Assembly (NCBI GenBank): GCA_001824435.1
Contig: MHXH01000026.1
Coordinates: 1 to 55,774 of the forward strand
From: Parcubacteria group bacterium RIFCSPLOWO2_01_FULL_48_18
GTDB taxonomy: Bacteria > Patescibacteriota > Minisyncoccia > UBA6257 > WO2-01-48-18
Direction: 5' to 3'
DNA: 55,774 nucleotides
Program-made: the position numbers and the translations under genes
Shown: one piece after another, positions 1-55,774 of the stretch
Layout: each line of letters starts with the position of its first letter
How positions within the stretch are numbered: position 1 is the stretch's first letter
The notes under the pieces: model-generated
Seen by the model: only the letters and a program-made list of their open reading frames with translations
Databases searched by the model: none
What the model was told of the DNA's origin: nothing

Positions 1-3000
1 GCGAATCCGCTGGGTGGTGTTTTTCCCTACGTCAAGGATCGGGGTATTGGTGGCGGCTTTAAACTCGGCTTCAGATTCATAGCCGTCACGGTTGCGCCAC
101 CGGTAGTGGATTTGGGTGAGATCGGCCGCTGCCACACCTGCCGCAATCGTAGCCGAGGCGTAGATGGAATAGGTATTGATCGCGGTTCCCGCGTTCGTAA
201 CCCTGAAATAATAGGTCTGCCCGTTAATCGCGGTTGTGGTTGCGGTGATGGAGTATTCGAGTTCGGTGAAGGTGTCGCCGCTTAGAGAGATAGAGGGAAT
301 TTGCGCCCCGTCGTCTTTGATTTCGCCTGCGGTAAAAGCGGCGGCTTCGTTGAAGAGACCCAAATTGTCGGTGGTTGAAGGACACATCATTGAGCAATCG
401 ATATACGTTGAATCTTTCATCACCCAATGCGCGCTTGCGGCTCCTACTTGCGTCCATGTAGATGCCCCGCTTGAGGTCGCATACTCAAGCCGGAGCGCGG
501 ATGAGGTTGCCGCATCCCCTTCATTTGAAACCTCGAGCCGGAGGCGCTGGGTGGTTTGTTTTGCGACATCGGTGATGGGAGTGTCTTCGTCGGCGGCGAA
601 GGTGGCGCCACCACCTACCGTATCCTTTTCATAATTGACCACTATATAAGCCTGGGTCACGTAGATTGTGCCTAGCCACGAACCACCTAACTGTGTTGAT
701 AGAAAACCAAGTTCAAGATTCGTAATATCGCTCCATGTCCATGGTAGACCGTTGGAAGGATTCGTGGCCCACACATTGGAACTGCTGGTATAAGTTGCGT
801 CTGGAGTAATATTAGAACCGCTATACGCCGTTCCGCCAATAACAAGCTGTGGCGTAATCCGCTCTGAATCCGTTTGACGACTCGTGATCACAAGCATTAC
901 TTTATTAATCGTGCCGGTGCTTGCCGCATCGGGGTTTTCTATATTAAAACTCGACTGCACGTTGTCCGCAGACGCACACGCGCCGGTGCTTGACGAATCA
1001 TGACTTGCGACAGGATCATCAATATCGCTATACAACCCGGTCCCAGAGCACGATTCATTGATACCCCGCGCCCAACCACTGAATGTTCCTGAAGCGTTTG
1101 GCACGAAAGAGCTTTCGGTGGTGATAAAATCTGATAAGGTCCATTTTTCGAAACGCAATTTGAAATCAACAGATGGAGAGCTGTCGTAATCCGTTGATCC
1201 CACCGCATAAAATTTCCTTCCTGACGAATCAATGACCATTTCATGTATCGTGCCGCTGCTATTGGTTGTGGTGGAAAATTTTATCGAACCATCTGAATAG
1301 AAACGTCTATCAAAAGTCCAATTTTTTCCAACAGATCCGCCTGTATACACAGTTTCGGTCACGGGATCCACTATTACATCCCACGTCCTTTCAAAACCCC
1401 CAGCTAAATCGTCGCCCAAAGTATAAACCATCGCCCCGTCTGAAAGTTTATGCCTGCCCAACTCCCAACGGTCATTAACCCCGCTCAAATAAGCTGTGAA
1501 AAATAGTGCATCTTTTGACCCATCAATTCCTACTCCAGTAGGACCCTCTGAAGAAAGCATTACGTCGGCTCCATATACAAAGGAAAGGTCTGAGAGATTG
1601 CGCTTTTCTATCCGAGTTTCATTGGACAATATTTCTCCCACTAAATACATTGTGCCGCTTGCGACATCGATTTTCATATCCCATATTTCGTCAGTACTGG
1701 TGGTGCCCTGATCGGATGTCGTAGCGGTTACAAGAGACCCATCGGAAAGGTTACGCTTTTCAATACGCCATCTGGCACTGCTAAGGACGCGATCGTACCC
1801 TCCTAAATACATCACTCCTGCATTAACATCAAGGGCAATTGATCGAATCGCATCGGTACTCGTCGAAGGATTCGTCGTTGTTGCCCACACGAGCGACCCG
1901 TCGGAGAGATTTCGTTTCTCAATGCGCCACTCTCTATCCCCAGGAAAATTATCGTAGCCTCCTATGTACATCACGCTACTTGCAACATCCAGAGCAACAC
2001 TTCTGGCTAAATCCGGGCCTGAACTATAATTTACGGAGGTTGCATAAATAAGCGAACCGTCGGAGAGATTACGTTTCTCTAGATACCATTTCGAATCGGT
2101 TGTTCCGCTTGCGAACCCAACCGCATAGAGTGCTCCTCCGGAAACATCAAGCGCAACACCCCATGCCTCATCACCTGCAATAGTTGGATCGCTCGTGGTT
2201 GCCCACATCAAAGAAGAAAGCTGACCGCCACCACCACCTCCGCCCTCTCCCCCGTCATCATTCCTCCACCGGTAGTGGATTTGGGTGAGATCGGCCGCTG
2301 CCACACCTGCCGCAATCGTCGCCGAAGCATAGATGGAATAAGAGTTGAGGGCGGTTCCGGAGTTAGTAACTCTGAAATAGTAAGTCTGCCCGTCAATCGC
2401 GGTTGAGGTGGCGGCAATGGAGTATTCGAGTTCGGTGAAGGTATCGCCGTTCAGCGAGATGGAAGCGGTCTGTGCTCCTGTATCTTTCACCTGGCCTGCG
2501 GTGAAGGTAGTGGCTTCGTTGAAGAGGCCGAAGTTGTCCGTTGTTGGATCGCCGTCGGTAAGATACGTTGAATCTTTCATTACCCAATGAGCGGTTGTGG
2601 AAGTAGGATTTCCGACTTGCGTATATGTTCCTCCTTGAGAGGTGGCGTACTCAAGCCGGAAAGCGGATGAGGTTGCGACTCCCCCTTCGTTTGAAACCTC
2701 AAGCCGCAGGCGCTGGGTGGTTTGTTTTGCGACATTGGAGATGGGAGTGTCTTCGTCGGCGGCGAAGGTGACGCCAAGGCCTCCGACGGTTGATTTGGCA
2801 AAGAGGAGATCACCGTTTGTGCTATCCTGATGGCCGATAAATATCGTGTTCGCGTCAACGGCATGGAGGGAGGTGTAGAATCCGACATTGCCTGCGGATT
2901 GGACGGTTAAAGTAGTCCAGCTCACGCCGCCGTTCGTAGATTTGGCAAAGAGGAGATCGTCATTTTGGCCATCCAGATGACTGATAAAGATGGTGTTTGA

Positions 3001-6000
3001 GTCAACGGCATGGAGGGAGGTGTAGGAGCCTGTAAGTCCCGCAGAATCAACAGTTAAGGTGGTCCAGCTTGAGCCGCCATTTGTGGATTTAGCGAAGAGA
3101 AGGTCGCCGACGCTACTATTCTGATGGCCGATAAATATCGTGTTCGCGTCAACGGCATGGAGGGAGGTGTAGGCGCCGACATTGCCGGCGGATTGGATGG
3201 TGGAGGTGGTCCAGCTTGTACCGCCATTTGTTGATTTGGCGAACATGAGGTCGGTTGTGCCCCCACCCACGCAGTCGGAATTGCACTGATAACTGATAAA
3301 GAGTGTGCTTGAGTCTGTGGCGGCGATGGAAGTATAGAATCCTGTACCAGCCGCTGAATCAAGGGTGGAAGTGGTCCAGCTTGTACCGCCATTTGTTGAT
3401 TTGGCGAACATGAGGTCGTTTGCGCCCCCGCCCACGCAGCCGGTACTGCACAGATAACTGATAAAGAGTGTGCTTGAGTCAATGGCATGGAGAGAGGAGT
3501 AGTCGCCGACATCGCCTGCGGATTGGACGACGGTGGTGGTCCACGCCGTGCCTCCATTTGTAGATTTTTCAAAATAGAGATCGTTGACGATGCCCATCTT
3601 ATGGCTGATAAAAATAGTGTCGGCATCAACTGCATGAAGGGACGTATAATAACCCATCTCATCACCTGCCGTGTCCACAGTAGATGTGACCCAATTTAAT
3701 CCGCCGTTCGTAGATTTGGCGAGGCGGAGATCGGGACTCCCTCCACAGAAGCCATCCGTTGTACATTGATGACTAATAAAGATGGTACTTGAGTCAGCGG
3801 CGTAAAGAGAAGTATATCCGCCGACCGTAGGATCAGATTGGACGGTTGAGGTGGTCCAGGCGGCGGCATCGTTTTCCGGCCCATCATCATTCCTCCACCG
3901 GTAGTGGATTTGGGTGAGGTTGGGCTGTGGAACCGACGTGCCGACCGTCGCAGAAGCGTACCTGGTATACACAAAAGTGGAGGTAGCCCCTGCATTTGTA
4001 ACCCTAAACCAGTATGTCTGACCATCAATGGCTGTGGAAGTGGCGGCGATAGAATATTCCAGTTCGGTAAATTCGTCCGGACCGAGCGTAAGGCCAACGG
4101 TTTGGGAAGAAGAATCGTGCGCATAGCCGTACACAAACGTCGCTTCCTCGTCGTCCAGTCCTCCAGGAACGTTTGTAGCTCTGTCTCCATTAGCATAATA
4201 GGCGGAGTTGGACATTACCCAATGCGCGGAGGTAGAAGTAGAGCCTCCAACCTGCGTCCACGGCCCCGAAGGGGACTGGGCGTATTCGAGTCTATAGGTT
4301 ATGGCGGCTGTAGAAAAATCTCCTTCGTTTGAAACTTCGAGCCTTAACCGCCGCGGGCTGTAACGATCAAGTCCCGTGATAGAAGTGTCCGTCGCCGCGG
4401 CCCAGGAGGTGTTCCTACTGGAATCACCGAAATATCCGCCGCCAAGCGCAACAAGCGCTTTCTGCTGGCTGACCGCCGCATTCCCGTAAGGACTACTCCC
4501 GGATTTTACATATCGAACATTCCAAGAATTTCCTCCATTGGACGAGGAAGCGAATTTCGTAAATGTGGTGCCGCCTTGCCCGTATGAAACAAAAAGCGTG
4601 GATGTTCCAATGCCGTTGATCGTCGGATCACTAAGGGTCTCGGTGCTCGTTGCCGGCAGCGCGTCGATCGTCGAAGTCGTCCAGTTCTGTCCCCCATTCA
4701 CCGACTTGCCAAAATAAATTGTGCCGTTGGCATAGGAACCGGATCTTGAATATACGATGAAAACGTTGTTGGCGTCTGCCGCGTAGATAGAGCACCACCC
4801 TATTGTATTAAGAGAATCAACGGTATAGTGATCCCAGCTGCCGCCGCCATTTATGGAGCGGGCGAATTTAAACTGGCTCGGGTCAGGGGTGACGTCCGGA
4901 TAGCACGCAAAAACATTGTTCGCATCTACTGCGCGGATATCAAATGCATCCGGAAAATTGCTCAAACCCGCGCTGTAAAATGATGAGGTGGTCCACGAAG
5001 TTCCTCCGTTTATCGACTTCGCAAAGCTGTACTGCGTAACATTACCGCTGTCCTTATAGAGAACGAAGATGGTGTTTTTATCAACGGCGTGGATGGCTGT
5101 AAAGCCTACGGCCAGGTTGTTTGAGGCGACAGTCGTGGTACCGAATGTCAGTCCGCCGTTCGTCGAAGAGGCAAACTTAATCGCCCGTACCGCCGAGTCA
5201 TCGTGATACGCAAAAAAGATGGTGCTTGAATCAACGACATGCATTGATATGTCTTCGTCAAATACCCCGGGATCTATCGAAGTCGATGTTTCCCAGCTAC
5301 CTCCGCCGTCAATTGAGCGCTTGAATAAAGTCGAGGCGCCAAGAATAACGTTTCCATTGTCGGCGGCATAAATCATATCGCCCAGTTGATAGGTAACGCC
5401 GAATGCCGGCGACGGCACAAGATAAAATCCCGTTTCACCCCCATCGTCGTTTCTCCACCGATAGTGAATCTGTGTCGGCCGGACAGGTATTGAGACCGTT
5501 GCGGACGCGTATTTGGCATATGTGGTAATCGGAACGCCGGCATTCGTAAGCCGGAAGTAGTACGCCTGCTGCTCAATCGCGGTGGAGGTCGGAAAGACCG
5601 CAAACTCCACTTCGGTAAACGAACTTGGGGAAAGCGTAATGGCAGCCGTCTGGTTTGAAGTGTCCAGCGCCTGCCCCGCCACAAACACGGAGTTTTCGTT
5701 CGTAAGACCGTAACTATCGGCGGTTGAGGCGCCGTCAACAAAATACGCCGAATCCTTCATAACCCAATGGGCTTGAGACGCCGAAGTGGTGCCGACCGGC
5801 GCCCATCCACCGCCGGTAGACGTAGAATATTCAAGCCTGTACTCCGTAGACGAAGAGGTTTGTGTTCCCTCATTTGACACTTCAATACGCAAACGAGTGC
5901 CGGTGGCGTTAGAAGCAATAAGCGGAGGGGTGTCTTCCGCGGCGTAAAAAGAAGCGCTCGAGGTCGCGGCAAAGCCGTCAGAGGTTTTAATATACCGTAT

Positions 6001-7677
6001 TTGCCTCTCTGTATCCGCCTGATAACCGACAACGATATTAGACGCGTCAATGCCGCTGATTTCAGAAAATTTACCGGAGTCTCCGTAGAGGACGCGAGTA
6101 GATGTGGTCCATGAAGAACCGCCGTCTGCGGACTTTGCAACCATAAGACTTTGCCTTGACTGATCGTAGTAGCTAATGAATATGTTATTCGCATCAGCGG
6201 CGTAAATTGAACTTCTTTGCCCCGTAACAGGCGATGAGTTGTCCACCAGCGAGTTTGTCCACGAACCTCCTCCGTTTGTGGATTTCGCGAACCGCAAGGT
6301 ATTGGTATCCGTATAGCTTACATATATTGTTGAGGTACCAAGCGCGAAAATAGATGGATAGGAGTAGTCGCCCGTGCTAGTATCAATCGATTTAGACGAC
6401 CACGTAGAACTGGAGCCGCCGCTTGTTGAAGACACGAACGTAAGATTCGTTCCTGAAGTTCCGGATGCCGAAACCATGTAGAGCGTTGACAAGTTAACTG
6501 CAAAAAGCGAGGGGTCTTGCGTGCCAGCCCCCGCAACAAACGCCGGGCTACCCCATGTTACGCCGCCATTTGAAGACGAGGCAAAATATTGGCCGCCGGA
6601 ACGATAGTAGCTTACAAAGACCGTTGATGTACCTACCGCGTGCAAGGTGTTATAAAAGCCCGTATTAGAACCGGCGGCGTCAACTATCTTCGCCGTCCAA
6701 GACACGCCGCCGTTCGTTGAATAAGAAACTCGCATGTCTTGAAGATCGTCGTCGTAGCTGGAAATAAAAATCGTGTTTGCGTCCGCAGCAAATATGGAAA
6801 CTGCCTTTTCTGAAGAACCGTCTGCGGTTACGATGCTCCACGTCGCACCGCCATCCGTTGTTTTTGCGAAGTTTACCGGCCCGGAGGCTGTGCTTGAAGA
6901 ATACGCAACGTATATCGTACTCGTACTCACCATATGAACATCAAAGCTGCTGGTAACGTTGGCGATTGCGCCGCCGGCGTCTGTGATCTGCGGCCCGTCA
7001 TCGTTAAGCCACCGATAGTGGACTTGGGTAAGGAAAGTGGAATAATCAATCTCAACGGTAACATAGTCAACGTAAACATCCGCATTGGCGGTTGTTGCAA
7101 GTATGCCGATTGCAACGCCGAAATCGGGGTCTTTCACCCATGCCGGAGTAAGCGAGTTGCCCCATTTATCTGAAGCGCTACCTTTAGTAATTACGGTCAT
7201 GGTATTGGCGAGCGGCACGGCAGTGGAACAATTGTTCGTACCGACTTTTGCCCGCGAGGTGTTAAGCAATTGGCAAAGATCAACCGAGCCGGAGCCCTCT
7301 GTGGAGGCGTACTGTGCGTTTATGCGGACCGTAACGCCATTGATGACGGCGTCGTCAGGAATTGAGCTGAAATCAAAGCCGGTGGCTTTGAGCACATAGG
7401 TTTGGTCGGGACTGTCAAAAGTTGCCGCAGTAACGTTTGCGTTTGCGGCGTCAGCGGCATATATATTTTCAGGCGTGGTCCAACCGTTATCAGACCATGG
7501 GGATTCGGAAACGCTTGTGCCGAGAGTCGGGTATACCTGACCCGTGGTAGCGGCGTGGGATTCTGAAGAAAAGAAAAGCAAGAAAGCGAAAGAGCATAAA
7601 AGCAGGAAAGCAAGAAAAGCAAAGAGCCGATATCGATGGATACTGGTTGATAGTGATTGATGCTGGTTGATGCTCAT
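1..7677 (-). CDS. Giant secreted beta-repeat surface protein (C-terminus outside window)
   Basis: One frame stays open for 2,559 codons from the ATG at 7677 to the left edge, so the stop and C-terminus are not seen. Residues about 17-43 form a signal peptide (hydrophobic core AFLAFLLLCSFAFLLFFS, likely cut after SHA). The body is almost entirely Ser/Thr/Gly-rich beta-repeat sequence. Five copies of the module T-Q-x-H-Y-R-W-x-N-x-D-G occur, with the Trp near residues 223, 741, 1261, 1804 and 2527. Each copy is preceded by a conserved beta-sandwich unit (E-D-T-P, R-L-R-I/L-E-V-S-N-E-G, H-W-V-M-K-D-S). Between modules lie Asp-box-like repeats (A-K-S-T-N-G-G-x-S-W-T) and a block of E-K-R-N-L-S-D-G-S-L repeats, both expected to fold as beta-propellers. 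Such proteins are typical of Parcubacteria surfaces. A role in adhesion or host contact is inference; no catalytic motif is visible. Confidence 0.9.
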   Translation of the reverse strand, partial: MSINQHQSLSTSIHRYRLFAFLAFLLLCSFAFLLFFSSESHAATTGQVYPTLGTSVSESPWSDNGWTTPENIYAADAANANVTAATFDSPDQTYVLKATGFDFSSIPDDAVINGVTVRINAQYASTEGSGSVDLCQLLNTSRAKVGTNNCSTAVPLANTMTVITKGSASDKWGNSLTPAWVKDPDFGVAIGILATTANADVYVDYVTVEIDYSTFLTQVHYRWLNDDGPQITDAGGAIANVTSSFDVHMVSTSTIYVAYSSSTASGPVNFAKTTDGGATWSIVTADGSSEKAVSIFAADANTIFISSYDDDLQDMRVSYSTNGGVSWTAKIVDAAGSNTGFYNTLHAVGTSTVFVSYYRSGGQYFASSSNGGVTWGSPAFVAGAGTQDPSLFAVNLSTLYMVSASGTSGTNLTFVSSTSGGSSSTWSSKSIDTSTGDYSYPSIFALGTSTIYVSYTDTNTLRFAKSTNGGGSWTNSLVDNSSPVTGQRSSIYAADANNIFISYYDQSRQSLMVAKSADGGSSWTTSTRVLYGDSGKFSEISGIDASNIVVGYQADTERQIRYIKTSDGFAATSSASFYAAEDTPPLIASNATGTRLRIEVSNEGTQTSSSTEYRLEYSTSTGGGWAPVGTTSASQAHWVMKDSAYFVDGASTADSYGLTNENSVFVAGQALDTSNQTAAITLSPSSFTEVEFAVFPTSTAIEQQAYYFRLTNAGVPITTYAKYASATVSIPVRPTQIHYRWRNDDGGETGFYLVPSPAFGVTYQLGDMIYAADNGNVILGASTLFKRSIDGGGSWETSTSIDPGVFDEDISMHVVDSSTIFFAYHDDSAVRAIKFASSTNGGLTFGTTTVASNNLAVGFTAIHAVDKNTIFVLYKDSGNVTQYSFAKSINGGTSWTTSSFYSAGLSNFPDAFDIRAVDANNVFACYPDVTPDPSQFKFARSINGGGSWDHYTVDSLNTIGWCSIYAADANNVFIVYSRSGSYANGTIYFGKSVNGGQNWTTSTIDALPATSTETLSDPTINGIGTSTLFVSYGQGGTTFTKFASSSNGGNSWNVRYVKSGSSPYGNAAVSQQKALVALGGGYFGDSSRNTSWAAATDTSITGLDRYSPRRLRLEVSNEGDFSTAAITYRLEYAQSPSGPWTQVGGSTSTSAHWVMSNSAYYANGDRATNVPGGLDDEEATFVYGYAHDSSSQTVGLTLGPDEFTELEYSIAATSTAIDGQTYWFRVTNAGATSTFVYTRYASATVGTSVPQPNLTQIHYRWRNDDGPENDAAAWTTSTVQSDPTVGGYTSLYAADSSTIFISHQCTTDGFCGGSPDLRLAKSTNGGLNWVTSTVDTAGDEMGYYTSLHAVDADTIFISHKMGIVNDLYFEKSTNGGTAWTTTVVQSAGDVGDYSSLHAIDSSTLFISYLCSTGCVGGGANDLMFAKSTNGGTSWTTSTLDSAAGTGFYTSIAATDSSTLFISYQCNSDCVGGGTTDLMFAKSTNGGTSWTTSTIQSAGNVGAYTSLHAVDANTIFIGHQNSSVGDLLFAKSTNGGSSWTTLTVDSAGLTGSYTSLHAVDSNTIFISHLDGQNDDLLFAKSTNGGVSWTTLTVQSAGNVGFYTSLHAVDANTIFIGHQDSTNGDLLFAKSTVGGLGVTFAADEDTPISNVAKQTTQRLRLEVSNEGGVATSSAFRLEYATSQGGTYTQVGNPTSTTAHWVMKDSTYLTDGDPTTDNFGLFNEATTFTAGQVKDTGAQTASISLNGDTFTELEYSIAATSTAIDGQTYYFRVTNSGTALNSYSIYASATIAAGVAAADLTQIHYRWRNDDGGEGGGGGGGQLSSLMWATTSDPTIAGDEAWGVALDVSGGALYAVGFASGTTDSKWYLEKRNLSDGSLIYATSVNYSSGPDLARSVALDVASSVMYIGGYDNFPGDREWRIEKRNLSDGSLVWATTTNPSTSTDAIRSIALDVNAGVMYLGGYDRVLSSARWRIEKRNLSDGSLVTATTSDQGTTSTDEIWDMKIDVASGTMYLVGEILSNETRIEKRNLSDLSFVYGADVMLSSEGPTGVGIDGSKDALFFTAYLSGVNDRWELGRHKLSDGAMVYTLGDDLAGGFERTWDVIVDPVTETVYTGGSVGKNWTFDRRFYSDGSIKFSTTTNSSGTIHEMVIDSSGRKFYAVGSTDYDSSPSVDFKLRFEKWTLSDFITTESSFVPNASGTFSGWARGINESCSGTGLYSDIDDPVASHDSSSTGACASADNVQSSFNIENPDAASTGTINKVMLVITSRQTDSERITPQLVIGGTAYSGSNITPDATYTSSSNVWATNPSNGLPWTWSDITNLELGFLSTQLGGSWLGTIYVTQAYIVVNYEKDTVGGGATFAADEDTPITDVAKQTTQRLRLEVSNEGDAATSSALRLEYATSSGASTWTQVGAASAHWVMKDSTYIDCSMMCPSTTDNLGLFNEAAAFTAGEIKDDGAQIPSISLSGDTFTELEYSITATTTAINGQTYYFRVTNAGTAINTYSIYASATIAAGVAAADLTQIHYRWRNRDGYESEAEFKAATNTPILDVGKNTTQRIR
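1580..2210 (-). repeat. In-gene repeat encoding E-K-R-N-L-S-D-G-S-L propeller blades
   Basis: Four or more units of roughly 150 bp inside the giant gene encode the blade signature R-(I/L)-E-K-R-N-L-S-D-G-S-L followed by V-A-L-D-V-x-x-x-x-M-Y-x-G-G. The spacing of about 50 residues and the G-G-Y-D turn suggest a beta-propeller. The Asp-box repeats elsewhere in the protein are a different family. Confidence 0.75.
2788..3735 (-). repeat. In-gene tandem Asp-box-like repeats of about 146-166 bp
   Basis: At least six consecutive units encode L-x-F-A-K-S-T-N-G-G-x-S-W-T-T-x-T-(I/V)-x-S-A-G followed by Y-T-S-(L/I)-x-A-x-D-(A/S)-(N/S)-T-(I/L)-F-I. The DNA itself is well conserved between neighbours: the stretches around 3220 and 3386 are nearly identical. 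This points to recent tandem duplication or gene conversion. S-x-N-G-G-x-S-W is an Asp-box/BNR-type motif. Confidence 0.8.
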
Positions 7678-7699
7678 TGTATCTTAATTCTTAAACTAT

Positions 7700-7714
7700 G
7701 GACGTCGGACGTCC
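7700..7714. repeat. Inverted repeat GGACGTC-G-GACGTCC, copy 1
   Basis: A perfect 7-bp inverted repeat around a single base, followed by TTATTTT. It lies 23 bases upstream of the giant gene's start codon, in its 5' untranslated or promoter region. The identical 22-base block recurs about 97 bases away. It could be an operator-like dyad or a small dispersed repeat. Confidence 0.6.
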
Positions 7715-7796
7715 TTATTTTGATTTTGATGTTAATGCTTTCTTATTGCCTCCACCACGGCGAATTGATCGAAATATCGCACCATTTTTAATATAC

Positions 7797-7811
7797 GGAC
7801 GTCGGACGTCC
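7797..7811. repeat. Inverted repeat GGACGTC-G-GACGTCC, copy 2
   Basis: Identical to the copy at 7700-7714, including the following TTATTTT. It lies between the 123-residue membrane protein gene and the giant gene. No other gene or clear promoter is seen in this 171-base spacer. Confidence 0.6.
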
Positions 7812-7848
7812 TTATTTTATATTCATTTTGGTATTTAGAATATCCGAC

Positions 7849-8220
7849 TTAGACTCCAGAACTAGCTAAAACAATCTCAAAAATAAGAGAAAGTACGATG
7901 ACGGCTCCGTACAACCATAGCGGCCACGAGAGTTGTTTTGACGAATGGGTAGAAACGGTTTTGTGAGATGCAAACAGCCGCCATAGCACATACGGTAAAA
8001 CGGGAATAAGGCCGCTTACAGTCGCCACCGACGCCACCACACCAAATCCCGAACGAGGCGGCGGAAGAAGCGTGGAAACGCGAAATGCATATACCGCATT
8101 CGCCATGAACAGTACCGACGCCGCGGCAATACCGGGATATACGGAAATGCCGTCTTTTTGAAGACGGCCGGCATCTGCATATACCAAAAAAGAAAGTACG
8201 AACGGCACTATGAAGCGCAT
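7849..8220 (-). CDS. Small multi-pass membrane protein, unknown function
   Basis: A 123-residue protein with about four hydrophobic segments (near residues 1-15, 28-47, 60-83 and 99-120) and no charged catalytic cluster. It lies 11 bases downstream of the lemA-like gene on the same strand, so the two are probably co-transcribed. I do not recognise the family. Co-occurrence with LemA suggests an envelope role, which is inference from context only. Confidence 0.7.
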   Translation of the reverse strand: MRFIVPFVLSFLVYADAGRLQKDGISVYPGIAAASVLFMANAVYAFRVSTLLPPPRSGFGVVASVATVSGLIPVLPYVLWRLFASHKTVSTHSSKQLSWPLWLYGAVIVLSLIFEIVLASSGV

Positions 8221-8231
8221 ATTCTGAAATT

Positions 8232-8789
8232 CTAAAACTTCACCTTTACGGCTTCCCGCTCTTGAGGCGCCTCGTCCAAATCGAAAAATTCTTCTTCCTT
8301 GAACTTGAAGGCGTCGGCGATGAATTTTGAAGGCACCGTATCCACCATCGTGTTGTAATCTCTCACCGTGCCGTTGTAAAACCTGCGGCTCGCTTGGATT
8401 TTATTTTCCGTATCCGCAACTTCTCGCTGAAGATCGAGAAAATTCGCGTTCGCCTTCAAATCCGGATAATTCTCCGATACCGCAAAAAGGGTCTTCAGGG
8501 TATTCGAAAGCATATTCTCTGCCTGCGCTTTATCGTGCCGCGTACCCGCACCCATCGCGCGCGAACGCGCTTCAGTAACATTCTCAAACACCTGCCGCTC
8601 ATGCGTCATATATCCTTTTACCGCCTCAACAAGATTCGGGATCAAATCATACCGGCGCTTCAATTGCACTTCGATATCAGACCATGCCTCTTTCACCCGA
8701 TACCGTAAACGGACAAAACCGTTATACGCATAAACGCCCCATGCAATCAGGGCTCCGACGACGATTAAAATAATATAGAATGGATTCAT
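8232..8789 (-). CDS. lemA: LemA family protein
   Basis: A 185-residue protein with an N-terminal membrane anchor (residues 4-24) followed by the hallmark LemA helix region: Y-N[23 protein letters not shown], then D-L-I-P-N-L-V-E-x-V-K-G-Y. The distal part contains Y-P-D-L-K-A-N and Y-N. Length matches the family (about 180-200). LemA proteins are membrane-anchored helical bundles whose biochemical role is not established. It follows a 97-residue hypothetical gene and precedes the small membrane protein. Confidence 0.93.
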
Positions 8790-8815
8790 GGTTTTACGTT
8801 AAACACTATTCAACG

Positions 8816-9109
8816 CTATCCTTCAAAATATTTTGTAATCTCCTCTTCGATGGCATCGATTTGATGCGAATGGATATCGTCCGAAGGATTCTTGCGAAGC
8901 GCCTTGATAACCTTTTCCGCTTCATACCTACTGATGCCGCTTGAGCCAAAATGAGCGTATTGATTGAATACGGCTTTTGCGTACTCTTCCTGCGGCGGCG
9001 TCAAATTCGGCACGCGCCACATAAGTTCTTTCAACCGTTTTGCATACAATCTATCGGGCATACGCGTATCATACCATACTGACGTAATATATTCTCCCCA
9101 GAAAGGCAT
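8816..9109 (-). CDS. Hypothetical 97-residue soluble protein
   Basis: A short, mostly helical, charged protein with no signal peptide and no motif that I recognise. It sits between lysS (22 bases away) and lemA (26 bases away), on the same strand and with no visible terminator, so it probably belongs to the same transcript. The predicted helices near residues 20-45 and 60-95 could form a small helical domain. Confidence 0.65.
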   Translation of the reverse strand: MPFWGEYITSVWYDTRMPDRLYAKRLKELMWRVPNLTPPQEEYAKAVFNQYAHFGSSGISRYEAEKVIKALRKNPSDDIHSHQIDAIEEEITKYFEG

Positions 9110-9131
9110 ATATAGTTTCGCGCAACCTAAT

Positions 9132-10589
9132 TCATTGTTTTGGCTTCATAAGCGGAAATGCCATCACGTCTTTTATCGAATGCGAGTCGGTTAATATGGC
9201 CACTAAACGATCAATGCCGATGCCGAGACCAGCTGCCGGCGGCATGCCGTACTCGAGCGCTTCGATAAAATCTTCGTCCAGGCGCGAAACCTCCGGATGT
9301 CCTGCGCGGTACAATTTTTCCTGCAGCTCCATCCGCATCCGCTGATCGATCGGATCATTAAGCTCTGAAAATCCGTTCACAATTTCCATGCCGCACATCA
9401 CGAGTTGAAACCGCTCTGTTTCTTCAGGATTTTCCGGCCGCGCTTTTGCCAAAGGAGAAATTTCTTTCGGATGATTAATGACGAGCAACGGATCGAAAAT
9501 GAACGGCCGCGCCACTTTCTTGAAAATTTCATCCGCCAGTTCGTATTTAGCCAGTCTGTTGTCAAACGCAATGTTATTCTTGGAGAGAAACTGACGAACG
9601 TCATCGGATGACGCGGCGTATATATCAATACCGCTGTATTTCTTAATGACGTCTGCAAACGAAACGCGCGGCCACGGCGCTTTCATACGCACGGGCCGTC
9701 CTTGATAGAAGAGTTTTTTTACGGACAACTTTTTCAAAAGGGCTGCCAGCGCCTTCTCGACAAATTTCATGAGCGACGAATAGTCCTGATACGCCCAATA
9801 CAATTCGAGCATCGTAAATTCCGGATTGTGCTCCCGATCAACTCCTTCATTTCTAAAATCCTTTCCCAGCTCGTACACCTTTTCCCATCCGGCAACCAGC
9901 AACCTCTTCAGATACAGTTCCGGAGCGACGCGCAAGAACAACTTTCTATCGAGCGCATTCGAGTGAGTTTCAAACGGCCTGGCAGTCGCCCCGCCTGCCA
10001 CCGCTTGCAGAATCGGCGTTTCAAATTCTCTAAAACCTTCTCCGTCCAGCACCTCTCGAATGGCAAGCACAATCTCCGACCGCCTTTCAATTGGAGCTGC
10101 CGCTTCCGCATTGAGTAAAAAATCAAGATAGCGCCTTCGGTACCGCTCCTCCGCATCTTTCAAGCCATACCAAGTCGCCGGTAAAGGACGCAGGCTCTTT
10201 ACAATAAGAACGGCGGATCGCGCTCCCAGGGTCTTTTCTCCGGATTTCGTCAGAAACAGAGTTCCTTTAACGCTCACAAAATCGCCGATATCCAAATTTT
10301 CTTTCAAAACCGAAAAGTTCTTCACCTTATCCTTTTTAAAAAGAGCCTGCAGCCGCGCGCGATTCTCCAAAAGATCCAAAAAAATTAACCCGCCTTGCTT
10401 GCGGATTCCCATCACTCGCGCATTGACGACAATTATTTTTTTCTGCCGATGCCACGACGTAAACCTATCGAGTACCGTTTCAATGGCAGTGCCTCCGGCA
10501 ACTCGTGCCGGATACGGATCAGCCCCGCTCGCTCGCAGCGCTTCTAGCTTTGCTTTTCGTTCATCAATAAGTTCTTCGATGCGGCCCAC
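9132..10589 (-). CDS. lysS: Lysine--tRNA ligase, class II
   Basis: A 485-residue class II lysyl-tRNA synthetase that charges tRNA-Lys with lysine using ATP. An N-terminal OB-fold anticodon-binding domain (about residues 45-140) precedes the catalytic core. Motif 2 is visible as F-R-N-E-G-V-D-R-E-H-N-P-E-F-T-M-L-E and motif 3 as G-L-G-I-G-I-D-R-L-V near the C-terminus. Length is normal for bacterial LysRS. The first codon appears to be GTG with no convincing ribosome binding site. The spacer upstream is filled with a repetitive AGCTTGTAG-type sequence separating it from greA. Confidence 0.96.
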   Translation of the reverse strand: MGRIEELIDERKAKLEALRASGADPYPARVAGGTAIETVLDRFTSWHRQKKIIVVNARVMGIRKQGGLIFLDLLENRARLQALFKKDKVKNFSVLKENLDIGDFVSVKGTLFLTKSGEKTLGARSAVLIVKSLRPLPATWYGLKDAEERYRRRYLDFLLNAEAAAPIERRSEIVLAIREVLDGEGFREFETPILQAVAGGATARPFETHSNALDRKLFLRVAPELYLKRLLVAGWEKVYELGKDFRNEGVDREHNPEFTMLELYWAYQDYSSLMKFVEKALAALLKKLSVKKLFYQGRPVRMKAPWPRVSFADVIKKYSGIDIYAASSDDVRQFLSKNNIAFDNRLAKYELADEIFKKVARPFIFDPLLVINHPKEISPLAKARPENPEETERFQLVMCGMEIVNGFSELNDPIDQRMRMELQEKLYRAGHPEVSRLDEDFIEALEYGMPPAAGLGIGIDRLVAILTDSHSIKDVMAFPLMKPKQ

Positions 10590-10683
10590 TTCAACTTGTA
10601 GCTTGTAGTTTGTAGTTTGTAGTTTTCGATGTTATTTATCTACAATTCTAAAAAGCTACCAGCTACAAACTAAGAAACTTGTA
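10590..10683. repeat. AGCTTGTAG/CTACAAGCT low-complexity spacer repeat (lysS-greA)
   Basis: The whole spacer is built from units such as TTGTAGTTTGTAG and, on the other side, AGCTACCAGCTACAA. These can pair with one another to form a hairpin. Related spacers occur between rpsD and rpsK and between rpsM and rpmJ in this window. No gene is seen here. Confidence 0.7.
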
Positions 10684-11142
10684 TTATTCGATAGCGAGAA
10701 TTTTATAGGTCATCTCTCCGCCGGGCGCCTCAATTGTCACCTCTTCGCCAACCCTCTTTCCGAGAAATGCCTTGCCGAGCGGCGATTCATTCGAAAGCAA
10801 TCCTTCGTCGGGTTTTGCCTCGGTAGAACCTACAATCGAAAATCTTCTTGTATCTTTATCTTTTTGCGCCATTACGGTCGAACCGATTTTCACAAACACG
10901 GTCTGCTTCGGTTTCTCGATAATGACCGATTTCTTTATCAGTTCTTCCAGTTCAAAAATACGCGACTCCACAAGCGCCTGTTCTTCTCTCGCTTCAAAGT
11001 ATTCAGAATTCTCCGACAAATCTCCCGCTTCCTTGGCGCGTTTCAACCGTTCGGCTATCTCAATCCGCCTTCTTCCTTTTAAATCCTCGAGTTCTTTTTT
11101 AAGTTCCTCGAGACGTTCTTTGCTTACGTAGGAAAATTCCAT
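10684..11142 (-). CDS. greA: Transcription elongation factor GreA
   Basis: A 152-residue GreA/GreB family protein that rescues backtracked RNA polymerase by stimulating transcript cleavage. The N-terminal coiled coil (residues 5-75) carries the tip pattern A-x-x-x-G-D-L-S-E-N-S-E-Y with the conserved acidic pair. The C-terminal FKBP-like domain contains I-V-G-S-x-E-A and S-P-L-G-K-A-x-L-G-K. The start is fixed by a GGAG ribosome binding site 8 bases upstream. That site belongs to a repeat element also found upstream of rpmJ. Confidence 0.96.
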   Translation of the reverse strand: MEFSYVSKERLEELKKELEDLKGRRRIEIAERLKRAKEAGDLSENSEYFEAREEQALVESRIFELEELIKKSVIIEKPKQTVFVKIGSTVMAQKDKDTRRFSIVGSTEAKPDEGLLSNESPLGKAFLGKRVGEEVTIEAPGGEMTYKILAIE

Positions 11143-11154
11143 CGCTTCGCTCCA

Positions 11155-11238
11155 TCAACGAATATCGAATTTCTTACGAATAAGCAAACAAACGAATTCG
11201 TTTATTCGTAAATTCGCAACGCATTCGTTATTCGTTGA
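11155..11238. repeat. 84-bp palindromic dispersed element, copy 1 (greA/PBP2 junction)
   Basis: An AT-rich element bounded by 10-bp inverted ends (TCAACGAATA / TATTCGTTGA) with an internal ACGAATTCGT palindrome. An equally long, almost identical copy lies at 40909-40992. The conserved block extends through a GATGGAGCGAAGCG-like leader to the downstream start codon. The PBP2 stop codon (11202) lies inside the element, so the last dozen PBP2 codons come from it. Confidence 0.85.
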
Positions 11239-13151
11239 TTAAATCCACGATTCAAATAATACCACATCAATACGTCTTTAGCTATGGGGATGGCATTAAG
11301 ACTTCCTTCGCGCGCATCTTCCACCAATACCAAAATAACAATCTGCGGTTTCTCGTATGGCGCGAATGCGGCAAAAAGCGCGTTAATCTTTGTTTTTCCT
11401 CCGGCCTGCGCCGTTCCGCTTTTTCCGCCGGCAGAAAACGGCATATCGCTCATTTGAAACGCAGTCCCATACGGCTTTTCAATTGCGTCACGCATGCCTT
11501 CTTTTACTACCTTCAAATTTTTCGGATTCCCCAGATTCTTCCGGATAATCTCCGGAACGAATTCTCTGATAATCGTATTATCACCGCTTTTGATGCGTTT
11601 GACAATATAAGGCCTATAAAGCGTGCCGCCATTAACCAGTGCCGCAATCGATGAAATAAGCCCGATGGGGGTTATCGATATTTCTCCCTGGCCGATGCTT
11701 ACATTATACGTATCTCCCAATCGCCACGGCTCGCCTCGATCCGGATCTTGCCAATCCGGAATCCGCCCCGAACCCTCTCCGCTCATGTCTATACCCAGGG
11801 GAGTCGAAAAATTAAACATTTCAAAGTAGCTAACCAATCGCTCTATACCGATGCCTTTTTGCGCATCGGTGCCTCCGCCAACGATATAAAAATATACGTT
11901 TGCCGATGCCGCAATAGCTTTCCGCATATCCACCGAACCGTGCGCGCGCCAGTCCAAAAATACCGACGGCGAGGAACTATTGTATGGATTCGGCACAAGA
12001 AGATAGCCGGGGTCTTCGAACCTTTTCTCCGAGCTCACTACCCCTTCTTCAAGAGCTGCGAACGCAATCAACGGTTTTATGGTAGAACCAGGGTTATACG
12101 TACCGCTCACGGCCCTACTGAACAATGGCTGATCTGCGTCAGAAAGCAACTGCGCAAGCTCTCGGGAATATCGATGAGGGCTGATAAACCAATTACTATC
12201 ATAAGAAGGAATGCTTACCAAGGCCAGCACCTCGCCCGTCTGGGGACGGAGAGCAATCCCGACGCCGCGTTTCCTCCCAAGGCTTTCAATGCCCATCCTC
12301 AATCGATCGAAGAAATATTTCTGGAGGTCTGCGTCAATGGAGGTTTCAAGCGAATATCCCAGTTGCGGCTCTCTTACTGCCACCTCTTCAAAGGCTCTGC
12401 TGACTATATCTTTTTTTAGAATTTTTTCTCCGCTTACTCCCTTAAGAACTTCGTCATAATACCGTTCCAGTCCCGCTCGTCCGATAACATCATCGATGCG
12501 AAGCTCGCTCTGCAGAGCTAAATCGCCGGCGCTCACTGCACCGACATATCCCAACACATGAGAAAAGGCAGGGCCGCCATCATACTGGCGCTTCGCCTCA
12601 TCAATAATGCGTATCCCCCGAAACCCATGTACCTTGAGAGCAATTGCCTGCTCGGTTCCGATGTTCTCTTCAACGACAACCGAATCTTTATACTCCCGCA
12701 AGCCGCGAACAACCAACTCCACAAGGTACGGCTGGTCGACTTCGATAATTCGGGCAACTTCTTTCAGAGTATCATTCCTCTCGCGAGCGTCAGCGGGAAG
12801 ACCGGTCGGTATGATCAGAAGGCGAAAGCCCGCGACGTTCTTCAAAAGCGGCTTACCGTACCGGTCGTATATCATTCCACGTATGCTCGGAATGCCGATA
12901 GATTTCAAAATGTTCGACTCGCTTCGCTCTCTATAGCGTCGGCCGTCCTTTACAACCAAAAAAACGGTAACGCCGACCACCATGAACAGCACCAAAAGGG
13001 CTGAAACGCCGGTTTTTTTCACCACTGCCTCACCGATGTGAAGCGGCACCGCCGCTCCCCCGCTTTTCTCTCCTATCATTTCATCGGAAATGGCCTCCTC
13101 CATTTCAAGCGATAAACGTCCATACAATTTTTTTCGACGAAGGAATTTCAT
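11202..13151 (-). CDS. mrdA: Penicillin-binding protein 2 (class B transpeptidase)
   Basis: A 649-residue peptidoglycan transpeptidase of the elongation machinery. It has a cytoplasmic N-terminus, one membrane span (about residues 48-68), a PBP dimerisation region, and the three penicillin-binding motifs: S-T-I-K (356-359, nucleophile Ser356), S-A-N (416-418) and K-S-G-T (577-580). It follows mreB-mreC-mreD, the classical rod-shape cluster. Two things are odd. The ATG directly abuts an inverted-repeat element (13152-13264), leaving only a weak ribosome binding site. The last residues (N-Q-R-I-T-N-A-L-R-I-Y-E) are encoded by a dispersed repeat, so the native C-terminus has probably been extended or replaced. 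Confidence 0.95.
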   Translation of the reverse strand: MKFLRRKKLYGRLSLEMEEAISDEMIGEKSGGAAVPLHIGEAVVKKTGVSALLVLFMVVGVTVFLVVKDGRRYRERSESNILKSIGIPSIRGMIYDRYGKPLLKNVAGFRLLIIPTGLPADARERNDTLKEVARIIEVDQPYLVELVVRGLREYKDSVVVEENIGTEQAIALKVHGFRGIRIIDEAKRQYDGGPAFSHVLGYVGAVSAGDLALQSELRIDDVIGRAGLERYYDEVLKGVSGEKILKKDIVSRAFEEVAVREPQLGYSLETSIDADLQKYFFDRLRMGIESLGRKRGVGIALRPQTGEVLALVSIPSYDSNWFISPHRYSRELAQLLSDADQPLFSRAVSGTYNPGSTIKPLIAFAALEEGVVSSEKRFEDPGYLLVPNPYNSSSPSVFLDWRAHGSVDMRKAIAASANVYFYIVGGGTDAQKGIGIERLVSYFEMFNFSTPLGIDMSGEGSGRIPDWQDPDRGEPWRLGDTYNVSIGQGEISITPIGLISSIAALVNGGTLYRPYIVKRIKSGDNTIIREFVPEIIRKNLGNPKNLKVVKEGMRDAIEKPYGTAFQMSDMPFSAGGKSGTAQAGGKTKINALFAAFAPYEKPQIVILVLVEDAREGSLNAIPIAKDVLMWYYLNRGFNQRITNALRIYE

Positions 13152-13264
13152 CCCGTTAGAAATAGGACGCGGACATACTGTATGTCTTGCAATCCTTTAC
13201 TACAGTTTATGAATTTTGGTTCTGCGTATTTTCATGATTAAATGCGTCCGCGATTTCTAACGGG
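13152..13264. repeat. 113-bp MITE-like element, copy 1 (mreD-PBP2 spacer)
   Basis: It begins with CCCGTTAGAAAT and ends with ATTTCTAACGGG, a perfect 12-bp terminal inverted repeat. A near-identical 114-bp copy lies between mreC and mreD at 14116-14229. There is no coding capacity. It abuts the PBP2 start codon. The size, termini and two copies in one operon suggest a miniature inverted-repeat element. Confidence 0.85.
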
Positions 13265-13269
13265 ATCAT

Positions 13270-13614
13270 CCCGTTAGAAGCAGACATTCGTCTCTTCGAG
13301 CCTGAGGGCTCTTCAGAGCCTGAACGGCCCGAGGTCTTCGACCTCATCGAGCCTGGGGCTCTCAGACATTCGTCCCGAGGGCTCAGTCCCGAAGGAGCCA
13401 AACGGCCTGAAGTCTCAGACCGAAAGGACTCAGTTCCCTTCGACTGCGAAGTCTTCAGGCCCTTCGGTCTTGAAAGACCTCAGGATCTTAAAAGAACTGA
13501 ACAGCCCAAGGGATCGCGATCGGCGATCCGCAAAAGATTCGATTTGTTGTACAAACGACTTTCATGGTGTTGAGATGCCGCGCGACGCAACAAGCGATCG
13601 CGGCTTCTAACGGG
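13270..13614. repeat. 345-bp block framed by 12-bp inverted repeats
   Basis: The block runs from CCCGTTAGAAGC to GCTTCTAACGGG, perfect 12-bp inverted ends nearly identical to those of the adjacent 113-bp element (AAGC in place of AAAT). The interior is low-complexity, made of C-T-T-C-G-A-G/C-T-G-A-G-type hairpins with no plausible gene. It may be a longer relative of the small element or a composite. Confidence 0.75.
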
Positions 13615-13616
13615 AT

Positions 13617-14111
13617 TCATTGCGCCGCCTTTACTTTCTTGAAAAAAAAGAAAATCGCAAGAACTACGACGCTATTCAGCGCGACTTCCCGCGCCATATT
13701 TAGAAAAAATTCGGCCTCGACCGCCGTATGCGCAATAAACCGAACGGCAAATGCATAGAGGCCGCCGGAAAGTACCGTCAACAAGACAGCCACTGCCCCG
13801 GCTGCCCAATACGACCCTAAATCAAAATACATCCTCACGACAAAAAAAGTGACAAGGAAGCTTATCGCAAAAACAATACCGTAAAGGTATATATTCCCCG
13901 TAAAGGGGAGGAGAAAAAATAACAAGAACGGCAGTAGCGCCAGCCGATGCCAAGAAAATTTCATCAGCATCGCAAGGGTCGCATACACGACAAAAAGACT
14001 CGGCTGTGTAACGGAAAACCGCCATAGAAAAATCTGCGCCAATACCACTACAATAAACAGCGCCGTCAATGCCGCATCTTCCCGTATAACGATTTTCGAT
14101 TGTATTGGCAT
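13617..14111 (-). CDS. mreD: MreD-like rod-shape membrane protein
   Basis: A 164-residue integral membrane protein with five to six hydrophobic helices and few loops, located exactly where MreD is expected (mreB-mreC-mreD-PBP2). MreD proteins link MreC to the elongation complex. The start was set at M-P-I-Q-S-K-I-V (14111). A longer reading from 14156 would begin inside the 114-bp repeat element and is unlikely. Sequence similarity to MreD is weak, as is usual, so the name rests on topology and position. Confidence 0.75.
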   Translation of the reverse strand: MPIQSKIVIREDAALTALFIVVVLAQIFLWRFSVTQPSLFVVYATLAMLMKFSWHRLALLPFLLFFLLPFTGNIYLYGIVFAISFLVTFFVVRMYFDLGSYWAAGAVAVLLTVLSGGLYAFAVRFIAHTAVEAEFFLNMAREVALNSVVVLAIFFFFKKVKAAQ

Positions 14112-14115
14112 GAAT

Positions 14116-14229
14116 CTCGTTAGAAATAGGACGCGGACATATTGTGTGTCTTGCAATCCCTTACTAACAGTTTATAAATTTCATCTTTGCTTATTTTCAT
14201 AATTAAATGCGTCCGCGATTTCTAACGGG
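14116..14229. repeat. 114-bp MITE-like element, copy 2 (mreC-mreD spacer)
   Basis: It starts CTCGTTAGAAAT and ends ATTTCTAACGGG. The internal sequence closely follows copy 1 (AGGACGCGGACATA, TGTCTTGCAATCC, AAATGCGTCCGCG). It lies a few bases upstream of the mreD start codon, the same position relative to its downstream gene as copy 1. Confidence 0.85.
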
Positions 14230-14270
14230 ATAAAGGTCTCAAGGCGTGCTTGAAAATCATTTTTTGCATA

Positions 14271-15026
14271 TCAGGGTAAAACAATAAACACATCTTTAAT
14301 GCTCTCAAGGACGTACGGAAACTCTATCCTCGCTCTTTTCACCACATCGCTTTCATAGTCCTGTATGGACGCTATCTTTCCCACATAGAGATCGGGCGGA
14401 GCGAGCTGGTAGCCGGGGGCAGTAAATACGGCATCGCCAATCTCGACGCGCGCCTCTTTCGGAATAAAATCAAGCAACGGATCACTCCCGCCTACAAGCA
14501 AAGCCGGAATGAGGCTCGGCCCGATACGCACTTCAATTCTCATCTCCGTGTCAAATAGCGTGCGGATAAGGCTGTAGCGCTCGAATACGTCAGCAAGAAT
14601 CCCCAAATAAATCTTATTCGTCCACATTGCCGGCAGTCCTTCCCGCATGCCATCGCGCACGCCGATGCCGATGGCAATGGTTCTCGATAAATTATTCTGC
14701 GACCCCATAAGCACCTTCCCGTACGCATATCGATGTGCCGGATCTTTGCGGAGTCCGATAAGCTCTTTGAGCGACTCGATCTCCGATTGTACCATAGCGA
14801 CTGATTCGATCATCGCTTTGAGTTCTTGATTTTGGCGGGAAAGCATCTGATTAGATTCATACATCCTGCGCGCCGACGTTACTGCATAAAAATACCCAAC
14901 CGTTCGATCCGCAACATCGCCAATCGTTTCGTAGAGTACCATCTTAAACGCCGTCAAAAAACCGCCCTTCCACAACAGGAAGCCCCCTAACAAAAAAATG
15001 GCCAGCAGGATTGCGTTACGCTTCAT
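14271..15026 (-). CDS. mreC: Rod-shape-determining protein MreC
   Basis: A 251-residue MreC homologue with an N-terminal membrane anchor (residues 5-30), a coiled-coil segment (about 55-95) and the beta-rich MreC domain (L-M-G-S-Q-N-N-L-S-R-T, G-I-G-V-R-D-G-M-R-E-G). It forms extracellular filaments that organise PBP2 with MreB and MreD. It lies 72 bases downstream of mreB. The C-terminus ends in V-F-I-V-L-P, close to the normal domain end. Confidence 0.92.
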   Translation of the reverse strand: MKRNAILLAIFLLGGFLLWKGGFLTAFKMVLYETIGDVADRTVGYFYAVTSARRMYESNQMLSRQNQELKAMIESVAMVQSEIESLKELIGLRKDPAHRYAYGKVLMGSQNNLSRTIAIGIGVRDGMREGLPAMWTNKIYLGILADVFERYSLIRTLFDTEMRIEVRIGPSLIPALLVGGSDPLLDFIPKEARVEIGDAVFTAPGYQLAPPDLYVGKIASIQDYESDVVKRARIEFPYVLESIKDVFIVLP

Positions 15027-15098
15027 GCCCGGATAAAAGTTGGGAGTTGAAAAGTTTTAGAAACTGACAACTTACAACTTAACAACATATCTCTCGCT

Positions 15099-16154
15099 TC
15101 ATAACAAGAGCTGTTTCTTTCTGCTCACGAAGAGAAGGTCTCTAAATTTATCCAGATCTTCGCTGATGACGCCGGTTCCCCGAACAACCGCCGTCATAGG
15201 ATCGTCAATAATGGATGTCTTTACCCTTGACTCTTCTTCAATAAGCCGATCTATATTTTTTAAAAGAGAGCCGCCGCCACACAAGTATATACCGCGATAC
15301 ATAATATCGCCCACCAGCTCCGGTGGAGTTTTTTCAATAATTTCTTTTATGGAGTCGGTAATAATAGAAAGCGGGTGGGCAATTGCCGAACGAATCTGGG
15401 CATCGGCGGCCACCACTTCCTTCGGAAGGCCGGTAGACAAATCTCTGCCCCGCACCCGCACTTCCAGCTTCTGATCAAGGGGGTAGGCGCTGCCGACGGC
15501 AATTTTAATTTCTTCTGCCGTCGGCTCTCCGATAAGCAAACGAAGTTCGTCGCGAAAAAACTTGATAATTTCTTCATTGAATCTGTCGCCGGCGATTTTA
15601 AGACTTCGGGAGGCTACGATGCCGCTCATGGAGATAACCGCGATTTCGGTGGTGCCTCCGCCGATATCAACGATAAAATGAGCCGTGGGGTCTTCAATCG
15701 GAAAGCGGGCGCCGAGAGCTGCGGCAATCGGTTCATCGACAAGGTACGCCCGCGCAGCCCCTGCCTGGAGAGCCGCATCCTCAACCGCCTTGCGCTCAAC
15801 TTCGGTAAGATTGCTCGGCACGCCGATCACCACGCGCGGATAAAACACCATCCGCTTCCGCGCGAATTCTTTCGTCTTATTCAAAAAATATCTCAACATC
15901 TCTTGCGTGATGTCGAAATCGGCAATGACTCCATTGACGATCGGGCGGATTGCAGAAATATGCATGGGCGTCCTACCAACGATTCGTTTCGCAGACTCTC
16001 CCACTGCCAACACCTGACCGGTTTTATTGTTAATGGCAACAGTCGAAGATTCATTAATGATAATCCCATTCCCTTTTAAATAGACAAGAGAGTTTGCGGT
16101 TCCAAGGTCAATCCCGACATCCGTTGAAAATGACGAAAGTAAGCGATTAAGCAT
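15099..16154 (-). CDS. mreB: Rod-shape-determining protein MreB (paralogue 1)
   Basis: A 351-residue bacterial actin. Phosphate 1 motif G-I-D-L-G-T-A-N-S-L-V-Y lies at residues 14-25, with V-D-I-G-G-G-T-T-E-I for phosphate 2 and C-G-G-G-S-L-L-K in the adenosine-binding region. An N-terminal extension before the core may be an amphipathic membrane-binding helix. Its start overlaps the proS stop by 8 bases. A second, divergent MreB lies at 22103-23110. Confidence 0.96.
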   Translation of the reverse strand: MLNRLLSSFSTDVGIDLGTANSLVYLKGNGIIINESSTVAINNKTGQVLAVGESAKRIVGRTPMHISAIRPIVNGVIADFDITQEMLRYFLNKTKEFARKRMVFYPRVVIGVPSNLTEVERKAVEDAALQAGAARAYLVDEPIAAALGARFPIEDPTAHFIVDIGGGTTEIAVISMSGIVASRSLKIAGDRFNEEIIKFFRDELRLLIGEPTAEEIKIAVGSAYPLDQKLEVRVRGRDLSTGLPKEVVAADAQIRSAIAHPLSIITDSIKEIIEKTPPELVGDIMYRGIYLCGGGSLLKNIDRLIEEESRVKTSIIDDPMTAVVRGTGVISEDLDKFRDLLFVSRKKQLLL

Positions 16155-17412
16155 AAGTAAAGAATCTAGAATTTAGAAGGAGTTTTGGAATATCTTCTAA
16201 TTTGACCATATTAAGCTTTTCTTCGTTTCTTCTTTTAACCTCTACCTCGCGGTTTTTGATCGTTTTCTCGCTTACCACAAGGCGGTACGGAATTCCCAAA
16301 AGATCGGCATCGGCAAATTTCTCTCCTGCGGTCGCATCCCGATCGTCATATAATACCTCGATCGATGATTTTTGTAAAGCAGCGTATAACTTCTCTGCGG
16401 CGTCATGCGTGGACTTCTCTTTCCCGAGAGCAATAAGGTGGGCCGAATACGGCGCGATGGAGTCGGGCCACATGATTCCTTTCTCGTCGTGACGCATTTC
16501 AACAACCGCTCCCATCACGCGCCCGGGCCCAATGCCGTATGAGGCCATAATCACTGGCCTTTTATCTCCATTCCCGGTTACATATGTCAGATCGAACGCT
16601 TCAGAAAACGCGGTTCCCAATTTAAAAATATTTCCCACTTCAATGCTTTTTCCTTGCGCTAACGCGCCACTGCATTCCGGACATACGCTCTTGAGCCCAA
16701 AATCAGAAACCACCTCAATGTTTACGGCATACCGGCACTCGGTACAATAAAAAATAGTGTCCTCTCCGACCTCCGAAAGAACCTGGAATTCATCCGAGTA
16801 TTTCGAAAAAAGGCCTCCGGCTGCAATAGTCCGACGCGCATCAAGGCCGACGCGACCGAATATATGCTCGTATGCCCTTGCCACAATCTCGTAATACCGA
16901 TTAAGGTCTTCTTCGTCCGCATGAAAACTGTACAGATCCTTCATCAAAAATTCTCGGCCGCGGAGCATGCCGGACTTTGCCCGCGGTTCATTCCTGAACT
17001 TCGTCTGAATCTGATACACGGCTTTGGGCAAATCTTTATACGAACTGATAAAATGCTTTGCAACGGCAGTAAGCGGTTCTTCGTGCGTCCATCCAAGCCC
17101 TATGTCGCGGCCGCCCGGATCCTGAAATTGGTACATTACTTCTTTCGCCGCTGACCACCGTCCGCTTTTCATCCACGTATCTTTGTTCTGCAAGACAGAC
17201 ATATGAAGCTCCTCCGCGCCGATCGCATTCATCTCTTCACGGATAATGGCATTAATGCTATTCAATACGCGAAGCCCCAGCGGCATACATTCATAGACGC
17301 CCGCCATCACCTTCGAAATAAAACCGCCCCGGATCAAAAGCCGGGCATTAATGCTTACTTCATCTTTCGGAGAATCCCGCAGGGTTTTTGTGAAAAGAGA
17401 TGACTGCCGCAT
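16147..17412 (-). CDS. proS: Proline--tRNA ligase, short form
   Basis: A 421-residue class II prolyl-tRNA synthetase. Class II signatures include T-H-E-E-P-L-T-A-V-A, Q-I-Q-T-K-F-R-N-E-P-R-A-K-S-G-M-L-R-G-R-E-F and a C-terminal HGTP anticodon domain (G-K-E-K-S-T, V-L-Y-D-D-R-D). It is shorter than E. coli ProRS (572) because the internal editing insertion is absent, as in other compact ProRS. A small Cys cluster (C-T-E-C and C-P-E-C) lies between the core motifs. The last residues (L-L-L-N-S-R-F-F-T-Y-A) are encoded by AATTCTAGATTC spacer sequence. Confidence 0.96.
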   Translation of the reverse strand: MRQSSLFTKTLRDSPKDEVSINARLLIRGGFISKVMAGVYECMPLGLRVLNSINAIIREEMNAIGAEELHMSVLQNKDTWMKSGRWSAAKEVMYQFQDPGGRDIGLGWTHEEPLTAVAKHFISSYKDLPKAVYQIQTKFRNEPRAKSGMLRGREFLMKDLYSFHADEEDLNRYYEIVARAYEHIFGRVGLDARRTIAAGGLFSKYSDEFQVLSEVGEDTIFYCTECRYAVNIEVVSDFGLKSVCPECSGALAQGKSIEVGNIFKLGTAFSEAFDLTYVTGNGDKRPVIMASYGIGPGRVMGAVVEMRHDEKGIMWPDSIAPYSAHLIALGKEKSTHDAAEKLYAALQKSSIEVLYDDRDATAGEKFADADLLGIPYRLVVSEKTIKNREVEVKRRNEEKLNMVKLEDIPKLLLNSRFFTYA

Positions 17413-17451
17413 TGCTTATAGTATACATATTCTTCGGGCCAAAATGAATAA

Positions 17452-17474
17452 CCGCCGCAATGGCGTTGCGGCGG
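17452..17474 (-). terminator. Rho-independent terminator after rseP
   Basis: A perfect 9-bp stem, CCGCCGCAA/TTGCGGCGG, with a 5-base loop. On the minus strand it is followed by a T-rich stretch (TTATTCATTTT). It separates rseP from the downstream proS-mre operon. Confidence 0.75.
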
Positions 17475-17524
17475 CAGAATCTCGAAACAGTTATCGTCCT
17501 AACAACGGCTACACCTATGCTGGC

Positions 17525-18634
17525 CTATAACAATTTCGTAACGTCATTGATGGTAATAACAACCATCAAAATAATGAGTAGCGCAAATCCGGCTGCGTGC
17601 ACAAACCTTTCAAAACGCCTCGGCACCGGAGAGCCCTTCAATTTTTCTATGATTAAAAAGAGGAGCCGTCCTCCGTCAAGCGCCGGTATCGGCAAAAGAT
17701 TTAACGTAGCCAAATTGAGAGAGATGAGCGCTACGAGCTGGATCAGATTTAACAACCCCAATTTGACGGCATCAGAGGTCACGTCCACCAAGCCCACCGG
17801 ACCGACAACGTCGCCGCATACCTTTCCTGATACAAAAACATCCTTCAACATCCCGCCAATCGCCATTAGCACTGCCGAGCTGATATACAAAGACGTTGTC
17901 AACCCCTCGCGGATACTCCGGAAAAACGAGTACCGCACAACGCCGGTTTCCGTAATTTGAATGCCCACCGGGCCTTCACGCGGAGCAAAACAGCCGTTCA
18001 CAAACTGCGCCTGCGGCGGATCGGGCCGTGAGAACACATTAGCCTCAAACGCCTCGCTGCCCCGAAGAACCGTAAACTCAAGTTGTCTTCCGCGGCTGCC
18101 ATCCACTGCCTCGACGAATTTTTGCAGAGTATTGATTTCGAGGATGCCGAGCTGCGGATCTTCGATTTTGACAAGACGGTCACCCGGAGCAAGGCCGGCC
18201 TTTTCTGCGGGCGAATCTTTTGCTACTCCGGTGATGGTAATCGCAACGTCAGAGGCATGGAGCCGCGTGCTGTCGTCAACCGCTGTCCGGGCGCCGACAG
18301 AAAAAACAGCGCTGATTAAAAACCATCCCAGCAAAAAATTCATCGCCACGCCCGCCACCACGACCAAAAATCTGCGCCATACCGGCTGGCTGATAAAACT
18401 GTCCGGATCCCCTTCTCCCTCGCCTTCTTCACCGTAAATTTTCACAAATCCGCCGAACGGAATCCAATTCACGCTATATATGGTGCCCCCCTTCTTTTTT
18501 CCGAATATGCGCGGCGGAAATCCGAATCCGAATTCTTCCACGCGAAGCCCGCTCCACTTAGCGGTAATAAAATGCCCGAATTCATGGATAAAAATAAGTA
18601 TGGCTAATACAAGGATAACGATAAGTATTGACAT
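17525..18634 (-). CDS. rseP: Site-2 intramembrane metalloprotease RseP (M50)
   Basis: A 369-residue membrane zinc protease. The active-site helix carries H-E-F-G-H at residues 17-21, and the second zinc ligand lies in L-D-G-G (319-322) of a late transmembrane helix. One PDZ domain sits between (about 105-185, with G-L-A-P-G-D-R-L). Three to four membrane segments are visible. The family performs regulated intramembrane proteolysis, for example of anti-sigma factors; no partner is visible here. Its start codon overlaps the -35 box of a plus-strand promoter. Confidence 0.95.
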   Translation of the reverse strand: MSILIVILVLAILIFIHEFGHFITAKWSGLRVEEFGFGFPPRIFGKKKGGTIYSVNWIPFGGFVKIYGEEGEGEGDPDSFISQPVWRRFLVVVAGVAMNFLLGWFLISAVFSVGARTAVDDSTRLHASDVAITITGVAKDSPAEKAGLAPGDRLVKIEDPQLGILEINTLQKFVEAVDGSRGRQLEFTVLRGSEAFEANVFSRPDPPQAQFVNGCFAPREGPVGIQITETGVVRYSFFRSIREGLTTSLYISSAVLMAIGGMLKDVFVSGKVCGDVVGPVGLVDVTSDAVKLGLLNLIQLVALISLNLATLNLLPIPALDGGRLLFLIIEKLKGSPVPRRFERFVHAAGFALLIILMVVITINDVTKLL

Positions 18635-18656
18635 GCCGTAATTTTTATGCTAATAT
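18628..18656 (+). promoter_or_regulatory. Promoter of the 45-residue membrane protein gene
   Basis: A perfect -35 TTGACA (18628-18633), a 17-base spacer and -10 TAATAT (18651-18656) preceded by TGC (extended -10). It points away from rseP and gives a 5' leader of about 85-90 bases before the small gene. Confidence 0.75.
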
Positions 18657-18750
18657 TATCAGCAGACGGGCAGCGTGCTGTTTCAAACAATGCTGGCTCT
18701 GCGCCACACGCACGCCCTGTAAACAAACCCTCAATGCCTGGAGGTCCTAG

Positions 18751-18888
18751 ATGGGAGCGTTTCTTGGAGCGATAATAATTGCAGTTACACTTTGCATCTA
18801 TCTACATGATACGCTGGAAAGAATCGCCGTCGCCCTCGAAAAACTCGCAGAGAAAGATTCGGCTCCCGAAATAACGCCGAAAGCCTAA
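18751..18888 (+). CDS. 45-residue single-span membrane protein
   Basis: ATG preceded by a GGAGGT ribosome binding site with 5-base spacing. The product has a hydrophobic helix (residues 3-18, F-L-G-A-I-I-I-A-V-T-L-C-I-Y-L) followed by an amphipathic helix (L-E-R-I-A-V-A-L-E-K-L-A-E-K) and a short acidic tail. It stands alone on the plus strand with its own consensus promoter and a strong terminator, which makes it a convincing gene despite its size. The family is not recognised. A membrane-associated regulator, or a toxin partner to the adjacent TA genes, are both guesses. Confidence 0.72.
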   Translation: MGAFLGAIIIAVTLCIYLHDTLERIAVALEKLAEKDSAPEITPKA

Positions 18889-18909
18889 ATGTACGCTAGG
18901 CCCGTATGT

Positions 18910-18943
18910 GCCTGCTCGACGATTTCTGTCGGCAGGCTTTTTT
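18910..18943 (+). terminator. Terminator of the 45-residue gene
   Basis: Stem GCCTGC (one bulged T) CGAC paired with GTCG-GCAGGC around a 7-base loop, followed by TTTTTTG. It lies 21 bases after the small gene's stop. Confidence 0.88.
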
Positions 18944-18964
18944 GTTCCCCAAGTTAAACTCATT

Positions 18965-19225
18965 TTATTTTTTATAATGCTTCGTGATCTTAAAAATCTC
19001 GGCTTTACCTTCAAAGATAAAAAATAAAGCTCGATAGGTTCTATCAAGCCGGAATGAATATATGCCGCGCCAACGAGGTTCCAGAAGCTCAACGTTCAAT
19101 GATGGATGACGAATATTGTTCTCAAACAGCTTTTTAGCTTTTGCCCATTTTGCTTTCAGGGCGTGTGCGCGTATAGATGACTCAACGTCACTTCTTAGCG
19201 GCTTTATTTCCATATTTTTTAACAT
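18965..19225 (-). CDS. RelE/ParE-superfamily toxin
   Basis: An 86-residue basic protein. The C-terminal strands (Y-R-A-L-F-F-I-F-E-G-K-A-E-I-F-K-I-T-K-H-Y) match the RelE/ParE fold, whose members are mRNA interferases or gyrase inhibitors. An upstream helix (A-L-K-A-K-W-A-K-A-K-K-L-F) fits too. It overlaps the preceding antitoxin gene by about 38 bases (26 if it starts at the inner ATG at 19213), the usual coupling of a type II toxin-antitoxin operon. The exact target cannot be told from sequence. Confidence 0.78.
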   Translation of the reverse strand: MLKNMEIKPLRSDVESSIRAHALKAKWAKAKKLFENNIRHPSLNVELLEPRWRGIYSFRLDRTYRALFFIFEGKAEIFKITKHYKK

Positions 19226-19424
19226 AGGAGGATTTCCGCAGGCCGTCTTCTAAGTCTTTCAAAAATTCGTCAGTATAAAGATTGGACCCCTTAAAATCTT
19301 CTACCACGTCTTCAACTGGATCTTGAATCGCTAATTCAAAGATATGCTCGGCGAGTTTTCGATATGCTCGGCCCTGCCGCTGAAGCATCTCATATTTTGC
19401 CTTTGGAATGGTAACGTTTGCCAT
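19188..19424 (-). CDS. Antitoxin of a type II toxin-antitoxin pair
   Basis: A 78-residue protein starting M-A-N-V-T-I-P-K-A-K-Y-E-M-L-Q. The N-terminal strand plus helix resembles DNA-binding antitoxins, and an acidic C-terminal half (D-P-V-E-D-V-V-E-D-F) would wrap the basic toxin. It sits directly upstream of and overlaps the RelE/ParE-like gene. The start was set after six further upstream codons because of the typical antitoxin N-terminus. Confidence 0.72.
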   Translation of the reverse strand: MANVTIPKAKYEMLQRQGRAYRKLAEHIFELAIQDPVEDVVEDFKGSNLYTDEFLKDLEDGLRKSSYVKKYGNKAAKK

Positions 19425-19461
19425 ATATTCAGAATAAATCAAATCGTATAGTAAGTCAATT

Positions 19462-19998
19462 TTATTCGTTGATTTCTTTCGTTTTAGTTTCCAGTAATCC
19501 AGCTATCTCTTTGTTTGCTTTATCAATCGCTTCCTGCACCTTCTCCTTTGTTTTGAATCGTTCGTCCTCGTCTTTTAACTCGTTCGCTTTCTTGTTCGAT
19601 TCATCACGCTGGTGCCGAAGCTTAATTTTGTGCTCTTCGGTAATTTTGTTGGCGAGCTTCGACAACTCTTGTCTTCGTTCGGCTGTCAATGGGGGCAGAT
19701 TCAAATGAATGGTATTGCCGTCAACTTGGGGAACAAGTCCCAGCTTCGACGCCTCAATTGCTTTTGCCGCAGCGTTCACCACCGACTGATCCCACAGTTG
19801 AATCACAATTTCCTTGGGAGGCACCACACCGATGGAACCGAGCTGCTTCATCGGCATTTTAGAGCCGTACGCCTCTACTGCGATATTTTCAACTAAAAGA
19901 GTATTAGCCCTTCCTGTTCGTATGCCGGAAAGTTCCTGGCGCAATCCATCAATCACTGCTCTTGCGTCCTGTTCAAATTGTTTGAGAATAAGCTCCAT
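19462..19998 (-). CDS. frr: Ribosome recycling factor
   Basis: A 178-residue RRF that splits post-termination ribosomes with EF-G. Typical signatures: L-S-G-I-R-T-G-R-A-N-T-L-L-V-E-N near residues 24-40, P-M-K-Q-L-G-S-I-G-V-V-P, and L-P-P-L-T-A-E-R-R-Q-E-L-S-K-L-A-N-K. Length is close to the bacterial norm of 185. The flanking spacer on the far side is AATTCTAAATCC-type repeat. Confidence 0.96.
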   Translation of the reverse strand: MELILKQFEQDARAVIDGLRQELSGIRTGRANTLLVENIAVEAYGSKMPMKQLGSIGVVPPKEIVIQLWDQSVVNAAAKAIEASKLGLVPQVDGNTIHLNLPPLTAERRQELSKLANKITEEHKIKLRHQRDESNKKANELKDEDERFKTKEKVQEAIDKANKEIAGLLETKTKEINE

Positions 19999-20034
19999 CC
20001 TTAAATTCTAAATCCTAAATTCCGGAATCTAACT

Positions 20035-21153
20035 TCACTGCGGGGCAAATATCGGAAATTTGATTGGAGAAAATCCTTTGAGCAGCGGCCTTGCGTCCGG
20101 CTGGGATGTTCCTATAAATACCACCCTTCCTCCATCATATCCCTTTATCAAGCTGATTTTACGTCCTTGTACCGGCGTGAGGATTGCCCAGCTCGATCCG
20201 CCGTCTTTGCTCTTATACAGCACATTGTTCTTGGCCGCGTAGATTATTCCGGCGTCGGTTACGAACACGGACGAAATAGAGCTGTTTTGCGGTACCACGG
20301 TATTGAGCACGGTCCACGTCTTTCCGTAATTAGTAGTTTTAAACAAGCCGTATGCAGAAGCGGCATACAGCGCTCCTGCAACATGGTCCTGGCTTCCGAA
20401 ATCATTGATACTTAGCGCACCCGCAAGATTTTTCATGTCCTCCCCGCTAAGCGGTTCCCACGATGCTCCTCCGTTAAGACTCGCAAAAACGCCCTCCGAC
20501 TTTGTTGCCGCATATAATGCTCCGTTGCTCTTTATCACCAAATCGGTTATGGGATCTCCCAATGCTCCCAGACCTCGATACGTACCTTCGGAAATCTGGT
20601 ATCTCAATATTTCTCCATTGCTCATGCCGAGATACAGATAATCTCCGCGAAGTTCCGCATCGTAAACGGCAATACCCTCGGAAGATTCGTATATCTTTTC
20701 AAGCGTAGAGAGGCCGTCCGGGGAAGAATACAAATACGCGTTTCCATTCTTCAAGAAAGAAAAATATACAACGCCGGGTTTCTGGGGATCGGCTACGAAC
20801 CGATATACGGTAATCGGCTCCTCCAGGATGCCGTCCGCGTCAAAAGCGCGATACCACCTCTTTCCGCCGTCATCGCTCACGAAGACGCCGCCATCCGTGG
20901 CAAGGTATGCCCTATTATCAATCGGGGAAAAATCGACGTCAAAAACATTCGCCTGCGCATCAATATCTCCTGCCTGAAACTGCGCTCCGCCGTCATAAGA
21001 AACGTATACGACGCCCGCCTCCAGTGCCTCGCCGCCGGATTCTCCCCGATAACCTTCATCAACCGACGCTTCGATGCCCAATATCGAAGGCAAAAAATAA
21101 AGCAGCGTCCCCACGGCGATAATGCAAACAAGAAAAAGAATTGATTTTGACAT
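20035..21153 (-). CDS. Membrane-anchored YCF48/BNR-type beta-propeller protein
   Basis: A 372-residue protein with an N-terminal anchor (residues 5-25) and an extracytoplasmic beta-propeller. Repeated motifs are V-S-D-D-G-G-K-R-W, A-S-L-N-G-G-A-S-W-E, K-T-T-N-Y-G-K-T-W and K-S-K-D-G-G-S-S-W, spaced about 45-60 residues. These are Asp-box/sortilin-VPS10-type blades as in the YCF48 assembly factor. Function is unknown here; a scaffolding role in the envelope is inference. It lies 3 bases from the holB-like gene, so they are likely co-transcribed. Confidence 0.82.
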   Translation of the reverse strand: MSKSILFLVCIIAVGTLLYFLPSILGIEASVDEGYRGESGGEALEAGVVYVSYDGGAQFQAGDIDAQANVFDVDFSPIDNRAYLATDGGVFVSDDGGKRWYRAFDADGILEEPITVYRFVADPQKPGVVYFSFLKNGNAYLYSSPDGLSTLEKIYESSEGIAVYDAELRGDYLYLGMSNGEILRYQISEGTYRGLGALGDPITDLVIKSNGALYAATKSEGVFASLNGGASWEPLSGEDMKNLAGALSINDFGSQDHVAGALYAASAYGLFKTTNYGKTWTVLNTVVPQNSSISSVFVTDAGIIYAAKNNVLYKSKDGGSSWAILTPVQGRKISLIKGYDGGRVVFIGTSQPDARPLLKGFSPIKFPIFAPQ

Positions 21154-21156
21154 GGT

Positions 21157-22020
21157 TTAAGACTTAACGCTCGCGACTGTGTTCGCCAAAGCTTCCATTT
21201 GAAGCCTCTTATTCGTATTGAGCGCATTGACCGCCCACATGCGCTTTGACAATTCTTTCATTGCGGCAATATACGACTCCGGCTCTTCCATGGGGCGACG
21301 AGCACGAAAGAGCAAAAACGATTCAAAAAACTTTTCCATATCCGCTTCGCCATTCAACGATGAAATTTCCTCATATGCATCCGCGAGGTTCAATCTCCCC
21401 AGCGTATCCGCTCGAATCCTTCTCTCTTTAAGCGCAACGGGGTTTTGGACAAGCTCTAACGCTCCGTACGGAGAACCAAGAGAAAGCTCGATCGCCTCGC
21501 GCGCGAGCTTGCGGTCGACGCCGAAACGATCCTGCAACCATCGTTCGATTTCATCCGCCGGGGGCCGCCTAAAATAAACCCGCATGAAGCGCGAAAGAAC
21601 AGTCGGCATCAACATATCGGGGCGAGAGCTTACCAAAATAAACAAACTGCTTGCCAGAGCATCTTCGGTAATTTTCAGCATTGCCTGTTGGGCCTCGACA
21701 GTAAGAAAGTCGGCATTGTTTATAATAACCGTGCGGCGCCGCGAAACGATAGGCTTTATCGCAACAAAACGCTTCACAGCCCGTATGTCGTCGATGCCAA
21801 CGGACGGCTGATCAATAATCGTCGCATCGACAAGGAAGGAAGGCCCCTCAGCCTCAAGCGCTTGATCGAGAGGCCGATTATCTTCGAAGACATGCGAAAG
21901 AGAGCGCGCAAAAGCGAATTTTCCAATACCCTTACGGCCGAAAAAAAGATAGCCGTGCGAAAGGCGATCTTCGTCAATTAATTTTTGGAAGTAAGAAATG
22001 AGATGGGGATTGCCTACCAA
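21157..22020 (-). CDS. holB: DNA polymerase III delta-prime subunit-like clamp-loader protein
   Basis: A 287-residue AAA+ clamp-loader subunit. N-terminal G-N-P-H-L-I-S-Y-F precedes a Walker A-like G-R-K-G-I-G-K-F-A-F, then I-N-N-A-D-F-L-T-V-E-A-Q-Q-A-M-L-K-I-T-E-D (helix with the conserved ALLKxLEEP-type motif) and S-R sensor sequence. The C-terminal collar region is short relative to E. coli HolB (334). The gene is upstream of the YCF48-like gene. Confidence 0.85.
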   Translation of the reverse strand: MVGNPHLISYFQKLIDEDRLSHGYLFFGRKGIGKFAFARSLSHVFEDNRPLDQALEAEGPSFLVDATIIDQPSVGIDDIRAVKRFVAIKPIVSRRRTVIINNADFLTVEAQQAMLKITEDALASSLFILVSSRPDMLMPTVLSRFMRVYFRRPPADEIERWLQDRFGVDRKLAREAIELSLGSPYGALELVQNPVALKERRIRADTLGRLNLADAYEEISSLNGEADMEKFFESFLLFRARRPMEEPESYIAAMKELSKRMWAVNALNTNKRLQMEALANTVASVKS

Positions 22021-22102
22021 CGAGCAATGGAATTTGGAATTTTGAATTCGGAATTTGGAAAAATTATTCTAAATTCTAAGTTCCAGATTCTAGATTCTAG
22101 AT

Positions 22103-23110
22103 TCATCTTTTGAATATGAGCGCCCGTTTATACAAATCAAGATGATCCAACATAACTCCGGCTCCTTTCGCGACGCAAAAGAGCGGCTCTTCCGCAATAT
22201 ACGTTGATACTCCAAGGGCGTGTTTAAAATACTCGTCGATCCCTCGGAGCATCGCGCCTCCTCCCGAAACAATAATTCCTTTCTCCATGACATCGGCAGC
22301 GAGTTCCGGGGGCGTATTATGAAACACCGATTTGATGGTGCTGACAATCTCTGAAAGATTGTATGCAAGCGCTTCGGCAATCTCATTGGAATTAATAGTG
22401 ATATTCTTCGGCAGATTGGTAACTAAGTCGCGGCCGCGGAGTTCAAATTCGAGCCTGGATTTCATCGGCAATGCAGAGCCGATCTCCCACTTCACGATTT
22501 CCGCCGTTTGCTCGCCAATAGCAAGCGCATATTTCTTTTTGACGTAGTCGATAATCGCCTGATCGAATTTATCTCCTGCGACGCGCAGCGACGCCCACGC
22601 CACAATGCCTCCCAATGAAATGACCGCCACCTCGGAGGTTCCTCCTCCGATATTGACAATCATGTTCCCCGAAGGGGTATTAATCGGGATGCCCGCTCCC
22701 AGCGCCGCCAAAATGGGTTCTTTAACGACATAGGCATTCTTCACCCTCGCTTCATAGGCGGCATTGAGCACGGCCCGTCTTTCCGTAGAAGTAATGCCAG
22801 CCGGCACGGAAATAACAACATCCGGCTTGAACACGCGAAACCTGCCAAGAGCTTTATCGATAAAATACCTCAGCATTGCCGCGGTAATATAATAATCAGC
22901 AATCACCCCTTCTTTTAAGGGACGGTGAGCGACAATGTCTTCCGGTGTCCGTCCGATCATTTCTTTGGCGCTTCTTCCTACCGCAACCACGCGATTATCA
23001 TTTAAATTGATTGCGACAATGGACGGCTCGTTAATAAGCAAGCCACGTTTCGGCACAAATACCAGCGTATTCGCAGTACCAAGATCAATGCCTATTTTTT
23101 TGATAAACAA
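22103..23110 (-). CDS. mreB: MreB/Mbl-family actin (paralogue 2)
   Basis: A 335-residue MreB homologue with G-I-D-L-G-T-A-N-T-L-V-F at residues 8-19, N-I-G-G-G-T-S-E-V-A for phosphate 2 and S-G-G-G-A-M-L-R-G. It lacks mreC and mreD neighbours and lies between murA and the clamp-loader gene. Divergence from the mreB at 15099-16154 suggests a specialised paralogue (Mbl- or MreBH-like). Flanking spacers are ATTCTAAATTCTAG-type repeats. Confidence 0.93.
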   Translation of the reverse strand: MFIKKIGIDLGTANTLVFVPKRGLLINEPSIVAINLNDNRVVAVGRSAKEMIGRTPEDIVAHRPLKEGVIADYYITAAMLRYFIDKALGRFRVFKPDVVISVPAGITSTERRAVLNAAYEARVKNAYVVKEPILAALGAGIPINTPSGNMIVNIGGGTSEVAVISLGGIVAWASLRVAGDKFDQAIIDYVKKKYALAIGEQTAEIVKWEIGSALPMKSRLEFELRGRDLVTNLPKNITINSNEIAEALAYNLSEIVSTIKSVFHNTPPELAADVMEKGIIVSGGGAMLRGIDEYFKHALGVSTYIAEEPLFCVAKGAGVMLDHLDLYKRALIFKR

Positions 23111-23201
23111 CGCTGGAGAAAAGTTAGAAATTAGAACATAGAATTTAGGGAAAATTTAATACTGACCCCCCCCCTAAATCCTAAATCCTAGATTCTAAAT
23201 T

Positions 23202-24482
23202 CTAGATTCTTTTAATATCGGCGCCTAGTTTTTGCAGCGCCTCGTCCAATCGCTCGTATCCTCTGTCAATCTGTTCTATGCCTTGAATAACCGATTTCCC
23301 GCTGGCAATGAGCGCGGCGATCACAAGCGTAGCGCCCGCGCGAATATCCAAGCTTCGTATTTCTATTCCGGAGAGGGGCGTCTTGCCGGTAATACTGGCA
23401 CGATGGGAATCTAACACTCGCGCTCGCGCTCCCATCTTTTTCAACTCATCGATATATTGTAACCTATTTTCAAACAACGTGTCAAAAATAAGGCTTTCCC
23501 CTTGTGCCTGCGTCGCAAGCACGCCAAACGGGGCCTGAAGATCCGTAGGAAATCCTGGATACGGAAGCGTTTGGATGTTTGCTCCCTTCAGCGTTCTGGC
23601 CGCGCCGACAATAAGCTCTCTGCCGCGGCACTCAAATCGGACGCCAAACTCTTTCAGTTTTTGGAGCGTCGCGATAAGATGATCGCACTGCGCGTCGTGG
23701 ATAATCAGTTTTTTCGCGGCCAAGGCTCCCACTACCAAAAATGTTCCAACCGCCAAGTAATCAGAAATAATACGGTGAACGATAGGGGCCAGAACGCCTT
23801 TTCTGCCGACGGCACGCTTTTTACCTTTTATAACAAGACTGTGGGTTCCGAGCCCTGATATTTCGACGCCGATTTTTTTTAGGAACAGACCAAGATCCTG
23901 CACGTGCGGCTCGGCAGCCGCCAAATGGATTTTTGTAGCTTGCGGCGTCAAGGAAAAAAACATCACCATATTCTCGGTCGCGGTCACGCTCAATTCCTTG
24001 AGTACAATCTCCCGCAACGGCTTTCCCGTTATCTTGAAATGATAACGACCCCTCCTACCGTCATACTCAACAGAAACGCCGGCGTCCCGAAATGCATTGA
24101 GGTGCGCATCAAGCGGCCGAGCGCCAATTTTATCTCCACCCGGGAAGCTGACGCTCACTTCATCGCCGCGAGCCAAAAGGGGACCGATCAGCAAGATAGA
24201 GGCGCGAATCCGAGACGCCAGCTGACCGTTAAGTTTTACCGGATCAATCTCGTCATTTACGATCTCAATGGTATGTTCATCGAGCCAGCGCTGGCGAGAG
24301 CCCATCTGCCTCAAAATTTGGAGCATTACTAAAACATCCCCGATTCGGGGAACATTCTGCAATATACACGAACGGTCTGTCAGGAGGGTCGCCGCGATAA
24401 TCGGAAGCGCGGCGTTCTTAGAGCCCTGAACCGTAACTTCACCCTCCAGTTTTCTGCCGCCATTAATAATAAACGACTGCAA
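23202..24482 (-). CDS. murA: UDP-N-acetylglucosamine 1-carboxyvinyltransferase (Cys-to-Asp form)
   Basis: A 426-residue MurA, the first committed enzyme of peptidoglycan synthesis (UDP-GlcNAc plus PEP to enolpyruvyl-UDP-GlcNAc). The start is intact (G-G-x-x-L-x-G-x-V-x-V-Q-G-S-K-N-A-A-L-P), as is the EPSP-synthase-like tail (G-Y-E-R-L-D-E-A-L-x-x-L-G-A-D). The catalytic loop reads F-P-G-G-D-K-I-G-A-R-P, with Asp117 where E. coli has Cys115. In known MurA families this substitution keeps activity and gives fosfomycin insensitivity. Confidence 0.95.
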   Translation of the reverse strand: MQSFIINGGRKLEGEVTVQGSKNAALPIIAATLLTDRSCILQNVPRIGDVLVMLQILRQMGSRQRWLDEHTIEIVNDEIDPVKLNGQLASRIRASILLIGPLLARGDEVSVSFPGGDKIGARPLDAHLNAFRDAGVSVEYDGRRGRYHFKITGKPLREIVLKELSVTATENMVMFFSLTPQATKIHLAAAEPHVQDLGLFLKKIGVEISGLGTHSLVIKGKKRAVGRKGVLAPIVHRIISDYLAVGTFLVVGALAAKKLIIHDAQCDHLIATLQKLKEFGVRFECRGRELIVGAARTLKGANIQTLPYPGFPTDLQAPFGVLATQAQGESLIFDTLFENRLQYIDELKKMGARARVLDSHRASITGKTPLSGIEIRSLDIRAGATLVIAALIASGKSVIQGIEQIDRGYERLDEALQKLGADIKRI

Positions 24483-24738
24483 AACAATTTAGGATTTAGG
24501 ATTTAGGATTTAGGATTTAGGATTCTTGTTCTTCCTAAGTTCTATATTCTAATTTCTAATCCCTTCATTCATTTATTGTACTATCAAATTAAACTTATCA
24601 CTTTTTCAGACAAAAAGAAGGGGCATCACTAAACGAAGTCGTGGTCAGCTAAAAAACCGCCTTGCGGACGGCCATGATTTTGCTTCAAGATATACTCTGT
24701 ATACTCTGCTGTCAAATTTCGTTTCGTGCGTGTGTGTG
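24483..24738. repeat. Non-coding spacer with ATTTAGG tandem repeats at the island's left edge
   Basis: Positions 24488-24524 hold about five tandem 7-bp ATTTAGG units, followed by ATTCTAATTTC-type sequence. At 24657-24671 a small hairpin with a GCAA loop is followed on the minus strand by six Ts, a possible minus-oriented terminator. No gene is seen. This is the last spacer of the repeat-rich core before the plus-strand block begins. Confidence 0.6.
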
Positions 24739-24767
24739 TTGACTTTTTGCTATTTTCACGCTATAAA
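24739..24767 (+). promoter_or_regulatory. Promoter of the His-rich protein-AAA+ operon
   Basis: -35 TTGACT (24739-24744), 17-base spacer, -10 TATAAA (24762-24767). It is preceded by an unusual GTGTGTGTGT run. The position rules out the in-frame ATG at 24767 as start and supports the ATG at 24809. Confidence 0.8.
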
Positions 24768-24808
24768 TGAGCAGGTTACTCGATAACTACATAACACGGA
24801 GAACCGGC

Positions 24809-25489
24809 ATGCCTTGCAACATCGGCTACAAAAGCTACGCGACCATCAAGATCCCCGCGCCCGAACCCCAAACGTTTACGAATAATGCCATGGCGCCCGA
24901 TATCGATGCAGACCTTCTTGAAAAACTCGGCCAGGAAGATACTCAATTCCTGGAGTGGGCACAAGAACTTAACACGAAGCCCCTCCTCGAAGAAGCGCTC
25001 AAGCGCGCGCTGGCAAAAGTGAACACCGGAGGCCTCGTCTTTATAGTAAGCTACGCCGGCGAGCTTGAAGCAAAAGGCTCGTTCACGAGCGCTACCGAAA
25101 AGAACCGCCTCTCGGCCGCAGCCGCCGAAGTTTCGGCACGCTGGCAATTCGAAATCCTCGGCATCGTCGCCGAACTTCTAAACTACACGGTACGCATCAC
25201 CCACAAGGGCGGCGAGTTTATCCTTGAAGCCGAAGAAGAAGACAAGACACACCCGTGCGACTACATCAAGGTTAGCAAGAAGGGCGGCGACGCGACCATC
25301 GTATTCGAACACTTCAAGTCGCGCGACGCCCTCAAGCTTGAAACGGCCAAAGTGCTCGTGCTTGCGCATAAGCTTGGCATCAAAATAGCGCTCGGGAAGT
25401 CCGAGGTGACCGAAGGCGATCCACTTCCCAACGAAAATCGCTTGCGGCATCGCCACGATCACGGACACTCCCCTGACCACAGCCACTAA
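24809..25489 (+). CDS. Island protein 1: hypothetical with His-rich C-terminus
   Basis: A 226-residue soluble protein of unknown family. The start at M-P-C-N-I-G-Y-K is preceded by GGAGA at 7-base spacing; an in-frame ATG 42 bases earlier overlaps the -10 box. The middle is alpha/beta (G-G-L-V-F-I-V-S-Y-A, W-Q-F-E-I-L-G-I-V-A-E-L-L). A C-terminal half has charged strands (G-G-E-F-I-L-E-A-E-E-E-D), and the last residues are R-H-R-H-D-H-G-H-S-P-D-H-S-H, a likely metal-binding tail. It is 28 bases upstream of the AAA+ gene and shares its promoter, so the products may form a complex. A distant parallel is the small DUF genes that accompany Ycf46-type ATPases, but I cannot show homology. Confidence 0.82.
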   Translation: MPCNIGYKSYATIKIPAPEPQTFTNNAMAPDIDADLLEKLGQEDTQFLEWAQELNTKPLLEEALKRALAKVNTGGLVFIVSYAGELEAKGSFTSATEKNRLSAAAAEVSARWQFEILGIVAELLNYTVRITHKGGEFILEAEEEDKTHPCDYIKVSKKGGDATIVFEHFKSRDALKLETAKVLVLAHKLGIKIALGKSEVTEGDPLPNENRLRHRHDHGHSPDHSH

Positions 25490-25517
25490 CCCGAAGGCCG
25501 GCAAAAAGGAGGCTGCG

Positions 25518-27500
25518 GTGAAAACGGAAACCGAATACGCTGAAACAGAAAACGTTTTACCAAGCTGGCTGACGGAAGGCATCGTAAGCCGCAAAGAGGC
25601 AGGTATTTCTTCCGTGTTCATTCTTCACGGAGACATCACCTGTCTTGTGCCCAACCCTTACGGAGACGCAGAGAAAGAATTTCCATATCTGCCCCTCCAT
25701 GAACTGTTCGCCCGAACGTGGGACGAACGAGCGATGGTGATTTTTTATAACATCGCCTCCGGCCTGCGCTTTCTCACTCCCGAAATGGAAAAAGTTTTTC
25801 GTAAGGTGACAGAACCGGAGAAAGACAGCGACGCGGATTCTAAAGACCCTGTAGCAGCTGCGAAGGCTGGACTGGCCGCAAAACGGGCTTTGCCGCGGGA
25901 ACCCGAACTATGCCTGCCGCTCATTGAGAAAGTCTTGAAGAACATGAAGGATGTCGCCATCGTTGTAGAATCAGCGCACTTCATCGTTCCGGAATCGACC
26001 GGTCCGGCGCTTTCGCCGAACGAACGTACGCACATCCAACGTTTCCGGAACTGGGCGCACGAAAGCGGTATGAAAAGGCGGAACAATATCGTTCTTCTGT
26101 TCACCGATCTCGCTGCGAAGATCTCGGGAGAGCTGCGACAGTCTTCAAGTCGCATTTCGATCGTTTTCATTCCAAAACCGTCGCCGGAGGAACGCAAAAA
26201 ATACCTCCTGCGGCTTACCAAGGGATCGGATGCGCGGTCTGAAATCGTCGAGAAGATCGGCGAGCTGAAAAAAAAGCTCAAACGCGCCAAGGGCGAACCG
26301 AAGTCTGATCTTGAAGCCGAAATTTCGGCCCTCGAAAAAAACCTGGATGATTTTCCATCGGTCTTTCCGGTGCCGGACGATTTTGACACCGACGCGTTCG
26401 TCAACGCCACGCAAGGCATGAGCTTGCGCCAGATTCTTGAAATTTTCCGGCTCAATAAACAGACGGGGTGCCCGATCGACCTTTCATTCGTGCGGGAAAA
26501 AAAGAAGGAAGTCCTCAACAACGAATATGGTTCGGTCATGGAAATCACCGATCCGCAGTGGAGCCTCGAAGAAATCGGTGGGCTCGTTACGCAAAAAGCC
26601 CACTTCGAGCGGATACTCGATGCGATCCGGCGGGGAGAGGCCCGTAACATCCCGCAAGGCATTACGATCATGGGTCCGCCGGGAACCGGCAAAACGGCGC
26701 TCGTTGAAGCTCTTGCGAAGGGCGCGCGCTTCAATTTCGTCAAAATGAAAAACGCCCGCTCCATGTGGGTAGGCGAATCCGAACAGCGAACGGAGTTGCA
26801 GATCCAGGGGCTCTGGGCGCTCGCCCCGGTCATCGTCATGAACGACGAAGCGGACCTCGGCGAGGCGAATCGCGATGCCCCGAAAGGCGATTCAGGAGTT
26901 TCCGAACGCATCATGCAAACCTGGATGCGATTCCTCTCTGATCCCCGTATCCGCGGCAGAGTCCTGATGATAAACTGCACCAACCGCCCTGACCGCATGG
27001 ATGCGGCCATGAAACGATCCGGCAGAAGCGATGATCGCATTGCAATCCTCATGCCCTCGGTCAACGAACTTGAAGCGATTTTCCAAGTGATGTTCAAACG
27101 ATACAAAATCCCGATGTCGATTTCTAACTTTCGTCCGTTCGCTCAAATGACGCTTGGATTTTCGGGAGCAGACGTCGAGGCCATCACGCTCAAATCGTTT
27201 CGATTTGCAGGCGAGCAGGACAAAAAGAAGGTCGATGAGACCGCCCTACACGAAGCCATCGAAGATTTCATTCCTTCGGCGAGCCAGTCGGAAATCGACC
27301 TGATGACGCTACTCGCAATCTCCGAATCGTCCTCACGCAGACTCCTACCGGTAAACACGCGCGAGATCGTTCAGGCGATTAAAATCCGCAACCTTGTTCC
27401 CGGCGGGCCGGAGCTGATAGCGCAGATAGAAGCCCGCAATATCGTCAAACTCGAAGACCCTCTACCGGTTCCGTCTGTATCTCCGAAAATGCTGAAGTAA
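25518..27500 (+). CDS. Island protein 2: two-module Ycf46-like AAA+ ATPase
   Basis: A 660-residue protein with a GTG start 5 bases after AAAAAGGAGG. The C-terminal AAA+ module is complete: Walker A G-P-P-G-T-G-K-T (386-393), Walker B V-I-V-M-N-D-E-A-D (438-446), sensor 1 I-N-C-T-N-R-P-D (485-492), an arginine-finger-like S-G-R-S-D-D-R (501-507), and a sensor-2 helix after G-F-S-G-A-D-V-E-A-I (547-556). The N-terminal third (about 20-240) looks like a degenerate AAA module without a Walker A; a charged coiled coil (about 243-278) joins the two. This layout resembles the Ycf46 class of classical AAA ATPases. The neighbouring vWA proteins suggest it remodels or inserts something into a vWA-bound target, as in MoxR/vWA pairs (inference). 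Confidence 0.9.
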   Translation: MKTETEYAETENVLPSWLTEGIVSRKEAGISSVFILHGDITCLVPNPYGDAEKEFPYLPLHELFARTWDERAMVIFYNIASGLRFLTPEMEKVFRKVTEPEKDSDADSKDPVAAAKAGLAAKRALPREPELCLPLIEKVLKNMKDVAIVVESAHFIVPESTGPALSPNERTHIQRFRNWAHESGMKRRNNIVLLFTDLAAKISGELRQSSSRISIVFIPKPSPEERKKYLLRLTKGSDARSEIVEKIGELKKKLKRAKGEPKSDLEAEISALEKNLDDFPSVFPVPDDFDTDAFVNATQGMSLRQILEIFRLNKQTGCPIDLSFVREKKKEVLNNEYGSVMEITDPQWSLEEIGGLVTQKAHFERILDAIRRGEARNIPQGITIMGPPGTGKTALVEALAKGARFNFVKMKNARSMWVGESEQRTELQIQGLWALAPVIVMNDEADLGEANRDAPKGDSGVSERIMQTWMRFLSDPRIRGRVLMINCTNRPDRMDAAMKRSGRSDDRIAILMPSVNELEAIFQVMFKRYKIPMSISNFRPFAQMTLGFSGADVEAITLKSFRFAGEQDKKKVDETALHEAIEDFIPSASQSEIDLMTLLAISESSSRRLLPVNTREIVQAIKIRNLVPGGPELIAQIEARNIVKLEDPLPVPSVSPKMLK

Positions 27501-27508
27501 TTACAGAG

Positions 27509-27538
27509 CCTTGCCGCCCCCGCGCGACAAGGTTTTTT
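27509..27538 (+). terminator. Terminator after the AAA+ gene
   Basis: Stem CCTTG-C-CGC paired with GCG-A-CAAGG (one C-A mismatch), followed by TTTTTTC. It lies 8 bases after the stop codon. Confidence 0.82.
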
Positions 27539-27591
27539 CTTTTGCAATCACACCGTAGGGTCCAGATACAGTTTTATTATCGAAACTCGAG

Positions 27592-27621
27592 TTGACAGAA
27601 GAATCGTGCCAATGATACCAT
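27592..27621 (+). promoter_or_regulatory. Promoter of the first vWA gene
   Basis: Perfect -35 TTGACA (27592-27597), 18-base spacer, -10 TACCAT (27616-27621) with the extended -10 TGA just upstream. The leader to the start codon is about 80 bases. Confidence 0.65.
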
Positions 27622-27710
27622 AGAGCTGGATTGAAACCTTGAAAATAGAATGTCGCGGCCCGAACGATCTTCCGGCAACTCACCAACAACCCACACAAAA
27701 GGAGGCTGGT

Positions 27711-28736
27711 ATGGGCGGTGGCGGCGACTATTACGGTCGGGACGTAACCGACAAGAGATACCGTAGCGCGAGCGGCGCTTCGAACATGGCGGAACGGGAG
27801 CTGTCTCGAGCTTCAATCGATACATCCTTCCTGCCAAAGAATCGCAGATTGGAGTGCAATGCTCTCAATCCCCTCGTGTATGCATTCGACGAAACTGGTT
27901 CAATGGACAAACTGCCGAAGATCATCTACGACAAGTGGCCGGGCATTGTGGGCCAGATCGTGGCGCGCAAGTACTTATCCGATCCGCAGATGAGCCTTGC
28001 GGCCATTGGCGACATCACTTCCGACACGGCACCGATCCAGATCGCCCCGTTTTCGGCATTGCGCAACCTCGACCGATATTTCAGAAATATCTATTTCGAG
28101 GGTAATGGTGGCGGCCAAAGCCAAGAATCATACGAGATGATGGCGTATTACTACGCTTATCTGTGCGATATCCCGAAAGCGGAAAATCCTATCTTCCTAT
28201 TTACCGGAGACGAGGGATTCCGAGAAAAGCTTTTTGCGTATGATCTCTTCGAACATTTCGGCGGCGAGCATAAAGAAACGACGGCAAAGAAGGTTTTTGA
28301 CGACCTGCTCAAAAAGTTCAAAGGTAACGCATTCCTCATCCATCGCTACTACCCCGGTGGAAAAGACCCGTCAATCGTGCGTCAGTGGGAAGGAGCGCTT
28401 GGCAAGGAACGTATCATCCGAATGCCCGAAGGCGAGAGCGGTGATCTGGCTATCGGCGATATCACTCTCGGCGTCTACGCCATCGTTTCCGGCGGGCGCA
28501 CGCTTGAACAGTATCTCGAGGATATGCGCACCCGCCCGCTCGATCTCGGCACAGACATTGAGTACGAGCCGCAGACTCCCGCGCGCATCAGAGATGTGGC
28601 CAAGGCGCTTAAACCTCTCGAGAACTTCAGGCCCGTTAAAGCTCCGCGCCGGACCGCGAAGTCGGCCAACGGTAAGACGTCCTCCGAGAAAAAGCCGCCT
28701 GCGAAAAAAAAGGGAAAGGGTAACTTCAGATTTTAG
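27711..28736 (+). CDS. Island protein 3: vWA-domain protein A
   Basis: A 341-residue protein. The start at M-G-G-G-G-D-Y-Y follows AAAAGGAGG at 5 bases. The vWA domain begins near residue 53 with Y-A-F-D-E-T-G-S-M, a metal-ion-dependent adhesion site of D60-x-T62-x-S64 type. Other MIDAS-loop residues probably lie in A-A-I-G-D-I-T-S-D and F-L-F-T-G-D-E-G. The C-terminal 50 residues are Lys/Pro/Ala-rich and disordered, ending K-K-K-G-K-G-N-F-R-F. A second vWA protein in the same block ends K-K-K-G-D-F-K-F. No signal peptide is present, so it is cytoplasmic. vWA proteins next to AAA+ ATPases usually act as adaptors or substrate receptors. Confidence 0.85.
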   Translation: MGGGGDYYGRDVTDKRYRSASGASNMAERELSRASIDTSFLPKNRRLECNALNPLVYAFDETGSMDKLPKIIYDKWPGIVGQIVARKYLSDPQMSLAAIGDITSDTAPIQIAPFSALRNLDRYFRNIYFEGNGGGQSQESYEMMAYYYAYLCDIPKAENPIFLFTGDEGFREKLFAYDLFEHFGGEHKETTAKKVFDDLLKKFKGNAFLIHRYYPGGKDPSIVRQWEGALGKERIIRMPEGESGDLAIGDITLGVYAIVSGGRTLEQYLEDMRTRPLDLGTDIEYEPQTPARIRDVAKALKPLENFRPVKAPRRTAKSANGKTSSEKKPPAKKKGKGNFRF

Positions 28737-28751
28737 TTGATTAGATTTAAG

Positions 28752-28780
28752 CCGTGAGCAGATCGCTCACGGTCTTTTAT
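28752..28780 (+). terminator. Terminator after vWA protein A
   Basis: Perfect 8-bp stem CCGTGAGC/GCTCACGG with a 5-base loop, followed by TCTTTTATTATT. Confidence 0.88.
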
Positions 28781-28782
28781 TA

Positions 28783-28811
28783 TTGACTATCGTGCATCCG
28801 GGTGGTACAAT
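28783..28811 (+). promoter_or_regulatory. Promoter of the pyruvate-kinase-like gene
   Basis: -35 TTGACT (28783-28788), 17-base spacer, -10 TACAAT (28806-28811). It starts immediately after the preceding terminator. Confidence 0.82.
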
Positions 28812-28865
28812 TGTGGTGTTCTTTAACAACAAGTCGTTAAAGCCGCAACGCGGAGAGGAAACGAC

Positions 28866-29792
28866 ATGCTCATTTTAACATTGCCGCAGGTGCATCAAAA
28901 AGACCTGCTCAAAGACATGATCGCCCACCCGCTTGTCAAAGCGGTGCGATACAACACGGGCACGAATTCAGCGTACAGTCCGCGAGAAACCCTTCGACGA
29001 ATCTCAACTCTCGCACAGCCTTTCAAAAAACCCGTATATGTTGACCTCAAAGCCAAGCAACTGCGCGTGGTCGAATGGGCAAATCTGCCCGAGGGGCCGA
29101 TCGTACTCAACCACCGTATTACCGTTACGCTCCCCGCAACAGTCTGCTTTCGGGGTGACGACCGCTCACAATTATGCGAAGTGGTCGACGGCAACCAAAT
29201 TTATGTTGACCCGCTGCCAAAGTATCCGGTGGGGCGCGGACAGGCCGTTAACATTCTCGCGCCCGATCTCAAGATCGAGGGCGGGTTGCTACCGGCTGAC
29301 CACGACTACATTGAAGCCGCGCTAGCCGAAGGCATGTCCCGGTTCATGCTTTCATTCGTCGAGAATATGGACGACGTGCGTGAACTGGAAAATGCTATCG
29401 GGCGCTATCGCAAATCACGGACAAAGACTCCATGCGAGATCGTGCTGAAAATCGAATCGCGTGCCGGGATCGACTTTGTCGCAAAAACTGAAACCAGCCT
29501 CCTGCGTCCGTACCGGCTCATGGCTGCGCGAGACGACCTGATGATCCAGATCGGCATCAACGCTATGCCAGACGCCCTCAAGATAATCATTGAAAAGGAC
29601 CGGCATGCGATCTGCGCCTCACGCCTGCTCATGGGCCTTGAAACAGGCGCGATATCGATGGCCGACGTATCTGATCTGGAGTACATGAAATCGTTATCGT
29701 ATGGGATATTCATGCTCTCCGACAGCATCTCGCGTAACCACTTCCGCCCGGCCATGGATTTCTGGCTTTCGTATACAGGCGGTACCCCGTGA
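28866..29792 (+). CDS. Island protein 4: pyruvate-kinase-like TIM-barrel protein without C domain
   Basis: A 308-residue protein with GGAGAGG ahead of the ATG. The order of motifs follows pyruvate kinase: R-Y-N-T-G-T-N-S (28-35, compare R-x-N-x-S-H-G), V-D-L-K-A-K-Q-L-R (59-67), a shortened B-domain-like strand region (85-140), L-L-P-A-D-H-D-Y-I (141-149), S-F-V-E-N-M-D-D-V (163-171), L-K-I-E-S-R-A-G (194-201, catalytic Lys and metal Glu), and A-R-D-D-L (221-225, compare A-R-G-D-L, metal Asp kept). The C-terminal regulatory domain is missing; ordinary enzymes have about 470 residues. The Mg/phosphoenolpyruvate pocket seems partly preserved, so a related reaction on another substrate is possible. 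HpcH/CitE-type aldolases are the alternative. Confidence 0.78.
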   Translation: MLILTLPQVHQKDLLKDMIAHPLVKAVRYNTGTNSAYSPRETLRRISTLAQPFKKPVYVDLKAKQLRVVEWANLPEGPIVLNHRITVTLPATVCFRGDDRSQLCEVVDGNQIYVDPLPKYPVGRGQAVNILAPDLKIEGGLLPADHDYIEAALAEGMSRFMLSFVENMDDVRELENAIGRYRKSRTKTPCEIVLKIESRAGIDFVAKTETSLLRPYRLMAARDDLMIQIGINAMPDALKIIIEKDRHAICASRLLMGLETGAISMADVSDLEYMKSLSYGIFMLSDSISRNHFRPAMDFWLSYTGGTP

Positions 29793-29860
29793 GTACTTAT
29801 GCGGGGCGTTCTCATGGACCGATTCTGTCCTGTGCATACGGGGGGACATAAGGCGTACGC

Positions 29861-29889
29861 TTGACGCGGCGGCATTGATCATATACAAT
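29861..29889 (+). promoter_or_regulatory. Promoter of the second vWA gene
   Basis: -35 TTGACG (29861-29866), 17-base spacer, -10 TACAAT (29884-29889). The transcript leader would contain a hairpin at 29907-29933 (GACCC/GGGTC arms) just before the ribosome binding site. Confidence 0.82.
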
Positions 29890-29966
29890 ATCGGTGCAGT
29901 AAATTGCGACCCGGGGTTTTTACCTCGGGGTCGGCTTGCTTACAGAACCTTAACAACGGGGGACAA

Positions 29967-31106
29967 ATGAGAGAAAAGGGCGATTGGTCACGGGCGACAT
30001 ACCGAGACACCGAGACAAAGACCAAGAAATTCGGTAGCGCGACGTTTGTCGGCGAAGAACGGGCACGTCAAGGCAAGGGCCTTGATTCCTTGATCGACCC
30101 TTCACAGCGCGGAGTCATCCGCGAATCGAATAATCTGCTCGTGCCCGACGGAGATGAATTCATTCTCAAGTTCGGCGTTGCGATGCCGGTCGAGACTGAT
30201 TTCGATACGACCGGGTCGATGGGTGGCAATGTTGACGTCGCTTTTGCGGTTCTGCCGAAAGTGCAGGGTCTTTTAGTTCAAGGGGCGAACGCTGTCCTAC
30301 GCCGGTATCACACCCAGATCGCCACCGGCGTTATCCAGGACCGCCTGGATCGATTCCCCTACCAACGATCGCAGTTCGAACCCGACAATGAAGTTGAGCG
30401 TCAAATGGGATTACTGGTCCCCGAACGCAGTGGTGGGGACAGTACCGAAGATTACCAGCTGGGACTATTCGCGGCTGCCCACCTCACCAGCACGAGCATT
30501 ACGCGGTACGGCCTGCGAGGCTATTACTTCGTTGTGGGAGATGAAATCGGGCGCGACTCGCTCGACCCCAAGCTCCTCACTAAAGTTTTCGGTCCCGAGG
30601 TCATCGAAAAGGCCTTTGGTTCAAAACCTCCGAAGTCCCTGCCTTCTACCCGCGAGGTCGCGAAGAAGGTACTCGAAAACTGGCATGGCTTTTTCCTGCA
30701 AGTAGGCACAAACCGCTACACGAAGGACTGGTGGACAGAAATCTTCGGGAGCGAGCGGGTGATTCAACTGCCGACAACCCAGGATCTCGCCGAGATCCAA
30801 GCATGCGTCATCGGCCTTACCGAAGGCGTACTCGACCTCAGGAACGCCATGGATTTCCTCAAAGACATGGAAGTCAGTCCGGCGAAAACCCAGAAGATCG
30901 TTGATGCGATTTCCCAAATTCCGGTTGGCTTGCAGACGACGCTTCCAAGCTTCAACCGGATCCCGGCTGCAGGCGCACGATTCGCAAGCCGCGAAGACAT
31001 CTGGCCGATCGGCACGAAGAAGGACATGGCTGCCAAAACCGAAAAAACCGGCAAGCCTGGCAAAACTGCCAAGCCCGGCAAGAAAAAGGGCGATTTCAAG
31101 TTCTAA
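29967..31106 (+). CDS. Island protein 5: vWA-domain protein B
   Basis: A 379-residue protein. The start at M-R-E-K-G-D-W-S was chosen because it follows GGGGGAC; a longer reading from 29904 would begin inside the leader hairpin. The vWA domain starts near residue 75 with T-D-F-D-T-T-G-S-M (MIDAS D80-x-T82-x-S84), then L-R-G-Y-Y-F-V-V-G-D-E-I as a second metal-loop strand. A helical segment (about 285-330) precedes a Lys/Pro/Gly-rich tail ending K-K-K-G-D-F-K-F. Overall similarity to vWA protein A is low outside the MIDAS and tail, so these look like two subunits rather than a recent duplication. Confidence 0.84.
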   Translation: MREKGDWSRATYRDTETKTKKFGSATFVGEERARQGKGLDSLIDPSQRGVIRESNNLLVPDGDEFILKFGVAMPVETDFDTTGSMGGNVDVAFAVLPKVQGLLVQGANAVLRRYHTQIATGVIQDRLDRFPYQRSQFEPDNEVERQMGLLVPERSGGDSTEDYQLGLFAAAHLTSTSITRYGLRGYYFVVGDEIGRDSLDPKLLTKVFGPEVIEKAFGSKPPKSLPSTREVAKKVLENWHGFFLQVGTNRYTKDWWTEIFGSERVIQLPTTQDLAEIQACVIGLTEGVLDLRNAMDFLKDMEVSPAKTQKIVDAISQIPVGLQTTLPSFNRIPAAGARFASREDIWPIGTKKDMAAKTEKTGKPGKTAKPGKKKGDFKF

Positions 31107-31129
31107 ATTCTGACCTGTTCAAAAAACCA

Positions 31130-31157
31130 GGGCGGCCCCACTCGGTCGCCCGTTTTT
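31130..31157 (+). terminator. Terminator between vWA protein B and the PurA-like gene
   Basis: Stem GGGCGGCC paired with GGTCGCCC (one G-T pair), 6-base loop, followed by TTTTT. It ends only about 20 bases before the PurA-like start codon, and no promoter lies between. Expression of that gene therefore needs read-through, which makes this site a possible attenuator. Confidence 0.78.
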
Positions 31158-31176
31158 AAAAAGAAAGGAGGCGCGC

Positions 31177-32586
31177 ATGGCAAAGAAGGTTTTCGTGGTA
31201 ACAGGACTCGGCTACGGCGATGAAGGAAAGGGCACGATCACGCACTGGCTGTGCCATGCGCACAGGGCTCACACGGTGGTACGGACGGGCGGACCGCAAG
31301 CGCTCCACCGCGTCGTCACCGCCGCGGGCAAAGAACATGTGTTTTCACAATTCGGTAGCGGCACGCTCTGCGGATCGGCCACTCACCTATCAAAGCACAT
31401 GGTGATCGATCCATATGCGATCCTGAAAGAGGGCGAAGCGCTCATGTACGAGCATGGGGTCCGCGGCCTCTTCGACATGCTCACGATCCACGAGGACGCC
31501 TTAGTTATCACGCCGTTTCAAGCAATCGTCGGTAGACTACGCGAACTTCTGCGTGGCGCCAAGCGGCACGGATCGGTTGGCATCGGGGTAGGAGAAACGG
31601 TGCTTGATGACGATGTGTTTGGCGATACCGCAGTCCGCGCAAAAGACCTTAACGCACCTTCCCTGCGGACCAAACTTGAAGCTATTCGGCTCCGCAAGTT
31701 GACAGAATTCGAGGAAATTCGCGACCGCGCCCATGTCCTTCCGCCGGAGACGAGAGATCGCATCCAATTGGAACTCCGCGATCTTGAAGATCCGGATACG
31801 ATCCAATGGGCAGTCGAGCAATTCACGAAGCTCGCATGCAAAACCAGAGTCGTCGGCACGGAGTATGTTGCAAAAAATATTCTGGAGAGCGACGGCACCG
31901 TGGTGTTTGAGAGTTCCCAGGGAGTGCTCCTTGATCGCTGGTACGGATTTCATCCATACACCACAAAGGTCAGAACCATCCCAGGAACGGCACTTTCGAT
32001 CATCCGGGAATGCGCGTATGGCGGCGAGATCAACGCCTATGGCATCCTGCGCGCGTACCACACGCGGCACGGCGCAGGTCCATTCGTAACAGAGTCATCA
32101 GAAATAACAGCGCTTCTGCCCGACGCCTCAAATCGGGACCATGCGTGGCAAGGCAATTTCCGAGTCGGCCAGTTCGATCTCGTAGCCGCCAGATATGCTG
32201 TCGACGCATGCGGTTCGCATTCCCTTGATGGCATCATACTTACATGCATGGACCGGATCCGCCCTTCGGCCACGGTTCGCTTCGCCGAAAGATACGAATC
32301 CGTGCCGGTAGAGCACACGCAGGACTTTTTCCGCAGATCAACCGACACATCGATCGAGCGGATCATTGTCCGCCATGGACAAGGCCCTGCACAGCTACAG
32401 CGGCAAGAAAAACTAGGAAAGGCTTTGGAAACATGCTCGCCACGTCTTACGCAATGCACAAAAAATATCTTTCCCGAGATGCTCGCGGACGCGCTCAACG
32501 TACCGATCGTGGCCATTTCTACGGGCCAGACCGAAGATAATAAATCGGTAGTTACCCAAATAGAAAAACGGGCGGTTTCATTATGA
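31177..32586 (+). CDS. Island protein 6: divergent adenylosuccinate-synthetase-like protein
   Basis: A 469-residue PurA homologue with AAAGGAGG 7 bases before the ATG. PurA joins IMP and aspartate using GTP. Conserved here: the phosphate loop G-Y-G-D-E-G-K-G (12-19) with catalytic Asp15, His44, E-S-S-Q-G-V-L-L-D (Gln248), L-R-A-Y-H-T-R-H-G-A-G-P-F-V-T-E (291-306), Arg329, the guanine-contacting Asp of L-T-C-M-D, and S-T-G (448-450). Changed: G-T-T-G-R-G-I-G reads G-S-V-G-I-G-V-G (132-139), the R-R-R-R-T-G-W segment reads G-N-F-R-V-G-Q, and T-K-L-D reads T-C-M-D. The IMP-binding residues are hit hardest, so the GTP-dependent activation may act on another substrate. No purB or other purine gene is nearby. 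Confidence 0.85.
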   Translation: MAKKVFVVTGLGYGDEGKGTITHWLCHAHRAHTVVRTGGPQALHRVVTAAGKEHVFSQFGSGTLCGSATHLSKHMVIDPYAILKEGEALMYEHGVRGLFDMLTIHEDALVITPFQAIVGRLRELLRGAKRHGSVGIGVGETVLDDDVFGDTAVRAKDLNAPSLRTKLEAIRLRKLTEFEEIRDRAHVLPPETRDRIQLELRDLEDPDTIQWAVEQFTKLACKTRVVGTEYVAKNILESDGTVVFESSQGVLLDRWYGFHPYTTKVRTIPGTALSIIRECAYGGEINAYGILRAYHTRHGAGPFVTESSEITALLPDASNRDHAWQGNFRVGQFDLVAARYAVDACGSHSLDGIILTCMDRIRPSATVRFAERYESVPVEHTQDFFRRSTDTSIERIIVRHGQGPAQLQRQEKLGKALETCSPRLTQCTKNIFPEMLADALNVPIVAISTGQTEDNKSVVTQIEKRAVSL

Positions 32587-32605
32587 AACTGCCCTGTTTA
32601 TTTTT
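32570..32605 (+). terminator. Terminator overlapping the PurA-like stop codon
   Basis: Stem GGGCGGTTTCA/TGAAACTGCCC (11 bp, one G-T pair) around a 3-base loop, with the stop codon TGA in the 3' arm. A T-rich tail (TGTTTATTTTTCTT) follows. It also separates the convergent nucleotidyltransferase gene. Confidence 0.85.
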
Positions 32606-32649
32606 CTTATTTTCCGATCACTCCATCCGCTCAGCGGTCTTTCCGGCCA

Positions 32650-34599
32650 TTAATCACTCTTGCTTACAATCTGGGGAAGAAACACGCGGCTTACAAACAA
32701 TGTAGTCGCCAACCGTCTGTATCCAGAATCCCAAAAAACGCTCTGCGGATCAATGCCGTGCGCGTTCGGTGCCTTGATGCCGCCCTGCTCCGGGTACAAA
32801 CGTCGGTAGCCCTTGTGCATCAAACGGTACTGCAAAACCTCGCGCTCAATCCCCTTCAACCATTCTGTTCTCGCGTCATGCGATTCAAACTTCTTGCCAT
32901 TCGAGTAAAGAAATCCGGGCAAGAGATTTGCATAGAGCTCTTTGATCGCCTCTTGCGACCCGAACCAAACACCGCCGAGTAACACATGTGCCCATGTACT
33001 GTCGGCGAGCGAGACGTCCATATCCGCAAGGTCGCGAACGACGAGCTTGTCGCCCTTCGCGCCTTCGGCAGCAAGCCAGAACTCGACGATGCTTCCGCGG
33101 ATCTTGTTATCCGGAAACACACGGGAGAGGGCTTGTCGTATACGGGGACGGTCCGCGAAAAGAACATCCGCCTTCACAAAAACTGCGATATCGACATCCG
33201 CGTTGCGCTTGGCATACCCCTTAAGTCGTGATCCGAAAAAAATGACAATCGGATAAAGGAGCCGCGAGAGCTCATCGTCCATTCGCACGGCCTCTATGAC
33301 AGGCGCAAGTTTTTCGAGCTCGGCCGCAATCAACCGATTGCCATTTAAATGTAGCTTGTCCAGGCACGGGACTTCGATCCCGAACCACTCCAAGAATGAG
33401 CTTTGAAGAATTCCCTGATTCACCCAACGAATAAGGACGCTGGTTATGGCGTCTCTCTCACCGGGCACGCCTTTCACCCATGCATCTCGCAAATCGGCTT
33501 GAAAGCTGCCCGCCATCTCGACCGCCCTCGAAGAACCGGCTGTAACCAGTAACTCCACAGCTCTTCCAAGACCGCGAATGATCGCTAAACGGAGAACCTT
33601 CCCATCGGCAGACGCGAGAAGGGCCCGAATATCACTAACTCTCTCCGGGTTTCCGGCAAGCAGCATTGCCATTCGATCGGCGTATCTGCTCGCAAGCTTA
33701 TCTTCTCTATCGAGCCGTTCCCATGCTACCCTGGGCCGAGGCAGGTCACGGGACTCATCGAGGGTCACGCGCATCTCTATTTTTTTCATTTCGAATTCCG
33801 CATCGGCTGCAAGACCGGCAAGCCATGCGCGATCCGTCTTCGTCTGCGCGCAAATGCTTGCATTCCTCTTTTCCGCATACGGATAGAAGCCGTGCGCACG
33901 GGTGATACGATCGCACTCACCGTAATCAAGATACGACATGCCCGCAAGAACAGGCAGGACATCGACTACGCCCCGCCTCAAGGCTTCAGAAGGATTCGTG
34001 TCCAAAAGAGCAACCGCATCCGCCGTAGCAAGAAGTTCTTTTTCGACAAGATATGGAATCAGGTGGGCAGCCTTGCACACAACGGGCTGGCCGCTTGGGC
34101 TCAATTCCGTTTCCAATATATCCCCATCTACAAAATTGGCCCGTACATCTTTTTCAACAAGCAGCTCGCGCCAGCATTTCATATACGAGGCGCGGAAATG
34201 CTCGGCGGCACCGGCAACCCGAGAGGAACGGGACTGCCAATTTTTCCTCGGCACAAGCTCGAATGGAAAGTAAAGGACAAGTCTTCGGTTATACGAGTCA
34301 CTGTCCAAAAAGTCTGCCAGCATCGCATACAGCTCTGCGGCGAACTCCGGATCAACGTTTCCCGAATCTATTGCTTCAGTCAATTCCGCGGTCACAAGCG
34401 GCAGCTGCTTGAAAAGCGCATCAAGCTTAGCGAACAAATCCAGGCGCTGGCGGGCATCAACCCGTATGAACGGGTTTTCCCGTATTTCAACCGGCCAGAA
34501 AGAGCTCTCGCGCGCTATATGAAGAAGAGATTCTATGGCTGGCGGAACATCAATAACTTCAAACAACTGCGCCGCTCCGCTTTCGTTCGAATCAGTCAT
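32650..34599 (-). CDS. Large protein with a minimal nucleotidyltransferase motif
   Basis: A 649-residue protein with AAAGGAGGAG 5 bases before the ATG. The polymerase-beta-type nucleotidyltransferase signature is near residues 451-475: I-V-I-F-F-G-S-R-L-K-G, then D-V-D-I-A-V-F, with Gly456-Ser457 and metal ligands Asp468 and Asp470. A third acidic residue may be Glu506 in I-V-E-F-W. The N-terminal 430 residues are mostly helical with no motif that I recognise. It is convergent with the plus-strand block but shares its base composition and ribosome-binding style, so I regard it as part of the same island. Such enzymes transfer NMP to proteins, RNA or small molecules; the substrate is unknown. 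Confidence 0.82.
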   Translation of the reverse strand: MTDSNESGAAQLFEVIDVPPAIESLLHIARESSFWPVEIRENPFIRVDARQRLDLFAKLDALFKQLPLVTAELTEAIDSGNVDPEFAAELYAMLADFLDSDSYNRRLVLYFPFELVPRKNWQSRSSRVAGAAEHFRASYMKCWRELLVEKDVRANFVDGDILETELSPSGQPVVCKAAHLIPYLVEKELLATADAVALLDTNPSEALRRGVVDVLPVLAGMSYLDYGECDRITRAHGFYPYAEKRNASICAQTKTDRAWLAGLAADAEFEMKKIEMRVTLDESRDLPRPRVAWERLDREDKLASRYADRMAMLLAGNPERVSDIRALLASADGKVLRLAIIRGLGRAVELLVTAGSSRAVEMAGSFQADLRDAWVKGVPGERDAITSVLIRWVNQGILQSSFLEWFGIEVPCLDKLHLNGNRLIAAELEKLAPVIEAVRMDDELSRLLYPIVIFFGSRLKGYAKRNADVDIAVFVKADVLFADRPRIRQALSRVFPDNKIRGSIVEFWLAAEGAKGDKLVVRDLADMDVSLADSTWAHVLLGGVWFGSQEAIKELYANLLPGFLYSNGKKFESHDARTEWLKGIEREVLQYRLMHKGYRRLYPEQGGIKAPNAHGIDPQSVFWDSGYRRLATTLFVSRVFLPQIVSKSD

Positions 34600-34652
34600 A
34601 TCTCCTCCTTTCGGTCGCGATATCCAATTTTAATTGTTAAAGAAACAATACT

Positions 34653-34682
34653 ATTATACGCTCGGCTTTGGCTATTTGTAAA
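34653..34682 (-). promoter_or_regulatory. Promoter of the nucleotidyltransferase gene
   Basis: On the minus strand: -35 TTTACA (34682-34677), 18-base spacer, -10 TATAAT (34658-34653). It leaves a leader of about 45 bases before the gene. Confidence 0.75.
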
Positions 34683-34757
34683 GGAAAGAAGCCCAATGGT
34701 TCAACTACGTAACTCGTAGGCTTATTAAAACCGAGTGGGAAGTCAAACCGTACGAAA

Positions 34758-35360
34758 CTACTCCACCGCCCAAATCGTCCCTACGCTGAAAAATCTGTCG
34801 CAGTCATAGTTGTACACGCCGGTGCCGGATGCAAAGCTAATCGTTACAGTGGTAGAACCAAGAGGAGGAATGGACGACAACGGATCTTCGGTAAGAAGCG
34901 TATGCCCGATTTCGTCTGTGTTGATAATCGTAATGTGTTGGCCGATTTTAGCCCGCACAACAGCCGGTTCGGGAATGCAGTTGGTAATCACAATCGTGTC
35001 GGTTGCCACTGCCATTTCTTTTACTATTTTTAGGTACTCATCGATTTGCTCCGGCGTCGGATCCTTCGGCAGCTGCGGATTCTTGCTTTCGGGAAAAACA
35101 ACATTTTCCTCTTTAAGAGTACTCTGCTTGAATTTCTCTAAGAGCGCTTTTTTCTGCTCTTCCGTAAGATACTGGTCCGTCTGTTCGGGCAAAAGAACCG
35201 ACGCCGACGACGCCGTACCGCTATCGATTTTCACTCCGACGCGAGGAGTAATTTCACTCAGCGCGCTATAGTAAGATTTATACTTGACAGCAGTAATCAG
35301 TGCGCCACCCAGTCCCGCCGTAATGACAATGATGGCAAGCCAAAGCCCGATTCGTTTCAT
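34758..35360 (-). CDS. Membrane-anchored cupredoxin-like protein
   Basis: A 200-residue protein with an N-terminal signal-anchor (residues 4-26), a charged linker containing repeated P-E-Q/E-E-Q helices (about 58-115), and a C-terminal beta domain of cupredoxin type. The domain has A-K-I-G-Q-H-I-T-I-I-N-T-D-E-I-G-H-T-L and, later, G-V-Y-N-Y-D-C-D. His of G-H-T and Cys of Y-D-C are placed like copper ligands, but the usual second His after the Cys is not obvious. It may therefore be a non-blue or metal-free variant. It faces the exterior and would be an electron carrier or copper-binding protein (inference). Confidence 0.75.
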   Translation of the reverse strand: MKRIGLWLAIIVITAGLGGALITAVKYKSYYSALSEITPRVGVKIDSGTASSASVLLPEQTDQYLTEEQKKALLEKFKQSTLKEENVVFPESKNPQLPKDPTPEQIDEYLKIVKEMAVATDTIVITNCIPEPAVVRAKIGQHITIINTDEIGHTLLTEDPLSSIPPLGSTTVTISFASGTGVYNYDCDRFFSVGTIWAVE

Positions 35361-35501
35361 AATTGCGATTATATTTTATGGGACGAAACGTAATGCGTGT
35401 TTCTTAACTTCGCTCAAGGCGAAACGCTATTAACGTTTTTGCCACTGCAACGCTATGGTGCGGGGTGAACCTTAGGGGCTTAAAATAAAAAGCTACCAAG
35501 G

Positions 35502-36215
35502 CTAGTTTTGGTAGTGGAACTCTTTTCTTATACCAAGTGCATAGTCGATCATGGCCGAATACAACGCACCATAACCAAGATAAATGGTAAAATATGCCCA
35601 AAAAGGAACCAGTGGGGCCATAACCAGGAATATTGGCATTTTCATTGCTAGTGAAAATAAGTAAACGAGTATTCCTCCAAATGCCAGAAGATGACTATAC
35701 CTTCCAAGTCTTCCAAGTATCTTCATATGTTTGAGCTCCGATTCGCTTATTAATTCTCCCTTATTCTTTCTGCCGATTGTGAACATCAACTTGTTAGCCT
35801 CATAAAAATGAATAGCTAATCCTGTCGTGATTATGCAGAAGAGTACGCCGTTAATTATGTTTGATCTTTCTGCAGTACTTGTGACCCAAGCATATACCAA
35901 GTAGATTCCAGACGCCGCTGATGCGACAAGTAAAAAGCGTTCAACAAATTTCAGTACTCTATTTATTCCCCGAACCTTCCCGTTTTCATTCCTAAATCCA
36001 TCAAAGAAATCGTTGTAAGTTTTTTCATACAGCGACTTATCTTTTATCGACTTTACTATATCTCCTCCCAAAAAGAAATATAGATACACAATGCCTACCA
36101 GAGGGGATAAAATAAAGGAAATCCACTTCAAATCAGGAATAAGCATAAGAACAAAACTCGCGATGAAACCAACAGAAGCAACAATGGCGAGGACTATTTT
36201 CAAAGTTCTCTTCAC
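35502..36215 (-). CDS. Multi-pass membrane protein, unknown function
   Basis: A 237-residue protein with about six hydrophobic segments and a hydrophilic loop (about residues 48-82) rich in K-S-I-K-D-K-S and F-D-G-F-R-N-E. The start was set at GTG (V-K-R-T-L-K-I-V-L), which has GAGGGGG 6 bases upstream. A longer reading from a TTG at 36278 would begin in the T-tract of a terminator. The family is not recognised, and its AT-richer composition resembles the accessory genes at the right end of the window. Confidence 0.72.
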   Translation of the reverse strand: MKRTLKIVLAIVASVGFIASFVLMLIPDLKWISFILSPLVGIVYLYFFLGGDIVKSIKDKSLYEKTYNDFFDGFRNENGKVRGINRVLKFVERFLLVASAASGIYLVYAWVTSTAERSNIINGVLFCIITTGLAIHFYEANKLMFTIGRKNKGELISESELKHMKILGRLGRYSHLLAFGGILVYLFSLAMKMPIFLVMAPLVPFWAYFTIYLGYGALYSAMIDYALGIRKEFHYQN

Positions 36216-36265
36216 GGACACCCCCTCATAGCATGCATCTACTAAAGGAATAAAAGCATGCTTTC

Positions 36266-36299
36266 TGTAAAAAATCAAGAGCCGCGGGGTTCCGCGGCT
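36266..36299 (-). terminator. Terminator after the ribosomal protein operon
   Basis: Perfect 8-bp stem AGCCGCGG/CCGCGGCT with a 4-base loop. On the minus strand it is followed by CTTGATTTTTT; on the plus strand by TTTTG, so it may work in both directions. The 180 bases between it and rpsI hold no gene. Confidence 0.78.
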
Positions 36300-36465
36300 T
36301 TTGTGTATATTTCAATTCTGTGAAGATCCGTATCTGCGGTGCTCGTTTATCCTTTCCGTCAATCAAGCACTCGGGTCAAAATTTCCTCGTATTTACTCAT
36401 ACAGACAGCGTTGTCTACGGGGCTCGTTTATCGCTTGGTTTCGCCCACCCATTCACTCAGCTCAG

Positions 36466-36499
36466 AGTGGTCAAAAAGATAGCTATCTTTTTGACCACT
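36466..36499. repeat. 34-bp perfect palindrome at the rpsI stop codon
   Basis: Two 17-bp arms with no loop (AGTGGTCAAAAAGATAG and its complement). The arm nearest the gene is the coding sequence for the final W-S-K-R and stop of S9, and the second arm is its exact inverted copy. No T-tract follows, so it is more likely an mRNA end-protecting hairpin or an inverted duplication than a classical terminator. Confidence 0.85.
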
Positions 36500-37031
36500 G
36501 CGGCGCCTTCCTCGCCTTCTTCAGGCCGTATTTTTTGCGCTCCACCATGCGCGGATCTCGCGTAAGATATCCTTGGCGGCGCAACCGCTTTCGAAATTCT
36601 TTGTTAAACTCGACAAGCGCCCGCGCAATACCCAGCCGCACTGCGCCGGCCTGCGAGGAAACTCCTCCGCCGTTCACCTTAGCTTCCACGGCAAATTTTC
36701 CAACGGCCTTCATTACCTTCAAAGGAGATTCTGCCTCATGAACAAAACGGGGAAGCTTAAAGTAAGTTTTGCATTCAACGCCGTTGACGAGAAATTTCTT
36801 CTCAAGGCCTTTGGTAAATAACCTCACCTGCGCAACGGCCGTTTTTCTCCGGCCGAGGCCGTAATAATATCTACCATCATATACGCTCAAATCGCCGCCG
36901 GCTTTAACCGGAGACGAATCCTGGACAGGCTCAGCTCGCTCCTCTATTTTCGGAGCGATTGTTTTCTTTTTTGGCTCCTTTTTTGCTACAACCCTTCTAG
37001 GAGTTTCTTTTGTTTTTTCTTTTGTAGGCAT
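36483..37031 (-). CDS. rpsI: 30S ribosomal protein S9 with N-terminal extension
   Basis: A 182-residue protein. The S9 domain begins around residue 55 (Y-Y-Y-G-L-G-R-R-K-T-A-V-A-Q-V-R) and ends in the conserved Q-W-S-K-R that reaches the P-site tRNA. The first 50 residues are a Lys/Pro-rich, probably disordered extension absent from the usual 130-residue S9. It follows rplM by 3 bases and closes the operon. Confidence 0.95.
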   Translation of the reverse strand: MPTKEKTKETPRRVVAKKEPKKKTIAPKIEERAEPVQDSSPVKAGGDLSVYDGRYYYGLGRRKTAVAQVRLFTKGLEKKFLVNGVECKTYFKLPRFVHEAESPLKVMKAVGKFAVEAKVNGGGVSSQAGAVRLGIARALVEFNKEFRKRLRRQGYLTRDPRMVERKKYGLKKARKAPQWSKR

Positions 37032-37034
37032 ACA

Positions 37035-37388
37035 TTACTGCAATCTATGGCTACTAATTGACAGGCGCAAAAGCCTCACGCGGCGCAACCTATTTTTCGG
37101 CAACATATTATAAACGGCGCGGCGCAATACCCCTGCCGGATCTTTCTCAATCGCCTCCTCCAAGCTTTGCTCTTTCAAGTGTCCCATGTAGCCCGTATGT
37201 CGCCGGTATATTTTAGTTCGCAACTTAGTGCCGGTAAATTGCGCCTTGTCCACGTTAATAACCCTCACCTCGCCGACCCCCGGAAAACGCGGATGATAAC
37301 GGGGAGAGTCTTTCCCCTGAAGAATGCGGGCGATTTCCGAAGCCAATCTGCCAATTGATTTATTTGTGGCGTCAATGGTATACCTCAT
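37035..37388 (-). CDS. rplM: 50S ribosomal protein L13 (short)
   Basis: A 117-residue protein starting M-R-Y-T-I-D-A-T-N-K-S-I-G-R-L-A-S-E-I-A. L13 signatures are V-I-N-V-D-K-A-Q-F-T-G-T-K and G-M/N-M-L-P-K-N-R-L-R. The C-terminus stops soon after M-L-P-K and is about 25 residues shorter in total than E. coli L13 (142). An upstream in-frame extension into the palindromic spacer was rejected. It is co-transcribed with rpsI. Confidence 0.94.
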   Translation of the reverse strand: MRYTIDATNKSIGRLASEIARILQGKDSPRYHPRFPGVGEVRVINVDKAQFTGTKLRTKIYRRHTGYMGHLKEQSLEEAIEKDPAGVLRRAVYNMLPKNRLRRVRLLRLSISSHRLQ

Positions 37389-37406
37389 TAGCCTGTAGCT
37401 CGCTTG

Positions 37407-37425
37407 CCCCGAGCGGTTTCGAGGG
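37407..37425. repeat. CCCCGAGCG...CGAGGG palindromic repeat, rplM leader copy
   Basis: An imperfect palindrome in the rplQ-rplM spacer. It belongs to the same family as the copies inside the transaldolase remnant (46227-46273) and inside the transketolase gene (51923-51942). Confidence 0.65.
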
Positions 37426-37456
37426 ATAGCTTGTAACCGCTTAAAAAACCGCAAGC

Positions 37457-37810
37457 TTATTTTACAAATTCAATAACCGCCGCCTCCGCGCTATCCCTCT
37501 TTCTCGTTTTACTTGTTTTGACGACCCTCAAATATCCGCCAGCCCTACCATGATAGCGCGGTCCAATGTCGTAGTACAGCTTTAATGCGGCTCGCCTCGG
37601 CAGCCGCGACAGAAGAAGCCTGAGCGCATGAAGAGTCTGCGGACGCGCCGTCGTCACCAGCTTTTCCATATACGGCCGCAATTCTCTGGCACGAGAAAGC
37701 GTCGTCTGAATCTTTTCGTTTACGATCAAGTTATTCGCCAACCCTTCTAAAAAATGTCGGCGCTGCGAACGCCGGCGGCCAAATTTTCTTCCCTTTTTTA
37801 GATGCCTCAT
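37457..37810 (-). CDS. rplQ: 50S ribosomal protein L17
   Basis: A 117-residue protein beginning M-R-H-L-K-K-G-R-K-F-G-R, with the L17 pattern H-F-L-E-G-L-A-N-N-L-I-V-N-E-K-I-Q-T-T-L-S-R-A-R-E-L-R. Length matches the family. The start was set at the conserved M-R-H; nine extra upstream codons are open but unconserved. It follows rpoA after a repeat-filled spacer. Confidence 0.95.
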   Translation of the reverse strand: MRHLKKGRKFGRRRSQRRHFLEGLANNLIVNEKIQTTLSRARELRPYMEKLVTTARPQTLHALRLLLSRLPRRAALKLYYDIGPRYHGRAGGYLRVVKTSKTRKRDSAEAAVIEFVK

Positions 37811-37837
37811 GCCAATGTAGCCCAAGAGAGCAAGCAA

Positions 37838-38015
37838 TGAGCGAAGCGAATTGCGTCGCTCGATTGGTTGCTACATTGAGCATTCTGAGCGAAGTCGCGT
37901 TTAACGCGACGGAGTTCGAAGAATTACATTAGGAAACCCTTCGACGAGCTCAGGGTAAAGGTTTGCTGGCTAAATTTTGTTCGTCCTTCGGACTCCAAAA
38001 TTTAGAGCAAGCCCT
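37838..38015. repeat. Repeat-filled spacer between rpoA and rplQ
   Basis: It contains GAGCATTCTGAGCGAAG, CCCTTCGACGAGCTCAGGG and a complementary pair flanking it (CTAAATTTTG / CAAAATTTAG). The same sequence of blocks recurs between rpsK and rpsM at 40141-40311. The segments can fold into nested hairpins. No gene is present. Confidence 0.75.
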
Positions 38016-38795
38016 TTACTTTTTCTTTTTTGCGCTCCTCTTCCCTCTAGCGGCTTTCTTTGTCTTTTTTTCTTCTACGGACTCAGCAACCCCCCCAACC
38101 TCTTCTTCCGCTTCGATTCCGACGACAAGATTAAAATGCCCCACCAGGATCTTTGCTGCATTCTGAAGCGCCCGCGAGGGAGAAATGCTTCCATCGGTTT
38201 CTATCAAAATACGCAGTCGATTATAATCGGTTCGATCACCCACGCGCATATTCTCCGATTCGAAACTCACTTTTTTAACCGGGGAGAAAAACGCGTCCAG
38301 GGACAGCGTGCCGATCGGCAATTTCTTCATCTTTCTCGCCTCCACCGGCTCATAGCCCAATCCCCTCTCTACCGTCACCTCCATCTCCAATTCTGCCTTT
38401 TTATCCGTAAGCGTGGCGATGTGTAAATCATTATTAATCACCTCCGCATTCGAGTTTTTGTCAAACAGTTCTGCGGTAACTTTCTGCTCTCCTTTTGCTT
38501 TGAGTACAAGCGTCTGAGACTCTTCGGTGTGCAGCTTGACACGAAGCTTCTTGAGATTGAGAAGGATCTCAACCATATCTTCAACGACGTGCGGAAGCGT
38601 GGAAAATTCGTGATCGACGTTTTTAATCTTCGCCTGAGTGACCGCGGCCCCCGGCAATGAAGAAAGAAGCGCCCTCCGCAGAGCATTGCCCAGCGTGACA
38701 CCATATCCGGCATATAAATTCTCTATTTCAAACACGCCCACGTCCTTTCCTCTCTTAATAAATTTTGGCTTGGTAACTATAGAAATGTCCAGCAT
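38016..38795 (-). CDS. rpoA: RNA polymerase alpha subunit without C-terminal domain
   Basis: A 259-residue protein. The N-terminal assembly domain is complete, with Y-G-V-T-L-G-N-A-L-R-R-A-L-L-S-S-L-P-G-A-A (residues 30-50) and the R-N-R/N-R-L type tail (V-G-D-R-T-D-Y-N-R-L). After about residue 232 there is no helix-hairpin-helix alpha-CTD, only E-E-E-V-G-G then a Lys/Arg-rich tail ending A-K-K-K-K. E. coli RpoA is 329 residues. Loss of the CTD would remove UP-element and most activator contacts. Confidence 0.95.
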   Translation of the reverse strand: MLDISIVTKPKFIKRGKDVGVFEIENLYAGYGVTLGNALRRALLSSLPGAAVTQAKIKNVDHEFSTLPHVVEDMVEILLNLKKLRVKLHTEESQTLVLKAKGEQKVTAELFDKNSNAEVINNDLHIATLTDKKAELEMEVTVERGLGYEPVEARKMKKLPIGTLSLDAFFSPVKKVSFESENMRVGDRTDYNRLRILIETDGSISPSRALQNAAKILVGHFNLVVGIEAEEEVGGVAESVEEKKTKKAARGKRSAKKKK

Positions 38796-38871
38796 ATAGA
38801 AACCTTTAACCCTTGATCCTTAACCCTTGACGTTTTTTTGTCAATGGTCAACGGTCAATGGTCTTGTTATT

Positions 38872-39492
38872 TTACCTCGAATAAAAATCTACCACAAGGC
38901 CCATATCGAACACGCTCTCTGCAAACGGTGGCAGCTTTATCACTTTCCCCGAACATGAATCTTTCGCCACACGAAGCCATTCTGGCGGTTCATACTTTTG
39001 AAGCCTCACAGCCAAGTCTTCAAATGGTTTGATGCCCCGAGACTGGGGACGGATCAAAACGACATCGCCCGGTTTTACCTGATACGACGGAATCATAACT
39101 TTCTTATCGTTGACTAGTATATGACCGTGGCTTACTAACTGCCTCCCGACACTGCGAGAGATGGCAAAACCAAGGCGATACACGACATTATCCAATCTTA
39201 GTTCAAGTTTTTGCATCATCAGCTCCCCGGTCGCGCCATGCGCCCTGGAGGCTTCTTTAAAATAGTTTTTAAACTGCGCCTCTCTCAACCCGTAGCTCCA
39301 TTTAATCTTTTGTTTTTCAATAAGCTGCTGGCCATACTCCGAAACTCTCCGTCGCCTTTTCTTGCCGTGGACTCCCGGCGGATACGGTTTCTTCACGACC
39401 GCGCTCTTCGGAGAAAACGAACGCTCCCCTTTCAAAAAAAGGTTTGTACCAACTGCCCTTGATTTTTTTTCTTTGGGTTCTTGTTTGGGCAC
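38872..39492 (-). CDS. rpsD: 30S ribosomal protein S4
   Basis: A 206-residue S4, a primary 16S rRNA binder. It has Y-P-P-G-V-H-G near residue 38, L-R-E-A-Q-F-K-N-Y-F, and the S4 RNA-binding domain L-D-N-V-V-Y-R-L-G-F-A-x-S-R-x-x-x-R-Q-L-V-S-H-G-H-I-L-V-N. The C-terminus is normal (L-V-V-D-F-Y-S-R). It lies in the usual rpsM-rpsK-rpsD-rpoA order. Confidence 0.97.
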   Translation of the reverse strand: MPKQEPKEKKSRAVGTNLFLKGERSFSPKSAVVKKPYPPGVHGKKRRRRVSEYGQQLIEKQKIKWSYGLREAQFKNYFKEASRAHGATGELMMQKLELRLDNVVYRLGFAISRSVGRQLVSHGHILVNDKKVMIPSYQVKPGDVVLIRPQSRGIKPFEDLAVRLQKYEPPEWLRVAKDSCSGKVIKLPPFAESVFDMGLVVDFYSR

Positions 39493-39587
39493 TTTCTGGC
39501 TTGTAGCTTGTAACTTGTAGCTTGTTAGAAAAATTTACTATTTATTCTACTCTAAAAAGCTAAGAAGCTACCAGCTAGGAAGCTCGA
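39493..39587. repeat. AGCTTGTAG/CTACCAGCT spacer repeat (rpsD-rpsK)
   Basis: GCTTGTAGCTTGTAACTTGTAG on one side and AAGCTACCAGCTAGGAAGCT on the other, separated by an AT-rich centre. The arms can pair to form a long imperfect hairpin. It is the same family as the lysS-greA spacer. Confidence 0.7.
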
Positions 39588-40040
39588 TCAAACGCGTCTG
39601 GGCTTGGGCGGCCTGGGACCATTATGCGGCATCGGTGTAACGTCTTTGATGGAAACAATATCAAACCCTCGATTCGCCAATGTCTTAATTGCCGAATCAC
39701 GACCGCTGCCAATACCCTTAACGTACACGCTTACTTTCATCGGACCGGCTTTCCTCAGTTTTTCTACAATGGCTTCCGCAACCTTCGACGCAGCAAATGG
39801 CGTCGCCTTTTTGGGACCGGAAATACCGAGCGAACCGGAAGAAGACCACGCCAATACATCCCCATCAACGTCAGTAACGGTAATGAACGTGTTGTTATAC
39901 GAAGCATTAATATATACCCTTCCAGCCGATACCCTTTTCTCCATCTCCTGCGCTTCTGCTTTCTTCAGTCCCGACTGCAACGCCTCGGTTTCTTTTAGCG
40001 CATCTTCGGTTGATTTTTGAAATATTTTCTTCTTGCCCAT
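39588..40040 (-). CDS. rpsK: 30S ribosomal protein S11
   Basis: A 150-residue S11. The conserved domain starts near residue 40 (R-V-Y-I-N-A-S-Y-N-N-T-F-I-T-V-T-D) and includes A-W-S-S-S-G-S-L-G, G-S-G-R-D-S-A-I-K-T-L and the C-terminal D-V-T-P-M-P-H-N-G-P-R-P-P-K-P-R-R-V. About 35 extra N-terminal residues precede the core. Confidence 0.97.
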   Translation of the reverse strand: MGKKKIFQKSTEDALKETEALQSGLKKAEAQEMEKRVSAGRVYINASYNNTFITVTDVDGDVLAWSSSGSLGISGPKKATPFAASKVAEAIVEKLRKAGPMKVSVYVKGIGSGRDSAIKTLANRGFDIVSIKDVTPMPHNGPRPPKPRRV

Positions 40041-40311
40041 GCCAATTTTGTCGAAATTTTGGAGCGAAACTTGCTCGCCCGCCTAAATTTTTGCCTTGCA
40101 AAAACTTGGGCGGGTGAATGAACAAAATTCCGCTACAAAATTGAGCATTCTGAGCGAAGCCGCGTCAGGCGCGGCGGAGCCGAAGAATTACAGCGTTGAA
40201 ACCCTTCGACAAGTCATTCGACCCTGAGAGTCTCAGACTCGATGAGCTCAGAGTAAAGGTTTTGTTGCCAAATTTCGTGCGCCTTCGGCTTCGAAATTTG
40301 GACAAAATCCT
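40041..40311. repeat. Repeat-filled spacer between rpsM and rpsK
   Basis: It contains GAGCATTCTGAGCGAAG at 40144, CCCTTCGACAAG, T-G-A-G-A-G-T-C-T-C-A-G-A hairpin units, GATGAGCTCAGAGTAAAGG, and complementary CCAAATTTCG / CGAAATTTGG arms. It is the same block order as 37875-38000. No gene is present. Confidence 0.75.
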
Positions 40312-40695
40312 TTACTTCAGTTCCACTTTTCTCTTTCCGCTTCCGACCGTTTTACGCACATTCCCCCTGACGGTCCTCGAGTTTGTTCGTGTCCGCTGTC
40401 CCCGAACGGGAAGGCGACGCATATGCCGCAGTCCACGGTATGCTTTAATATCAATTAATCGCCGGATGTTCTGACTGCGTTCCCGCCTCAGCTCTCCTTC
40501 GATTTTCAAACTTTTTTCAATCACCCCCTTAATCCTGCTCACCTCATCAGGAGTAAACTGGGACGCACGCTTGTACAAATCAACATTGGCCTGCTGTAAT
40601 ATTTTTACCGCCGCAGAACGGCCGATGCCGTAAATATAAGTAAGCGCGATCTCCGCGCGCTTAGTGTCCGGAATATTTACACCGACAATTCTCAT
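40312..40695 (-). CDS. rpsM: 30S ribosomal protein S13
   Basis: A 127-residue S13: M-R-I-V-G-V-N-I-P-D-T-K-R-A-E-I-A-L-T-Y-I-Y-G-I-G at the N-terminus and G-L-R-H-M-R-R-L-P-V-R-G-Q-R-T-R-T-N-S-R-T at the C-terminus, which contacts tRNA. Length is normal. Confidence 0.97.
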   Translation of the reverse strand: MRIVGVNIPDTKRAEIALTYIYGIGRSAAVKILQQANVDLYKRASQFTPDEVSRIKGVIEKSLKIEGELRRERSQNIRRLIDIKAYRGLRHMRRLPVRGQRTRTNSRTVRGNVRKTVGSGKRKVELK

Positions 40696-40782
40696 ATGCT
40701 ACCAGCTTATTAGCTTGTAGCTTTTTAGCTTCTTAGGCGTGAAGCCCTACAAGCTACAGCTATACAAGCTCGCAAATTGCTA
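40696..40782. repeat. AGCTTGTAG/CTACAAGCT spacer repeat (rpsM-rpmJ)
   Basis: CTACCAGCTTATTAGCTTG, then GTAGCTTTTTAGCTTC and CCCTACAAGCTACAGC. It is the third spacer of this family in the window, again able to fold on itself. Confidence 0.7.
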
Positions 40783-40896
40783 TCATCCTTGTCTCTGTTT
40801 ATGCTTCGGATTCTTGCATGTAATATAAACCTTCCTCTTTCTTCTGACAACATTGCAATTTTGGCAAATCTTTTTAACCGAAGAACGTACTTTCAT
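40783..40896 (-). CDS. rpmJ: 50S ribosomal protein L36
   Basis: A 37-residue zinc-ribbon protein reading [14 protein letters not shown], then [11 protein letters not shown]. The C-x2-C...C-x4-H zinc ligands of the classical (C+) form are intact. It sits between infA and rpsM as in most bacteria. Its start is preceded by a GGAG that belongs to the 84-bp dispersed element. Confidence 0.96.
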
Positions 40897-40908
40897 CGCT
40901 TCACTCCA

Positions 40909-40992
40909 TCAACGAATATCGAATTTCTTACGAATAAACGAACAAACGAATTCGTTTATTCGTAAATTCGCAACGCATTCGTTATTCGTCGA
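40909..40992. repeat. 84-bp palindromic dispersed element, copy 2 (infA-rpmJ spacer)
   Basis: Nearly identical to 11155-11238, including the internal ACGAATTCGT palindrome. The conservation continues on the gene side through CCATC-type leader bases to the rpmJ start codon. It supplies the rpmJ ribosome binding site. Confidence 0.85.
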
Positions 40993-41214
40993 CTATAATC
41001 TACGAACAATCCTTCCTCTCGCCCGATCGGGGCTCAATTCTACGGACACCCTATCCCCCGGCAGAATACGGATATAATTAAGACGCATCCTGCCCGACAG
41101 ATACGCCAGAATTAAACGATCATCTTCAAGGCGAACCCGAAAAGTCGTATTCGGCAGCGACTCTTCAACGAATCCCATCACCCTTTGAACACTTGCTTTT
41201 TCTCCTTTCAGCAT
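40993..41214 (-). CDS. infA: Translation initiation factor IF-1
   Basis: A 73-residue OB-fold protein with the IF-1 core [37 protein letters not shown] and G-R-I-V-R-R at the end. The ATG at 41214 lies only about 8 bases after the predicted transcription start, and an AAAGGAG sits inside codons 3-5, not upstream. The message is therefore nearly leaderless. An upstream in-frame extension overlaps the -10 box and was rejected. Confidence 0.95.
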
Positions 41215-41228
41215 ATATACAAATGGGT

Positions 41229-41257
41229 ATATTAAATGATAATCCAATACCTGTCAA
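41229..41257 (-). promoter_or_regulatory. Promoter of the infA-rpmJ-rpsM-rpsK-rpsD-rpoA-rplQ-rplM-rpsI operon
   Basis: On the minus strand: perfect -35 TTGACA (41257-41252), 17-base spacer, -10 TAATAT (41234-41229). The expected start near 41222 gives a leader of about 8 bases. Confidence 0.82.
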
Positions 41258-41333
41258 CGGTCTCCTCTGCAACCCCTGCGTTCGAAAAACGATTATTCCC
41301 GCGGGTCGAGCCGTTTTGATCATCAGGCATGCT

Positions 41334-43040
41334 CTACTGCAAGGTTATTTTTATCCGGCTTGTATCTTTCGGAGCGGATCGCACCCAAAATGGCCACAAC
41401 GATATTTTCGCCTTCTCAAGCCCCGGAAGCGCAAAAATAATTTCTTTTAACGCAATTTCCTTTTTCCCCACGAGTTTTGTCCTCAACTCATCAATATCAA
41501 TATAACGGTAAAGGGTAGCTTGATAATTTACGGGAAAAGACGCCTTATTCGCTTTAAAATCTACTCGTGCGACGCCATACGTAAGCGCATCTTCTCTCAG
41601 TACGAGCTTGGCGCCGACCCCTTCTTCTGCCAACGCGTGCATCAACTGTTTCACCTCCGATTCTTTAAAAACCGCCGCGCGCAGCACGAACTTTCCCACG
41701 GCAGTAAACGTTTCAGCGGCGTCCCCAGCATTGTGGGAAAACGTAAGCGTGTCGAAAGTGCTCTCTTTGGCGCCGTCGATTAATACGAAACCCTCGGGCA
41801 GTTTCAATTCAAACTCCTTTTCCGACGACTCTTGAAGCGCCAGTGAGATCTCAGCTTTTGCGCTGTCCAAGTCCTGCTTCGTCACCACGTGCGCCTCTCC
41901 AATAAAACCTCCAGCCATCGGCTCCTTGGATTCGGCGTAAAATGACTGGTATTTGGGCGTTCCTTGAAATCCCGGAATTGAAAAACGGCTCACCGGCCCG
42001 ATGTTATATTCCGGTCCAGTCCGATCAGCGGTTACCGCGGCTGCGATCGACGACGGAATGATTTTGCCGTCTTGAATTTTCGCGCCCGGTATCTGAATCG
42101 CCTTGTCCAACCGGAACAACTTCCCATCGGACGTAAGGAATCTGGTCGTTGCCACAAGCGTCTGCGAATCAGAACTAAAACTGTTATAAATAATAATCTG
42201 CCCCTTTGCTTTTCGCTGAATCTCCTGCCTGCCGCTTGCCGGAAAATCCCTAGGGTCGCTGCTTTTAGAAAAGCTGAGCGCTTGAAGGCCGATGGCGGGC
42301 GGATTTGTCGCAAGTTCCGTGCGGCCGACTTCTGCAGTAATTGCATCTTTGAAATCAAAGCGTATCTCTTTCACGTCAATCTCAATAGCAGCGCGCGGCA
42401 AACGAGTAACCGCAAGAAAACCGCCCGCTCCTGCAAAAAGGACGATCGCCGCCGCCGTCAAAACTTTCATTGCGCGGAACCCAAGGTTTGGTTTCGATTC
42501 TGGCGGCAATGCCTCGGCAACTACATCTTCTCCCTTCGACGGCTCAATCGCAGCGGCAACTGCACCTTGAGGTGTCTCAATGTTTGGGAAGGACTCTTGC
42601 AATCCGCCCCCTTTTTCTCTCTTATATCGGGACAGTTTTTTGCCCGCAACCGGCGGTGTCGCCGTCTCTTCCAAATATTCTTTGGCGGAATCCTTGCCTA
42701 CGGCGCGCAGCCTTTGATCAATCCCGGTATCCCCCGAAACGCGCGGCGGTAAAATGTCGGAAAAACTCCTCCGAATAACCGAAGAAACGCCCCTGGCGGG
42801 AACTATCTGAAAACCCGCCTCCACGGCCATCTTCCGAACCGACTCGCTCTCGGATTCAATGACAACCTTCTTATCGCTGCTCTCGCTTTCTCTTTTGAGC
42901 AACCGGAAATTCAGAAAGCTGCTGCCGAACTCCGATATTTTCGGTACAACCAAAATAACTTCCTCGGACCCTGCGCCGATTACTCTTTCTACAATCGCCG
43001 ACAGCTCATCTTTTGATTTTATAATAATGCGGTCTACCAA
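41334..43040 (-). CDS. Single-span membrane protein conserved in Parcubacteria
   Basis: A 568-residue protein with an N-terminal cytoplasmic region (about residues 1-190, beginning with an alpha/beta fold of the type I-I-I-K-S-K-D-E...V-I-L-V-V-P), one membrane helix (about 195-213), and a long extracytoplasmic beta-rich part. The outer part contains G-Q-I-I-I-Y-N-S-F-S-S, T-R-F-L-T-S-D-G-K-L-F-R and G-P-E-Y-N-I-G-P, followed by I-P-G-F-Q-G-T-P-K-Y. That pattern weakly recalls baseplate-J-like domains. It lies upstream of infA and downstream of the FtsA-like gene, which may be its cytoplasmic partner. Confidence 0.72.
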   Translation of the reverse strand: MVDRIIIKSKDELSAIVERVIGAGSEEVILVVPKISEFGSSFLNFRLLKRESESSDKKVVIESESESVRKMAVEAGFQIVPARGVSSVIRRSFSDILPPRVSGDTGIDQRLRAVGKDSAKEYLEETATPPVAGKKLSRYKREKGGGLQESFPNIETPQGAVAAAIEPSKGEDVVAEALPPESKPNLGFRAMKVLTAAAIVLFAGAGGFLAVTRLPRAAIEIDVKEIRFDFKDAITAEVGRTELATNPPAIGLQALSFSKSSDPRDFPASGRQEIQRKAKGQIIIYNSFSSDSQTLVATTRFLTSDGKLFRLDKAIQIPGAKIQDGKIIPSSIAAAVTADRTGPEYNIGPVSRFSIPGFQGTPKYQSFYAESKEPMAGGFIGEAHVVTKQDLDSAKAEISLALQESSEKEFELKLPEGFVLIDGAKESTFDTLTFSHNAGDAAETFTAVGKFVLRAAVFKESEVKQLMHALAEEGVGAKLVLREDALTYGVARVDFKANKASFPVNYQATLYRYIDIDELRTKLVGKKEIALKEIIFALPGLEKAKISLWPFWVRSAPKDTSRIKITLQ

Positions 43041-43122
43041 GGCATATATCTGCCACTGGGACTTAACCAGGGGTCATTAGAGCTTGCTGTAGCTACCTAA
43101 TACCCTGCTGACCAGCGGCTCA

Positions 43123-44325
43123 TCAAACTTCCAACCATCGTATTCGCTTATTCAGAAGACTGTTTAAATACTTTTCTCCGCGGTTTCCGTATAAAAACTC
43201 GGAAAGCAAAGCCGTCAATGAATTCGGCAACGGATGATTTAATTTTAACTGCACGGAAAGAAAATCGGGGCGCAGTACAATAACCTCGGGGGCGGTTTTA
43301 AAAATGGTTTTCGGCCACTTATGAGCCTTCATTCGGGAAGCGACAAGCGGCGGCATCGCCTGTTCTTGATTAATGCAAATCGTCTGCGGCAATTGATGCT
43401 TCGGCTTCAACGATTCAAGCGCAATTTCAACTCCTTGAAAAAACAGAGACAATTCTGCGGCAAGGCTTTTTTCTATTTTTCTTCTTACGTTCATCGACAC
43501 GCGGCCGTCTGCGTATCGCTCAAGAATCTTTCTCGCCGTTGAAAGGCGAACGGTAAACAAATGTCCCATCGCATGGATGAGGCTCGAATTCCCCCATGTA
43601 AAATGCTGCTGGTAGATAAGATTTTCGCGGTCGACTACCGCTATTGCCGCCTGCGAATGGCTGACGCTTGCCACAACCGCGCTCTCCCGTTTTAAAAACC
43701 TCAACATCGCATTCACAAGCGCCGCATTACGCTCAATGACCAATTCTACGGGACGCGCAGGACCGAGCCGCTGACGAAACAAATGAATGAATCTCTTGGA
43801 TATAAACGTATTGGTGATATCAAATTCAACCAGTCGCGGCCGGAAGCCGGTCGGATTAATCACGCGGTGTCCGTCAAGACGTACCTCTTCGACTTTGGCA
43901 TCCGCCAGATGAAGGTCCAAATCATGAATACCCATCTTGGCGGAAATTGCCGACCTGCCCTTATCAAAAATGCGCCACTGAGCCTTAAACAGCAAATCCT
44001 CAAGTTCGGGCTCTTGAAGCGTGTTCCCCGTATTCATGCGGCTGACGGCCGCCTTCAACCGCGTGGTTACCGCGGCATCGTTATGCAACGCCAGCGCCAC
44101 CGATAGCCTTTTTTTGGTTTTAAAATAACCGAACGCGCGCAGCAGTTCGTCCATCAAAAGATCGCTCTGCTGCAAAGGAAAATTGAAATGGCGAACGGTT
44201 GCGTCAACTATTTTCACCGCGCCGTCCGGTATCGCCGCTTCCGCAATCGCAGCCCTGATTGTGCCGGGAAACGCCTCCGCGAAAAGAATCCGCTGTTTTT
44301 TCTTAAACGCGCCCAATAATCCCAT
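43123..44325 (-). CDS. FtsA/PilM-like actin-fold protein, divergent
   Basis: A 400-residue protein starting M-G-L-L-G-A-F-K-K-K-Q-R. The order of segments fits an SHS2-containing FtsA/PilM fold: R-P-V-E-L-V-I-E-R-N-A-A-L-V-N-A-M-L, then A-A-I-A-V-V-D-R-E-N (phosphate 2-like) and T-A-R-K-I-L-E-R-Y. ATP-binding loops are degenerate. It pairs with the next membrane protein gene. Twenty-nine upstream codons overlap a dispersed repeat and were excluded. A role as a membrane-linked cytoskeletal or secretion-associated protein is inference. Confidence 0.65.
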   Translation of the reverse strand: MGLLGAFKKKQRILFAEAFPGTIRAAIAEAAIPDGAVKIVDATVRHFNFPLQQSDLLMDELLRAFGYFKTKKRLSVALALHNDAAVTTRLKAAVSRMNTGNTLQEPELEDLLFKAQWRIFDKGRSAISAKMGIHDLDLHLADAKVEEVRLDGHRVINPTGFRPRLVEFDITNTFISKRFIHLFRQRLGPARPVELVIERNAALVNAMLRFLKRESAVVASVSHSQAAIAVVDRENLIYQQHFTWGNSSLIHAMGHLFTVRLSTARKILERYADGRVSMNVRRKIEKSLAAELSLFFQGVEIALESLKPKHQLPQTICINQEQAMPPLVASRMKAHKWPKTIFKTAPEVIVLRPDFLSVQLKLNHPLPNSLTALLSEFLYGNRGEKYLNSLLNKRIRWLEV

Positions 44326-44363
44326 AACATTCTTATTATATACTGCGGTGAGGCTCGCTACCA

Positions 44364-44418
44364 GTCCAAACAATAAACATAGAACCCTATGCAGCACCGC
44401 GCCGAAGCGCAAAGTTCG
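44364..44418. repeat. CCAAACAATAAACATAGAAC dispersed repeat, copy 1
   Basis: About 55 bp that recur at 45126-45183 with a few changes. Here it lies upstream of the FtsA-like gene. Confidence 0.7.
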
Positions 44419-44470
44419 GAGCGCAACTCCGACGTAACATCAGGACGCAATGCCCCGGAGATAAGCAATA

Positions 44471-44501
44471 AAAAAACCTCCTCAATAAGGAGGCGTTTTT
44501 T
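44471..44501 (-). terminator. Terminator after the 170-residue exported protein gene
   Basis: Stem CCTCCT/AGGAGG with a 5-base loop. It is flanked by A6 on one side and T6 on the other, so it is probably bidirectional. Confidence 0.85.
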
Positions 44502-44509
44502 CGGGAGAA

Positions 44510-45022
44510 TTAATAGAGCGCTATGCTTGCTGCTAAATACAGAAGCGTCACCGATGTACGCCGCGCCTTATTATCATCAACTAGAAGTGGCTTATGCGCC
44601 ATATAGGTATACTGCAAGCCAAGAGAAATACCAACGCCATCTCTGCTAAAAACGCCGATTGCGCTAGACAATGTTGGATAAATTCCTCCATTGGTAGCTA
44701 TAGTAGGACCGAGTCCGCCGCCAAACATCAGTACTCTCGGAAAATCACACTGCGTACCATCACAGGCATAGAGCTTCCAACTCTTTCTAAAATCGAACTC
44801 GACAGAAAGCAGCCCGGCATTTTTATCACCCTTTAATACGGCTGCGCTTAACCTTGGTCCAATTACAGCTTTTTCGCCTGTGCGGTAAAAAAGACCGGCT
44901 CCCACGTAAGGTCTTACTTGGGTTGATATACCGCCATCGAATATCGATACCTGAGCCTTCGCTTCATTTATGGTGAGCAAAACAAAAGTAAGGGCTAATA
45001 GATAATTCCTAGCACTTCTCAT
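44510..45022 (-). CDS. Exported beta-rich protein with signal peptide
   Basis: A 170-residue protein with a signal peptide (L-L-A-L-T-F-V-L-L-T-I-N-E-A-K-A, cleavage after A-K-A). The mature part has alternating strands such as V-R-P-Y-V-G-A-G-L-F-Y and G-I-S-L-G-L-Q-Y-T-Y-M, the pattern of small outer-membrane beta-barrels. A pair of Cys (C-D-G-T-Q-C) could form a disulphide. Patescibacteria are generally thought to lack an outer membrane, so either this is a soluble beta-barrel or it was acquired. A bidirectional terminator lies just downstream. Confidence 0.72.
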   Translation of the reverse strand: MRSARNYLLALTFVLLTINEAKAQVSIFDGGISTQVRPYVGAGLFYRTGEKAVIGPRLSAAVLKGDKNAGLLSVEFDFRKSWKLYACDGTQCDFPRVLMFGGGLGPTIATNGGIYPTLSSAIGVFSRDGVGISLGLQYTYMAHKPLLVDDNKARRTSVTLLYLAASIALY

Positions 45023-45125
45023 GGATTCCTTACTCCTTTCGTTGATTCAGTTTTTAATCGGATAGTAGCCCCGTGCTACTACCACCAAAGACAAGAGTAG
45101 CACGCAATATCATAGCAGGCCAAGG

Positions 45126-45183
45126 GTCCAAACAATAAAACATAGAACCCCATGCAGCCACGTGCCGGAGCACAAGGTGCGGG
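45126..45183. repeat. CCAAACAATAAAACATAGAA dispersed repeat, copy 2
   Basis: Matches 44364-44418 over about 55 bp, including the following CATGCAGC and GTGCCG blocks. The rest of the spacer 45023-45315 holds GTAGCAC-type inverted repeats (about 45065-45105) and no gene. Confidence 0.7.
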
Positions 45184-45315
45184 GACCCCCGAGTGTATAA
45201 CAATTTAACTTTCAACGGGTCCCCCTTTGTATAAGACGGCCTATTTATCTTTCTCGAACTTTGCTGTACGATTGAAAGTAGAAACTTACATCTTGAGGTT
45301 CAACGAGGCGCCGAA

Positions 45316-45870
45316 ATGAACCGGCAGAAATGGTTAGGGCCGCTTCTATTCGATTACGCCGATGTCGCCACCAAAGAAAAATGGAAGCTGATAGCACGAG
45401 TGATGATGCTCAATGCGATAGCGGTGCCGGTTCTTAGTATAATTTCCTATCTCGTCTTGGACGAAAAGCTTAATCTAATTTCAGCTTACCCACAGTTCTT
45501 TTACCCTCTTTCCAGATTCTTCGAATTTTTTGAAAGCAGCGCTTTACAGCCTGCGGTAATGGAAGAGCTTTTTTATCGAACGGCCGTCTGGTTTTTTACG
45601 GTCAATACAATCAAGTTTTATTCACGGAACAAGGACCTTACCTCGCTGTTCCTGTGGCTCGCCATTATTATCCCTAGCGCTTATTGGGCCATCGTATCTC
45701 ATCCGATTGCTCCGCCGGTATTTTTTGCGGGCATCACATGGGGCTGGCTTGTAGCCAAGACCAAATCATGGTGGCCGGCAGTTATCTCTCACGTGCTGAG
45801 CAACACTTTCATTTTCTTCATCGCGAAGGTATTAAATTTGATCGCTCCGCAGTTCCTCAAAAATCTATAA
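45316..45870 (+). CDS. CPBP/Abi-family intramembrane protease-like protein
   Basis: A 184-residue membrane protein with about five helices. Motif 1 is M-E-E-L-F-Y-R (E-E-x-x-x-R) near residue 82. Motif 3 is S-H-V-L-S-N-T-F-I-F-F (H-x-x-x-N) near residue 157. A His in the W-A-I-V-S-H-P helix may be motif 2. These are the glutamic-protease residues of the CPBP family, which includes CAAX prenyl proteases and bacteriocin-immunity proteins. The start has GAGG 7 bases upstream. Confidence 0.82.
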   Translation: MNRQKWLGPLLFDYADVATKEKWKLIARVMMLNAIAVPVLSIISYLVLDEKLNLISAYPQFFYPLSRFFEFFESSALQPAVMEELFYRTAVWFFTVNTIKFYSRNKDLTSLFLWLAIIIPSAYWAIVSHPIAPPVFFAGITWGWLVAKTKSWWPAVISHVLSNTFIFFIAKVLNLIAPQFLKNL

Positions 45871-45897
45871 CCCTTGCTATAAACAGCGGGGTTTTTT
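45869..45897 (+). terminator. Terminator after the CPBP gene
   Basis: AACCC paired with GGGTT, inner GCT/AGC, then TTTTTT. It begins within the stop codon. Confidence 0.75.
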
Positions 45898-45909
45898 GCT
45901 GCGGTGGCG

Positions 45910-46329
45910 TCACCGAATCAAGGCATTCCAGTCTGAAGAAAATCGCTCAATTCCCTTATCGGTCAATTCATGATGAATGCCAAATTCATGCCAGGGTTTT
46001 TTAAGATCAGTATCCCGATATTCGATCGGCGCCAAATTGTCCGGTTTATATCTAAAACCTTTATCGGGCATCGGCAACCCTCTTTCGCTCCATTCTTTCA
46101 AAATCTTAAACGGCGCAGTTGCTATATCCGAACCGAGTTGTGTGGCATACAGCAAATGATCGAGGCTTCTCACGCTGGCGGTTAACGCCTCAACGTGGCT
46201 TGCCCCAAACACAGTCGAGGAGCTTGCCCCGAGCGCGGCCGAGGGGCCGAAGGTCCCGAGCGCAATCGAGGGGCCGTCGTCACCTCTATACATACGCATA
46301 ATATTTTTAACTAGATAATTCCGACCAGC
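45910..46329 (-). pseudogene. Transaldolase C-terminal remnant with repeat insertion
   Basis: The readable frame carries the last third of a short transaldolase: L-T-A-S-V-R-S-L-D-H-L-L-Y-A-T-Q-L-G-S-D-I-A-T-A-P-F, then H-E-L-T-D-K-G-I and D-W-N-A-L at the end. The N-terminal part, including the Schiff-base Lys region, is missing. Homology begins at A-G-R-N-Y-L-V-K, exactly where a perfect palindrome starts. In addition, about 24 residues built on the units P-S-I-A-L-G and P-S-A-A-L-G-A interrupt the frame after M-Y-R-G-D-D-G. A shorter product from ATG 46299 could still be translated but would be inactive. Confidence 0.8.
46202..46273. repeat. Tandem CCCCGAGCGNNNNCGAGGGG palindromic repeats inside the transaldolase remnant
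   Basis: Two clear copies (46227-46246 and 46254-46273) and a degenerate third (about 46203-46222). They remain in frame and are translated as P-S-x-A-L-G-type peptides. The same element is inserted in the transketolase gene. Confidence 0.8.
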
Positions 46330-46355
46330 AAGCTGGTCGGAATTATCTAGTTAAA
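46306..46355. repeat. 24-bp perfect inverted repeat at the transaldolase break
   Basis: Arms of 24 bp (TTTAACTAGATAATTCCGAC + CAGC and complement) around a 2-base centre. The arm 46306-46329, read on the minus strand, is transaldolase coding sequence (A-G-R-N-Y-L-V-K); the other arm is its inverted copy. It marks the truncation point and could be a hairpin terminator for the upstream gene, a fold-back rearrangement, or an assembly junction. Confidence 0.85.
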
Positions 46356-46375
46356 GGAGGACTAGCCCTTGCGGG

Positions 46376-46999
46376 TTATAATTTCGTCTTTCGCTTCAAG
46401 GTATTAGCCGGCAGTAAATTCTTCAACCATTCCTTGTGTGATCTTAAATCGCCCACAGCACCGCCGTGATAAACTTGAATATAAACCATTCTCCCTTTGT
46501 AATAGATTTTTTCTTCGCCCTCCACGAATCCGCGTTTTTCAGAAGACTTATTTCGATAAAGCCAATGGTTCTTTCTATAACCATCCAATCCACGATGGAC
46601 TGATTTACCCGATCCCGCTCGAAGCGCTTCTTTGAGAAAGTCGAAGATTATATCCGCCTTGGGTCTTCGTACGGTCACGATCCCATAATAATTCAATCCG
46701 TAAACTGGTTGCTTTCGATAATAGTAGATGGCCTGCCCGATATTTTGTTCCTGCCCCGTGTATCTATCAATTATTTTGTAGTTCCCTTTCCTGTAATAGA
46801 TTGCCTTAAATCTCGGTAGAAATGGATCCACATACTTTTCGGGGTTTCCTCCATATCCTTTCGTCTTATCCTGACGTAAAGAAATTTCTCTGATTTTTGC
46901 TGTGTGTTTATTCCTCATGGCCCATGACGCTTTTTCGCGTTTAAATAATACCGCGCACGGATTTTTCTTTATCTTAAGCCGTTTTTCCAAGCCATGCAC
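46376..46999 (-). CDS. DUF5680 domain protein
   Basis: A 207-residue protein. The DUF5680 pattern is clear: F-K-A-I-Y-Y-R-K-G-N-Y-K-I-I-D-R-Y-T-G, V-Y-G-L-N-Y-Y-G, I-F-D-F-L-K-E-A-L-R, and F-V-E-G-E-E-K-I-Y-Y-K-G-R-M-V-Y-I-Q-V-Y-H-G-G-A. The usual function is unknown. The first 50 residues are Lys-rich and not part of the domain; a start at Met28 (46918) is an alternative. Confidence 0.8.
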   Translation of the reverse strand: MHGLEKRLKIKKNPCAVLFKREKASWAMRNKHTAKIREISLRQDKTKGYGGNPEKYVDPFLPRFKAIYYRKGNYKIIDRYTGQEQNIGQAIYYYRKQPVYGLNYYGIVTVRRPKADIIFDFLKEALRAGSGKSVHRGLDGYRKNHWLYRNKSSEKRGFVEGEEKIYYKGRMVYIQVYHGGAVGDLRSHKEWLKNLLPANTLKRKTKL

Positions 47000-47067
47000 C
47001 TATCGAATTGGTTGGACTAAAGAAAATATCATAGGGATTATCGCCTCAATCCCTCAGTTTTAAATCT

Positions 47068-47096
47068 TTGACATGCAGTCCAGCCCATGCTAACTT
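47068..47096 (+). promoter_or_regulatory. Promoter of a 29-residue plus-strand ORF
   Basis: Perfect -35 TTGACA (47068-47073), 17-base spacer, weak -10 TAACTT (47091-47096) with extended TGC upstream. The layout TTGACATGC...TGCTAA closely matches the promoter at 18628-18656. Confidence 0.6.
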
Positions 47097-47129
47097 TAAA
47101 CCAAATCACATCGGAAAGGAGATATCGCA

Positions 47130-47219
47130 ATGAAGGACCTCGGGAAAGCGATTGCAACAGTTGCTATTTGGGGTGGAACCGTAGTTCTTTCGTATCTTTC
47201 CATCAATTCGGGATCCTAA
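47130..47219 (+). CDS. 29-residue membrane peptide, possibly frameshifted
   Basis: AAAGGAG lies 8 bases before ATG, and the peptide is M-K-D-L-G-K-A-I-A-T-V-A-I-W-G-G-T then V-V-L-S-Y-L-S-I-N-S-G-S, one hydrophobic helix. In another frame the DNA immediately downstream encodes a second helix (G-P-G-A-F-L-M-V-L-G-A-I-L-L-T-A-A-L-W). The two together would make a normal two-span 55-residue protein if one frameshift near 47210 were repaired. A promoter precedes it and a terminator follows at 47313. Confidence 0.5.
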   Translation: MKDLGKAIATVAIWGGTVVLSYLSINSGS

Positions 47220-47311
47220 CAGGACCTGGAGCGTTTCTGATGGTTCTTGGAGCCATTCTGCTCACAGCGGCACTCTGGAACCTCAGTTCTTAATCTCATC
47301 TCCCTGTATCC

Positions 47312-47340
47312 GCCCAGCTCACATGAGTATGGGTTTTTTT
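47312..47340 (+). terminator. Terminator after the 29-residue gene
   Basis: CCCA/TGGG outer stem and CTCA/TGAG inner stem with small bulges, followed by seven Ts. The following 220 bases (to 47561) show no gene. Confidence 0.65.
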
Positions 47341-47561
47341 CTTATCCCTGCGTCATGTGACACTTCTTATATTTCTTCCCGCTGCCGCCCCGCACCGGAG
47401 TCCTTCGACCCATTCAATCTTATTCAGGGTCGCCCTGAAGAAATTGAAGGGCGACAAATTCAGGACACGGTGCGAGACTTCGCTTTATCTATACAAGTTA
47501 TTTTCGAATTACTGCCCATGACAACGTTTGATGTGCGATACGAATAGGAAATACCCCATAA

Positions 47562-48347
47562 TCATTCAAATACAATCACTATAAGGGATCTCTCATGTCC
47601 GTAATGCTCTGAATCTTCACTATTCATTTTTCCCGAAAATTTTGCAATTCGATCTTTTAAATCGTCACTTCTTTCTAAAAAGAGCCTTTGGAAATCGTGA
47701 TTCTTCACATAATGCTCAAAACCATCAGTGAATACAAAGATGCGGTCTCCTCTTTGAAGGTCCAAAACACCACGCCCTAAATGATCGACCATTTCTGATT
47801 CACCATTAATAACTGCGTAAGGAGTGCATGCTCCCGTGGACATAAATTTAAGATTCATGTCTTTGTCAAAATGTGCTACAAAAGAATCGCAGATGGATGC
47901 CCAGTATGCTTTATTCTCACGAATAATAACAAATGAACCCGTAGCCGAATAAAACCCTGTTTTATTTCCTGATATATCAGTTTTACCTATTTTTTTATTG
48001 TAGTCGGCAACAGCATTATTTGCTTCTTTAAAGACATTTATTATTTCTTCCGCATTGAACGTGGTATATTTTACTTTAACGCTTTTTAACACTGCTTCAC
48101 AAAATATCTTGGCAACTTCTCCTGCGGGCGACGGATCAGGATATTTTTTATTACTTTCAGCTAACTTCAGAAAGTTTAAAGTAACGCCATCAGAAACAAC
48201 AAAAATAGGAGGCGTATCTGATACAATTAAATAATCTTCTTGGGGATGTCGGTAATTTTCTGTTACATACTCAGTAAGATTCCTTTCCTTGGCAAAGTGC
48301 TGAATTACTTCTTTTGTAGCCTGTTCTAAGACTGAAAATGTTTTCAT
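47562..48347 (-). CDS. PP2C-family phosphatase-like protein
   Basis: A 261-residue protein. PPM/PP2C features: Q-E-D-Y-L-I-V-S-D, V-V-S-D-G-V-T (metal-binding Asp-Gly), G-S-F-V-I-I-R-E-N-K-A-Y-W-A-S-I-C-D-S (Asp in the strand), and G-D-R-I-F-V-F-T-D-G-F-E-H-Y. Variation at the first Asp-Gly (D-G-V-T instead of D-G-M-G-G) suggests a divergent enzyme. The protein is AT-rich in codon use. A second PP2C phosphatase lies at 53504. Confidence 0.75.
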   Translation of the reverse strand: MKTFSVLEQATKEVIQHFAKERNLTEYVTENYRHPQEDYLIVSDTPPIFVVSDGVTLNFLKLAESNKKYPDPSPAGEVAKIFCEAVLKSVKVKYTTFNAEEIINVFKEANNAVADYNKKIGKTDISGNKTGFYSATGSFVIIRENKAYWASICDSFVAHFDKDMNLKFMSTGACTPYAVINGESEMVDHLGRGVLDLQRGDRIFVFTDGFEHYVKNHDFQRLFLERSDDLKDRIAKFSGKMNSEDSEHYGHERSLIVIVFE

Positions 48348-48507
48348 TTACTTTTTGAGAGCCGCCGATGCTCTTCTGTATTAACAAGCCCCCCAACGTT
48401 TATATTTCTTTGGACGCCCATCAGGATGTCTCGCTCCGCAAGGACACGACGGATCGTTGCGGCCCGCCTTCGTTCACCCCTGAAAAACTTCGGCGAGCAA
48501 GCCGATT

Positions 48508-48768
48508 TTATCTATAAATGTCTTTGCGGTGGCCGATGCGCAGAACATAAACTATTTTATCTCTGGAATTAACGTCGTATAAAATTCGATGATCCCCAAC
48601 GCGAGTCCTGAATTGAGCCAATCTTCTATCTTTTAAATGTTTAGTGTTGGGCCTATATGGATTTTGAACCAATGACAAAAGCGCCCGATCTATTCTTGGT
48701 AAAATCGAGCGCTCTAATTTTCTTAAATCTTTTTCAGCGGCAGGGCTCAAAAAAATCTAAAAGTTCAT
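48508..48768 (-). pseudogene. RelE-like toxin with an amber codon at position 4
   Basis: From ATG 48768, which overlaps the antitoxin stop as ATGA, the frame reads M-N-F-stop-I-F-L-S-P-A-A-E-K-D-L-R-K-L. It continues as a complete RelE fold (L-K-D-R-R-L-A-Q-F-R-T-R-V-G-D-H-R-I-L-Y-D-V, V-Y-V-L-R-I-G-H-R-K-D-I-Y-R). The TAG at 48759-48757 interrupts an otherwise ideal toxin N-terminus. Translation could restart at the TTG at 48750 and give 80 residues missing the first strand. So the gene is either inactivated by one mutation or kept at low level by a poor start. Confidence 0.75.
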
Positions 48769-48977
48769 TTTAACAAACTCTTTCTTAGCTCTCTATAAGT
48801 TTTAGCTTTTTTATAATCTTTTCTTGCTTCTCTAATACTCTCTAAGAGCTGTGGCGAAGAAAGTTCAGAAATAATATCTTCGATTTGCTGCCATTGATTT
48901 AAAGATAAAACCACCAAAGGCGAGCGCTCCTTCTTGATTTGAATATTGATATTTTTCAATAAAGTTTGAGTAGTCAT
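48765..48977 (-). CDS. Antitoxin partner of the RelE-like toxin
   Basis: A 70-residue protein from M-T-T-Q-T-L-L-K-N. The pattern (I-K-K-E-R-S-P-L-V-V-L-S-L-N-Q-W-Q-Q-I-E-D-I-I-x-E-L) resembles Phd/YefM-type antitoxins, with a basic, helical C-terminus that would bind the toxin. Its TGA overlaps the toxin's ATG by two bases. A longer reading from 49037 has no conserved residues in its first 20 codons. Confidence 0.72.
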   Translation of the reverse strand: MTTQTLLKNINIQIKKERSPLVVLSLNQWQQIEDIISELSSPQLLESIREARKDYKKAKTYRELRKSLLK

Positions 48978-49054
48978 AACCCAAGCATAAAATAACAAAA
49001 TTAATAAGTCAAAATCTATCCCTACGCCCCATGACATCTTTTGATCTTCAATAA

Positions 49055-49585
49055 CTAACCGCGGGAATAATGATTAAAATATTTCTCAAATGTATCGGCT
49101 GGTGTTTGTCCAGTCGTATCAATAAAGTTTTCTTTACCGACCGCGTTTTTTATCGCCTCAAGTTCGGCACAAACCGCCGATATACGATTAATTCCCGTTG
49201 TCCAGCATTCACGTTCTTTATCTCTTTTAACCATTTCTGCTTTAGTTGGGAATAGAACCTTAATTTCCAACTTATTCCCGAATTCTTTCTTAAACATTTC
49301 GAAAAATTCCAGATAATTGCCGAGGATAATGTAATCGAGTACAACATTATTTTCGCTGTTGTTAAATATTTTCTTAACCTCGGTAAGAATCTTTTCTTGC
49401 GCTTGTTTCAACTTTTCAGAATTCTCCGGAAACCACTGACCACCGTTAGGAAAGAATTCGGTATCCAAATCATCGCCATCAATCTTAATAAATCCGCATC
49501 TTTCAATCAATAAATCGGCAATCGTGGTTTTACCAGAACCTCCGGGACCAGTTAAAATTAACACCTTTTTCTCGCTATTTTTCAT
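49055..49585 (-). CDS. P-loop kinase/AAA_33-like protein
   Basis: A 176-residue protein with Walker A G-P-G-G-S-G-K-T-T at about residues 13-21, a D-G-D-D-L region and an Arg-bearing lid (V-K-R-D-K-E-R). It resembles small-molecule or nucleoside kinases and zeta-toxin-like P-loop enzymes; the substrate cannot be read from the sequence. The start was set at M-K-N-S-E-K-K because ten upstream codons share a leader (ATGTCATGGG) with the antitoxin gene. Confidence 0.72.
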   Translation of the reverse strand: MKNSEKKVLILTGPGGSGKTTIADLLIERCGFIKIDGDDLDTEFFPNGGQWFPENSEKLKQAQEKILTEVKKIFNNSENNVVLDYIILGNYLEFFEMFKKEFGNKLEIKVLFPTKAEMVKRDKERECWTTGINRISAVCAELEAIKNAVGKENFIDTTGQTPADTFEKYFNHYSRG

Positions 49586-49624
49586 AGTTTTTATCGTTCC
49601 TATTTCCCATGACATCTTTGGTTT

Positions 49625-49900
49625 TTACTCTCTATCCCGCATAAATCTTTGATTCCTTTTCAACCATAATTTCCTGAAGAGCGGCATGGTCAGCGTTGAA
49701 AGCATAAACGCCACTGCAGGTACCACTGCATTCAGCCACGGTCGCGAAATATCAATCGCCCACATATACACTCCGACTGCCAAATAAGTAAAAAGCGTTA
49801 GTAGAATCCGCCGCGTCCAGCTGGTTTCCCATGCTTTATCGGCTTCAACTCGCAGATTTCGTTCTTCAATTTTTTGAACTTTTTGTTCTATACTTTCCAT
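49625..49900 (-). CDS. Small two-span membrane protein
   Basis: A 91-residue protein with an N-terminal coiled coil (V-Q-K-I-E-E-R-N-L-R-V-E), two membrane helices (about 32-50 and 55-73), and a basic tail. Family not recognised. It lies 39 bases upstream of the kinase gene on the same strand. Confidence 0.7.
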   Translation of the reverse strand: MESIEQKVQKIEERNLRVEADKAWETSWTRRILLTLFTYLAVGVYMWAIDISRPWLNAVVPAVAFMLSTLTMPLFRKLWLKRNQRFMRDRE

Positions 49901-49933
49901 ATTTTTCGCTCTTAGTACGAACAGCAGCGCGTG

Positions 49934-50308
49934 TTACGCGCCGTCTTCCACCAACGCAATTTGATTACCTTCCGAGTCCTTAAAAAAGGCGGCTCTTCCC
50001 CACGGAAATTCTATGATGTCTCCCGCAATCTTAAGCGAATTAATCTGGTTTGTATCAATAAAAAATTTCGCGCCGCTTGCCTTAAGCTCTTCTACTGCAT
50101 TTTCAAGATTCGCTACGCGGAATTCCAATCCGCTCTCGGTGCCACCGTGAAGATACAGGTGAATTTCCGCTCCCGCGGCCTCAAACGACGCCCAGTCCGC
50201 TTCTTTACAGATGAGCCGCGATCCCAGCACGTCACGGTAAAAAGCAACCGCGCGATTTAAATCATGTACCCGTATATCAATAATCAACTTCTTCAACTCG
50301 GGTTTCAT
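49934..50308 (-). CDS. Glyoxalase/VOC superfamily protein
   Basis: A 124-residue protein with the VOC fold pattern I-I-D-I-R-V-H-D-L-N-R-A-V-A-F-Y-R-D-V-L-G at the N-terminus and F-F-K-D-S-E-G-N-Q-I-A-L-V-E at the C-terminus, including the likely metal Glu. The first metal His is replaced in I-D-I-R-V, so the metal site may differ. The substrate is unknown. Confidence 0.82.
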   Translation of the reverse strand: MKPELKKLIIDIRVHDLNRAVAFYRDVLGSRLICKEADWASFEAAGAEIHLYLHGGTESGLEFRVANLENAVEELKASGAKFFIDTNQINSLKIAGDIIEFPWGRAAFFKDSEGNQIALVEDGA

Positions 50309-50317
50309 GTATTTTGG

Positions 50318-50563
50318 CTAATCCCATTCTTGAAGAACGCGCCCATCTCTATCCACCTCAATATAGCTCGGTTCCGGAAGTTCCATTCGATTTTCGGCGA
50401 TCATTCGGTATACACACGAAGTTCCTTTATCGTTCCGCGAATCATACGCGACGCCACGGTATTCTACTACTTGAGGAAATTGCCGATATTTCCAATCGTA
50501 GACAAATTCTTCTATTCGTGAATCACCGGGTTGTTTTTCACGTTTACGCTCCATAAATTTCAC
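50318..50563 (-). CDS. Hypothetical 81-residue protein
   Basis: A short acidic/basic protein with no motif I recognise, 9 bases downstream-adjacent to the VOC gene on the same strand. It contains W-K-Y-R-Q-F-P-Q-V-V-E-Y-R-G-V-A-Y and ends V-L-Q-E-W-D. Confidence 0.6.
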   Translation of the reverse strand: MKFMERKREKQPGDSRIEEFVYDWKYRQFPQVVEYRGVAYDSRNDKGTSCVYRMIAENRMELPEPSYIEVDRDGRVLQEWD

Positions 50564-50592
50564 CTTATTGCTTACAACGCATCAGGTTTTTG

Positions 50593-51243
50593 TCACAATT
50601 TAAACGATCGTCTTAAGATTTCTGCTGCTTTCCGCGGGTTCCCTCTCCCTATAGGAAAATAGCACGGCGCAACGCGAACGCGCAAACCCGAAATTCTTTC
50701 TGCTTCTTCAGTTTGTTTACCGCTCCAGCATTCGGATAACTTTAGCGGCTTTCCCGTTAACGTCTTATACACCAACCCGCCGAATGCGACTATCTTTTTT
50801 GGTTTAACTATGTTTATTTCTTCTGCCAACAACTTCATTTGATGATGTATCACCTTTGTATCCGGATACGCGCTATGGCTATAACAGCATTTTACCGCGT
50901 TGGTCAAAAACAACTTGCCCCTCATTAACTCCCTTTGCAGCTGTTTTGTATGCCGCAATGTCCAATCCGCTCTCGGCGGCAACCCGTACGCGACTTTCTT
51001 ACTGACTAATCCTCCATCTGCCAACACTTTCCAAAATTGCCGCACCCCTATAAACGGAAACCGATCTCCGTGATATTCCGGACTGGAACTTAAGTTTCTA
51101 TAAGTCGGATTTATCAAAACAAGCATCAGTCGGGGGTTCACCACGCCATAGCCATGAATGTGCTGCAGTTTATTTTTTTCCGTTTTGCAAAACTTACATT
51201 TGTCTGCCTGCGTATATAACTTTTGCAATTTCGTATTTCTCAT
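50593..51243 (-). CDS. Uracil-DNA glycosylase-superfamily protein
   Basis: A 216-residue protein. C-K-F-C (residues 16-19) at the N-terminus and further Cys (K-C-C-Y, S-E-C-W, A-P-C-Y) suggest an Fe-S cluster as in family 4 enzymes. G-Y-G-V-V-N-P-R-L-M-L-V-L-I-N-P is motif A-like, and L-F-L-T-N-A-V-K-C-C and V-A-F-G-G-L-V follow the family order. The C-terminal motif P-C-Y-F-P-I-G-R-G-N replaces the usual H-P-S. The role in base-excision repair is inference. Confidence 0.78.
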   Translation of the reverse strand: MRNTKLQKLYTQADKCKFCKTEKNKLQHIHGYGVVNPRLMLVLINPTYRNLSSSPEYHGDRFPFIGVRQFWKVLADGGLVSKKVAYGLPPRADWTLRHTKQLQRELMRGKLFLTNAVKCCYSHSAYPDTKVIHHQMKLLAEEINIVKPKKIVAFGGLVYKTLTGKPLKLSECWSGKQTEEAERISGLRVRVAPCYFPIGRGNPRKAAEILRRSFKL

Positions 51244-51263
51244 GATCCATGACGCTTCTGCTA

Positions 51264-53255
51264 TTAACCAACGCGCACAAACTCATCTTTTCTGATATTT
51301 TTCAATCTCTGAACAATGGCTTCGCGCGAAATTTCTTCATAGTCCAAAAGTTCTTCCGGTTTTCCGCTTTTGGGCATTTTTCGAACCGCGAGCGAATGTA
51401 CAACTATCCTGCTTCCGGCCAAGGCGCTCGTAACCGCCTCGCCAATTCCTCCTTCGGCAAAATGATCTTCAACTGTAATGATTGTTCTTGTTTCACGCGC
51501 GGCTTTTTGAAGCGTTTCCACATCAATGGGTTTAACGCTATAAAGATCGATGACGCGCACCATAATTCCCTCTTTCTTCAACTCTTCGTATGCCGCCAAT
51601 GCTTCATGAAGCGTAATGCCTGCGGCAACCACGGTAGCCGCATCGTTCGGCGATTGATGCAACACCTTTGATCCTCCAATCGGAAATGCTTCGGTCAGCT
51701 CATACAAAATCGGGGTGTCTTTTCTGGTGGTACGAATATATACAATTCCTTTATATGCTACCGCTCCTTCGACAAGTTTTTCTGCTGACACTGCATCAGA
51801 CGGGTACAATACCGCGCTGCCAAGAATCGTTCGAAACATAGCCAAATCCTCAAGTCCCATCTGCGAAGCGCCGTCTTCTCCAATCGACACGCCCGCGTGG
51901 GAACCGCAGAATTTGATACCTGCCCCGAGCGCAGTCGAGGGGTTCGCATTCGAGTACTGCGACATCCTAATCTGATCAAATGCTCGCGTAAAAAAAGCCG
52001 CAAACGTGGATACAAACGGAATTTTCCCTCTTCGAGAAAAACCCAAAGCCGCTCCCACCATATTCTGTTCGGCAATGTACATTTCAAAAAATCTATCGGG
52101 GTATGCCTTTTTGAATGTTTCTGAAAACGTAGAGTTGCTCACTTCGGCATCAAGCACGACCATATTGGGATATTTCGGAAATATACGAACTAAGGCGTTT
52201 CCGTATGCTTTTCGCGTCGCGACCGGTTTGCCTTTAGCGTAATCGAAGAGTTTATCTGCCGCAGACGAAACTGTCCCAACCGTTTCAAAGTCTATACCCT
52301 CATTCGCGCGAATCGGGGGTAGGATTTCAGGCGGGGGTTTTTTAATTTCGCCGCGAACGCCTTTATCTATTGCCCCCAATTCTCCCAACGCTTTCTGCAA
52401 TTCTTCTTTACTTAATACTTTACCGTGCCAACCGTCCTGATTTTCAATAAATGATACACCCTTGCCTTTTATGGTTTTCGCGATAATCATGCGCGGAGCA
52501 TTACTTTCCTCGCCTACCGCCTTTTCATACGCATCAAGTATTTCCAAAAAAGAATGTCCGTCAATAACATACGTCTTCCAGCCGAATGACGAAATACGTT
52601 TTTCGTACGCCGCGACATCGTGCCCGTACATCGTTTCTCCCCGCTGACCCAATCGATTTACATCCAGAATGCCAATAAGATTATCCAAGCCGTAGTGTGC
52701 CGCAATTTGCATTGCCTCCCAGACTGATCCTTCTGCCATCTCGCTATCGCCCAAAAGCACATACGTACGGTACGGCAGCTTATCAACATATTTGGCATTC
52801 AATGCCATGCCCACGCCGATCGAAAGTCCTTGTCCTAAAGAGCCGGTAGCTGCTTCGGTGAACGGAAAAGCAGGCGTCGGATGCCCCTCGAGCGGGCTGC
52901 CGAATTTTCTGAAGGTCAGCAACTCTTCCGGACTTACTTTTCCCGCCGCTGCCCAGAGAGAATAAAAAAGGGGCGACGCATGCCCCTTGGAAAAAATCAG
53001 CCGGTCATTGTTCGGATAATCAGGATTATCAAGATCATAGCGGAAGAAACCGCCCGCCGCAGACGAGACTCGCTCATCGGAAGATGAGTGGCCGAACAAA
53101 AGCGCGCACATCAAATCCGTCGCCGAAAGAGACGATGTCGGATGACCTGACCCGGCTTCAGTTGAAGAAATTAATATATAGTAACGGATGAGCCTGGAAA
53201 ACTCTTCCAGATTACGTATATTTACCCCACGCAAATTTATTCCACGCGCGCTCAT
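51264..53255 (-). CDS. tkt: Transketolase with in-frame repeat insertion
   Basis: A 663-residue thiamine-diphosphate enzyme of the non-oxidative pentose phosphate pathway. It has an N-terminal ThDP-binding half (G-S-G-H-P-T-S-S-L-S-A-T-D at 35-47, G-D-S-E-M-A-E-G-S-V-W-E-A at 169-181), a Pyr domain (E-M-Y-I-A-E-Q-N-M-V-G at 391-401) and a C-terminal transketolase domain. Normal sequence around D-Q-I-R-M-x-Q-Y-S-N...I-K-F-C-G-S-H-A-G-V is interrupted by A-N-P-S-T-A-L-G-A-G (437-446), encoded by a dispersed palindromic repeat. The start overlaps DUF2061 by 44 bases; no better start is visible. Confidence 0.93.
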   Translation of the reverse strand: MSARGINLRGVNIRNLEEFSRLIRYYILISSTEAGSGHPTSSLSATDLMCALLFGHSSSDERVSSAAGGFFRYDLDNPDYPNNDRLIFSKGHASPLFYSLWAAAGKVSPEELLTFRKFGSPLEGHPTPAFPFTEAATGSLGQGLSIGVGMALNAKYVDKLPYRTYVLLGDSEMAEGSVWEAMQIAAHYGLDNLIGILDVNRLGQRGETMYGHDVAAYEKRISSFGWKTYVIDGHSFLEILDAYEKAVGEESNAPRMIIAKTIKGKGVSFIENQDGWHGKVLSKEELQKALGELGAIDKGVRGEIKKPPPEILPPIRANEGIDFETVGTVSSAADKLFDYAKGKPVATRKAYGNALVRIFPKYPNMVVLDAEVSNSTFSETFKKAYPDRFFEMYIAEQNMVGAALGFSRRGKIPFVSTFAAFFTRAFDQIRMSQYSNANPSTALGAGIKFCGSHAGVSIGEDGASQMGLEDLAMFRTILGSAVLYPSDAVSAEKLVEGAVAYKGIVYIRTTRKDTPILYELTEAFPIGGSKVLHQSPNDAATVVAAGITLHEALAAYEELKKEGIMVRVIDLYSVKPIDVETLQKAARETRTIITVEDHFAEGGIGEAVTSALAGSRIVVHSLAVRKMPKSGKPEELLDYEEISREAIVQRLKNIRKDEFVRVG
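51923..51942. repeat. CCCCGAGCGCAGTCGAGGGG repeat inside transketolase
   Basis: A 20-bp imperfect palindrome that supplies the extra residues P-S-T-A-L-G in the enzyme. It keeps the reading frame. Related copies lie at 37407-37425 and 46227-46273. Confidence 0.85.
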
Positions 53256-53427
53256 GAACGTAATAAGCGACTGTACTCAATACCTGCCCGAGCGACGTGA
53301 TACCTAACGACAACAAAAATCTGCCGGTCACAACGTAGGCGCCGATAAAATTCATGAGGATCGCAATCACGCGCCACGAAATCATTTTAACGAACGTTCG
53401 CGTTTTCGTTTCTTGAAAAAAACCCAT
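53212..53427 (-). CDS. DUF2061 membrane protein
   Basis: A 71-residue protein with K-T-R-T-F-V-K-M-I-S-W-R-V-I-A-I near the N-terminus and Y-Y-V-H-E-R-A-W-N-K-F-A-W-G at the C-terminus, the DUF2061 signatures. Two membrane helices lie between. The ATG sits at the expected transcription start of an extended -10 promoter, so the message is probably leaderless. It overlaps the transketolase start. Confidence 0.85.
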   Translation of the reverse strand: MGFFQETKTRTFVKMISWRVIAILMNFIGAYVVTGRFLLSLGITSLGQVLSTVAYYVHERAWNKFAWGKYT

Positions 53428-53433
53428 ACTATT

Positions 53434-53442
53434 ATTATATCA
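53434..53442 (-). promoter_or_regulatory. Extended -10 promoter of the DUF2061-transketolase operon
   Basis: TGATATAAT on the minus strand, with the TATAAT 7 bases from the start codon. No good -35 is visible, which is usual for extended -10 promoters. Confidence 0.65.
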
Positions 53443-53503
53443 CATGGGCTCAGGCGTAAGACGCGGGACGTTGTTCTGCGTCGCCCTTCGACGGACAGAT
53501 CGG

Positions 53504-54475
53504 TTACGAAACAATATTCTGGGAAGAACTCTCTTTCGGCCCACCGAGCTTAATTACAACCGCAGTCATATCATCGTCTTTCGCGCGTGGATGCTTTTTT
53601 ACTTCGCCCGTTTCTGGATCTATTTCACCGCGCGGATGCTTTTCCTGACTTCGCGCTTTTGCTTTCTGCAATAGAACGTCCACCTCTTCCGCTACGCCCC
53701 CAACCTTCATCAATTCATCCAAAATCTCTTTCGAAGTAAGGTTATCGTGAACTCCATCAGAAGTAATAAGAAGTGTATCTCCGCCATGAATGTCGACAAC
53801 ATACATGCGCGGCTCTGCACGAAAGGTGCCAAGCGCCTGCGTTATTACATTTCGAGTCTTAAAAAGAGACCGCGCCGGTTCCGCAAGAGTTGCAGGGTCT
53901 TCCACGTCATTTAAGCTTGCCTGTAACTGTCGCGCCTGCTCCTCGTTTCCGGAAACTTCCCGGATCCGGCTATCATCGAGCGTTATCTGTTCCAAACTTT
54001 CATTACGGCGCAACACATACACGCGGCTGTCTCCGACGTTTCCTATTACGGCTTTCCGTTGATTATCCGGCCCTTTCCATAATTTTACAACCGAAGCAGT
54101 CGTTCCCATACCACGATACTCCGGTTTATCCAAAGAATCATTTAATATCCTGTTACTTGCCTCATTGAGAATACGCTCAATCTCGGTTTTCAACTCTTCT
54201 ACAGAAACATCTTCGCGCAATGCTCTGACGGCATTCTCTACATACTCCTTCGCCATTCGCGACGCCACCTCTCCAGAGGAGTGCCCGCCCATACCGTCAA
54301 ATACCGCAAAAAGTCCTTTCGCTTCATCAGAAAACCAGGCATCCTCGTTACTTTCTCCTCGCTCTGGACCTAAGTGCTTCACGCTCTCTCCGGCCGATTC
54401 AAAATATCTCTCCGCTCCCTCATGAGATGCTAAGGGTTGTTCATCCTTTCGTTTTAACTCTTCTGATGAAACCAT
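53504..54475 (-). CDS. PP2C-type protein phosphatase
   Basis: A 323-residue PPM-family Ser/Thr phosphatase. Motifs: R-G-E-S-N-E-D-A-W, F-A-V-F-D-G-M-G-G-H-S-S-G-E, G-M-G-T-T-A-S-V-V-K, G-N-V-G-D-S-R-V-Y-V-L-R, L-L-I-T-S-D-G-V-H-D-N-L and D-D-M-T-A-V-V. All metal ligands are present. The protein is cytoplasmic, with a charged N-terminal extension of about 35 residues. No protein kinase is visible in the window. Confidence 0.92.
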   Translation of the reverse strand: MVSSEELKRKDEQPLASHEGAERYFESAGESVKHLGPERGESNEDAWFSDEAKGLFAVFDGMGGHSSGEVASRMAKEYVENAVRALREDVSVEELKTEIERILNEASNRILNDSLDKPEYRGMGTTASVVKLWKGPDNQRKAVIGNVGDSRVYVLRRNESLEQITLDDSRIREVSGNEEQARQLQASLNDVEDPATLAEPARSLFKTRNVITQALGTFRAEPRMYVVDIHGGDTLLITSDGVHDNLTSKEILDELMKVGGVAEEVDVLLQKAKARSQEKHPRGEIDPETGEVKKHPRAKDDDMTAVVIKLGGPKESSSQNIVS

Positions 54476-54567
54476 AGTGAAATTTTCTTAATGTGGAATT
54501 ATATAACTCTGCTCGAACATTTTTTGAACGGAACTGACCGCCTCCGCTTCACTCCGGCGGAACGCTC

Positions 54568-54646
54568 GGGCGCGGCGGAATTCCCCCCACACCTCTTCGA
54601 GTCTAAAGACTCATCAGAGTCTGAACGACCCCCTTCCGCCGCGCCC
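54568..54646. repeat. GC-rich inverted repeat with CTTCGAG-type interior
   Basis: Perfect 13-bp arms GGGCGCGGCGGAA / TTCCGCCGCGCCC flank C-T-C-T-T-C-G-A-G-T-C-T-style hairpin units. The interior resembles the block at 13284-13330. It fills most of the 205-base spacer between the phosphatase and hydrolase-Nudix genes. Confidence 0.7.
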
Positions 54647-54680
54647 TCGCTTCTAGCATTTCAGCGAAAAAATCCGGCGG

Positions 54681-55661
54681 CTATGTCTTATTCTCTAACT
54701 TCTCAATTCTGTTTGCAACATCATCAAATCTGTCCTTGTCGTCTAATCTCTCTCGTACTTCCGCAAAGGTTAGCCAATACCCACCTTTACCCTCCAAAAC
54801 ATCAAATTTTTCTTGGTCCGTTGAATACAAAAACATGTATCTGATAATTTTTCGTTCGTTCCAAAGTGTGATTGAAGTGCCTAGATATTTCAATTCTTCA
54901 GCGAGAACATCAATTTGCAGCTCTTCTTTTGTCTCGCGGATTATGGCTTGCGTCGGTGTTTCTCCAAATTCAATTTCACCCCCGAAATAACCCCAATCTG
55001 GTTTTTTATGTCCGCGCCTGTCTTGAATCAAAATTTGATGTTTTGAATTGATGGGAACGATAAGGGCTTTACGGTTATCGAAGTCAATAATTTTTTCCAG
55101 CAATTCGGGAAATTCTTCCGTTCCAATATCGCCAAGTGTGTAATGTCCGTGTCCTTTTAGTTCGATAACCGCACCGCCTAATGCTTGGTGAAAAAATTTC
55201 AAACTTTCTTTTCCTTCCCCTTCTTCATCATCGGCAGTAAACATTACAATTTCGATTACTCTCGATTTTATACTTTCATCAATCGAGTAAGTATAAAATT
55301 CCTTCCGAAATTCATCGTCTTTGTCAGGAATTTTCCACGGAGCCACGAGAATAAGTTTGAAAATTTTTCTCTTTGTTTCTCCGAGCCAGCGAACCAAAAA
55401 AGCGGAGCCGCAACTATGCCCGACTAAAATTGTATTCTCGCTAACTTCGTATTTCTCAAATTCTGCTTTGAATTTTTGATAATTCGGTTCCCACGGGTCG
55501 GGCATGAGCGGTGTTTCGGTTTCTATTCCAGCGGCTACGAGATTTCGTTTGAGCCACGGAATCCAATGTTTATCATAAGTCCTTGTTTCGGGATTCATCG
55601 CTTTCTCTGCGTCCGAAGGACAACCGTGAATGATTATGCAGTTTGTATTTTTTGTATCCAT
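54681..55661 (-). CDS. Fusion of RBBP9-like serine hydrolase and Nudix hydrolase
   Basis: A 326-residue two-domain protein. Residues 1-193 form an alpha/beta hydrolase of the RBBP9/YdeN type (I-I-I-H-G-C-P, nucleophile elbow G-H-S-C-G-S, late G-H-G-H-Y). Residues 196-320 form a Nudix domain with the box G-G-E-I-E-F-G-E-T-P-T-Q-A-I-I-R-E-T-K-E-E-L. The fusion may couple hydrolysis of a nucleoside-diphosphate compound to deacylation, but no substrate can be named. Its start is 4 bases after the stop of a partial upstream gene. Confidence 0.85.
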   Translation of the reverse strand: MDTKNTNCIIIHGCPSDAEKAMNPETRTYDKHWIPWLKRNLVAAGIETETPLMPDPWEPNYQKFKAEFEKYEVSENTILVGHSCGSAFLVRWLGETKRKIFKLILVAPWKIPDKDDEFRKEFYTYSIDESIKSRVIEIVMFTADDEEGEGKESLKFFHQALGGAVIELKGHGHYTLGDIGTEEFPELLEKIIDFDNRKALIVPINSKHQILIQDRRGHKKPDWGYFGGEIEFGETPTQAIIRETKEELQIDVLAEELKYLGTSITLWNERKIIRYMFLYSTDQEKFDVLEGKGGYWLTFAEVRERLDDKDRFDDVANRIEKLENKT

Positions 55662-55665
55662 AGTT

Positions 55666-55774
55666 TTAGGAAAGCTCTTTTCGTAATCCGTTACGACCCA
55701 AATTTAGCCAATACTCCGTTTCTTCGGTGGCGTTGCCTTTGATAAATTTTTCTTGATGACCGCCCATAAATTCC
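55666..55774 (-). CDS. C-terminal end of an unidentified gene (N-terminus outside window)
   Basis: An open frame enters from the right edge and ends at TAA 55668-55666. The visible tail reads G-G-H-Q-E-K-F-I-K-G-N-A-T-E-E-T-E-Y-W-L then N-L-G-R-N-G-L-R-K-E-L-S. The tight spacing to the hydrolase-Nudix start suggests co-transcription. Too little is visible to name it. Confidence 0.5.
   Translation of the reverse strand, partial: EFMGGHQEKFIKGNATEETEYWLNLGRNGLRKELS

Follow-up and report, generated by a model that had tools for sequence, protein, structure and literature searches.

A 55,774-nucleotide stretch of Patescibacteria DNA (the window) carries a widespread mobile system in its AAA+-type form. 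Its core is a vWA protein and an adenylosuccinate synthetase homolog (PurA-like), often with a pyruvate-kinase homolog (PK-like), and two kinds of leader precede this core: in Patescibacteria and Myxococcota hisR with a Cdc48-like AAA+ ATPase, in large phages and plasmids a J-domain kinase. The system appears to be without a name or known function. Large phages commonly carry the module, yet annotation at present presents its PurA gene as that of a metabolic or Z-DNA enzyme; with the near-obligate vWA partner, the loss of the aspartate site, and the exchange of kinase for AAA+ recognized, a defined set of two to four proteins results.

Layout of the island

The island, flanked by murA and by the rpsI region, is part of a Patescibacteria chromosome and comprises six plus-strand genes and one convergent minus-strand gene (24809-34599), a layout that the original prediction had given and that the ORF positions bear out. 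Conserved starts shifted the beginnings of three genes, hisR (to 24809), vWA1 (27711), and vWA2 (29967). In relatives that do not have the block murA is close to rpsI, which argues that the block is mobile. The island had also been described as GC-rich with repeat-free spacers, and both hold: GC is 0.52-0.56 over 25-34 kb and 0.43-0.50 in the flanks on both sides, and the TTTAGGATTTAGG-type repeats present at 22.0-24.6 kb are absent from the island spacers. The strong ribosome binding sites said to be shared by all the genes stand for only four of the seven (AAA, vWA1, PurA, and NTase, AAAGGAGG-type), those of hisR, PK-like, and vWA2 being weaker.

Promoter-like sites, each a consensus match only, lie upstream of vWA1 (TTGACA-18-TACCAT, 27592..27621, plus strand), PK-like (TTGACT-17-TACAAT, 28783..28811, plus), vWA2 (TTGACG-17-TACAAT, 29861..29889, plus), and NTase (TTTACA-18-TATAAT, 34653..34682, minus). 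Terminator-like hairpins on the plus strand are found 3′ of vWA1 (28751..28773), vWA2 (31130..31151), and PurA-like (32570..32594).

Distribution and leader genes

Eight loci, in seven Patescibacteria genomes and one Myxococcota genome ("Deltaproteobacteria"), hold hisR, AAA+, vWA1, PK-like, and PurA-like together (in this count the PurA gene of one locus is cut by a contig end). vWA2 is usually present in these AAA+-type loci as well, and the AAA+ and vWA genes are adjacent in 8/8. The AAA+, vWA, PurA-like, and PK-like genes, suggested at the outset to form one system, recur together across eight genomes from two phyla. The AAA+ type is nonetheless rare, its AAA+ profile being found only in the window's own genome among sampled genomes of the phylum (1/380).

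Searching viral sequences with vWA1 and AAA+ of the window gave no matches, and the phage link was found only via tblastn of vWA1. In IMG/VR, 78 of 80 loci with the vWA family carry a PurA-like gene, always downstream and on the same strand (members of the same phage lineage do not count as independent loci); the reverse search found vWA in 78 of 82 PurA-like loci, the other four being cut upstream at the contig edge. In IMG/VR the vWA family is on about 370 contigs and the PurA-like family on about 386. Carriers are mostly large phages, mycobacteriophage Tonenili (PurA-like gp104) among them, along with plasmids, including a kinase-vWA-PurA operon on a plasmid of a soil Rhodococcus, and the chromosomes of Patescibacteria and Myxococcota. 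The alternative that the block is phage- or plasmid-borne is strongly supported by this occurrence of the vWA-PurA core in viral contigs and on plasmids. One could still regard the seven genes, which have separate promoter- and terminator-like sites, as accessory genes that came to lie together by chance, but the recurrent set in two phyla and the near-obligate vWA-PurA linkage in viral contigs refute this and leave it practically no likelihood.

In phages and plasmids the J-domain kinase (present in 67 of the 80 IMG/VR vWA loci) takes the position held by hisR/AAA+ in the window. Among the loci screened, kinase and hisR/AAA+ never lead one and the same locus, and the first 80 viral loci yield a single AAA match, a weak, generic one (7e-9). 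Viral contig L121 has kinase, vWA, PK, and PurA in one run, in the same order as the Myxococcota locus. In three other loci (L037, L119, and L120) a PK-like gene is present with no PurA-like gene near vWA.

The first gene of every AAA+-type locus is hisR (24809..25489, plus strand), whose 226-aa product has eight homologs with 35-65% identity and an invariant N-terminus, MPC[DN]IG. It matches no family in Pfam, NCBIfam, or PHROG, and at E<0.001 its AlphaFold2 model (pLDDT 72) has no counterpart in the PDB or among viral folds. The AAA+ ATPase (25518..27500, plus strand; Pfam AAA, PF00004, 1.5e-21) has homologs with 51-72% identity, a degenerate first domain, and a second domain with active-type motifs (GPPGTGKT, NDEAD, and pore-loop SMWVGESE). 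Its best profile match is VCP/Cdc48 D2, with Cdc48/PAN also among the best families, and bpMoxR reaches only E 0.12. A chelatase- or MoxR-like identity was dropped, since the profiles place the protein as Cdc48/VCP-like with a degenerate first domain; with it goes the proposed analogy to metal chelatases, as in most family members a kinase replaces the AAA+ protein.

The vWA proteins and their enzyme partners

The vWA domains of the island escape detection by Pfam. vWA1 (27711..28736, plus strand) has a DxTGS motif and a Lys-rich tail ending GNFRF-COOH, and vWA2 (29967..31106, plus strand), a divergent second member of the vWA1 family that matches PHROG 2971 at 8.7e-11, has a tail ending GDFKF-COOH. 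Foldseek pairs the AlphaFold2 model of vWA1 (pLDDT 84.6) with integrin beta-I and vWF A1 domains of the PDB (E 1e-6 to 4e-5, prob 1.0), so its vWA fold is, as modelled, real. Of the predicted remodelling machine of AAA+, two vWA proteins, and a His-rich partner, the AAA+ and the vWA fold stand; the His-rich C-terminus of hisR is not conserved among its homologs.

Both vWA genes end in C-terminal motif codons, those of vWA1 being NFRF-stop (28722..28736, plus strand) and those of vWA2 DFKF-stop (31092..31106, plus strand). Of 74 distinct tails of phage vWA proteins, 43 have a [KR][LIVF] terminus vs 5.7% of background ORFs, and within each AAA+-type locus the vWA1 and vWA2 tails match one another. 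When the genome was searched for the tail as a DNA pattern, seven sites came up; two are vWA1 and vWA2, and the remainder resemble an AT-rich repeat by appearance. The idea that the tail is specific to AAA+-type loci, implying AAA+ docking, was dropped, since the phage vWA tails show it to be family-wide.

PK-like (28866..29792, plus strand; 308 aa) is a pyruvate-kinase barrel that lacks the C-terminal domain (Pfam PK 1.4e-8; 44-53 bits against full-length pyruvate kinase models with cut-offs of 306-432). It keeps Lys195, Glu197, and Asp224 (yeast Lys240, Glu242, and Asp266) and the active-site Arg, with a conservative change of Thr298 to Ser252, and in the alignment its phosphotransfer residues are invariant in six homologs. 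The minus-strand NTase gene (32650..34599) encodes a 649-aa protein with a Pol-beta-type domain (GS...DxD; Pfam Polbeta 4e-5, just below cut-off). It is accessory, being present in three loci, with homologs only in L014/L019 and L020.

PurA-like (31177..32586, plus strand) is a clear adenylosuccinate synthetase homolog (Pfam 4.3e-50) in which the catalytic Asp13, His41, and Gln224 of PurA are kept; in the family alignment D15, K18, H44, and Q248 are invariant in 88/88 proteins and D359 is present in 87/88. Position N38 is Gln in 86/88 and V273 is His in 88/88. In the whole family the aspartate loop Thr300-Thr301-Gly-Arg303 has given way to x-[WFY]-Q-G-x-[hydrophobic]-R (in shorter form [W/F/Y]-Q-G-x-F-R), so that T301/R303/R305 become [W/F/Y]/Gly/hydrophobic. 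R303 is the aspartate contact in PurA, and PurZ has an aspartate-touching loop with a conserved T273-T276 tip (PMC8342488). Since the catalytic Asp, Lys, His, and Gln are kept but the aspartate-binding loop is lost, the family is, judged by these residues, neither PurA nor PurZ. The two metabolic homologs had been predicted to have altered active sites, and this is right for the PurA-like aspartate loop; the catalytic residues of PurA-like and the phosphotransfer residues of PK-like are kept. In the PurA-like tree the six Patescibacteria sequences group together inside the viral diversity with weak support, the Myxococcota sequence lies elsewhere, and the deep branches lack resolution.

These residues bear on three other readings. 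PurA-like might be an ordinary, fast-evolving adenylosuccinate synthetase that boosts purine supply, with vWA and kinase or AAA+ as its assembly chaperone; auxiliary metabolic genes are common in phages, and the homology and kept catalytic Asp, His, and Gln agree with this. We consider it decidedly unlikely, because the loop is replaced family-wide, N38 and V273 are uniformly changed, the window protein scores 133.9 bits against the NCBIfam PurA equivalog cut-off of 402, and a supply enzyme would not need near-obligate vWA linkage. Synthesis of a modified deoxynucleotide for genome hypermodification, as by PurZ for 2-aminoadenine, is suggested by the match to PHROG 1211 ("2-aminooxy adenylosuccinate synthetase", 8.7e-63) and by the predominance of large phages among carriers. 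The score against the PurZ model is, however, 42 bits (cut-off 300), the catalytic Asp kept in 88/88 is Ser in all 147 phage PurZ sequences (PMC12884076), and hypermodification is not expected on the plasmids and the Patescibacteria and Myxococcota chromosomes that also carry the system, all of which makes it quite improbable. A MoxR-vWA-like conflict or remodelling machine, with PurA-like and PK-like as clients, sensors, or decoys and no new nucleotide made, would fit the AAA+ plus vWA logic, the mobile, scattered distribution, and the dispensability of PK-like, which at the three loci named above occurs with no PurA-like gene near vWA. This too is unlikely, as the AAA+ is not MoxR and decoys would not be expected to conserve the catalytic residues of both enzymes.

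Proposed function and comparison with known systems

The reading that we prefer, and hold tentatively, is that PurA-like may be an NTP-dependent purine-6 ligase with a co-substrate other than aspartate, scaffolded by vWA, switched by AAA+ or kinase, and probably linked to NAD/ADP-ribose conflict. The enzyme would use NTP to activate the purine 6-oxygen of its substrate in the manner of PurA and join to it an amine other than aspartate (we infer this from the lost aspartate contacts alone), so that its product would be either a purine nucleotide substituted at position 6 or a target that bears a modified purine. The MIDAS site and C-terminal [K/R]-[L/F] tail of vWA would keep enzyme and client together, the kinase or AAA+, each able to stand in for the other, would be the energy-driven switch by which the complex is activated or dismantled, and PK-like would supply or remove high-energy phosphate; the likely setting would be conflict between mobile element and host. 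The original prediction of a modified nucleotide or cofactor made with AAA+/vWA help survives as plausible in its purine-modifying chemistry, because the PurA-like catalytic residues are intact and the co-substrate pocket is changed, and loses its chelatase-type loading.

The tie to NAD or ADP-ribose, as trigger or substrate, is suggested by the recurrence of ADP-ribose-responsive-type repressors and NAD-synthesis genes. Nudix-repressor-type genes, several of which match the NCBIfam ADPR-responsive NtrR model, are present at 4/4 plasmid loci examined, at L020, and at four IMG/VR loci of the first set; the window has no Nudix repressor match. NadE/NadD-type genes adjoin L022 and L023, and NadE is near L020. 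NAD synthase occurs in four of the seven system-bearing Patescibacteria vs 5 of 100 relatives (5 of 101 at E<=1e-20), groups that are not lineage-matched, and two system-bearing genomes are without it. An ADP-ribosylglycohydrolase gene is near L022 and L037/L119 only, being absent from the window block and most loci. The NAD context could instead be incidental and the system unrelated to NAD: the window block and most phage loci have no NAD genes, and NAD salvage genes are frequent in large phages anyway. We think this possible but on the unlikely side, given that plasmid, phage, and Patescibacteria loci repeatedly have genes for NrtR-type repressors and that NAD synthase is rare in relatives.

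Taken more broadly, the system could quite possibly, if not yet probably, be an unrecognized mobile signalling or conflict class in which a PurA-derived enzyme, held by vWA and controlled interchangeably by a J-domain kinase (phages and plasmids) or a Cdc48-like AAA+ (bacteria), makes a new 6-substituted purine or modifies an NAD/ADP-ribose-type molecule. If a new purine derivative is made, this would be new nucleotide chemistry for phage-host conflict and could account for part of the unexplained phage PurA homologs (481 in one survey, with 147 phage sequences in the PurZ group; PMC12884076).

The original prediction knew of no named system with this gene set, and we found none matching the block in PADLOC, PHROGs, NCBIfam, or full-text papers, nor any description of the vWA-PurA pair in the literature; the set recurs in distant genomes. 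The MntA/HepT toxin-antitoxin differs, as NTase scores 26.7 bits against the MntA model (cut-off 60) and no HepT partner is among the family matches of the block. Similarity of the AAA+ to that of the IetAS anti-phage system is detectable (PADLOC IetA 2.6e-12), but it scores 38.8 bits against the NCBIfam IetA cut-off of 510 and has a different partner set, with no IetS-type protease among the block's family matches. Neighborhoods of the ARG-centred ADP-ribose-countering systems can combine genes for a Nudix repressor, ADP-ribosylglycohydrolase, NADAR, and vWA (PMC9503650, section 3.8); PurA and pyruvate kinase are unmentioned there, and the glycohydrolase is missing from the window block.

The MoxR-vWA ternary conflict systems (VMAP, iSTAND, FtsH, and beta-propeller types; PMC7159879) have in common with the island an AAA+, a vWA, further partners, and a scattered, conflict-like distribution. 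Their AAA+ is of the MoxR clade, whereas here it is Cdc48-like and most of the family has a kinase instead; none of VMAP, iSTAND, FtsH, or beta-propeller is among the Pfam/NCBIfam matches of the block's other proteins. The partners here are PurA-like and PK-like enzymes, and adenylosuccinate synthetase and pyruvate kinase go unmentioned in that paper (PMC7159879). Canonical PurA shares with PurA-like its fold family, the catalytic Asp, Lys, His, and Gln, and the NTP-base Asp, and differs at N38 (Gln here), V273 (His here), and the replaced aspartate loop, with PurA-like scores far under the NCBIfam cut-offs. PurZ/PurZ0, of 2-aminoadenine synthesis in Z-DNA phages, are likewise phage-borne adenylosuccinate synthetase homologs (PMC8342488, PMC12884076), but in PurZ the catalytic Asp has become Ser and the aspartate-contacting loop is kept, whereas the PurA-like family keeps the Asp and has lost the loop.

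The block and its relatives in bacterial genomes

The block (24809–34599) comprises six plus-strand genes, encoding a protein with a His-rich C terminus (hisR), an AAA+ protein, a vWA protein (vWA1), a pyruvate-kinase-like protein (PK-like), a second vWA protein of the same family (vWA2) and an adenylosuccinate synthetase homolog (PurA-like), and a convergent gene for a Pol-beta-type nucleotidyltransferase (NTase). Its GC content is 0.52–0.56 vs. 0.43–0.50 outside. Pfam supports the AAA, PK barrel and PurA assignments and weakly that of the NTase, and it detects no vWA domain in the block; the AlphaFold2 model of vWA1 (33 input relatives, pLDDT 84.6) has integrin beta-I and vWF A1 domains as its top PDB matches. 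The AAA+ profile lies nearest the second domain of VCP/Cdc48, and the protein, as read from its sequence, has Walker A, Walker B and an MWVG pore loop, with a first domain that carries no Walker motif. In block-free relatives (L213, L227) rpsI follows murA by 0.5–0.9 kb, and thus the block occupies a conserved chromosomal site. Immediately to its left (22030–24570), the spacers around mreB and murA are filled with AT-rich repeats, both direct and inverted (TTTAGGATTTAGG, CTAGATTCTAGATTC).

The block is also present in two genomes of the same order but another family, with protein identities of 54–71% (NTase 36%) and different flanking genes. When 84,980 genomes were scanned with vWA1, seven loci emerged: these two (L018, L019), four more in Patescibacteria (L017, L020, L022, L023) and one in a "Deltaproteobacteria" (Myxococcota) genome (L021). 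By gene calls, hisR, AAA+, vWA1, PK-like and PurA-like are found at all eight loci including the window, save for one PurA truncated where its contig stops; seven loci have vWA2 and three the NTase. PK-like and PurA-like are divergent relative to the other cassette genes in L022, and a NadE-NadD fusion precedes PK-like in L023. In a sample across the phylum the AAA+ profile was found in 1 of 380 genomes.

Separately, gene clusters in the window's own genome (contig C18, L007:8125–13724) and in genome G005 (L016:7889–14093) encode ubiquitin-like, E1-like and E2-like proteins (judged by eye from sequence), a Cdc48-like AAA+ that is a distant relative of the window's and a ClpP-family protease (Pfam 5e-28); they are possibly bacterial ubiquitin-like tagging and degradation operons.

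A vWA–PurA core with apparently swappable drivers

Overall, these genes constitute a multi-gene system that is conserved and mobile and has a vWA–PurA core and swappable drivers, the leading genes of each locus. Large phages and plasmids were matched by vWA1 (tblastn), and in the annotated neighborhoods inspected a kinase-like gene, a vWA and an annotated adenylosuccinate synthetase occur together in mycobacteriophage Tonenili and in plasmids of Rhodococcus, Tsukamurella, Acetobacter and Agrobacterium. A Vibrio phage carries vWA with PurA, and an uncultured 485-kb phage has kinase, vWA and PK-like. In its clearest example the kinase bears a J domain (Pfam DnaJ 1e-14, Pkinase 7e-29).

Scanning IMG/VR with the vWA alignment gave 371 relatives. 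At the best 80 of these, PurA-like lies downstream on the same strand in 78 (median gap 94 nt) and a kinase is present in 67, upstream on the same strand in 63 of them. The reverse scan with PurA-like gave 386 relatives, and vWA is found at 78 of the 82 loci inspected (79 of them taken from the reverse scan and three from a PK-like scan), the other four each starting <1 kb from a contig edge. Many contigs are common to both scans, which therefore do not sample independently. Kinase, vWA and PurA-like show correlated pairwise distances (Spearman 0.63–0.81, 64 loci), as is expected if the genes travel together. The order kinase-vWA-PK-PurA of L121 is that of the Myxococcota locus, hisR-AAA-vWA-PK-PurA, and no locus in the viral vWA, PurA-like and AAA+-type sets carries both hisR/AAA+ and the kinase; we infer that hisR/AAA+ and the kinase stand in for each other as drivers of a single vWA-(PK)-PurA core. 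In one group of IMG/VR contigs (L082–L111), genes for an R2K-clade ATP-grasp, a DNA-ligase-like protein and a Swiss-Army-Knife HAD RNA-repair protein flank the kinase-vWA-PurA module.

The C-terminal motifs of vWA1 and vWA2 match each other at every AAA+-type locus (GNFRF/GDFKF in the window; DWKL/GWKL, SWQL/SWQL, SWKL/DWKL, SWKI/DWKI, GRIF/GRIF and DWKL/DWKL elsewhere), and a [KR][LIVF] terminus ends 43 of 74 distinct phage vWA tails vs. 5.7% of background ORFs. A third small protein of L023 (12180–12440; 86 aa, Cys-containing) lies within the cluster and has a tail of the same type, PWKL. As both kinds of driver come with the tail, PurA-like or the vWA protein itself would be a likelier receptor for it than the AAA+. 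At L015:7789–12219 (genome G039), a radical-SAM activase gene overlaps a distant AAA+ relative, and this relative and a 138-aa protein both end in RRGGLKL, resembling the vWA tails.

The PurA-like and PK-like enzymes

Among 88 PurA-like proteins (E. coli numbering), Asp13, Lys16, His41 and Gln224 are invariant, Thr239 and Asp333 are conserved in 87, Asn38 is replaced by Gln in 86 and Val273 by His in all. Neither Arg131 nor Arg143, the latter an IMP-phosphate contact in E. coli PurA, is conserved. The aspartate loop ATTGRRRR has become x-[WFY]-Q-G-x-[FL]-R. Aspartate is contacted by R303 and the tip of the PurZ loop T273–T276 (PMC8342488); with Arg303 and the threonines lost, the known contacts are gone. 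We conclude that these proteins would still carry out NTP activation of the purine 6-oxygen, probably with an amine substrate other than that of PurA. The retained Asp rules out PurZ (PMC12884076). PHROG 1211, matched by 31177–32586, is labeled "2-aminooxy adenylosuccinate synthetase"; its vWA-linked members lack the PurZ signature, so for them the label looks wrong. In six PK-like homologs the pyruvate kinase center still has its Lys, Glu, Asp and Arg, with Ser in place of Thr298.

NAD/ADP-ribose context and known systems

Nudix-repressor-like genes adjoin L020, each of the four plasmid loci inspected and, in the first IMG/VR set, four loci. The Agrobacterium, L020, L053, L061 and L112 copies hit the ADPR-responsive NtrR model with E-values of 1e-39 to 1e-52, short of the model cut-off, and those of Tsukamurella and Rhodococcus do not match it. 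NadE is close to L020; together with NadD it adjoins the system in L022, and the two are fused in L023. NAD synthase (1e-20) is found in 4 of 7 system-bearing Patescibacteria vs. 5 of 100 relatives (Fisher p 8e-4; the groups are not matched by lineage). Genes for ADP-ribosylglycohydrolase occur close to L022 and L037/L119, and one for NADAR close to L036. Together these are suggestive of, but do not prove, a tie to NAD/ADP-ribose. NAD synthase is rare among these Patescibacteria, the window's own genome and its relatives taken together (5 of 101, E ≤ 1e-20), and nicotinamide/nicotinate phosphoribosyltransferase family genes lie <5 kb from vWA at L053, L071, L076 and L112.

The vWA scaffold might present or restrain a purine-6 ligase that would be switched by AAA+ or kinase action, with PK-like handling a high-energy phosphate and a trigger or substrate linked to NAD/ADP-ribose, perhaps in conflict between element and host. 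The vWA family is PHROG 2971, of unknown function in PHROGs, and no prior description of the system was found in PHROGs, PADLOC, NCBIfam or the literature covered (open-access papers and a minority of preprints). Membership of MoxR-vWA, PurA, PurZ, IetAS and MntA was checked feature by feature, and the system departs from every one of them in at least one defining feature.
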